Assembly: GCA_027488965.1 (NCBI GenBank)
Contig: JAIYAO010000188.1
Coordinates: forward strand, 1 to 32,709
DNA length: 32,709 nt
Source of the DNA: Alphaproteobacteria bacterium
GTDB lineage: Bacteria > Pseudomonadota > Alphaproteobacteria > Caulobacterales > Aquidulcibacteraceae
Reading direction: 5' to 3'
Of this stretch, positions 1 to 32,709 are shown piece by piece (the stretch's first letter is position 1; the number at the start of each line of letters is the position of its first letter). Made by a program: the position numbers and the translations under genes. The notes beneath the pieces were generated by a model. That model was not told the origin of the DNA, made no database searches, and was given only the letters and a program-made list of their open reading frames with translations.

Positions 1-2
1 AC

Positions 3-596
3 ATCGTCGACAACTGCTATGACTCGGCCAGCTTCCCGAACTCGTTCTGCGGTCTCTTCACGCGGGGAACGAACGGCGGCTTCAACTTCCTGCAGCAGAC
101 GCAGGTGAACTTCGGCTCCATCGAGGCCGAAGGCGTGGACGCCGCGGCGGCCTACCGCTTCGCCCTCGGCCAGAACGACTTCAACATCCGCGTCTCGGTG
201 TCCAAGCAGGAGAAGCTCGACTTCTTCTTCGATCCGGGCGATCCGACCGCGGTCGATCCGGAACTCGGCGAAATCTTCCGTCCGGAGTGGGGCGGCAACT
301 TCTTCGCCGACTGGAAGCGCGGGCCGATCCGCCTCGGCTACCACATGCAGTACATCGGCGAGCAGCTGCTGCGCGGGGCCGAGATCGAAACCTTCGAGAC
401 CACCTTCGGCGCTGCGGCGATGGCGGAGGAGGTGTACCTCCACGACGTCAACGCCCGCTTCGACATCAGCGAGAAGCTCTACCTCTTCGGCGGCGTGCAG
501 AACGTCACCGACGAGACGCCCTACGTCACCGAGTTCTCGTACCCCACGGGGCCGCGCGGCCGGTACTTCTTCATCGGTGCGCAAGCCCGGTTCTGA
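3..596 (+). CDS. TonB-dependent receptor, C-terminal part (5' end outside window)
   Basis: The reading frame is open from the first complete codon at 3 to TGA at 594-596, so only the last 197 residues are present. They show the C-terminal half of an outer-membrane beta-barrel: alternating amphipathic strands, a V-D-N-C-Y-D motif near the start followed by a second Cys about ten residues on (a cysteine-containing loop common in TonB receptors of Caulobacterales and sphingomonads), the late-barrel pattern L-F-G-G-V-Q-N-V-T-D-E, then P-Y-V, and a terminal aromatic R-F, the usual outer-membrane insertion signal. Such receptors import siderophores, vitamins or oligosaccharides using TonB/ExbBD energy. 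The substrate cannot be read because plug and N-terminus are missing. A strong terminator follows, so this is the end of its transcript. Confidence 0.9.
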   Translation: MVDNCYDSASFPNSFCGLFTRGTNGGFNFLQQTQVNFGSIEAEGVDAAAAYRFALGQNDFNIRVSVSKQEKLDFFFDPGDPTAVDPELGEIFRPEWGGNFFADWKRGPIRLGYHMQYIGEQLLRGAEIETFETTFGAAAMAEEVYLHDVNARFDISEKLYLFGGVQNVTDETPYVTEFSYPTGPRGRYFFIGAQARF

Positions 597-620
597 TCCT
601 GTAGGCAAGACTCAGGAAAG

Positions 621-652
621 CGCCGTCCCGGACCCCCGGGGCGGCGTTTTTC
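621..652 (+). terminator. Rho-independent terminator of the TonB receptor gene
   Basis: CGCCGTCCC (621-629) can pair with GGGGCGGCG (638-646) through a GC-rich 9-bp stem with one G-T wobble, and TTTTT plus CTTT follow directly. The hairpin starts 25 bases after the receptor stop codon. Confidence 0.85.
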
Positions 653-732
653 TTTGCGCCGGTGCAAGCGGAACCCGATCCGTGGTATGCGGTGCGAGAG
701 CCCGAGGGACGCGCCGTTTGAGGAGTGTACCA

Positions 733-1143
733 ATGACCATCAGGACAATCATCGCCGCCACGCTCGCCCTCGGGCTGGGCGCGTGCGCCACCGCGGAAGA
801 GGCCGCCGACACTGCCGCAGAGCTGCCCGTGGCCTACACCGTCATCAACGACGACGCGTCCATCGCCTTCGCGTCCAGCGCGATCCGCACGTTCCGCCCC
901 GGCGCGGAGCGCACGCTGCTGCTGGAGACCAACAGCGGCCGCTGGTATCGCGCCACGCTGGAAGGGAACTGCAAGAGCGAGGTGCGCTGGCGCCAGGCCA
1001 TCGCCATCGCGCCGGGCGCCGCAGACCGCTTCGACCGCTTCTCCGCGGTGCTCGTGGGCGGGCGCCGCTGCCAGGTCTCGGCGCTCGACGAGATCGCCGA
1101 TCCCGACGCGCCGGCAGCCCCCGCCACGGCGCCGAAGACGTAA
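733..1143 (+). CDS. Small lipoprotein, DUF6491-like
   Basis: 136 residues. The start ATG at 733 is chosen because GAGGAG lies at 720-725 and the N-terminus is then a short lipoprotein signal: a hydrophobic stretch ending in the lipobox L-G-A-C with Cys18. The mature part is a small domain with R-W-Y-R, a Cys in E-G-N-C, R-F-D-R-F-S and a late R-R-C. This pattern resembles the DUF6491 family of alphaproteobacterial lipoproteins, whose function is unknown. The two conserved cysteines in the domain could form a disulfide in the periplasm. The C-terminus is a low-complexity Pro/Ala tail. It is a monocistronic unit after the receptor terminator and is followed by a REPIN-like repeat. The family call is from memory of the motif, not a search. 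Confidence 0.75.
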   Translation: MTIRTIIAATLALGLGACATAEEAADTAAELPVAYTVINDDASIAFASSAIRTFRPGAERTLLLETNSGRWYRATLEGNCKSEVRWRQAIAIAPGAADRFDRFSAVLVGGRRCQVSALDEIADPDAPAAPATAPKT

Positions 1144-1147
1144 CACC

Positions 1148-1214
1148 GGAGCAGGGGCGACCCCGCCCCTGCACCCATGCCGCCCCGGGGCGCGGACGAG
1201 GTCGTCCGCGCTCC
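1148..1214. repeat. REPIN-like element (two inverted REP hairpins)
   Basis: First arm at 1148-1172: GGA, then a 9-bp stem around an A-CC-C centre. After about 19 bases comes an inverted second arm at 1191-1214: GCGGACGA-GG-TCGTCCGC followed by GCTCC. The second arm is nearly identical to the arms beside the RAYT transposase at 6253. The first arm differs in sequence but keeps the pairing. It lies between the lipoprotein stop and the next gene. Confidence 0.75.
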
Positions 1215-1242
1215 ATGGCTTTCACACCCCCAGGACCCACCC

Positions 1243-1554
1243 ATGATCCTCGTGCAGGGCACAGCCCGGCTTCACCCTGACGACATCCCCGCCATGCGCG
1301 CCGCCGCCGGCCCCATGGTGGCCGCGTCCCGCGCGGAGGCCGGGTGCCTCGCCTACGCCTATGCGGAGGATGTGATCGAGCCCGGCCTGCTGCACGTGGT
1401 GGAGCGCTGGGCCGACCAGGCGGCCCTCGACGCGCACTTCGCCACGCCGCACATGGCCGCGTTCAACACCGCCCTCGCGCAGGCCCGCGTGCTGGGGATC
1501 ACCGTCACCGCCTTCGAGGTGCACGGCGAGCGGCTGCTGGTGGGCGGCGGCTGA
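1243..1554 (+). CDS. ABM-superfamily (antibiotic biosynthesis monooxygenase-like) protein
   Basis: 103 residues from ATG at 1243, a full-length single ABM domain (dimeric ferredoxin-like fold). The pattern fits the family: an N-terminal strand (V-Q-G-T-A-R-L), a first helix with A-S-R-A-E-A-G-C-L, the strand-turn Y-A-E-D, a strand V-V-E-R-W, then D-Q-A-A-L-D-A-H-F and the helix beginning P-H-M-A-A-F. These small proteins range from quinol monooxygenases to heme-degrading or purely structural members, so substrate and even enzymatic activity are unknown. The gene stands alone, 28 bases after a REPIN-like repeat. It converges on the next gene (stop codons 12 bases apart). In-frame alternative starts upstream would run through the repeat and are not favoured. 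Confidence 0.85.
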   Translation: MILVQGTARLHPDDIPAMRAAAGPMVAASRAEAGCLAYAYAEDVIEPGLLHVVERWADQAALDAHFATPHMAAFNTALAQARVLGITVTAFEVHGERLLVGGG

Positions 1555-1566
1555 GCGCCGGCCCGC

Positions 1567-2262
1567 TCAGCTGACGGGCGTGACTTCGCACTTGTCGGTG
1601 ACCAGCACGGCCTGGCCGTTGGCGGCGATGGCCCCGCGCGGCACGTCCAGCGACACGCGCAGGAACGGCGACGCCGCCGCCGGCGTCAGCACCGACACCA
1701 CCGCGCCCGGCGTGCCGCTGGCCAGCGTGGCGTCGTTGACCGGCGTGGCGGCGGCGTAGGAGGAAGCGCCGGCGAAGATGCTGACGCGCGTGGCGGGGGC
1801 GCCCACCGTCAGCGCCGTGCATTCCACCAGATAGCGCCGTCCGGCCGTGGCCTTGATGATCACGTCGATGGCGCCCTGGGGCGCGAACTCGTCAGGGTAG
1901 GCCAGCACGATCACCGAGCCGTCGAACACGTCCGACACGCCCAGCGTGGCGTTCAGCCAGGCCTTGTCCGCCGCGTACGGCGCGCGGGGGCTGACGGTGG
2001 TGGTGGCGCCGAGCGTGGCGCCGGCGGCGCCCGCGGCGGCCAGCGCTGCGGCGCGCAGGGCGGGGGTGCGGGTGCTGGTGCGGAAGCTGGCGCGGGCGCG
2101 GGCGATGAGCGCCTTCTCGGCGGCGTCGATCTGCTGGGGCGTGACCGCGGCGGGCGCGCGCGCCTGGGCGGCGGGGGCCTTGGCCGGGGCGGGCTGGGCC
2201 ATGGCGGCGCCGGGTGCGCCGAGCAGGCAGGCGGCGGCGAACAGGATGGCGACAGGCTTCAT
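1567..2262 (-). CDS. Secreted protein of unknown function
   Basis: 231 residues with a clear Sec signal peptide: M-K-P-V, a hydrophobic core, and a likely cleavage after A-M-A before Q. The next 30 residues are Ala/Pro-rich (linker or low complexity), followed by a helical segment with A-A-E-K-A-L and then a beta-rich region. Two cysteines (in V-E-C-T and D-K-C-E) may form a disulfide in the periplasm. I recognise no family. It is transcribed alone, divergently from the chorismate mutase gene and convergent with the ABM gene. The signal peptide and G/C-ending codon use support it as a real gene; the role is unknown. Confidence 0.75.
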   Translation of the reverse strand: MKPVAILFAAACLLGAPGAAMAQPAPAKAPAAQARAPAAVTPQQIDAAEKALIARARASFRTSTRTPALRAAALAAAGAAGATLGATTTVSPRAPYAADKAWLNATLGVSDVFDGSVIVLAYPDEFAPQGAIDVIIKATAGRRYLVECTALTVGAPATRVSIFAGASSYAAATPVNDATLASGTPGAVVSVLTPAAASPFLRVSLDVPRGAIAANGQAVLVTDKCEVTPVS

Positions 2263-2293
2263 GGATTTCCCCTCGTTGGCCGGGCCTTGGTTC

Positions 2294-2315
2294 CATTACG
2301 GGTCCGGAACGTCAA
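2294..2315 (-). promoter_or_regulatory. Candidate promoter of the secreted-protein gene
   Basis: On the minus strand TTGACG (2310-2315) is a good -35 hexamer of the Caulobacter housekeeping type. Eleven bases on is TAATGG, a weak -10 at the short spacing those promoters allow. The start codon is at 2262. Only the -35 is convincing. Confidence 0.3.
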
Positions 2316-2369
2316 GCCGCGACCACGCGCCGGCTTGCCCGCCCGGCCATCTCCCGCCACTGAAGGCCC

Positions 2370-2687
2370 ATGAAACCCGGCCCCGCCTTCGCCGCGCCCG
2401 CCCCCGAGGCGTGCCAGTCCATGACCGACGTGCGCGCCGGCGTCGACGAGATCGACCGCCTGCTCGTGGCCCTGATCGCCCGCCGGCAGGGCTACATGGA
2501 CGCCGCCGCCCGCATCAAGCAGACCCGCGCCGCCGTTAGGGACGAAGCCCGCATCCAGCAGGTGCTCGACAACGTCCGCGCGGAAGCGGAGGGCGCAGGG
2601 CTGTCGTGGGCGATCGCGGAGCCCGTGTGGCGCACGATGATGGAAGCGTGCATCGCGTACGAGTTCGAGAAATGGGACGCGAAGTAG
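2370..2687 (+). CDS. Chorismate mutase, AroQ class, PchB-like
   Basis: 105 residues, all-helical AroQ fold. The order C-Q-S-M-T-D-V-R then D-E-I-D-R, A-R-R-Q-G-Y-M, R-I-K and finally F-E-K-W resembles PchB (isochorismate pyruvate lyase with chorismate mutase activity) and the single-domain mutases related to it. The arginines of D-V-R and A-R-R and the Lys of R-I-K correspond to expected active-site positions. By eye, the Gln that PchB carries near its C-terminal K-Y-W appears as Glu here, a substitution also known in yeast chorismate mutase. The likely reaction is chorismate to prephenate (Phe/Tyr synthesis); the lyase reaction is less likely without salicylate genes nearby. The aminotransferase 2.3 kb downstream could act on prephenate. 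The start at 2370 keeps the family N-terminal Cys; ATG 2418 would remove it. Confidence 0.85.
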   Translation: MKPGPAFAAPAPEACQSMTDVRAGVDEIDRLLVALIARRQGYMDAAARIKQTRAAVRDEARIQQVLDNVRAEAEGAGLSWAIAEPVWRTMMEACIAYEFEKWDAK

Positions 2688-2714
2688 GCCCCGAGCGCCG
2701 ACGAATTCGTCTGC

Positions 2715-2802
2715 GGGACCACCGGCTTCCAGCCGGCAACAGCGTCACACGATCACAGACCGCGCCTGCCACGCACCATGCCGGCTGGAGGCCGGCGGTC
2801 CC
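2715..2802. repeat. 88-bp inverted-repeat element, second palindrome family
   Basis: A 23-base arm at 2715-2737 (GGGACCACCGGCTTCC...) is repeated inverted at 2780-2802 with two mismatches, 42 bases apart. Each arm also contains its own CCGGC/GCCGG hairpin, so the element has REPIN-like architecture but a sequence unrelated to the RAYT-linked family. It fills most of the 232-base gap between chorismate mutase and the DUF533 gene. Confidence 0.7.
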
Positions 2803-2919
2803 GGTCGGGAGCGGGCCGCACGAACGCCCCATGACACCCCCGCCCATTTGCGTTCGCGGCCATCCGCGCTACACACCGCGCCGCCTGGGCGGGCTGTTCG
2901 AAGGGTCGGACACATACCA

Positions 2920-3621
2920 ATGATCGACGCAGACAAGATTCTGAAGGCGCTGCAGACCGATCCGGCTGCGGCGCTGCGTGATCTGGGCGGCCAGCTGCGC
3001 GCCGCCGGCGGCGACATGGCCGAGCGGCTGAAGACCGATCCCGACGCGCGCAACGCCGCCATGATCGGGGCAGGCGGGCTTGCGGCCGGGATGCTGGCGG
3101 GCGCTGCGGCGCCGCGGTTCACCGGCGCGCTGGCGCGGCTGGGCGGTGTCGCCGCGCTGGGCGGGCTCGCCTACTACGCCTGGAAGCGCCACGAGGCCGG
3201 CAAGGCCGGTCAGGCCGTGGCCCCGGCGGACGAGATCGCGCCCCCGCCCGCAGGCTTTCTGCCGCTGGAAGGGCCGGGCCGGGAGGCCATCGCACGGCTC
3301 ACCCTCAAGGCCATGATCAATGCCGCCAAGGCCGACGGCCAGATCGACAGCGACGAGAAGGCCCGCCTGTTCGACCGGCTGGGGCAGGTGGACCTGTCGC
3401 CCGCGGAGCGCGACTTCCTGTTCGACGAACTGGCCCGGCCCATGGACACCGACGGGCTGGTGGCGGAGGCGGTGACGCCGGCGGTGGCGGCGCAGGTCTA
3501 TGCCGCCTCGCTTCTGGTGATCGACCCGGACCGGCCGGCGGAGCGGGCCTACCTTGAGGCGCTGGCCGAACGCCTCGGCGTCTCGCCCGCGCTCGCCGCC
3601 GAAATCCGCGCCGCCGCCTGA
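2920..3621 (+). CDS. DUF533 / TerB-like inner-membrane protein
   Basis: 233 residues from ATG at 2920. An upstream in-frame extension to 2848 lacks coding character and is rejected. Residues 1-40 are a short charged helical region. Residues about 45-92 are Gly/Ala-rich with two weak membrane segments ending in Y-Y-A-W-K-R-H. After a Pro-rich linker, residues about 120-233 form an all-helical domain with K-A-M-I-N-A-A-K-A-D-G-Q-I-D and E-K-A-R-L-F. The A-D-G-x-I-D-x-x-E motif is the TerB-like acidic signature, and the whole resembles the DUF533 family (YebE in E. coli). TerB-like domains are linked to metal binding and envelope stress, but no precise role is known. It is monocistronic. Confidence 0.85.
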   Translation: MIDADKILKALQTDPAAALRDLGGQLRAAGGDMAERLKTDPDARNAAMIGAGGLAAGMLAGAAAPRFTGALARLGGVAALGGLAYYAWKRHEAGKAGQAVAPADEIAPPPAGFLPLEGPGREAIARLTLKAMINAAKADGQIDSDEKARLFDRLGQVDLSPAERDFLFDELARPMDTDGLVAEAVTPAVAAQVYAASLLVIDPDRPAERAYLEALAERLGVSPALAAEIRAAA

Positions 3622-3742
3622 GCGCCGCCGCGATGATCCGCCCCGTTCCGGCCGCAACCGCGCCATGCTGACGTGGCCCGTGGCGTGCATGGCGCGTGAA
3701 TGTTAATCCATCTTCGTCCCGCCCCCCGGAGCCTTTGACCCG

Positions 3743-4810
3743 ATGCGCTGGTTCGCCGCGATCCTGGCTGTGCTCCTCCTCGTGGTGGGGGCGTTGTTCG
3801 GGGTCGGCTACTTCTTCCTGCCCAGCGCCATGACCGTGGAGCGCCAGGCGCTGATCGCGCGCCCGCGCGCGACGGTCTACGCCCTGCTCGACAATCTTCG
3901 CACGTTCAGCGAGTGGTCGCCGTGGAGCGCGTCCGATCCGGAGGCGGTCTATACGTTCGAAGGGGAATCCGGCGTCGGCCAGTCCGCCGAATGGGTGACC
4001 AAGGGCGGCATCGGGCCGGGGTCGCAGACCATCGTGCGCTCCGTGGAAAACCAGCGCGTGGAGACCGTGCTCGATCTCGGCCAGCGCGGCGCGCCGAAGA
4101 TGGTGTGGGCGGTGGAGAAGAACCCCGCCGGCGCCCGCGTGACGTGGGCCATGACATCGGACTGCTCGCGCAACCCGATCTATGTGCCATGCCGCTACAT
4201 GAACCTCATGACGCGCCAGATGCTGGAGGCCGATTTCGAGAGCGGGCTCGAACGCCTCAAGGCGCTGGCCGAGCAGCTGCCGCCGGTGGACTTCGAACCG
4301 CTGGAGCCGGAATTCCTGCAGGCGGAGCCCATGGCGTACGCCTTCGTGGAGAACGACGTCACCCGCGACGCAACGCCCGAAGGGGCAAGCCCCGAGAAGC
4401 TCGCCGAGCTCGACGCCACCTACAGCACCCGCGTGCGCACGGCGATCGACGAGTCCCTGCTCGTGGTGCAGCAGCGCCTGACGGATGCGGGTGCGGCGGT
4501 CTCGGGCCCGCCGGTGATGGTCACCGTGTCGTCCGACTCCGACCGGCTCGTCTTCCGCGTGGGCTATCCCTTCACCGGCGCCACGCCCGCCGCCGATCCC
4601 CGCGTCGCCATCGGCCAGACGCCGTCGGGCCGGGCGCTGCGGTTCGTGCACACGGGGCCCGCGCAGGCCATGCGCAACACCTACGTGATGATCGGCGCCT
4701 ACCTCGCCGCGCACCGCATCCAGGCCGCCGGCGGCCCGTGGGAAATCCACGTCCAGCCCAACGGCGACCTCGCCGCCCAGAAGCGCGAGATCTACATCCC
4801 GATCAAATAG
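3743..4810 (+). CDS. Membrane-anchored SRPBCC domain fused to GyrI-like effector-binding domain
   Basis: 355 residues. Residues 5-27 are one hydrophobic membrane segment or uncleaved signal. Residues about 32-175 form an SRPBCC (polyketide cyclase/START-like) domain with the pattern V-Y-A-L-L-D-N-L-R-T-F-S-E-W-S-P-W and later G-S-Q-T-I-V and V-T-W-A. Residues about 205-355 resemble a GyrI-like small-molecule-binding domain (T-R-V-R-T-A-I-D-E, then G-Y-P-F and H-T-G-P). SRPBCC-GyrI fusions with a single N-terminal anchor are known but uncharacterised; both domains bind hydrophobic ligands. The gene stands alone, 121 bases after the DUF533 gene, with GGAG at 3728 somewhat far from the ATG. Topology and ligand are unknown. 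Confidence 0.85.
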   Translation: MRWFAAILAVLLLVVGALFGVGYFFLPSAMTVERQALIARPRATVYALLDNLRTFSEWSPWSASDPEAVYTFEGESGVGQSAEWVTKGGIGPGSQTIVRSVENQRVETVLDLGQRGAPKMVWAVEKNPAGARVTWAMTSDCSRNPIYVPCRYMNLMTRQMLEADFESGLERLKALAEQLPPVDFEPLEPEFLQAEPMAYAFVENDVTRDATPEGASPEKLAELDATYSTRVRTAIDESLLVVQQRLTDAGAAVSGPPVMVTVSSDSDRLVFRVGYPFTGATPAADPRVAIGQTPSGRALRFVHTGPAQAMRNTYVMIGAYLAAHRIQAAGGPWEIHVQPNGDLAAQKREIYIPIK

Positions 4811-4877
4811 GCGCGTTTGAAGCCCGCCCGCGCCGTGGCGGTCCGGGATCTCATTCGTGCGTGCGCCGCGAACGGGC

Positions 4878-4906
4878 TCCCGGCTCTCCGCTGCGCTGCG
4901 GCCGGG

Positions 4907-4907
<1 letters not shown>
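4878..4907. repeat. Hairpin repeat with CCGGGATGACA edge
   Basis: TCCCGGC (4878-4884) pairs with GCCGGGA (4901-4907); the interior contains CCGC...GCGG. The sequence resembles a dispersed intergenic element common in alphaproteobacteria that ends in CCGGGATGACA. Only one copy is in this window, so dispersion is from general knowledge. Confidence 0.45.
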
Positions 4908-6174
<1,267 letters not shown>

Positions 6175-6177
6175 TCC

Positions 6178-6243
6178 GGAGCGCGGACGACCTCGTCCGC
6201 GTCAACTTTCGACGACGTGCGTGGACGGGGTCGTCCACGCTCC
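6178..6243. repeat. REPIN upstream of the RAYT gene
   Basis: First arm: GGAGC then GCGGACGA-CC-TCGTCCGC (6183-6200). A 19-base spacer follows (6202-6220), then the inverted arm GTGGACGG-GG-TCGTCCAC ending GCTCC (6221-6243). The arms begin GGAGC and end GCTCC as mirror images. The downstream REPIN has a spacer identical at 15 of 19 bases. Confidence 0.85.
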
Positions 6244-6252
6244 GGGGTGGTG

Positions 6253-6762
6253 ATGCGCAAGCGCCTTCCTCACGTGGATGCGCCGGGGCACGTGCAGCAC
6301 ATCGTGTTCTGCGTGCGCGGAGCCTTCACCGCCGCGTTGCCGAACGCCCCGGACCGGATCGACGTTGCGGACCGCGCGCTGGATGAAAGTCAGATTGGTC
6401 GTATTCTTCTGGGCCACGCGGCCGACGCCGTTCTCCGTGTCCTCTTGTTCGGCATCCCCGATCAGTATCGCCTGCACGCGTGGTGCGTGATGCCGAACCA
6501 TGTGCATGCCCTTGTCGCGCCGAACCCGGGCATTCCAGCGCCATTGATTGTCCAGCGGTGGAAATCGATCTCGGCGCGGGCGGTGAACCGATTGCTCGAC
6601 CGTGACGGCGCACTGTGGCAGGCCAATTACTTTGATCGTTACATGCGCGATGAGGCGCAGTTGACGGCGACTGCGGAATACATCGAGCGCAATCCAGTGG
6701 TGGCAGGGCTGGTCGAAAGGCCCTGCGACTGGCGCTGGTCTTCTGCCTGGATGGACGTGTGA
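6253..6762 (+). CDS. REP-associated tyrosine transposase (RAYT, IS200/Y1 superfamily)
   Basis: 169 residues from ATG 6253; GTG at 6247 and 6250 are in-frame alternatives, and the REPIN ends 9 bases before the ATG. The frame holds the Y1 HUH nuclease signature: M-P-N-H-V-H-A-L-V (the H-V-H pair binds metal) and the downstream helix W-Q-A-N-Y-F-D-R-Y with a candidate nucleophilic Tyr, followed by Y-I-E-R-N-P-V-V-A-G-L-V, typical of RAYTs. The N-terminal H-V-Q-H-I-V-F-C-V-R-G also fits. RAYTs nick and join REP hairpins as single strands and spread them through the chromosome. It is complete with no frameshift. Its codons are less GC-biased than neighbours (for example ATT, TTG, TTT), suggesting acquisition. 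Confidence 0.92.
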   Translation: MRKRLPHVDAPGHVQHIVFCVRGAFTAALPNAPDRIDVADRALDESQIGRILLGHAADAVLRVLLFGIPDQYRLHAWCVMPNHVHALVAPNPGIPAPLIVQRWKSISARAVNRLLDRDGALWQANYFDRYMRDEAQLTATAEYIERNPVVAGLVERPCDWRWSSAWMDV

Positions 6763-6763
6763 G

Positions 6764-6788
6764 GCATGGACGAGGTCGTCCATGCTCC
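6764..6788. repeat. Solitary REP hairpin
   Basis: CATGGACGA-GG-TCGTCCATG (6765-6784) is a perfect 9-bp stem with a two-base GG centre followed by CTCC. It starts 2 bases after the RAYT stop and has the polarity of the second arm of a REPIN. Confidence 0.8.
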
Positions 6789-6853
6789 GGAGCTCGGACG
6801 ACCTCGTTCGCGTACACTTTCGAGGACCTGCGCTGACGAGGTTGTCCACGCTC
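6789..6853. repeat. REPIN downstream of the RAYT gene
   Basis: First arm: GGAGCT then CGGACGA-CC-TCGTTCG (6795-6810, one G-T wobble). The 19-base spacer (6813-6831) resembles that of the upstream REPIN. The second arm (6832-6853) has two mispairs, so it looks partly decayed. It ends 5 bases before the stop codon of the minus-strand acyl-CoA ligase. Confidence 0.8.
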
Positions 6854-6857
6854 CCGC

Positions 6858-8471
6858 TCAATCCGCCGCGGGCAGGCGCTTGCGCAGTTCCGCCTTCGCC
6901 ACCTTCTCCAGCGTGCTGCGCGGCAGTTCGGGCACGAGGAGGATCTGGCGCGGGCGTTTGAAGTCCGCGAGTTGCGCGGCGCACGCCGCGCGGATCGCCT
7001 GGCAGAGCGGGGTATCGCCGTCGAGCGGCAGGCCGGGCGCGGGGATCACGAACGCCACCGGCACCTCGTCGAGCATGCGGTGCTTCTGGGCGACGACCGC
7101 GCATTCCTGCACGCCGGGCACAAGCGCGATCACGCGCTCCACCTCGGACGCTGCGACGTTTTCGCCGCCCACCTTGAGCATGTCCTTGTCGCGGTCCGCG
7201 AAGGTGATTTCGCCATCGGCGTCGAGCGTCACGCGGTCGCCGGTGATGAACCAGCCGTCCGGCGTGAAGCTGTCGACCATGGCCTGCGGGTTGTCGAGGT
7301 ATTCGGCGAACATCTGGATGCCGCGCGCGCCGCGGCATTGCAGATGCCCTGTTTCACCGGGCTCCACGGGCGTGACGAGATCGTCGCGCATCACGCGGAT
7401 GTCGTAGCCGGCGGCAGGGCGGCCCGTGGACATCGACCGGTTGGGCATGAGCGCATCGCCGACGACGCCCTGGCTCACGGTCTCGGTCATGCCCCACCAG
7501 CCGATGGTGCGCACGCCGAAGTGCGCGTCGAACGGCGGTTCGTTCGCGGCGAAGCCGAACATCCGGTACTGATGCTTCGGCAGCTCCTGCTCCATCAGCG
7601 CCTTCACAAAGAACGGGATCATCGACGCCCACGTGCAGCCGTTGCGCAGCGACACGTCCCACCAGCGGCGCGCCGAGAACTTCGGCTGCAGCACCACCGT
7701 GCCGCCCGCCCACATGGCCGGCAGGATCGAATAGGTGCGCGCGTTGGTGTGAAACGTCGGCATCGCCGCCATGTGCACGTCGGCGGCGGTGAGGCCTTGG
7801 TTGAACGCGGACGCACGCGCGCCCCACAGCGCATTGCCCTGCGTCCACAGCACGCCCTTCGGGCGCGATGTGGTGCCTGAGGTGTACTGCACCGATCCCG
7901 GCCGCCACGGATCGGCGTCGAGGCGCGGCAGATCGGCGGGATCGGCGTCGATGGCGGAGAAGTTCGCGTCGCGCCCGGGGCGCAGGTTTGCCGGTGGCGC
8001 TCCGCCGTCGGCGAGGTGATCGGTGACGGCCAGCCAGCGCAGGTTCTTGGCGTTCTGCGCCACGGTCTCGGCGAGCTCGGGTTGCGTGATCGCAGCGACT
8101 GCGTTGCAGTGCGCGGCGAAATACTCAAGCTCGGCGCCGGCAGAGCGCGTATTGGTGGTGACCACGACGGCGCCCAGACGCGCGCACGCGAACCAGAGGA
8201 ACTCAAGCTCCGGCGAATTGTCGAGCTGCACCAGCACCCGGTCGCCCGCCTTCACCCCGCGCGCCGCTAGGCCCGCCGCCACCCGCAGCACACGGTTCCT
8301 GAATTCACCGTAGGTCCATGATTGGCGTTCGCCCTCGAACGGCTCCCAGACGAGGAACGGATGGTCGCGCCGGGTATGGGCGCGCATGTCCAGCAGCCAG
8401 CTGAGATCGCGCCCGGCGAAGGGATGGACCATGCGACCGCGCGCGTCGGTCGGCGTGAACGGCTGCGGCAT
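6858..8471 (-). CDS. AMP-forming acyl-CoA synthetase/ligase
   Basis: 537 residues, a full ANL-superfamily ligase that activates a carboxylic acid as acyl-adenylate and transfers it to CoA. Motifs in order: Y-T-S-G-T-T-S-R-P-K-G (phosphate loop), W-W-G-M-T-E-T (A5), G-W-F-I-T-G-D-R (A7 Asp), D-R-D-K-D-M-L-K-V-G-G-E-N (A8 hinge), and T-L-E-K-V-A-K near the C-terminus. The usual Gly before the catalytic Lys (G-K) is Glu here; CaiC-like ligases have a similar E-K. Overall it resembles the carnitine/crotonobetaine (CaiC) and FadD-like group, but the substrate cannot be read. It is followed on the same strand by no close gene and ends against the REPIN at 6853. Confidence 0.88.
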   Translation of the reverse strand: MPQPFTPTDARGRMVHPFAGRDLSWLLDMRAHTRRDHPFLVWEPFEGERQSWTYGEFRNRVLRVAAGLAARGVKAGDRVLVQLDNSPELEFLWFACARLGAVVVTTNTRSAGAELEYFAAHCNAVAAITQPELAETVAQNAKNLRWLAVTDHLADGGAPPANLRPGRDANFSAIDADPADLPRLDADPWRPGSVQYTSGTTSRPKGVLWTQGNALWGARASAFNQGLTAADVHMAAMPTFHTNARTYSILPAMWAGGTVVLQPKFSARRWWDVSLRNGCTWASMIPFFVKALMEQELPKHQYRMFGFAANEPPFDAHFGVRTIGWWGMTETVSQGVVGDALMPNRSMSTGRPAAGYDIRVMRDDLVTPVEPGETGHLQCRGARGIQMFAEYLDNPQAMVDSFTPDGWFITGDRVTLDADGEITFADRDKDMLKVGGENVAASEVERVIALVPGVQECAVVAQKHRMLDEVPVAFVIPAPGLPLDGDTPLCQAIRAACAAQLADFKRPRQILLVPELPRSTLEKVAKAELRKRLPAAD

Positions 8472-8522
8472 CGGCGCTCCCTCCGGTTTTCCGGCAGTGT
8501 AGGGGCGCAGGGCGCGTGGGGT

Positions 8523-8942
8523 CTACCGCACGCGCCGCCAGGTCTGGTCCTGGCAGATGGGCCCGAGGCAGCCTTTCATCACCAGCGTGTCGCCGGTCTG
8601 TGGAATGAGTTCGGCGCGGTAGGTGTTGCCGTTCTCGGGGTGATAGACGCGCCCGTTCACCCATTTGCCGTCGCGCAGGCGGAAGCCTTCCAGGATGCGC
8701 AGGCCGCGCAGCGGACGGGTGCGCAGCGCCTCGTTCTTGTTGCGGGTGTCGAGCCAGGTTTCGCCCGCGGGTTCCTCGCGCAGCCACACCAGCGCGCCGC
8801 ACACGCTCTCGCCGCACTTGTCGATGCGCACGCGCCCGCCGCCGGAGCCGGTGAACCATTCGCCCACGACACTCTCGGGGCTGGCCTCGGCGGGCGCCGC
8901 CAGCGCCAGCAGGAACCCGAATGCCACTGCAAGATACCGCAT
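8523..8942 (-). CDS. DUF2147 periplasmic protein
   Basis: 139 residues with a Sec signal peptide (M-R-Y-L, hydrophobic core, cleavage near A-E-A-S). The mature domain has the DUF2147 order: V-V-G-E-W, R-V-R-I-D-K-C-G, V-C-G-A-L-V-W-L, R-P-L-R-G-L-R-I-L-E-G-F, W-x-x-G-R-V-Y-H-P-E-N-G-N-T-Y, and a C-terminal G-C-L-G-P-I-C-Q-D-Q-T-W-R-R-V. The family is a small lipocalin-like beta-barrel in the periplasm of proteobacteria with no assigned function. Four cysteines in the mature part suggest two disulfides. It lies 51 bases upstream of the acyl-CoA ligase on the same strand; a shared transcript is possible but no functional link is evident. Confidence 0.88.
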   Translation of the reverse strand: MRYLAVAFGFLLALAAPAEASPESVVGEWFTGSGGGRVRIDKCGESVCGALVWLREEPAGETWLDTRNKNEALRTRPLRGLRILEGFRLRDGKWVNGRVYHPENGNTYRAELIPQTGDTLVMKGCLGPICQDQTWRRVR

Positions 8943-9026
8943 CGCCGCCCCCTTAGTTCGTCGTCCGCGCTATAGCGCACCGCCCCATCGCCGAAAACCC
9001 TCGGCAATGCACGGCGGCGCCGGCAA

Positions 9027-9413
9027 TCAACCCGCGAGCAACCCGTCCGGCCCCACCACGCGGTAGAAGCAATCCCTCGCGCCCGTGTGGCAAGCGGGGC
9101 CCGTCTGCTTCACGCGCAGCAGGATCGTGTCCTGGTCGCAGTCCACGCGCATCTCCACCACGTCCTGCGTGTGCCCGCTTGTCTCGCCCTTCACCCAAAG
9201 TGCGGCGCGCGAGCGCGACCAGTAGGTGGCCCGGCCCGTCTCCAACGTGCGCGCCAGCGCCTCGGCGTTCATCCAGGCGAGCATGAGCACGGCGCCGGTG
9301 TCGGCGTCCTGGGCGATGGCGGGGATGAGGCCGTCGGCGTCGAACTTCGGCATGAACAGCGCGCCGCGCTCGATGGCGGCGGCGTCGCCGCGCGGGTGCA
9401 GGGGGTGGGTCAT
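9027..9413 (-). CDS. hisI: Phosphoribosyl-AMP cyclohydrolase
   Basis: 128 residues, the normal length of a monofunctional HisI. It opens the adenine ring of PR-AMP, the third step of histidine synthesis, in the cytoplasm. Diagnostic motifs are [35 protein letters not shown] (metal-binding Asp/Cys) and the zinc-site [11 protein letters not shown]. The start at 9413 gives the standard N-terminus; a longer in-frame extension to 9590 runs through a repeat and is rejected. The fused HisE domain of enterobacteria is absent, as usual in alphaproteobacteria. folE lies two genes upstream on the same strand, a folE-hisI proximity that is common in this class. Confidence 0.95.
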
Positions 9414-9440
9414 CCCCCGCAATCTAGCGCAGGCCGCGCG

Positions 9441-9505
9441 CGCGGGCGACCTCGCCCGCGGCCGGTCTTGTGCGTCAGCAACGTGGGCAGGGGCGCCCAC
9501 GCCCC
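9441..9505. repeat. Diverged REPIN-like element
   Basis: First arm CGCGGGCGA-CC-TCGCCCGCG (9441-9460) is a perfect 9-bp stem with the family CC centre. After 22 bases comes an inverted arm (9483-9505) matching 18 of 23 bases of the RAYT-adjacent second arm. Bases in the stems have changed together compared with the RAYT-adjacent copies. It fills the gap between the 114-residue gene and hisI. Confidence 0.65.
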
Positions 9506-9510
9506 TGGGG

Positions 9511-9855
9511 CTAGGCGGCGTCGCGCAGCACCCGCACGTGGCGGGGCGGGGTGGAGCCGTCGAGGGGGGCGATTTCGCCGCGGACCTCAAGGTCGAGCTT
9601 CACCGTCTTCACGTGCCAGGGGGCGGAGCCGAGTTCGGCGCGCTCATCCTCGGTGAGGAGGCGCGGGGCCTCCTCGATCAGCTCGTCCAGCGTGGCGCCC
9701 CGGCGGCCGGTGGACACCACGACCCGGTGGATGGCGCGCCGCAGCGCCTCGTACTTCCAGCGCGGGATGCGGGTGATGCCCCGTTTCTTGCCCGGGGCGG
9801 GGCTGGCGCAGGTGACGCGGTCCTCGCCGGAATATACGGCGGCAGACATGCTCAT
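9511..9855 (-). CDS. Small basic protein, possibly DUF6958-like
   Basis: 114 residues from ATG 9855 (a second ATG at 9849). AGAGAGAGG just upstream on the minus strand is a good ribosome-binding site and decides against a longer frame reaching into folE. The sequence has [13 protein letters not shown], then a helix-turn region [13 protein letters not shown], then [16 protein letters not shown] and a final P-R-H-V-R-V. This layout (helices, then the T-V-K-L-D-L-E-x-R-G helix and a wing-like end) looks like a small winged-helix domain and recalls DUF6958. DNA binding is inference only. It sits between folE and hisI on the same strand. Confidence 0.7.
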
Positions 9856-9983
9856 GATCGGCCTCTCTCTTTTCGGCCTCAAGGTGCTGCCCGACGCCGA
9901 TCCCCTCAGTGGTGAAAGGGGGCCGCCGGCTGGCGGGGGAGAGACTGCACCCGATGGCGCGCAACGCGCAAGTTTAAGATCAG

Positions 9984-10598
9984 TCAACCGTATCCGGCGA
10001 GCTTCAGGAACCGGTTGCGCAGGTCCGCGTCGGTCTTGAACACGCCGGTGAACTGCGTGGTGACGGTGGTCACGTCCTTGTGGCGCACGCCGCGGGTGGA
10101 CATGCACTGGTGCTCGGCGTCGATCAGCACGGCAACCCCATGGGGCGCAAGGGCTGTGTTGATGGTCTCGGCGACCTGGGCGGTCATCGTCTCCTGCGTC
10201 TGGAGGCGCTTGGCGAACACCTCCACCACGCGGGCGATCTTGGAGATTCCCACCACCTTGTCGGTGGGCATGTAGGCCACGAACGCCTTGCCGATGAAGG
10301 GCGCCATGTGGTGCTCGCAGTGGCTCTCCACGTCGATCTGCTTGAGCATGACCATGTCGTCGTAGCCCGCCACCTCCTCGAAGGTGCGCGCCAGCTCGGC
10401 GGCGGGGTCGGCGTCATAGCCGGCGTACCACTCGTCGAAGGCGTCCACCACGCGGCGGGGGGTGTCCTTGAGGCCTTCGCGGGCGGGGTTGTCGCCGGCC
10501 CAGGCCAGCAGCGTGCGCACCGCCTCCATGGCCTCCTCGCGGGACGGCTTGCGCGCCACCGGCGCGAGGGAGGGGCGTGGCTTGGTCGAACCGTCCAT
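9984..10598 (-). CDS. folE: GTP cyclohydrolase I
   Basis: 204 residues, the usual length. It converts GTP to 7,8-dihydroneopterin triphosphate, the first step of folate (and queuosine-precursor) synthesis. The zinc-site and catalytic motifs are present: [21 protein letters not shown] (second zinc Cys), plus [15 protein letters not shown] and the C-terminal R-N-R-F-L-K-L. The N-terminal 20 residues are variable. This is the zinc-dependent type IA. It is transcribed away from the toxin-antitoxin module, with 150 bases between the start codons. The small unknown gene 128 bases downstream and hisI follow on the same strand. Confidence 0.96.
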
Positions 10599-10696
10599 GG
10601 GGGCGGAAATCCTCGAAGGGCGGCTTCGGCGCCGCGTCAGACCGGAAAGTGTGGACCGCCGGCCGCTTTGTCCACCCGTGCCGTGGCGTCGCGCGG

Positions 10697-10725
10697 TTGC
10701 GCCGATCGCCGCAAGGGCCTATGTT
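10697..10725 (+). promoter_or_regulatory. Candidate sigma-70-type promoter of the toxin-antitoxin operon
   Basis: TTGCGC (10697-10702) and TATGTT (10720-10725) are separated by exactly 17 bases. The expected transcription start is near 10732, giving a leader of about 17 bases that contains a perfect AGGAGG (10738-10743), five bases before the antitoxin ATG. Confidence 0.45.
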
Positions 10726-10734
10726 GCAACGTAG
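10719..10734. promoter_or_regulatory. Candidate operator for antitoxin autorepression
   Basis: CTATGTTGCAACGTAG is an inverted repeat (one mismatched pair, core GTTGCAAC) overlapping the -10 box. Phd/YefM antitoxins repress their own promoter through short palindromes at this position. Confidence 0.5.
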
Positions 10735-10748
10735 AACAGGAGGCCGTG

Positions 10749-11018
10749 ATGCGGGAAATGAGCGTCCGCGAGGCCAACCAGAACTTCTCCCAGCTGATCG
10801 CCGCGGCCGAGCAGGGGGAGACGATCGTCATCACCAAGAACGGCAAGCCCGTGGCGCGGGTGTCGCCGCAGCCGGCTGATCCGAAGGACGACGCCTGCCT
10901 CCAGGAAGCGCGCCGGAAGCTCGAAGAGCATTTCGCGCAACTAAAGCCTACGGGCGTGCGCGTGGCGGACCTTACGGAGGAAGACTACTACGGGCCGGTT
11001 TGGGAGCCCAAAGAGTGA
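10749..11018 (+). CDS. Type II antitoxin, Phd/YefM family
   Basis: 89 residues. The N-terminal half is the Phd/YefM DNA-binding fold: S-V-R-E-A-N-Q-N-F-S-Q-L-I, then G-E-T-I-V-I-T-K-N-G-K-P-V-A-R-V. The C-terminal half is charged and probably disordered until it wraps around the toxin (A-R-R-K-L-E-E-H, L-T-E-E-D-Y-Y). It neutralises the PIN toxin encoded next and likely autoregulates through the palindrome at 10719. AGGAGG with five-base spacing gives it strong translation, as expected for the antitoxin. Its stop overlaps the GTG start of the toxin gene by four bases. Confidence 0.92.
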   Translation: MREMSVREANQNFSQLIAAAEQGETIVITKNGKPVARVSPQPADPKDDACLQEARRKLEEHFAQLKPTGVRVADLTEEDYYGPVWEPKE

Positions 11019-11461
11019 CGCGTGTCGCGTTCGACAGCAACGTCCTGCTATACGCACGGCTGGAGCAGGGCGCCGAGAAAGGGGTGAGCGCGCAGAGGTT
11101 GATCGTCCGTGCGACGGTCGACGGCGTGATCGCCGCGCAGGCCCTTGCCGAGTACCTTCATGTGGCAGGACGCAAGGCGCCGAACGAGATCGATGCGTCG
11201 ATGGCTCTTGCCGCCACCTACGCTGCCCATATGCTGACGCCGCCAACGACAATAGACACCGTCAATGCCGCCGCGGCGCTGGTGCGAGGTCAGCGCCTGC
11301 AGTTCTGGGATGCGGTCATCATCATTGCTTCCGCATCTGTGGGCGCCAAGGTGCTTTTCTCCGAAGACATGCAGGACGGCCGACACGTGGCGGGCCTGCG
11401 CATCCTCAATCCGTTCAACCCCGCCAACGCCGCGGCGGTCGATGCGCTTTTCCCCGTCTGA
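11015..11461 (+). CDS. PIN-domain toxin (VapC-like ribonuclease)
   Basis: 148 residues from GTG 11015, which overlaps the antitoxin stop (GTGA). An in-frame ATG at 11000 would lengthen the overlap and is less likely. The four-acid PIN centre is recognisable: Asp7 in V-A-F-D-S-N-V-L, Glu in A-Q-A-L-A-E-Y-L, Asp in L-Q-F-W-D-A-V-I-I, and Asp in F-S-E-D-M-Q-D-G. PIN toxins cleave tRNA, rRNA or mRNA with Mg2+ and arrest growth. With a Phd-type antitoxin this is one of the usual hybrid pairs. Codons are less GC-rich than in cysS (AAT, ATA, ATT, TCT), consistent with horizontal acquisition. cysS starts 18 bases after the stop. Confidence 0.92.
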   Translation: MTRVAFDSNVLLYARLEQGAEKGVSAQRLIVRATVDGVIAAQALAEYLHVAGRKAPNEIDASMALAATYAAHMLTPPTTIDTVNAAAALVRGQRLQFWDAVIIIASASVGAKVLFSEDMQDGRHVAGLRILNPFNPANAAAVDALFPV

Positions 11462-11479
11462 TCTGCTAGAAGCCCCGCC

Positions 11480-12871
11480 ATGGACATCCGCCTCACCAAC
11501 ACGCTCACGCGCGCCAAGGAGCGCTTCGCGCCCGCCGATCCCGACCGGGTGACGATGTATGTGTGCGGCCCCACGGTGTACAACTACGCCCACATCGGCA
11601 ACGCCCGCCCGCCCGTGGTGTTCGATGTGCTGTTCCGGCTGCTGCGGGCGGCCTATGGCGACGCGCATGTGCTCTATGCCCGCAACTTCACCGATGTGGA
11701 CGACCGCATCATCGCTGTCGCCGCCGAGCGCGGCGGCTCCATCGCGGCCGTCACCGCGCCGTTCGAGCAGGCCTATCGGGAAGACATGGCGGCGCTGGGC
11801 AACCTTGCGCCCACGTTCGAGCCGCGCGCCACCGAACACATCCCCGGCATGTGCGATGTGGTGTCTGCGCTGATCGGCAAGGGCTTCGCCTACCAGGGCG
11901 ACAGCGGCGTCTGGTTCAGCGTGCCGGCGGACAAGGGGTACGGCAAGCTGTCCAACCGCAGCGTCGACGACATGCTCTCCGGCACGCGCGTGGACGCGGA
12001 GGAGGACAAGGCCCATCCCGCCGATTTCGCACTGTGGAAAGCTGCCAGGCCCGGCGAGCCCTCGTGGCCGTCGCCGTTCGGCGAGGGCCGCCCCGGCTGG
12101 CACATCGAGTGCTCGGCGATGATCAAGGCCACGCTCGGCGACACCATCGACATCCACGGCGGCGGCATCGACCTCGTGTTTCCCCACCACGAGAACGAGA
12201 TCGCGCAATCGGAGTGCGCCAACGGCAAACCGCTCGCGCGGTTCTGGCTGCACAACGGCTTCCTCGACATGGAAGGCGAGAAGATGTCGAAAAGCCTGGG
12301 CAACGTGGTGCTCGCGCGCGAGCTGCTGCAGGATTGGCCGGGCGAGGTGCTGCGCTGGGCGCTGCTGTCGGCGCATTACCGCGCGCCGCTGGACTGGACG
12401 CGCGCCCTGCTGGACCAGTCGAAGGCCGCGCTCGACCGCCTCTACACCGCGCTGCGCCGCATCGACCGCGAAACCGCGGGCGCCGCAGCCCGCCCGCCTG
12501 CCGCCGTGGAGGATGCGCCACCGGAGTTTGTTGCAGCACTCAGCGACGATCTCAACACGCCGCAGGCGATGGCCGTGCTGTTCGCCCTCGCCACAGAGGC
12601 CAACAAGTCCGCCGACCGCGCCGAACTGGAGCGGCTGGGGGATGCGCTGCGCGGCGCGGGCCTCCTGATGGGCGTGCTGCAGGGCGACCCCGAGGCATGG
12701 TTCCGCACCGGCGACGACGTGGACGAGATCGATGCGCTGGTGGCCGAGCGGGTGGCGGCGCGCGCCGCGCGCAACTGGGCCGAGGCCGACCGACTGCGCG
12801 CGGCGCTTGCCGCACGGGGGGTGGAAGTGATGGACAACCCCGGCGGGTCGACGTGGAAACGGATCGGTTGA
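11480..12871 (+). CDS. cysS: Cysteinyl-tRNA synthetase
   Basis: 463 residues, full length for bacterial CysRS. It attaches cysteine to tRNA-Cys in the cytoplasm. The class I Rossmann signatures are present: zinc Cys and C-G-P-T-V-Y-N-Y-A-H-I-G-N (HIGH-type motif at His38), W-H-I-E-C-S-A-M with the second zinc Cys, H-H-E-N-E-I-A-Q-S-E, and K268-M-S-K-S. The C-terminal helical domain contains the D-D-L-N-T-P-Q-A motif and ends with the E-A-D-R-L-R-A-A-L-A-A-R-G-V-E pattern seen across the family. Its Shine-Dalgarno is poor (AGAAG). The 18-base gap to the toxin gene makes it likely that toxin-antitoxin transcripts read into cysS. Confidence 0.97.
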   Translation: MDIRLTNTLTRAKERFAPADPDRVTMYVCGPTVYNYAHIGNARPPVVFDVLFRLLRAAYGDAHVLYARNFTDVDDRIIAVAAERGGSIAAVTAPFEQAYREDMAALGNLAPTFEPRATEHIPGMCDVVSALIGKGFAYQGDSGVWFSVPADKGYGKLSNRSVDDMLSGTRVDAEEDKAHPADFALWKAARPGEPSWPSPFGEGRPGWHIECSAMIKATLGDTIDIHGGGIDLVFPHHENEIAQSECANGKPLARFWLHNGFLDMEGEKMSKSLGNVVLARELLQDWPGEVLRWALLSAHYRAPLDWTRALLDQSKAALDRLYTALRRIDRETAGAAARPPAAVEDAPPEFVAALSDDLNTPQAMAVLFALATEANKSADRAELERLGDALRGAGLLMGVLQGDPEAWFRTGDDVDEIDALVAERVAARAARNWAEADRLRAALAARGVEVMDNPGGSTWKRIG

Positions 12872-12881
12872 GGAGATCGGG

Positions 12882-13349
12882 ATGCGGATGGGTGCAACGG
12901 CGCTGGCGCTGATGGGCGTGGCGCTTGCGGGTCTCGCGCCCGTGGGGCCGGCTACGGCGCAGGAGGGGCTGTTCCAGCGCGATCACGGCAAGGTAGCACC
13001 GCCCGAGGCGGTGGGTGCGGGCGCCGGCGCGGCGCCGCCGGAAGGCGTCGCCGCTGGCGGGCTCGATTTCGGAAAATGGCGCGGCGCCAACGTGGCGGGA
13101 TACGGCGAAGCGCTGCGCGCGCGCATCGGTGCACGCATCGACGGCAAGCCGCTGTCGGCGGCGCGCGCAGATCTGGAGGCCAACGGCTTTGCCTGCGCCG
13201 AAGCGCGAGAGCGCGCGCCCGAGGCGCCGGCGCTGGAGTGCCGCATCGCCATCACGGAGCGCAGCTGCGCCATCGAGTGGTGGGCCGTGCGCGAGGAGCC
13301 GGCCGCGCCCGTGAAGGCGGGCTACGACGTGATGTGTCCGCGCCGCTGA
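12882..13349 (+). CDS. Secreted protein of unknown function
   Basis: 155 residues with a Sec signal peptide ending in P-A-T-A-Q (cleavage after A-T-A). GAGGAG lies 6 bases before the ATG; a second ATG 6 bases on is equally possible. The mature part starts with a Gly/Ala/Pro-rich stretch. The C-terminal domain has three Cys (G-F-A-C-A-E, L-E-C-R-I-A and R-S-C-A-I-E-W-W) plus a final M-C-P-R-R, so up to two disulfides. No family recognised. It is 10 bases after cysS, and its 3' end overlaps the GTG start of guaD by 16 bases, so the three genes are likely cotranscribed. Confidence 0.75.
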   Translation: MRMGATALALMGVALAGLAPVGPATAQEGLFQRDHGKVAPPEAVGAGAGAAPPEGVAAGGLDFGKWRGANVAGYGEALRARIGARIDGKPLSAARADLEANGFACAEARERAPEAPALECRIAITERSCAIEWWAVREEPAAPVKAGYDVMCPRR

Positions 13350-14644
13350 CCGCACGCACCATCCACCGCGGCCGCCTGGTGGATGTGCTGGACGATCCCG
13401 CCGTGGCGGGGCCCGGCGCGCTGCGCTGCGAACCCGATGGCGCGCTGGTGGTGGCGGAGGGCGTCATCCTTGCGCGCGGGCCCTGGCCCGCCATCGCCGC
13501 GATGCACGCAGAGGGGGCCAGCGTCATCGATCATGGCGCTGCACTCATCGCGCCCGGCTTCGTCGATGCGCACGTGCACTTCCCGCAGGTCGATGTGATC
13601 GCCTCGCACGGGAAGGGTCTCATGGACTGGCTGGAGACCTACACGTTCCCCGCCGAAGCGGCGTTCGCCGATCCCGCACACGCGGCGGCCATGGCGGCGA
13701 TTTTCCTCGACGAACTGCTGCGCAACGGCGCCACCACCGCCCTCGTCTTCGCCAGCGTGCACGCCGCCGCCACCGATGCGCTGTTCGCCGCCGCCCACGC
13801 GCGCGCACTGAGGCTGATCGCCGGCAAGGTGATGCTGGACCGCCACGCCCCCGCGGCGCTCTGCGACGATGCCGAGACCAGTCATCGCGAAAGCGCTGCG
13901 CTCATCACGCGGTGGCACGGCCGCGGGCGGCTCGGCTATGCGGTGACGCCCCGCTTTGCGCACACCAGTTCGCCCGCGCAGTTGCGCGCCGCCGGCGCCT
14001 TGCTGCGCGATCATCCCGGCGTGCTGCTGCAGACGCACCTGTCGGAAACCATGGACGAGATCGGCGCGGTCGCCGCCGACTATCCCGACGCATGTGACTA
14101 TCTGGACGTGTACGAGCGTCACGGCCTCGTCGGCCCGCGCTCCGTGTTCGCCCATGCGCTGCACCTGAGTGCTGCGGAATGGGGCAGGCTGGGGGCTGCA
14201 GGCGCGTCGGTGGCGTTCTGCCCGACGTCGAACCTCTTTCTCGGCAGCGGCCTGTTCGACCTTGCCGCCGCGCGCCGCCATGACGTGACGGTGGCGCTGG
14301 GCACGGACGTGGGCGCGGGCACGAGCTTCTCCATGCTCGCCACCATGGGCGAGGCCTACAAGGTCACGCGCCTGCGCGGCGGAGATCTCTCGCCCGCGCA
14401 GGCGTTCTACCACGCCACGCTGGGCGGCGCCCGCGCGCTGGGCCTCGCCGACGTCATCGGCACGCTGGAGCCCGGCAAGGACGCCGACTTCGTGGTGCTC
14501 GACACCACTGCCACCCCGCTGCTCGCCCGCCGCTGCGGCGCGGCCACGGACATAGGGGACGTGCTGTTTGCGCTGGCGGTGCTGGGCGACGACCGTGCGG
14601 TGGCGCAGACGTGGGTGGCCGGCGCGCTTGCGCATGCGCGCTGA
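13334..14644 (+). CDS. guaD: Guanine deaminase
   Basis: 436 residues, the family length. It hydrolyses guanine to xanthine and ammonia in purine salvage or catabolism. The amidohydrolase metal motif H80-V-H82-F-P-Q is characteristic of guanine deaminases. L-M-D-W-L-E-T-Y-T-F-P, H-L-S-E-T (metal His), C-P-T-S-N-L-F-L-G-S-G-L-F and G-T-D-V-G-A-G-T-S-F-S-M (catalytic Asp) follow in order. The GTG at 13334 is chosen because translation from it gives the standard N-terminus (R-G-R-L-V-D-V-L-D-D-P). The open frame reaches much further upstream, but that part is a shadow of the preceding gene. No xanthine dehydrogenase genes are in the window. Confidence 0.94.
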   Translation: MSAPLTARTIHRGRLVDVLDDPAVAGPGALRCEPDGALVVAEGVILARGPWPAIAAMHAEGASVIDHGAALIAPGFVDAHVHFPQVDVIASHGKGLMDWLETYTFPAEAAFADPAHAAAMAAIFLDELLRNGATTALVFASVHAAATDALFAAAHARALRLIAGKVMLDRHAPAALCDDAETSHRESAALITRWHGRGRLGYAVTPRFAHTSSPAQLRAAGALLRDHPGVLLQTHLSETMDEIGAVAADYPDACDYLDVYERHGLVGPRSVFAHALHLSAAEWGRLGAAGASVAFCPTSNLFLGSGLFDLAAARRHDVTVALGTDVGAGTSFSMLATMGEAYKVTRLRGGDLSPAQAFYHATLGGARALGLADVIGTLEPGKDADFVVLDTTATPLLARRCGAATDIGDVLFALAVLGDDRAVAQTWVAGALAHAR

Positions 14645-14662
14645 GGCGCAGCGCCCCGGAAT

Positions 14663-14684
14663 TTAATGCGCCCTTAATGCGCGC
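14663..14684 (+). promoter_or_regulatory. Direct repeat, candidate KdpE operator
   Basis: TTAATGCGC occurs at 14663 and again at 14674, an 11-base period. OmpR-family regulators such as KdpE typically bind two half-sites spaced this way. It lies 68 bases before the first small ORF of the kdp locus. The AT-rich half-sites stand out in GC-rich sequence. Confidence 0.45.
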
Positions 14685-14751
14685 GCCGTGCGCGGCGCCT
14701 CGAACCTTCATACCGCTTCAGCGATCTCTTGCGCCATCGAGAGGTCGCTTC

Positions 14752-14835
14752 ATGCCGGACATCCTTGCCGTAGGCTTCATCCTGGTCGGGTTTGCACTCC
14801 TCTACGGCGCGCTCGCCGGCGCCGGGAGGCTTTGA
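14752..14835 (+). CDS. 27-residue membrane peptide preceding kdpF
   Basis: ATG 14752 to TGA 14833-14835 encodes M-P-D-I-L-A-V-G-F-I-L-V-G-F, continuing hydrophobically to A-G-R-L at the end. It is one transmembrane helix with a single negative charge (Asp) near the N-terminus and one Arg near the C-terminus. GAGAGG lies 8 bases upstream. It ends 3 bases before the kdpF start. Small hydrophobic ORFs at this position, ending in R-L, are known ahead of kdp genes in several lineages, but I know of no proven role. It could be a second KdpF-like stabiliser or a leader peptide whose translation affects kdp expression. It is easily missed by gene finders. Confidence 0.65.
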   Translation: MPDILAVGFILVGFALLYGALAGAGRL

Positions 14836-14838
14836 GTC

Positions 14839-14928
14839 ATGGGCCTGGACTTCCTGCTCGGCGGCGCGCTCGGCGTGGCGCTGCTTCTTCTGTTTCTCGC
14901 CGCGCTCGTGCGGCCCGAGCGCTTCTGA
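14839..14928 (+). CDS. kdpF: K+-transporting ATPase subunit KdpF
   Basis: 29 residues: one transmembrane helix (L-G-V-A-L-L-L-L-F-L) ending in R-P-E-R-F, the conserved KdpF C-terminus. KdpF stabilises the KdpABC complex in the inner membrane. It starts 3 bases after the preceding 27-residue ORF and ends 13 bases before kdpA. Confidence 0.9.
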   Translation: MGLDFLLGGALGVALLLLFLAALVRPERF

Positions 14929-14941
14929 AAGCCGCTGAACC

Positions 14942-16642
14942 ATGACGCTTGAAGGTTGGATGCTCATCGTGGGCTTTACCGGGCTCGTCGCGCTGCTGGC
15001 GCGCCCGGTCGGCCTCTATCTGGACGCCGTCTATGCAGGGCGGGCCACATGGCTGCGGCCTGTGCTGGGGCCGGTGGAAAGCCTGCTCTACGGCGCAGCC
15101 GGCGTCAGGCCCGAGCAGGAGCAGGACTGGAAGGGCTATGCCCTCGCCATCGTCGGCTTCAGCCTGCTGTGCACGCTGGCGCTGTTTGCGCTGCTGCGCC
15201 TGCAGGGCGTGCTGCCGCTCAACCCGCAGGGCTTTGCGGGCGTGGCCCCGAACATCGCCATGAATACGGCGGTGAGCTTCGTCACCAACACGAACTGGCA
15301 AGCCTACGCGGGCGAAGGCGCCATGAGCCACCTGTCGCAGATGGCGGGGCTGACGGTGCAGAACTTCGTCTCCGCCGCTGTGGGTATGGCGGTGGCGGTG
15401 GCGTTCGCGCGGGGATTCTCGCGCCGCAGCGCGCAGACCATCGGCAACTTCTGGGTCGATATGACCCGCTCCATCCTCTACATCCTGCTGCCCGTGTCTC
15501 TCGTGCTGGCGGTGCTGTTCGTCGCGCTGGGCATGCCGCAGACGTTGGCTTCGTCGCTGCAGGCCACGACGCTGGAAGGCCAGGCGCAGGACATCGCCAT
15601 CGGGCCCGTCGCCAGCCAGGTCGCGATCAAGATGCTCGGCACCAATGGCGGCGGCTTCTTCAACGCCAACGCGGCGCACCCGTTCGAGAACACGGGGCCG
15701 CTGGTCAACCTCGTGCAGATGCTGTCGATCTTCGCCATCGGCGCAGGCATGACGATCATGTTCGGCCGCATGGTGGGGTCGGAGCGCCACGGCTGGGCGC
15801 TGCTGGCGGCGATGGGCGCGCTGTTCCTCATCGGCACGGGCGTCGCCTACTGGGCCGAAGCGCAGGCCACGCCCGCGCTGATCGCCGCCGGCGTCGATCC
15901 GGGCGCGGCCAACATGGAAGGCAAGGAAGTGCGGTTCGGCGTCAGCGCGTCGGCCCTGTTCGCCGCCGTGACGACCGCGGCCTCCTGCGGCGCCGTCAAC
16001 GCCATGCACGACAGCTTCTCCGCGCTCGGCGGCATGATCCCGCTGGTGAACATTCTCGCAGGCGAGGTGATCGTCGGCGGCGTGGGCGCGGGCTTCTACG
16101 GCATCCTCGTCTTTGCGATCCTTGCAGTGTTCGTCGCCGGGCTGATGGTGGGGCGCACGCCCGCTTACCTCGGCAAGAAGATCGAGGCCCGCGACGTGAA
16201 GCTGGCGGTGCTGGCGATCCTCGCCGCGCCGCTCGCGATCCTGCTCGGCACGGCCTTCGCTGCGGCGACGGAGGTGGGGCGCGCCGGCGTTCTGAACGCG
16301 GGCCCGCACGGCTTCAGCGAGATCTTGTATGCCTTCGCGTCCGCGGCCGGCAACAACGGCTCGGCGTTCGCCGGCCTCACCGCCACCAGCGATTTCTACA
16401 CCTACGCGCAGGCGGCCGCGATGCTGGCGGGGCGCTTCCTCATCATCATCCCGGCGCTCGCCATCGCCGGCAATCTCGCCGCCAAGCCCACGGCGCCGGC
16501 CTCGGCGGGGACGTTCCCCACGTCGGGCCCGCTGTTCGTCGGCCTGCTCGCCTTCATCATCCTGATCGTCGGCGCACTCACCTTCTTCCCCGCGCTCGCC
16601 CTCGGCCCGCTGGCCGAAGCGACGGCCGGCGTCTTGTACTGA
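14942..16642 (+). CDS. kdpA: K+-transporting ATPase subunit KdpA
   Basis: 566 residues with about ten membrane segments, the potassium channel-like subunit of the KdpFABC pump. It descends from the K+-channel superfamily; four pore loops are visible in order: [39 protein letters not shown] and [10 protein letters not shown]. These carry the selectivity-filter glycines. K+ bound here passes through an intersubunit tunnel to KdpB. Length and motif spacing match functional KdpA proteins, and no pore residue is obviously missing. It is the first long gene of the operon and is followed after 13 bases by kdpB. Confidence 0.98.
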
Positions 16643-16655
16643 GGGGCTGGCTTCC

Positions 16656-18704
16656 ATGTCAGAGAAAACCAAACCCGCGTCGCTGTTCGATGCCGCCATT
16701 CTCCGCGCGGCGGCGCGCGATGCGTTCGCCAAGCTCAGCCCGCTGAGCATGTGGCGCAACCCCGTGATGTTCGCCACCGAGCTTGTGGCGCTCTACGTCA
16801 CGGTGCTGTTCGCCCGCGACGTGCTGGCGGGGGACGGCGATATGGGTTTTGCTGGGCAGATCGCGCTGTGGCTGTGGGCCACCGTGTGGTTCGCCGCGTT
16901 CGCGGAAGCGGTGGCCGAAGGCCGCGGCAAGGCCCAGGCGGCCAGCCTGCGGCGCGCCCGTTCGGAGCTGACGGCGCGGCGGATGGTGGACGGAAAGCCG
17001 CAGGCCCCCATCGCCGCCAGCGACCTGAAGATCGACGACCTCCTCGAAGTGGTGGCGGGCGAACTGATCCCCGCCGACGGCGAAGTGGTGGAAGGCGTCG
17101 CCACCGTCGACGAAAGCGCCATCACCGGCGAGAGCGCGCCGGTGATCCGCGAGGCGGGCGGCGACAGGTCCGCCGTCACCGCGGGCACGCGCGTTCTCTC
17201 CGACCGCATCGTCGTGCGCGTCACCGCCGCACAAGGGGCCACCTTCCTCGACCGCATGATCGCGCTGGTGGAGGGCGCCTCGCGCAAGAAGACGCCGAAC
17301 GAGATCGCGCTGTCGGTGCTGCTGGCAGGCCTCTCGCTGATTTTCGTCATGGCGGTGGCCACGGTGCCGGCGTTCGCCGTGTACGCCGAAGGGCAGGCCA
17401 GCGTCGTGGCGCTGGCGGCGCTGTTCGTCGCACTCATTCCCACCACCATCGGCGGCCTTTTGTCCGCCATCGGCATCGCCGGGATGGATCGCCTGGTGCG
17501 CTTCAACGTGCTGGCCACCTCGGGGCGCGCGGTGGAGGCGGCGGGCGACGTCGATGTGCTCCTGCTGGACAAGACCGGCACGATCACCCTGGGCGACCGG
17601 CAGGCGGTGGCCTTCATCCCGGCGCCCGGCGTGAGCGAGCACGATCTCGCCGACGCCGCCCAGCTCGCGTCCCTGTCGGACGAGACGCCGGAGGGCCGCT
17701 CCATCGTTGTGCTCGCCAAGGAGCGTTTCGGCATGCGCGGGCGCGAGATGGCCCCGACGCACGCGCGGTTCGTGCCGTTCACGGCGCAGACCCGCATGAG
17801 CGGCGTCGACGTGGACGGCGCCTCGATCCGCAAGGGCGCTGTGGACTCTGTGCTGGCCTTCGTGCGCGCGCGCAACGGCGGCGCCAACGTTCCGGCCGAG
17901 GTGCGCCGCGCGGCGGAAGGCATCGCCCGCGAAGGCGGCACGCCGTTGGCCGTGGCCCGCGACGGACAGGTGCTGGGCGTGGTGCACCTGAAGGATGTGG
18001 TGAAGGGCGGCGTGAAGGAGCGCTTCGCCGAACTGCGCCGCATGGGCATCCGCACGGTCATGATCACCGGCGACAATGCGCTCACCGCCGCCGCCATCGC
18101 CGCCGAAGCCGGCGTCGACGACTTCCTGTCGGAGGCCCGCCCCGAGGACAAGCTCGCGCTCATCCGCAAGGAGCAGGGCGAAGGCAGGCTCGTGGCCATG
18201 TGCGGCGACGGCACCAACGATGCGCCCGCGCTCGCGCAGGCTGATGTGGGCGTCGCCATGCAGACGGGCACGCCGGCGGCCCGCGAGGCCGGCAACATGG
18301 TGGACCTCGACAGCGATCCCACGAAGCTGATCGAGATCGTCTCCATCGGCAAGCAGCTGCTCATGACGCGGGGGTCGCTGACGACCTTCTCCATCGCCAA
18401 CGACGTGGCGAAGTATTTCGCGATCATCCCGGCGCTATTTGTGGTGCTCTATCCGGGCCTCGGCGCGCTCAACATCATGGGGCTCGCCAGCCCGGAGAGC
18501 GCGATCCTGTCGGCGATCATCTTCAACGCGATCATCATTCCGCTGCTCATCCCGCTGGCCCTGCGCGGCGTGACGTGGCGCGCGGCGCCCGCCGAGCAGC
18601 TGCTGGCGCGCAACCTGTCGATCTACGGCGTCGGCGGCCTGATCGCGCCGTTCATCGGCATCAAGCTGATCGACGTCCTCGTTTCCTCGTTTCACCTCGT
18701 CTGA
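16656..18704 (+). CDS. kdpB: K+-transporting P-type ATPase subunit KdpB
   Basis: 682 residues, the catalytic subunit (P1A ATPase). Asp305 in D-K-T-G-T-I-T is phosphorylated during the cycle. T-G-E-S with Ser160 is the actuator loop, whose Ser in E. coli KdpB is the site of inhibitory phosphorylation at high K+. F-T-A-Q-T-R-M-S-G and K-G-A belong to the nucleotide domain, and M-I-T-G-D-N and G-D-G-T-N-D-A-P-A to the hinge and phosphorylation domain. Membrane helices lie at the N-terminus, around 220-290 and at the C-terminus. Everything needed for activity is present. The gene is 13 bases after kdpA and 11 bases before kdpC. Confidence 0.98.
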
Positions 18705-18715
18705 GGCTTCCCGCC

Positions 18716-19291
18716 ATGCTCCAGGTCCTGCGTCCCGCCCTCGTTCTCCTCGCCTTGTTCACGGTGCTTACGGGGATCATGTACCCCCTGACGGTCAAGG
18801 GGATCGGGCAGGTACTGTTTCCCACCGCCGCCAACGGATCGGCGATCTTGCGGGACGGCCGCGTGGTGGGCTCCGCGCTGATCGGCCAGGCCTTCACCGG
18901 CGACGACTACTTCTGGGGGCGCCCCTCGGCGGCGGGCAACGGCTACAACGCCCGGTCTTCCGGCGGCTCCAATCTCGGGCCCTCGTCGCAGGCGCTCGCG
19001 GACCGGGTGCGCGAGACCGCTGAACGCTACGGCGGCCCCGTGGCCGACATTCCCGTGGAGCTCCTCACCGCATCCGCGTCCGGACTCGATCCCCACATCT
19101 CGCCGGTGGCCGCCCGGTTCCAGGCGCCGCGGGTGGCCACGGCCCGCGCCTTGCCAGCGGCGCAGGTGCTGGCGTTGATTGACGCCCACACCGAAGCCCC
19201 GATCGGGGGTATCGTGGGCGAAGCGCGCGTGAATGTGCTTCGGCTCAACCTGGCGCTCGATGAATTGGCCCCGAGGAGCGGCGCTCCATGA
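18716..19291 (+). CDS. kdpC: K+-transporting ATPase subunit KdpC
   Basis: 191 residues: one N-terminal membrane helix (L-V-L-L-A-L-F-T-V-L-T-G) and a periplasmic domain. Family motifs are Y-P-L-T-V, G-S-A-L-I-G-Q, F-W-G-R-P-S-A, S-S-G-G-S-N-L-G-P-S-S, and D-P-H-I-S-P-x-A-A. KdpC is an essential structural subunit that raises the K+ affinity of the complex. Start chosen at ATG 18716, which gives the standard N-terminus. The stop overlaps the kdpD start codon (ATGA at 19288), so pump and sensor are translationally coupled. Confidence 0.97.
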   Translation: MLQVLRPALVLLALFTVLTGIMYPLTVKGIGQVLFPTAANGSAILRDGRVVGSALIGQAFTGDDYFWGRPSAAGNGYNARSSGGSNLGPSSQALADRVRETAERYGGPVADIPVELLTASASGLDPHISPVAARFQAPRVATARALPAAQVLALIDAHTEAPIGGIVGEARVNVLRLNLALDELAPRSGAP

Positions 19292-21957
19292 ACGATCCGG
19301 ACGACCGGCGCCCATCGCCCGACGCCCTGCTGTTGCAGGCGAAGGCGGAGGGCCGCGGCAAGCTCAAGATTTATCTCGGGGCGGCGCCAGGCGTCGGGAA
19401 GACCTTCGAGATGCTGTCCGATGCGCGCAAGAAGCGCGCCGACGGCATCGATGTCGCAGCGGGCGTCATCGAAACCCACGGGCGCAAGGAGACGCTGGCG
19501 CTGTGCGAAGGCCTGGAGATCATTCCCAAGCGCAAGCTCGGCTACCGCGGCCAGGAACTGGAGGAAATGGACATCGACGCGCTGCTGGCGCGCCGCCCGC
19601 AGATCGCGCTGGTAGATGAACTCGCCCACACCAACGTGGAGGGCTCGCGCCATCCCAAGCGCTGGATGGACGTGGAGGAACTCCTGTCGGCGGGCATGGA
19701 TGTGTGGACCACGCTCAACATCCAGCACCTCGAAAGCCTCAACGACATCGTCGCCCGCATCACGCGCGTGCGCGTGCGTGAAACGGTGCCTGACGCCCTG
19801 ATCGACCGCGCCGACGACATAGAGCTGATCGACCTGACGCCGGAGGAGCTGATCGAGCGGCTGAAGGAGGGCAAGGTCTATGCGCCCGACCAGGCGCAGA
19901 GGGCGGTGCGCAACTACTTCGCGCCGGGCAATCTCTCGGCGCTGCGCGAACTGGCCATGCGCCGCGCCGCCGACCGCATCGACCAGCAGGTCCGTGGCCT
20001 GCGCCAGGCCCAGGGGGAGACGACGCCGTGGGCGGCGGGCGAGCACATCCTTGTGTGCGTGGACGACCGGATCGACGCGGCCGAAGTGGTGCGCCACGCC
20101 AAGCGCCTCGCCGATCGCGCCAAGGCGCAATGGAGCGCCGTCCACATCCAGACCGCCCGCGACGGCCGCCTCACGGAGGTCGAGCGCGGCCGCATCGCCG
20201 AGACCATGCGGCTGGCCGCGCGCCTCGGCGCCGAAACCGCGTCCCTCCCCGGCGACAGGGTGGCCGATGCGGTGCTCGCCTACGCGCGCGAACAGAACGT
20301 CACCCAGATCGTCGTCGGCAAGGCCAAGCGCCCGCGCGCGTTCGAGGCGGTGTTCGGCTCCGTCGTGCGCGACCTGATCGACCGCGCGGAGACCATCGCC
20401 ATCTACGTCGTGCCCGAGGAGGGCGGCGGCGCCCGCAAGCGCCCGCTGGGCGACCTCCTGCCGTGGCCGGCGCTCACCGCGGGCGGCGCCCTGCAGAGCG
20501 TCGGCCTCACGGCGCTGGCCACCATCACGGCCTATCCGCTCGATGCCTTTATCGGCGTCTCCAACCTCACGCTGGTGTTTGTCGCCGCCGTGCTGATCAG
20601 CGCACTGACGCGGGGCCTGTGGCCGGGTCTGCTGACGGGGGTCCTGTCGGCGCTGGCCTACAACTGGTTCTACACCGATCCCCGCTTCACGTTCACCGTG
20701 GCCGACCCCGAGAACGTGCTCGCGATCCTCGCGTTCTCCGGCGCCGCCATCCTCGTGTCGCTTCTGGCCGCGCGTGCGCGCGAGCAGACGCATGTGGCGC
20801 GCACCGAGGCCAGGACGTCGCGCGAACTCTTCGGTCTCGCCCGCGGTCTCGCCAGCGTCGCCACCGAGGACGAAGTGGCGCAGACGCTGGCGGCCTACAC
20901 CGCGCGCGCCTTTGATGCCGAGTGCGCAGTGTTCGCGAGGGTGGGCGTCAATGACCTGCGCCTCGCCGGGACTGCGCCGGACGCGGCCAACCTCACCGAC
21001 GCCGACATGGCGGCGGCGCGCTGGACGGCGGACAAGGGCGAACCCGCAGGGCGCGGCGCCGATACGCTGCCCGGCGTGCGGTGGCTGTTTATTCCGCTGC
21101 GCACCTCGCGGCTCTTCGCCGGCGTGCTTGCGGTGGCGCGCGATGCCTTGCTGTCGCCGTCCGAACGCCGGCGTCTCGACGCCATGTCCGATCAGGCGGC
21201 CACGGCGCTGGAGCGCGCCCACATCGCGCGCGCCTACGAAGAGGGGCGCGTGGAAATGGAGGCCGAGCGGCTGCGCGCCACCATGCTCTCGTCCCTCTCG
21301 CACGACCTGAAGACGCCCATCGCCGGCATCCTCGGCGCGGCCTCGAGCCTGCGCGCCTATGGCGACAAGCTCGACGCCGCCACGCGCAACGACCTACTCG
21401 GCGGCATCGAGGCGGAATCGGAGCGCATGCAAAGCTACGTGGCCAAGCTGCTCGACATGACGCGCCTCGACGCGGGGGGCCTCAAGCCGCGCGTGGAGGC
21501 GCTCGACGTGGCCGATGTGGTGGCGGCGGTGGTGAAACGCGCCGAGCCGCTCGCAGAAGGCGTGTGGCTGGAGGGCGACGTCACGCCGGGCCTGCCGTGG
21601 CTGCGAACCGATTCCACGCTCCTGCACCAGGTCCTGTTCAACCTCGTGGAGAACGCCATCGTGCACGGCGCGCGCGCGGTGGACGGCGGCGAGGTGCGCC
21701 TCGCCGCGCGGATGGTGGATGGCGGCATCACGTTCGAGGTCGTCGACAACGGCCCGGGCCTGCCCGCAGGCGCAGAGACCCGCGTGTTCGACCGCTTCTT
21801 CCGGGGCGAGAAGACACGCGCCAGCGGCACGGGCCTCGGTCTCGCCATCGCCAAGGGGTTCGCCGCCCTGATGGGCGCGCGCATCGACGCGCACAACCGC
21901 CGCGGGCGGGCGGGCGCGGTCTTCACCCTTGCCTTTCCCGAATCCGCGACGGCATGA
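19288..21957 (+). CDS. kdpD: Osmosensitive K+ channel sensor histidine kinase KdpD
   Basis: 889 residues, full length. The N-terminal KdpD domain has Walker A G-A-A-P-G-V-G-K-T (31-39) and the A-L-V-D-E-L-A-H-T-N motif. A USP-like domain follows (H-I-L-V-C-V-D-D-R). Four membrane helices (about 390-500) form the DUF4118 sensor, then a GAF-like region. The kinase core has His672 in S-H-D-L-K-T-P, N-L-V-E-N-A-I-V-H-G (N box), D-N-G-P-G-L (G1) and G-T-G-L-G-L-A-I (G2). KdpD senses low K+ or osmotic stress and phosphorylates KdpE; in E. coli c-di-AMP or IIANtr-type inputs can act on the N-terminal part in some species. It overlaps kdpC by four bases. Confidence 0.97.
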   Translation: MNDPDDRRPSPDALLLQAKAEGRGKLKIYLGAAPGVGKTFEMLSDARKKRADGIDVAAGVIETHGRKETLALCEGLEIIPKRKLGYRGQELEEMDIDALLARRPQIALVDELAHTNVEGSRHPKRWMDVEELLSAGMDVWTTLNIQHLESLNDIVARITRVRVRETVPDALIDRADDIELIDLTPEELIERLKEGKVYAPDQAQRAVRNYFAPGNLSALRELAMRRAADRIDQQVRGLRQAQGETTPWAAGEHILVCVDDRIDAAEVVRHAKRLADRAKAQWSAVHIQTARDGRLTEVERGRIAETMRLAARLGAETASLPGDRVADAVLAYAREQNVTQIVVGKAKRPRAFEAVFGSVVRDLIDRAETIAIYVVPEEGGGARKRPLGDLLPWPALTAGGALQSVGLTALATITAYPLDAFIGVSNLTLVFVAAVLISALTRGLWPGLLTGVLSALAYNWFYTDPRFTFTVADPENVLAILAFSGAAILVSLLAARAREQTHVARTEARTSRELFGLARGLASVATEDEVAQTLAAYTARAFDAECAVFARVGVNDLRLAGTAPDAANLTDADMAAARWTADKGEPAGRGADTLPGVRWLFIPLRTSRLFAGVLAVARDALLSPSERRRLDAMSDQAATALERAHIARAYEEGRVEMEAERLRATMLSSLSHDLKTPIAGILGAASSLRAYGDKLDAATRNDLLGGIEAESERMQSYVAKLLDMTRLDAGGLKPRVEALDVADVVAAVVKRAEPLAEGVWLEGDVTPGLPWLRTDSTLLHQVLFNLVENAIVHGARAVDGGEVRLAARMVDGGITFEVVDNGPGLPAGAETRVFDRFFRGEKTRASGTGLGLAIAKGFAALMGARIDAHNRRGRAGAVFTLAFPESATA

Positions 21958-21987
21958 TCGTTTCTCCCTTCGCCAGCCCCTGTCTCC

Positions 21988-22701
21988 ATGCCGCCGCACC
22001 GCCTCAAGGCCCTGATCGTCGACGATGAGAAGGCGATCCGGCGCTTTCTGCGCTCCACGCTCATCGCCGAGGATTTCGACGTGTCCGAGGCGGAGACGCT
22101 GGCGTCCGCGCGCACGCTGGCCGATGCGCTCAGGCCCGATCTCGTGGTGCTCGATCTCGGCCTGCCCGATGGCGACGGCGCCGACCTGATCGCGCCGCTG
22201 CTACGCCTTGGACACCCCGCCATCCTGGTCCTGTCGGCGTTTGACGAGGAGGCGCGCAAGGTGGCCGCGCTCGATCTCGGCGCCGACGATTTCGTCACCA
22301 AGCCCTTCGGCGTGGCGGAGTTCATGGCGCGCGTGCGCGCCGCGCTGCGTCACCGCGTGCAGATGCAGGGCGGGCCGGCCGTGTATGACGACGGCAGGCT
22401 CCAAGTGGACCTCGCCAAGCGCCTCGTGCGCATCGACGGCGAAGACCCGAAGCTCACGCCGCGCGAGTATGGCCTGCTGCACGAGTTGGTGCTGCACGCG
22501 GGCAAGGTGCTCACCCACGGGCAATTGCTGCGCAAGGCATGGCCCGAGGACGCGAGCGCCGACGTGCAGGCGCTGCGTGTCCACATGCGCCACCTGCGCC
22601 AGAAGATCGAACCCACGCCCGATGCGCCGACGCTGATCGTCACCGAGCCCGCCGTCGGCTACCGGTTCACCGAACCCCGCACGCCGGCCCCGGGCCCCTG
22701 A
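21988..22701 (+). CDS. kdpE: Response regulator KdpE
   Basis: 237 residues of the OmpR/PhoB class. The receiver domain has the acidic pair V-D-D-E-K, phosphoacceptor Asp56 in V-L-D-L-G-L-P-D-G-D-G, and the Lys of V-T-K-P-F. The C-terminal winged helix shows K-L-T-P-R-E-Y-G-L-L-H-E-L-V, V-L-T-H-G-Q-L-L-R-K-A-W-P and R-V-H-M-R-H-L-R-Q-K-I-E (recognition helix and wing), all typical of KdpE. It activates the kdp promoter when phosphorylated by KdpD; the TTAATG direct repeat at 14663 is its candidate site. The ATG at 21988 follows kdpD by 30 bases. Confidence 0.96.
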   Translation: MPPHRLKALIVDDEKAIRRFLRSTLIAEDFDVSEAETLASARTLADALRPDLVVLDLGLPDGDGADLIAPLLRLGHPAILVLSAFDEEARKVAALDLGADDFVTKPFGVAEFMARVRAALRHRVQMQGGPAVYDDGRLQVDLAKRLVRIDGEDPKLTPREYGLLHELVLHAGKVLTHGQLLRKAWPEDASADVQALRVHMRHLRQKIEPTPDAPTLIVTEPAVGYRFTEPRTPAPGP

Positions 22702-22702
22702 C

Positions 22703-23680
22703 ATGCATCGCTTCTGCGTCGCCCCGATGATGGACTGGACCGACCGGCATTGCCGGGCGTTCCACCGGGCGCTCACGCGCCGGGCGCTGCTCTACACGGA
22801 GATGGTGACCGCGGACGCGGTGATACACGGGGACCGGACGCGGCTCATCGGGTTTTCGCCGGTGGAGCATCCGGTGGCGCTGCAGTTGGGGGGCGCGGAG
22901 CCCGCGCGGCTGGCGCAGGCGGCGGCCATCGGCGCGGCGTTCGGCTACGACGAGATCAACCTCAATGTGGGCTGCCCGTCGGACCGGGTGCAGAGCGGGC
23001 GCTTCGGCGCGTGCCTGATGCGCGAGCCGGCGCTGGTGGCCGATCTCTTCGCGGCGATGCAGGCGGCCGCGCCGCACATTCCCGTCACCGTGAAGTGCCG
23101 CCTCGGCGTCGACGACCAGGACCCCGAGCACGCGCTGTTCGACTTCGTCGAGCACGTGGCGCGCGCGGGCTGCGTCACGTTCATCGTGCATGCGCGCAAG
23201 GCGTGGCTCACGGGGCTGTCGCCGAAGGAGAACCGCGATGTGCCGCCGCTCGATTATGGTCTCGTGCGCCGGCTGAAGGCGGCGCGGCCGGAACTCACCA
23301 TCGTGCTCAACGGCGGGCTGGAGAGCCTTTCGCATGCGCAGGCGGAGGGCCACGGCGTCGACGGCGTGATGCTGGGGCGCGCCGCCTACAGGACGCCGGC
23401 GGAGCTGCTGGCGGTGGACGCCGCTGTGTACGGCGCCGAGGCGCCGGCGCCCGACGCGGTCACCGCGGTGCGCAGTTACCTGCCCTACATCGCCGCGCGG
23501 CTGGCGGAGGGGGCGCCGCTGCACGCCATGACGCGCCACATGCTGGGCCTCTTCCACGGCAAGCCGGGCGGGCGGCTGTGGCGGCGCGTGCTGTCGGAGG
23601 AGGGCGTGCGCCGCGGCGCGGGCGTGGAGGTGGTGGACAAGGCGCTCGATGCGGTGACACGGGAGTACGCGAGCGCCTGA
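22703..23680 (+). CDS. dusA: tRNA-dihydrouridine(20/20a) synthase DusA
   Basis: 325 residues. It reduces uridine 20/20a in the D-loop of tRNAs with FMN and NAD(P)H. The family start F-C-V-A-P-M-M-D-W-T-D-R-H-C-R, L-Y-T-E-M-V-T (FMN site), I-N-L-N-V-G-C-P-S-D-R-V, catalytic Cys in R-F-G-A-C-L-M, V-K-C-R-L-G-V-D, and H-A-R-K-A-W-L-x-G-L-S-P-K-E-N-R are all characteristic of the DusA branch, as distinct from DusB/C. The start codon follows the kdpE stop after one base, so it is almost certainly transcribed with the kdp regulators. Its own promoter, if any, would lie within kdpE. Confidence 0.95.
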   Translation: MHRFCVAPMMDWTDRHCRAFHRALTRRALLYTEMVTADAVIHGDRTRLIGFSPVEHPVALQLGGAEPARLAQAAAIGAAFGYDEINLNVGCPSDRVQSGRFGACLMREPALVADLFAAMQAAAPHIPVTVKCRLGVDDQDPEHALFDFVEHVARAGCVTFIVHARKAWLTGLSPKENRDVPPLDYGLVRRLKAARPELTIVLNGGLESLSHAQAEGHGVDGVMLGRAAYRTPAELLAVDAAVYGAEAPAPDAVTAVRSYLPYIAARLAEGAPLHAMTRHMLGLFHGKPGGRLWRRVLSEEGVRRGAGVEVVDKALDAVTREYASA

Positions 23681-23705
23681 GCGTCAAAAGGAAGGGCAAG
23701 CGATC

Positions 23706-24734
23706 ATGAGCAAGGTTCTGGTGACGGGCGGGTCGGGCTTCATCGGCGCGCACTGCATCCTGCAGCTGCTGGCGGCGGGCCACGAGGTGCGCACCACGGT
23801 TCGCAACCTGGCGCGCGAAGGCGAGGTGCGCGCCATGCTCAAGGAGGGCGGTGCGGAGCCGGGGCCGGCGCTGCAGTTCTTCGCGGCCGATCTGGAGAAG
23901 GACGCCGGCTGGGCCGAGGCGGTGGCGGGCTGCGATTACGTGCTGCACGTGGCGTCGCCGTTTCCCCCGGCCGCGCCCAAGGACGAGAACGAACTGATCG
24001 TGCCGGCGCGCGAAGGCGCCTTGCGCGTGCTGCGGGCGGCGCGCGATGCGGGGGTCAGGCGCGTGGTGCTCACGTCGTCGTTTGCGGCCATCGGCTACGG
24101 GCAGAAGCCGCAGAAGGCGCCGTTCGACGAAACCAACTGGACCGATCCCGACGGCGACGACGTGCGTGCCTACGTGAAGTCGAAGACGCTCGCCGAGCGC
24201 GCGGCGTGGGATTTCATCGCCCGGGAGGGCGGCGCACTGGAGCTGTCCACGGTGTTGCCGGTGGGCGTGTTCGGGCCGGTGCTGGGGCCGGACTACTCGA
24301 CGTCCATCCTGCTCGTGCAGCGCCTGATGGACGGCGCCATGCCCGGCGCGCCGCGCCTGTCGTTCGGCATTGTGGACGTGCGCGACGTGGCCGACCTGCA
24401 CCTGCGCGCCATGACCAACCCCGCCGCGAAGGGGGAGCGCTTCCTTGCCGTCGCCGGCGATTTCCTGCGCGTGCAGGAGATTGCGAAGATCCTGAAAGCG
24501 CGCATGGGCGCGGCCGGCCGGCGCGTGCCGACGGGCGAACTGCCCAACTGGCTGGTGCGGATCGCAGCGCGGCGCGACGAAGCCGTGCAGCAGATCCTCC
24601 CCGAACTCGGCAAGATCAAGAACGGCTCGAACGCGAAGGCGCGACGCGTGTTGGGCTGGGCGCCGCGCTCGAACGAGGACGCGATCGTGGCGACCGCGGA
24701 GAGCATGGTGAGGCTCGGGCTGCTGAAGGGGTAG
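23706..24734 (+). CDS. Extended-SDR NAD(P)-dependent reductase (dihydroflavonol-4-reductase-like)
   Basis: 342 residues. The Rossmann motif T-G-G-S-G-F-I-G (7-14) and R-T-T-V-R-N are followed by D-Y-V-L-H-V-A-S-P-F, the Ser of V-L-T-S-S-F-A-A-I and the active-site Y-V-K-S-K. V-D-V-R-D-V-A-D-L-H is a further family motif. This is the DFR/aldehyde reductase branch of extended SDRs that reduces aldehydes or ketones (for example methylglyoxal or phenylacetaldehyde in some members). The actual substrate is unknown. A good Shine-Dalgarno AAGGAAGGG precedes the ATG, 25 bases after dusA, so it may be cotranscribed. It converges on the hotdog-fold gene, 60 bases between stops. Confidence 0.9.
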   Translation: MSKVLVTGGSGFIGAHCILQLLAAGHEVRTTVRNLAREGEVRAMLKEGGAEPGPALQFFAADLEKDAGWAEAVAGCDYVLHVASPFPPAAPKDENELIVPAREGALRVLRAARDAGVRRVVLTSSFAAIGYGQKPQKAPFDETNWTDPDGDDVRAYVKSKTLAERAAWDFIAREGGALELSTVLPVGVFGPVLGPDYSTSILLVQRLMDGAMPGAPRLSFGIVDVRDVADLHLRAMTNPAAKGERFLAVAGDFLRVQEIAKILKARMGAAGRRVPTGELPNWLVRIAARRDEAVQQILPELGKIKNGSNAKARRVLGWAPRSNEDAIVATAESMVRLGLLKG

Positions 24735-24747
24735 CGCCCGCATCGCC

Positions 24748-24764
24748 GCCGGTGTTCGTCCGGC
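24748..24764. terminator. Small hairpin between convergent genes
   Basis: GCCGG (24748-24752) pairs with CCGGC (24760-24764) around a 7-base loop in the 60-base gap between converging stop codons. There is no T tract on either strand, so termination is doubtful. Confidence 0.25.
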
Positions 24765-24794
24765 AATAGCCATGTGGCGCAGCGCAGACGGTGA

Positions 24795-25235
24795 TTACGC
24801 CCGCGCGACCACCGTGCGCGTCATCAGGCTCATCACCAGTTCGCCGTTCTGGTTCAGCAGGTCGTGCTGGGTGATGAGGATCCCGCGGTCGTCGCCAATG
24901 GGCTGCTTGGACATGAAGGTGAGCCGCACGGAAAGCACGTCGCCCGCGTGCGCGGTCTTGTACCAGCGCAGCGCGTCCTGCCCGAGGCGCGAGAGCACCG
25001 GCCAGCCGCGCGTCTCCTCCCACAGCATCCGCGACCACAGCGCATAGACGTGCGCCTGCGCCGCCGGCGGGGTGGCGTGGGGCGTGTTGGCCTGCGGGTT
25101 CAGCGGCAGGTGCGGGGCGAAGCGGTCGGTGAAGAGGGCTACGTCGTCGGCGTCGAGCTTCGCTGCGCCGAAGTTGTGTACGTAGCCGATGGGGATGTCG
25201 TCGAAGTACCAGCTCTGGCCGGGCGGACCTGTCAT
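24795..25235 (-). CDS. Hotdog-fold (MaoC-like) protein with atypical active site
   Basis: 146 residues from ATG 25235, overlapping the stop of the upstream oxidoreductase gene by four bases (ATGA). The pattern F-D-D-I-P-I-G at the N-terminus, F-T-D-R-F-A, A-G-D-V-L-S-V-R-L-T-F and the strand pair at the end (Q-N-G-E-L-V-M-S-L-M) fit the MaoC/hotdog layout of (R)-specific enoyl-CoA hydratases. The catalytic D-x-N-P-x-H motif expected after the first helix is not present; the region reads F-A-P-H-L-P-L-N-P. It may therefore bind acyl-CoA without hydrating it or use other residues. Translational coupling to the MDR gene suggests a joint role in acyl/ketone metabolism, which is inference. Confidence 0.75.
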   Translation of the reverse strand: MTGPPGQSWYFDDIPIGYVHNFGAAKLDADDVALFTDRFAPHLPLNPQANTPHATPPAAQAHVYALWSRMLWEETRGWPVLSRLGQDALRWYKTAHAGDVLSVRLTFMSKQPIGDDRGILITQHDLLNQNGELVMSLMTRTVVARA

Positions 25236-26257
25236 GCGCCGGGCTCCGGCGACACCTGCACCAGCAGCTTGCCGTCGTGGTCGCCGCTGAAGAGGCGCTT
25301 CACGGACTGGACGGCGTTCTCCAGGCCCTGGTCCACGTGCACCTTGTACTTCAGCTTGCCCTCCAGCACCCACGTGGCGAGATCGCGGGAGGCTTCCTCG
25401 AAGCGGGGCATGTAGTCGATGACGATGAAGCCCTTCACCAGGATACGCTTCATGAGGATCTGCTGGAAGTTCGACGGCCCCGTCCGCGCGCCGGTGTCGT
25501 TGTAGGTGGAGATCAGGCCGCACAGGGGCATGCGGGAGAAATTGTTCATCCGCGCCAGCACCGCATCCATGATCGGCCCGCCGACGTTCTCGAAGTTCAC
25601 GTCGATGCCGGCCGGGCAGTGGCGATCAAGTGCTGCGCCCACGTCTTCGTGTTTGTAGTCGATGGCGGCGTCGAAGCCGAGATCGTCGACGATCCAGCGG
25701 CACTTCTCCGCCCCGCCCGCGATGCCCACCACCCGCGCGCCCTTCAGCTTCGCGATCTGGCCCACGATGGAGCCGACGGCGCCCGCCGCCGCGGAGACCA
25801 CGACCGTTTCGCCCGGCCTGGGCTGGCCGATGTCGAGCAGGCCGAAGTAGGCGGTCCAGCCCGTCAGCCCGACGACCGACATGAAGGCCGTGACCGGCAG
25901 GCCCGGAACCTGCGGGATCTGGCGCACCATGCCGCCGGGGGTGAGGTGCCAGTCCTGCCAGCCGCCCAGCATGGGGGCGACGATCGCGCCCACCGGCACG
26001 TTGGGATCGGCGGACTCCTCCACCACCCCCACCGCGCCGCCGCGCATCACTTCGCCGATCTCCACCGGCGGCATGTACTGGTCCATGTCGCTCATCCAGA
26101 TCCGGTTGGTCGGGTCGAGCGAGAGGTAAAGCGTGCGCACCAGCACCTCGCCGGCGCCCAGCGCGGGGACGGGGGACTCCACGAGATGCAGGTCGCCATC
26201 GGCGATGTCGCCTTCGGGCCGGCGCCGGAGCCGCCACTGCCGGTTGATGCGTGTCAT
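25232..26257 (-). CDS. MDR-superfamily NADP-dependent oxidoreductase (CurA/PTGR-like)
   Basis: 341 residues. It belongs to the zinc-free medium-chain reductases: R-R-R-P-E-G near the start, L-Y-L-S-L-D-P-T-N-R and M-S-D-M-D-Q-Y in the catalytic domain, G-L-T-G-W-T-A-Y-F-G-L, the nucleotide motif A-A-A-G-A-V-G-S-I-V-G-Q, and D-V-N-F-E-N-V-G-G. These match E. coli CurA (YncB) and mammalian prostaglandin reductases, which reduce the double bond of alpha,beta-unsaturated ketones with NADPH. No zinc ligands are seen, as expected. The product is probably cytoplasmic. The next gene (MaoC-like) overlaps by four bases, forming a two-gene operon. A possible promoter is at 26280-26307. Confidence 0.92.
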   Translation of the reverse strand: MTRINRQWRLRRRPEGDIADGDLHLVESPVPALGAGEVLVRTLYLSLDPTNRIWMSDMDQYMPPVEIGEVMRGGAVGVVEESADPNVPVGAIVAPMLGGWQDWHLTPGGMVRQIPQVPGLPVTAFMSVVGLTGWTAYFGLLDIGQPRPGETVVVSAAAGAVGSIVGQIAKLKGARVVGIAGGAEKCRWIVDDLGFDAAIDYKHEDVGAALDRHCPAGIDVNFENVGGPIMDAVLARMNNFSRMPLCGLISTYNDTGARTGPSNFQQILMKRILVKGFIVIDYMPRFEEASRDLATWVLEGKLKYKVHVDQGLENAVQSVKRLFSGDHDGKLLVQVSPEPGA

Positions 26258-26279
26258 GCCGCCTCCCTGCTTTGTAATG

Positions 26280-26307
26280 ATCCTACAGGGGCCGGGGGCG
26301 GTTGTAA
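26280..26307 (-). promoter_or_regulatory. Candidate promoter of the MDR/MaoC-like operon
   Basis: On the minus strand TTACAA (26302-26307) and TAGGAT (26280-26285) are 16 bases apart, about 22 bases before the start codon. GGGAGG precedes the ATG. Both boxes are imperfect. Confidence 0.35.
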
Positions 26308-26370
26308 CGGGCGATCACGGTCTGGCGAACCCACTGGCAGGGCCGGCGGCGAACGACTAAGTCCCCGGCC

Positions 26371-28563
26371 ATGAAAGTCGGGCCCATGAGTATTCGCGCG
26401 TTCCTTGGCGGCCTTGCGGCCGCGCTTCTCCTTGCGGGGACCGCCGCTGCGGCCCCGGTGCGCACCGACAACGTGGAGACCGAACTGGTCTCCGCCCGCG
26501 CCGCCGTGGCGCCGGGGGAGACGTTCACCCTCGTGCTGCGCCAGAAGGTGCGGCCCGGCTGGCACACCTACTGGATCAATCCGGGCGATTCCGGCCTGGC
26601 CACGGAAATGCAGTGGACGCTGCCGACGGGCTTCGTGGCCGGTCCGCTGCTGCATCCTGCGCCGCGGGTCGAACGGCTCGGGCCGATCACCACCTACGTG
26701 CACGAAGGCGAGGTGCTCTACCCCCTCGCCATCGCCGTGCCGGCGAACGCGAAGACCGGCCCCGCGCGCCTGTCGGTGAAGGTCGACTGGCTGGTGTGCG
26801 ACGAGATCTGCATCCCGGAGTCCGCCACCCTCGATCTCACGGTGCCCGTGCGCGCTGCGGGCGCCGACGATCCCCGTGGCCTCGCGCTGGCGACGCGGGC
26901 GATCGCGGGGCTGCCGCTCGCGCTGACGCCGCTCGGCCTCGATTTTTCCGCCAGGGACGTGATCGCCATCGCCTTCCCGAAGGACCGCGCCACGGCGAAC
27001 CCCGTGACCGAGGCGGTCAACGGCAGGCGCCTGCGGGCAGCGGAGTACTTTCCCTACAGCCAGTCCCTGATCGACCATGCAGCGCCCCAGAAGGTGACCA
27101 TCGCCGACGGCGCCGTGCGCTTCGAGGCGCCGCTGTCGCTCTCGTTCCAGGCCGATGGCGCCAGGGGCGATGGCCTGCTCGTGGCCGAGATCGAGGAGGC
27201 GGGCCGCTGGACGCGCCGCGCCTTCATGTTCGGGCCCCCGCCCGTGAGCGGGCCCTTGCCCGCCGCGGTGGCGGCGGACTGGTCGGGCGCCGCCCCGCCG
27301 CCCACGTCGACCGCGTCCGCCGGCGGCTCCGGCGGCGCGACGCCCTCGGGCACAGGCATCGGCGGGCTGTTTGCGGCGATCGCCGCGGCGTTCGTGGGCG
27401 GCCTGATTCTCAACGTGATGCCGTGTGTGTTTCCCGTGCTGTCCATCAAGGCGCTCTCGCTGGCGGGCGGCGTGCAGGCGGGGACGGCGCAGCGCCACGG
27501 CGTGCTGTTCTTCGCGGGCGTCATGGTCACCTTCTTCGCCCTCGCGCTGGGTCTGATCGCCCTGCAGGCGGCGGGCGCGGCGGTGGGCTGGGGCTTCCAG
27601 CTGCAGGAGCCGGCGGTGATCGCCGCACTCGCGCTACTGTTCTTCGTCATCGGCCTCAACCTCATCGGCGCCTTCGAGTTCGGCGGCGCCCAGAACCTCG
27701 GCGCGGGCCTGGCCGACAAGGGTGGCGACGCCGGGGCCTTCTTCACCGGCGCGCTGGCGGTGGTGGCGGCCACCCCGTGCACGGCGCCGTTCATGGCCGG
27801 CGCGCTCGGCTGGGCGGCCACGCAGCCGCCGGCGGCGGCGCTTGCGGTGTTCGCCGGCCTCGGCGCCGGGTTCGCCGCGCCATTCACCGCGCTGTCGTTT
27901 GCGCCTGCCCTGCACCGGCGCCTGCCGAAGCCCGGCCCGTGGATGGAGCGCATGCGCCAGGCGCTGGCGTTTCCCATGTTCGGCGCCGCCGTCTGGCTGG
28001 TCTGGGTGCACGCGGTGCAGACCGGGGCCGGCGGCGTGGTGGCGCTGCTTTCGGTGTTCGTGGCGGCGGCCTTCGTGATCTGGTGCGTGCGCCAGGGCGG
28101 CGGCTGGCGCGTGGCGGGCGTGGTGGCGGCCGTGGCGGTGGCGGCGGTGGCGTGGCGTCCGCTGGCCGTGGCGCCCCCGGCGGCGGCGGTGCAGACCGCG
28201 GCGGCCGATGCATGGTCTCCCGCACGGGTGGCCGAACTCACCGGCGCCGGCGCGCCCGTGTTCGTGAACTTCACCGCCGCCTGGTGCGTGACCTGCAAGG
28301 CCAACGAGGCCGTCGCGCTGTCGCGGCCCGCGGTGCGGGCGGCATTCGCTGATGCCGGCGTCACCTACCTGAAGGCGGACTGGACCGCGCGCGATAGTGT
28401 GATCGCCGAAACGCTCGCCGCCCATGGACGCACGGGCGTGCCGCTCTATCTGTACTACGCGCCAGGCGCCGCGGCTCCGCAGGTGCTGCCGCAGATCCTG
28501 AGCGAGAAACTGTTGATCGACGCCGTCGCCGCGGGCGCGGCCGCAGGGGAGAATGCACGATGA
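26371..28563 (+). CDS. Protein-disulfide reductase, ScsB/DsbD type
   Basis: 730 residues. It carries electrons from cytoplasmic thioredoxin across the inner membrane to periplasmic thiol proteins. The N-terminus is a signal peptide followed by a periplasmic domain (about 25-300) with W-H-T-Y-W-I-N-P-G-D-S-G and V-D-W-L-V-C-D-E-I-C, the Cys pair of ScsB-alpha-like domains. About eight membrane helices (330-620) follow, with the redox cysteines in N-V-M-P-C-V-F-P-V and A-T-P-C-T-A-P-F. The C-terminus is a periplasmic thioredoxin domain with A-W-C-V-T-C-K. All six expected cysteines are seen. ATG 26386 is an alternative start that gives a tidier signal peptide. The next gene overlaps by four bases. 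Confidence 0.93.
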   Translation: MKVGPMSIRAFLGGLAAALLLAGTAAAAPVRTDNVETELVSARAAVAPGETFTLVLRQKVRPGWHTYWINPGDSGLATEMQWTLPTGFVAGPLLHPAPRVERLGPITTYVHEGEVLYPLAIAVPANAKTGPARLSVKVDWLVCDEICIPESATLDLTVPVRAAGADDPRGLALATRAIAGLPLALTPLGLDFSARDVIAIAFPKDRATANPVTEAVNGRRLRAAEYFPYSQSLIDHAAPQKVTIADGAVRFEAPLSLSFQADGARGDGLLVAEIEEAGRWTRRAFMFGPPPVSGPLPAAVAADWSGAAPPPTSTASAGGSGGATPSGTGIGGLFAAIAAAFVGGLILNVMPCVFPVLSIKALSLAGGVQAGTAQRHGVLFFAGVMVTFFALALGLIALQAAGAAVGWGFQLQEPAVIAALALLFFVIGLNLIGAFEFGGAQNLGAGLADKGGDAGAFFTGALAVVAATPCTAPFMAGALGWAATQPPAAALAVFAGLGAGFAAPFTALSFAPALHRRLPKPGPWMERMRQALAFPMFGAAVWLVWVHAVQTGAGGVVALLSVFVAAAFVIWCVRQGGGWRVAGVVAAVAVAAVAWRPLAVAPPAAAVQTAAADAWSPARVAELTGAGAPVFVNFTAAWCVTCKANEAVALSRPAVRAAFADAGVTYLKADWTARDSVIAETLAAHGRTGVPLYLYYAPGAAAPQVLPQILSEKLLIDAVAAGAAAGENAR

Positions 28564-29213
28564 CGAAAACCGGCAACGGCGCCGCACGGCGCAATGTGCT
28601 TCTGGGAATCGCCGCTGCGGGCCTCGTGGCGGGCGGCGCGCTGCTGATGGCGCCGCGCCCGGCGGAGGCCGTGCAGTCCGGCGCGGCCGCGCCCGCGTTC
28701 CAGACGGTGGACGCCGCCGGCCGCACCCGCTCGCTTGCGGAGTTCGCCGGCAAGACGGTGGTGCTGGAGTGGACCAACCACGACTGCCCGTTCGTGAAGA
28801 AGCACTACGAGACGGGCAACATGCAGGCCCTGCAGCGCGAGATCACGGGCCAGGACGTGGTGTGGTTGTCGGTCATCTCCTCGGCCCCCGGCAAGCAAGG
28901 GCACGTCACCGGCGCCCGCGCGCTGGAACTCACCGCCGGCCGCAACGCCGCCCCCACCGCCGTGCTGCTCGACTCGTCGGGCGCGATCGGCCGGGCCTAC
29001 GGCGCCCGCACCACGCCGCACATGTACGTGATCAGCCCGGACCGCCGGGTGGTCTATCAGGGCGCCATTGACGACAAGCCCAGCGCCGACAAGGCCACCG
29101 TCCAGGGCGCGCGCAACTATGTGCGCGAGGCGGTCGCCGCCGTCCGGGCCGGCCGGGCGCCCGCCGTGACGGCCGCTGCGCCGTACGGCTGCTCGGTGAA
29201 ATACGAGGGCTGA
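28560..29213 (+). CDS. Exported redoxin / thioredoxin-like protein coupled to the disulfide reductase
   Basis: 217 residues. The N-terminus A-R-R-N-V-L-L-G plus hydrophobic core is a Tat-like or Sec signal peptide, cleaved near A-E-A. The rest is an AhpC/TSA-Redoxin fold: G-A-A-A-P-A-F, then W-T-N-H-D-C-P-F-V-K-K-H-Y with a single Cys where thioredoxins have C-x-x-C, A-R-T-T-P-H-M-Y-V-I with the cis-Pro, and Y-Q-G-A-I-D-D. A second Cys occurs only near the C-terminus (Y-G-C-S-V-K-Y), which could be the resolving Cys. Coupling to the ScsB/DsbD gene (ATGA overlap) indicates it is the periplasmic partner reduced by it, as a peroxidase or thiol-repair protein. That pairing is inference. Confidence 0.88.
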   Translation: MTKTGNGAARRNVLLGIAAAGLVAGGALLMAPRPAEAVQSGAAAPAFQTVDAAGRTRSLAEFAGKTVVLEWTNHDCPFVKKHYETGNMQALQREITGQDVVWLSVISSAPGKQGHVTGARALELTAGRNAAPTAVLLDSSGAIGRAYGARTTPHMYVISPDRRVVYQGAIDDKPSADKATVQGARNYVREAVAAVRAGRAPAVTAAAPYGCSVKYEG

Positions 29214-29225
29214 TTCTGTGGACAT

Positions 29226-29251
29226 CCTGCGTCGCGGCGCCGCGACGCAGG
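29226..29251. repeat. Perfect 26-bp palindrome
   Basis: CCTGCGTCGCGGC (29226-29238) is followed directly by its exact reverse complement, 12 bases after the redoxin stop codon. It may act as a terminator without a T tract or belong to a dispersed repeat family. No second copy is in the window. Confidence 0.6.
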
Positions 29252-29307
29252 AACACCGGGGCCGTCCGGGCCATTCCTCCCCTGCGAGGGTTGAGGAGGC
29301 CCAGAGT

Positions 29308-29685
29308 ATGACCGACGTGACCACCGAAGCCGGCGAGGAGGGGCGGACCGCGGCGTTCGCTGCCTACGGGCTTTACCTGCTCTCGATCCCCACGTTCGCG
29401 ATGCTGGCCCCGGTGGGGGCCGTCGTGGCCTGGCTGAACCGCAACGACGCGCCGGACGTGGTGCGCTCCCACTTCAACGCCCAGCTGCACCTCTTCATGG
29501 TGGCCTTCTTCTGGGGGCTCGCCCTGTTCCTCCTCTCGATCCCGGCCACGATCCTGAAGGTCGTCCTGATCGGCTACCCGCTCATGTGGCTCATCGGCGC
29601 CATCGGGTTTCTGGTGATGGTCTGGTTTACGGTCCGCAGCCTGCTTGGCCTTCTGCGCCTGATGGACGGGGAGCCCGCGCAGTAG
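29308..29685 (+). CDS. Small membrane protein, DUF4870/Tic20-like
   Basis: 125 residues from ATG 29308, preceded by GAGGAGG at 29293. The in-frame extension to 29218 runs through the palindrome and is rejected. Three or four hydrophobic segments follow a short acidic N-terminus. The pattern A-Y-G-L-Y-L-L-S, then A-W-L-N-R-N-D-A-P-D-V-V-R-S-H-F-N-A-Q is the signature arrangement of DUF4870/Tic20-like small membrane proteins (short loop with Asn-Arg-Asp and His-Phe before the second helix). Their role is not established. It stands between the disulfide reductase operon and hisS, 61 bases before hisS. Confidence 0.8.
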   Translation: MTDVTTEAGEEGRTAAFAAYGLYLLSIPTFAMLAPVGAVVAWLNRNDAPDVVRSHFNAQLHLFMVAFFWGLALFLLSIPATILKVVLIGYPLMWLIGAIGFLVMVWFTVRSLLGLLRLMDGEPAQ

Positions 29686-29746
29686 CGCGCTCGCGCAGGG
29701 CGGGCGCCTCCGTTGCCGGGGGCCGTGGCTTCCGGTAGCAAGCGCC

Positions 29747-31168
29747 ATGGCCGATTTCCGTCCCAAGGCGCGACGCCCGCGCGGGTTTGTCGACCGGCGC
29801 GGGCGCGACCTCGCGGCGGAACGCGCGATCGTGGACGCGGTGCTGAAGGTCTACGAGGCCTGGGGCTTCGAGCGTCTGGAGACCTCCGCGTTCGAATACG
29901 CCGATGCACTTGGTAAATTCCTGCCCGACCAGGACCGCCCCAACGAGGGCGTCTTCGCCCTGCAGGACGACGACGAGCAGTGGATGGCCCTGCGCTACGA
30001 TCTCACCGCGCCGCTCGCCCGCTTCGTCGCCGAGAACTTCGACGCCCTGCCGAAGCCCTACCGCCGTTGCGCCGCTGGCCCCGTCTGGCGCAACGAGAAG
30101 CCGGGCCCCGGCCGCTTCCGCGAATTCTGGCAGTGCGACGCCGACACCGTGGGCAGCGCGAGCCCCGCGGCGGACGCGGAAATGATCGCCATGGCCTGCG
30201 CGGCGCTGGAGGCGGCGGGGGTGAAGCAGGGCGCGTACGCGATCAAGATCAACACGCGGCGAGTGCTCAACGAGATTTTGGAAGTCGCGGGCGTCGTCGA
30301 CCCCAAACAAAAGCTAGGGGTCCTGCGGGCGCTGGACAAGTTTGATCGCCTCGGCTTCGCCGGAGTGCAGTTACTGCTGGGGCCAGGGCGAAAGGACGAT
30401 TCTGGCGACTTTACGAAGGGCGCAGGCCTTTCCGACGCGGCAATTGAACAGATCATGAGCTACTTGGTTCGAGGATCGGCGCAAGGGCGCGACTCATTCC
30501 TCGACATGATTGGGGAAGTCGCGAACGTCGATGATTTGCGAGGAATTTCTGCTGTTCTCAAATCTCTCGGCATCGGCGACCGGCAGGCGAGCTTCGATCT
30601 GTCGATCATCCGCGGCCTCGAGTACTACACCGGCGCCGTCTTTGAGGCGCAGCTCGTCGGCGGCGACGGCGCGAGCTTCGGCTCCGTGGGCGGTGGCGGG
30701 CGCTACGACGATCTCGTCTCGCGCTTCAAGGGCCAGCCCATTCCGGCGACGGGGTTCTCCGTTGGGGTGAGCCGGCTGGCGGCGGCGCTTGCCGCGCAGC
30801 GCGACGCGGCGGCGGCCGATCCGCTGGTGGTGGTGCTGCCGTTCGACGGCGCGGCGATAGCCCAGTGCTTCGGCTACGCGGCGCAGCTGCGCGGTGCGGG
30901 CCATCGGGCGGAAGTGTATCTCGGCGGCTCCGGCCCCAAGGCGCAGCTCAAGTACGCCGACAAGCGCGACGCCGTGGTGGCGGTGATCGTCGGCGGCGAC
31001 GAGCTTGCGGGCCGGTCCGTTACGCTGAAGAATCTACGCGCCGGCGCCGAACTCGCCGCCCGCGCCGCCGACCGGGAAGCGTACGAAAAAGGCCGCGAGG
31101 ACGTGCAGATCACCGTGCCGGAGGGCGAGATGATCGCCCATGTCCGGCGCATGACGGCGCCGGTCTGA
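29747..31168 (+). CDS. hisS: Histidyl-tRNA synthetase, alphaproteobacterial type
   Basis: 473 residues. Class II motifs: R-Y-D-L-T-A-P-L, motif 2 around residues 108-135 with V-W-R-N-E-K-P-G-P-G-R-F-R-E-F, and the histidine-specific R-G-L-E-Y-Y-T-G; the C-terminal anticodon-binding domain follows (V-V-V-L-P-F-D-G onwards). The W-R-N-E-K-P-G-P-G-R-F motif is the divergent alphaproteobacterial form, known to go with an altered tRNA-His acceptor end. Residues about 171-276, the insertion domain, are encoded by DNA with a different base composition and codon use (TTA, CTA, AAA, CGA, TCT, GTT) from the rest of the gene. The reading frame stays open and motifs are intact, so the enzyme should work. 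It begins a cluster with an SRPBCC gene and hisZ. Confidence 0.96.
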   Translation: MADFRPKARRPRGFVDRRGRDLAAERAIVDAVLKVYEAWGFERLETSAFEYADALGKFLPDQDRPNEGVFALQDDDEQWMALRYDLTAPLARFVAENFDALPKPYRRCAAGPVWRNEKPGPGRFREFWQCDADTVGSASPAADAEMIAMACAALEAAGVKQGAYAIKINTRRVLNEILEVAGVVDPKQKLGVLRALDKFDRLGFAGVQLLLGPGRKDDSGDFTKGAGLSDAAIEQIMSYLVRGSAQGRDSFLDMIGEVANVDDLRGISAVLKSLGIGDRQASFDLSIIRGLEYYTGAVFEAQLVGGDGASFGSVGGGGRYDDLVSRFKGQPIPATGFSVGVSRLAAALAAQRDAAAADPLVVVLPFDGAAIAQCFGYAAQLRGAGHRAEVYLGGSGPKAQLKYADKRDAVVAVIVGGDELAGRSVTLKNLRAGAELAARAADREAYEKGREDVQITVPEGEMIAHVRRMTAPV

Positions 31169-31187
31169 ACAGCGGAGGAGGCGTCAC

Positions 31188-31718
31188 ATGCTGCGATCCA
31201 TCCTGGGCGGTCTTGCCGCCATCGCCCTCTTCGCCGCGGCGCCCGCGCACGCGGAAGTCGTGGCCAGTTCGCCCTCCGGCTTCGTGGTCCGGCAGGTGAT
31301 GTCGGCGCCCGTGTCGCGCGAGGCGGCGTACCGGCGCTTCGTCGACATCGCCAGCTGGTGGTCGCCGGACCACACCTTCAGCGGCGATGCGAAGAACCTC
31401 TCCATGACGCCGCGCGCCGGCGGCTGCTGGTGCGAGAAACTGAAGGACGGCGGCTTCGTGCGCCATCTCGACGTGGTGTACGCCGCGCCCGGCGAAACGC
31501 TGCGGCTCTCCGGCGGCCTGGGGCCCCTGCAGGAGATGGCCGTGAGCGGCGCCATGGCGGTGACGTTCGAACCCGATGGCAACAGCACGCGCGTCACGCT
31601 CACCTACGCGGTGGGCGGCTATGCGCCCAGCGGGCTCGCCGCACTTGCGCCCATCGTCGATGGCGTGATCGGCGCGCAGATGCTGCGCTATCGCGAAGCG
31701 GCGGGCGCGCGCCGGTGA
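31188..31718 (+). CDS. Exported SRPBCC-domain protein
   Basis: 176 residues with a Sec signal peptide (M-L-R-S-I-L, hydrophobic core, A-P-A-H-A cleavage site). The rest is an AHSA1/SRPBCC-type fold: V-V-R-Q-V-M-S-A-P-V-S-R-E-A-A-Y-R-R-F-V, I-A-S-W-W-S-P-D-H-T-F, A-G-G-C-W-C-E and V-T-L-T-Y-A-V. SRPBCC domains bind hydrophobic ligands; an exported one may carry or modify a lipid or aromatic compound. The ligand is unknown. GGAGGAGG gives a strong ribosome-binding site. The gene is 19 bases after hisS, and its stop overlaps the GTG start of hisZ by four bases, so hisZ translation is coupled to it. No link to histidine metabolism is evident. Confidence 0.85.
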   Translation: MLRSILGGLAAIALFAAAPAHAEVVASSPSGFVVRQVMSAPVSREAAYRRFVDIASWWSPDHTFSGDAKNLSMTPRAGGCWCEKLKDGGFVRHLDVVYAAPGETLRLSGGLGPLQEMAVSGAMAVTFEPDGNSTRVTLTYAVGGYAPSGLAALAPIVDGVIGAQMLRYREAAGARR

Positions 31719-32709
31719 CACGCAACGCCGCCGACACCGTGCGCGCCGCCGCGTCGGCCTTCGCGCCGCTGTGGATCGATCCGCCCGTGCTGCAGCCGGC
31801 AGGTCTTTACCTTGAGCTCGCGGGGGAAGACCTGCGCCAGCGCGCCTTCCTGATCGCGGGCGACGACGACGCGCTGTGCCTGCGGCCCGACATGACCGCC
31901 CCCGCGGTGCGTCTCGCCCTGCAGCGCGCCGACTGGCGTGCGCCGTTCGCGGTGGCCTACGACGGCCTCGTGTTCCGTCGCCAGACGGACCGGACGCGCG
32001 AGACGGAGTTCCGCCAGATCGGGCTCGAGAAGTTCGGGCCGCGCGACGGCCTCGCCGGCGATGAAAGCGCGCTCACCATCGCCGCCCTCGACGCGTGCCG
32101 CGCGGCAGGCGCTGCGCCCACGCTGCAGCTGGGGGACGTGGCGGTGTTCGATGCGCTGGTGGACGCCTGCGGGCTTGCGGAGTCCTGGACGCGGCGGCTG
32201 AAGCGCGCGTTCGCGCGGCCGGGCGGGCTCGCGGCCATGCTGAAGGCCGCGGCCGAGGAGCGCCCGGCGGCGCAGCACCCGCTCGGGCAGGCGCTCGCCG
32301 CCCTGCCGGAGGCGCGCGCCGAAGCGGTGGTGGAGGAGATGCTGGCCGATGCCCGCATCGCGGTGGTGGGCGGTCGTACCGTGGCCGAGATCGCCCAGCG
32401 CCTGCGCGAGAAAGGTGGCGCCGAAGTTGCGCCGCCACCCGGCAGGGACGCGCTCGCCGCCATCGCCGAAGCCGTTGCGTTGCAGGCGGCGCCCGACGCG
32501 GCGTTCGACGGGCTGCATGGAATTGCGAAGCGCTTGCCCGCGCCCGCAGCCTTTGAGTCCGCCATCGCGCGCGCCGCGCAACGCTGGGCCGATGTGGCGC
32601 GTGCAGACGCGCCATCGGCCACGTTCTCCGCGGGCTTCGGCCGCGGCCTCGCCTACTACGACGGGTTCGTGTTCGAGCTGGAGGCGCCGGCGCTGGGCGC
32701 GCGCGCCAG
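31715..32709 (+). CDS. hisZ: ATP phosphoribosyltransferase regulatory subunit HisZ (3' end outside window)
   Basis: 331 codons are visible from GTG 31715, and the frame is open to the window end, so only a short tail is missing. The protein is a HisRS catalytic-domain paralogue: L-C-L-R-P-D-M-T-A-P-A-V-R replaces the R-Y-D-L-T-A-P motif, V-F-R-R-Q-T-D-R and E-F-R-Q-I-G-L-E-K-F-G replace motif 2, and G-R-G-L-A-Y-Y-D-G-F-V-F-E is near the end. HisZ does not charge tRNA. It pairs with the short form of HisG in an octamer that makes phosphoribosyl-ATP and mediates histidine feedback. hisG, the expected next gene, would lie beyond the window. Confidence 0.93.
   Translation, partial: MTRNAADTVRAAASAFAPLWIDPPVLQPAGLYLELAGEDLRQRAFLIAGDDDALCLRPDMTAPAVRLALQRADWRAPFAVAYDGLVFRRQTDRTRETEFRQIGLEKFGPRDGLAGDESALTIAALDACRAAGAAPTLQLGDVAVFDALVDACGLAESWTRRLKRAFARPGGLAAMLKAAAEERPAAQHPLGQALAALPEARAEAVVEEMLADARIAVVGGRTVAEIAQRLREKGGAEVAPPPGRDALAAIAEAVALQAAPDAAFDGLHGIAKRLPAPAAFESAIARAAQRWADVARADAPSATFSAGFGRGLAYYDGFVFELEAPALGARA

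Follow-up and report, generated by a model that had tools for sequence, protein, structure and literature searches.

The RAYT gene and the REP elements of the window

The window, meaning the whole stretch of DNA that was analysed (32,709 nucleotides), corresponds to contig C54 in a draft genome of 3.28 Mb and 200 contigs, for which we infer, as did the sequence-only reading, an alphaproteobacterial host. At positions 6253..6762 of the + strand it carries a RAYT (TnpAREP) gene encoding 169 amino acids from the ATG at 6253 to the stop at 6762; the upstream GTG at 6217, an alternative start, would fall within the repeat element named REPIN 1 below. The reading frame is intact and contains the HUH motif in the form NHVH and the catalytic tyrosine within YIERNP (YIERNPV). 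The scores of the ORF exceeded the cut-offs of Pfam Y1_Tnp (41.9 bits, cut-off 23) and of NCBIfam NF047646 REP_Tyr_transpos (86.3 bits, cut-off 80), which confirmed the HUH/Y1 transposase previously recognized there from the letters of the DNA, and the match to the IS200 model NF033573 was weak (27.8 bits, cut-off 55). The fold of the protein was predicted from an alignment of 24 sequences (mean pLDDT 86). Its best Foldseek match was 4ER8, the E. coli TnpAREP with REP (E 1.3e-8, TM 0.65/0.67), and TnpAREP stood above ISDra2 and IS608 in the search order. Elsewhere in the window, a KdpD-type sensor kinase gene occupies positions 19288-21957.

The RAYT gene is surrounded by REP hairpins. REPIN 1 (6178..6243) ends 9 bases before the ATG and comprises two REPs with heads outward (GGAG...CTCC), stems of 8-9 bp, NCCY loops and a spacer of about 17 nt. 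One base past the RAYT stop a single REP on the - strand (6764..6788) with a GGAG head and the loop ACCT is abutted back to back by REPIN 2 (6789..6854), the right arm of which is partly degenerate. The hairpin pairs said to bracket the gene were thus found on both sides, at the expected 9 bases upstream, with the difference that the previously overlooked single REP precedes the downstream pair; the spacers of the two full REPINs were, as had been noted, alike at 15 of 19 positions. REPIN 3 (1148..1214), in which both loops start with ACC, belongs to the same family. Also missing from the first element count was an inverted pair with GGAC heads and the loop TCC (2716..2801), which represents a separate small family (5 matches in the genome at ≤1 mismatch and 9 at ≤2, control 0).

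The folding z-scores were -5.1 for REPIN 1, -3.3 for REPIN 2, -5.7 for the single REP and -5.3 for the copy at 1148, so that of the two further copies reported originally this one holds. The other, at 9441, lies in an element (9437..9508) made of two GC-rich hairpins with no GGAG head on either side and a z-score of -2.1; it is a doubtful copy, either degenerate or unrelated. The arm pattern was met 8 times in the window at ≤3 mismatches in comparison to 0.20 expected, and 0 of 100 shuffles reached 8; one of these matches is the palindromic complement of another, leaving 7 arms. The excess of matches together with z-scores from -3.3 to -5.7 indicates that the arrangement in the window is not due to chance. 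The Rfam search of the window gave no match.

REPIN populations of the genome and of its relatives

The arm pattern GGAGCNNGGACGACCNCGTCC had 55 matches in the whole genome at ≤2 mismatches (7 for the reversed-pattern control) and 43 at ≤1 mismatch (1 for the control). At the latter threshold 54 of 60 genomes of the family had 0 copies, the control giving 0 or 1 in each genome, and other members with copies were G029 (7) and G028 (4), both of the same genus, G025 (22), G034 (2) and G039 (1). The RAYT gene is therefore accompanied by a dispersed REPIN population of its own, as proposed from the window. The proposed large size has to be reduced to a moderate one: 29 distinct head-out REPINs of 62-94 bp in two families, plus some singles, were read in the window and in that part of the arm-pattern matches fetched as loci, where some REPINs at contig ends may be counted twice (one identical pair was seen in the GGAC family treated below). 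It had also been considered that the arms might occur equally without the RAYT gene; the counts speak against this, though not cleanly. In 30 of the 33 family genomes with no RAYT match (1e-10) there were 0 copies, and the exceptions were G034 and G039, near the control level, and the 85 % complete G025, all 22 copies of which are a one-mismatch variant.

The dispersal unit appears to be the REPIN, two inverted REPs with a short spacer, given the 29 REPINs and the absence of whole units from relatives at 5 sites. The RAYT gene is not self-amplifying, with 2 copies found in the genome, 66 % identical. Among 58 arms the head was GGAG in 54, GGCG in 2, GGTG in 1 and AGAG in 1, and the loop was NCCY in 57; the GT[AG]G tag was not found 5' of the hairpin foot in the REPs of this genome. 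Stem pairs 6-23, 7-22 and 10-19 vary between G-C and A-T and are Watson-Crick in 54, 56 and 56 of the 58 arms, respectively. A constant head and loop centre with a covarying stem would be expected of a hairpin whose head and loop are read by a protein in the folded state. Within one REPIN the arms mostly differ in the foot dinucleotide (equal in 3 of 29 REPINs, 10.75 expected from shuffles), an AT foot being paired with a GC foot in 17 of 29, i.e. they are mostly heterodimers. Descent from one master and selection against long perfect palindromes are possible causes of the unlike feet.

The second RAYT (L060, C3:6821-7340) is 66 % identical to the window RAYT over its main stretch and is frameshifted in this assembly. 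The REPINs on its two sides are nearly identical and have the loops CCCT and CCCC; the pattern GGAGCNNGGGCGCCCTCGCCC gave 35 matches in the genome at ≤2 mismatches (control 4), a set overlapping with that of GGAGCNNGGACGACCNCGTCC. The first loop base is A in 5 of 5 arms beside the window RAYT and C in 4 of 4 beside the second one, and so it marks off the two RAYT-linked REPIN families of the genome. The two arms also agree in this base in 26 of 29 REPINs; shuffled data gave 15.0 on average, and none of 20,000 shuffles reached 26. For the stem A/G base the agreement was not clear (18 of 29, mean 14.1, p 0.10). In G028, G029, G025 and G034 all 12 readable pairs had equal loop bases, namely A in 6, C in 3, G in 2 and T in 1. 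The regions had been selected with the loop-A pattern and so lean towards A; a further G025 pair was unclear. Descent from two master REPINs may explain most of this agreement. The orthologous REPIN L203 in this genome and L261 in G028, with flanks 80 % identical over 2,755 bp, has C/C loops here and A/A loops in G028 on the same stems, and is the single example of a loop change in both arms.

The window RAYT with its REPINs is accordingly not the sole system of the genome; next to the second RAYT with its own family there is a third, larger REPIN family (e.g. L288-L306) with the head GGACC and the loop CCCT or CCCC, mostly of 72-73 bp. The outer flanks of these REPINs are often inverted repeats too (cgaaaca...tgtttcg, gcgagca...tgctcgc). 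The genome contains 54 exact copies of GGACCGCCGGCGNCCNCGCCGGC, a sequence carried by 31 of the 60 family genomes; the control gave 0 in each of the 60. REPs of this type flank a RAYT of G028; no RAYT for the GGACC family was found in the genome under study, in which contigs often end near these repeats. With no correction for kinship, the median number of GGACCGCCGGCGNCCNCGCCGGC copies was 6 in the 27 genomes with a RAYT match and 0 in the 33 others, and within genus g14 it was 26.5 and 5 (16 and 14 genomes, p 0.025). At least 2 copies were nonetheless carried by 11 of the 33 genomes with no RAYT match. The G025 arms with no RAYT match at 1e-10 and the GGAC family for which no RAYT was found indicate that REPs and RAYT can come apart; the part of PMC3733652 that was consulted reports REPs outliving or losing their RAYT in E. 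coli strains.

Eight of 12 written-out insertion sites were searched by joined flanks in G028, G029, G023 and G025. Five were comparable, L007, L011 and L023 with both flanks matched and L005 and L012 with one flank (for L012 the alignment to G028 covers both sides), each in some of the relatives and on fetched sequences from genomes other than G025; L009 and L025 lie outside this comparison. A REPIN was present in the relatives at 0 of the 5 comparable sites, in agreement with the lineage-specific insertions predicted for an active system. In L007 (C25) a SpoU-family methylase gene contains the REPIN (locus positions 1501-1562) in frame; the element adds 15 residues in comparison to G028 and is placed between the substrate-binding and the methylase domains. 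At L012 the order is EF-Tu gene, terminator-like hairpin and, just behind it, REPIN; both copies of this region in G028 are free of the REPIN. At L018 about 900 bp separate the flanks in G028 and G029, with the REP pattern not better than 3 mismatches there.

A REPIN is common to this genome and G028 at two sites, after the aminotransferase gene of the window and at L203. The shared sites were reached by another route, from the REPs of G028, so that 5 versus 2 does not constitute a rate. The aminotransferase protein is 89 % identical in G028 and 87 % in G029. Downstream of its gene G028 has a REPIN without a RAYT, G029 has neither, and the genome under study has the whole REPIN-RAYT-REP-REPIN block; the RAYT gene may thus have been lost in G028 rather than gained here. 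The DNA identity to the relatives was 80 and 86 % at the two sites measured, which sets them species apart, and hence the empty state of some sites could reflect loss. Some REPINs thus predate the split from G028, and others are unshared. This supports movement after that split; the suggestion that the system is possibly still active gains from it as regards the time since the split, not as regards the present day.

The head tetranucleotide and the guide-contact residue

Near 110 RAYT loci 266 headed hairpins were found in 94.5 kb, compared to 12 in 82.9 kb of control flank, i.e. 2.8 versus 0.14 per kb, about a 20-fold difference. Headed hairpins were present at 86 of the 110 loci, with GGAG at 53, GGAC at 17, GTAG at 14, GTGG at 8, GGGG at 4, GTAC at 3 and GTGC at 1. 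This count allowed only G or T as base 2 and includes loci with two head types as well as a few near-copies; leaving base 2 free (167 loci) changed the result little. The loci were picked by similarity to the window RAYT, and therefore the shares of the heads are not population frequencies. Beside many related genes of other phyla the GG head is nevertheless found as well.

In the sections consulted of four papers (PMC2817692, PMC3733652, PMC6006769, PMC8266576) the REP tag is given as GTAG or GTGG. The corresponding part of PMC3733652 lists the variants GYAG, GYRG, GTRG, GTMG and GTGG, with GGAG not among them, and GGAG as the start of a word was not found in the consulted text of any of the four; it does occur there inside longer strings, e.g. 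GTAGGAGC of Pseudomonas and Xanthomonas REPs. PMC6006769, as far as its accessible text goes, used GT[AG]G as the search tag. With GT[AG]G serving both as the defining tag and as the search key, GG-headed REPs would be missed by design.

The residue Arg141 of the window RAYT (P0001; 181-amino-acid numbering from the GTG) aligns to His101 of E. coli TnpAREP, in the guide-contact region whose role is described in the portion consulted of PMC6006769. Among 167 RAYT loci Arg went with G as head base 2 in 69 and His with T in 19. The exceptions as called were Arg with T (2), His with G (2), Arg with C (1), Lys with A (2), Lys with G (1), Ser with A (1), plus a single gap; the remaining 69 loci had no headed hairpin, many of them being of a RAYT type with another motif (e.g. 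WQGRF). On inspection, both loci with His and G showed GTAGGAGC, in which GTAG stands two bases from the foot, and L174, an Arg locus akin to these two (another class of the phylum), also has GTAGGA. After inspection, fifteen head labels were set by hand: T for L174, L184, L190, L189, L197, L067 and L115, G for L069, L074, L095, L096, L100 and L075, and A for L175 and L176. The counts then were 72 Arg-G, 22 His-T and 3 Arg-T, the Arg rows with GT heads being L067, L115 and L174.

The tree, built without the motif columns, contained 127 of the 167 loci after motif, score and length filters; 97 of them bear both traits, and 29 of its 122 inner branches are well supported. A branch of weak support (SH-aLRT 81) largely separates the GG/Arg from the GT/His loci, and ten group-3-like rows (another class, probably Gammaproteobacteria) stand apart on a long, starred branch. 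On this tree 2 changes are required for head base 2 and 3 for the residue, which gives 1-2 independent pairs and leaves a test of independence with no power. The Arg/His switch as a proven determinant of head base 2 was rejected as such, the pattern being essentially one evolutionary split with exceptions; the link is a lead. RAYTs with Lys at the His101 position (L175, L176, L199) stand beside GAAG-like or GGGG/GGAG-like heads and are possibly further guide types.

Two other candidates were tried. A residue reading head base 4 (GGAG or GGAC) was not convincing: at least 8 changes were needed over 63 loci, the lowest Fisher p in a scan of all columns was 0.0006, uncorrected, and none of the 3 supported independent pairs found for Gln135 agreed. 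The cross-complementarity model in the consulted part of PMC8266576, as interpreted here, predicts CT or CC for GGAG heads and GT or GC for GGAC heads. CC or CT did precede the GGAG head in 36 of 58 arms, and the 38 GGAC-family arms (one REPIN entered twice) were never preceded by GT or GC, the dinucleotides being CA 21, TT 7, TA 4, GA 4 and CG 2, so guide-directed retargeting was not supported.

The system in comparison with known REP/RAYT pairs

The data are best explained by a RAYT (TnpAREP) with a cognate REPIN population in an alphaproteobacterium, most likely acting by the mechanism known from E. coli and Stenotrophomonas, a reading to which we assign a probability of about 0.87. By analogy with the E. 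coli, Stenotrophomonas and Marinomonas proteins, for which experiments are described in the consulted text of PMC8266576, the window RAYT would bind the REP hairpin on single-stranded DNA through the 5' head tetranucleotide and the loop, whose bases it may read, and as an HUH/Y1 nuclease would cut beside the hairpin through a 5'-phosphotyrosine. The unit mobilised in trans would be the REPIN with its two outward heads, the RAYT gene itself staying unamplified.

An IS200/IS605 insertion sequence of the ordinary type, having subterminal hairpins and scattered remnants, would have the same Y1 domain and could account for the weak NF033573 score. It is very improbable, as there are no identical gene copies, the two found being only 66 % identical, the repeats are hairpin pairs with no gene sequence, and the fold search prefers TnpAREP to ISDra2 and IS608. 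That the hairpins are CGTC-tagged alphaproteobacterial REPs with no dedicated transposase, lying near the RAYT by accident, is hardly credible: the host group fits and CGTC does occur in the arm (GGACGACCTCGTCC), but here it is part of the paired stem and often CGCC with the partner changed, whereas the portion consulted of PMC3733652 describes CGTC as an unpaired end and RAYT genes as never flanked by such REPs. The 20-fold density of headed hairpins beside RAYTs also speaks against an accident.

A domesticated or dying RAYT that serves a host function, with REPINs as immobile fossils kept for RNA or chromosome roles, such as terminators or mRNA ends, is in our view rather unlikely, too. The frameshift in the second RAYT, the persistence of REPs in genomes with no RAYT match and the REPIN just past the terminator-like hairpin after the EF-Tu gene are in line with that account. 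The 0 of 5 comparable sites occupied in genomes of the same genus or family, one insertion being in frame in a gene, and the intact frame and motifs of the window RAYT are against it.

A RAYT/REPIN pair is a known kind of system; as variant features this one shows the GG head, the Arg and families marked by the loop. The E. coli TnpAREP/REPtron (4ER8; group 2, subclass 2.2) resembles it in the HUH/Y1 fold, which is the best structural match, in the guide-region motif W-Q-x4-[ED]-x-x-x-R and in having a REP-flanked gene with dispersed inverted REP pairs. It differs in the head, GTAG there and GGAG here (in E. coli no GTAG substitution is tolerated according to the consulted part of PMC8266576), in His101 and Glu100 in place of Arg and Asp, and in a bulged stem in place of a perfect 8-9 bp stem with a 4-nt loop. 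The Stenotrophomonas, Pseudomonas and Marinomonas systems (group 3, subclass 2.5) share the short perfect stem, the 3-4 nt loop with important positions, the REPIN as mobile unit and several RAYTs per genome, each with its own REP type, but their GTAG or GTGG, in some cases 1-2 nt from the stem, contrasts with the GGAG that adjoins the foot here. In its guide motif the window RAYT has a D and an R that recall subclasses 2.5 and 2.7 as reported in the accessible text of PMC6006769. TIRYTs/TIRtrons (Di Nocera 2013) are likewise RAYT relatives flanked by non-GTAG repeats, with some moderate dimeric families; their TIRs share GGGGWSAS or are mutually unrelated, unlike the self-complementary REPs with a near-constant GGAG/GGAC head described here. 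With the CGTC-tagged alphaproteobacterial REPs the host group and the head-to-head dimers are common, and the unpaired CGTC end and the want of a dedicated transposase are both unmatched here.

As a tentative proposal, more probably wrong than right in its full form, a broad RAYT clade would use GG-type guide heads instead of GT-type ones, set at least partly by a His-to-Arg change at E. coli position 101, and the first loop base would be an address by which an entire population of REPINs is tied to one RAYT among several, so that both arms could be re-addressed at once.

According to the part consulted of PMC3733652, Alphaproteobacteria seem to carry REPs without a transposase. An alphaproteobacterial RAYT with a matching REP population is described here. 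The two RAYTs and two populations in one genome, differing mainly in one loop base, provide a natural comparison, and the Arg at the His101 position is a candidate residue for recognition of the guide base.
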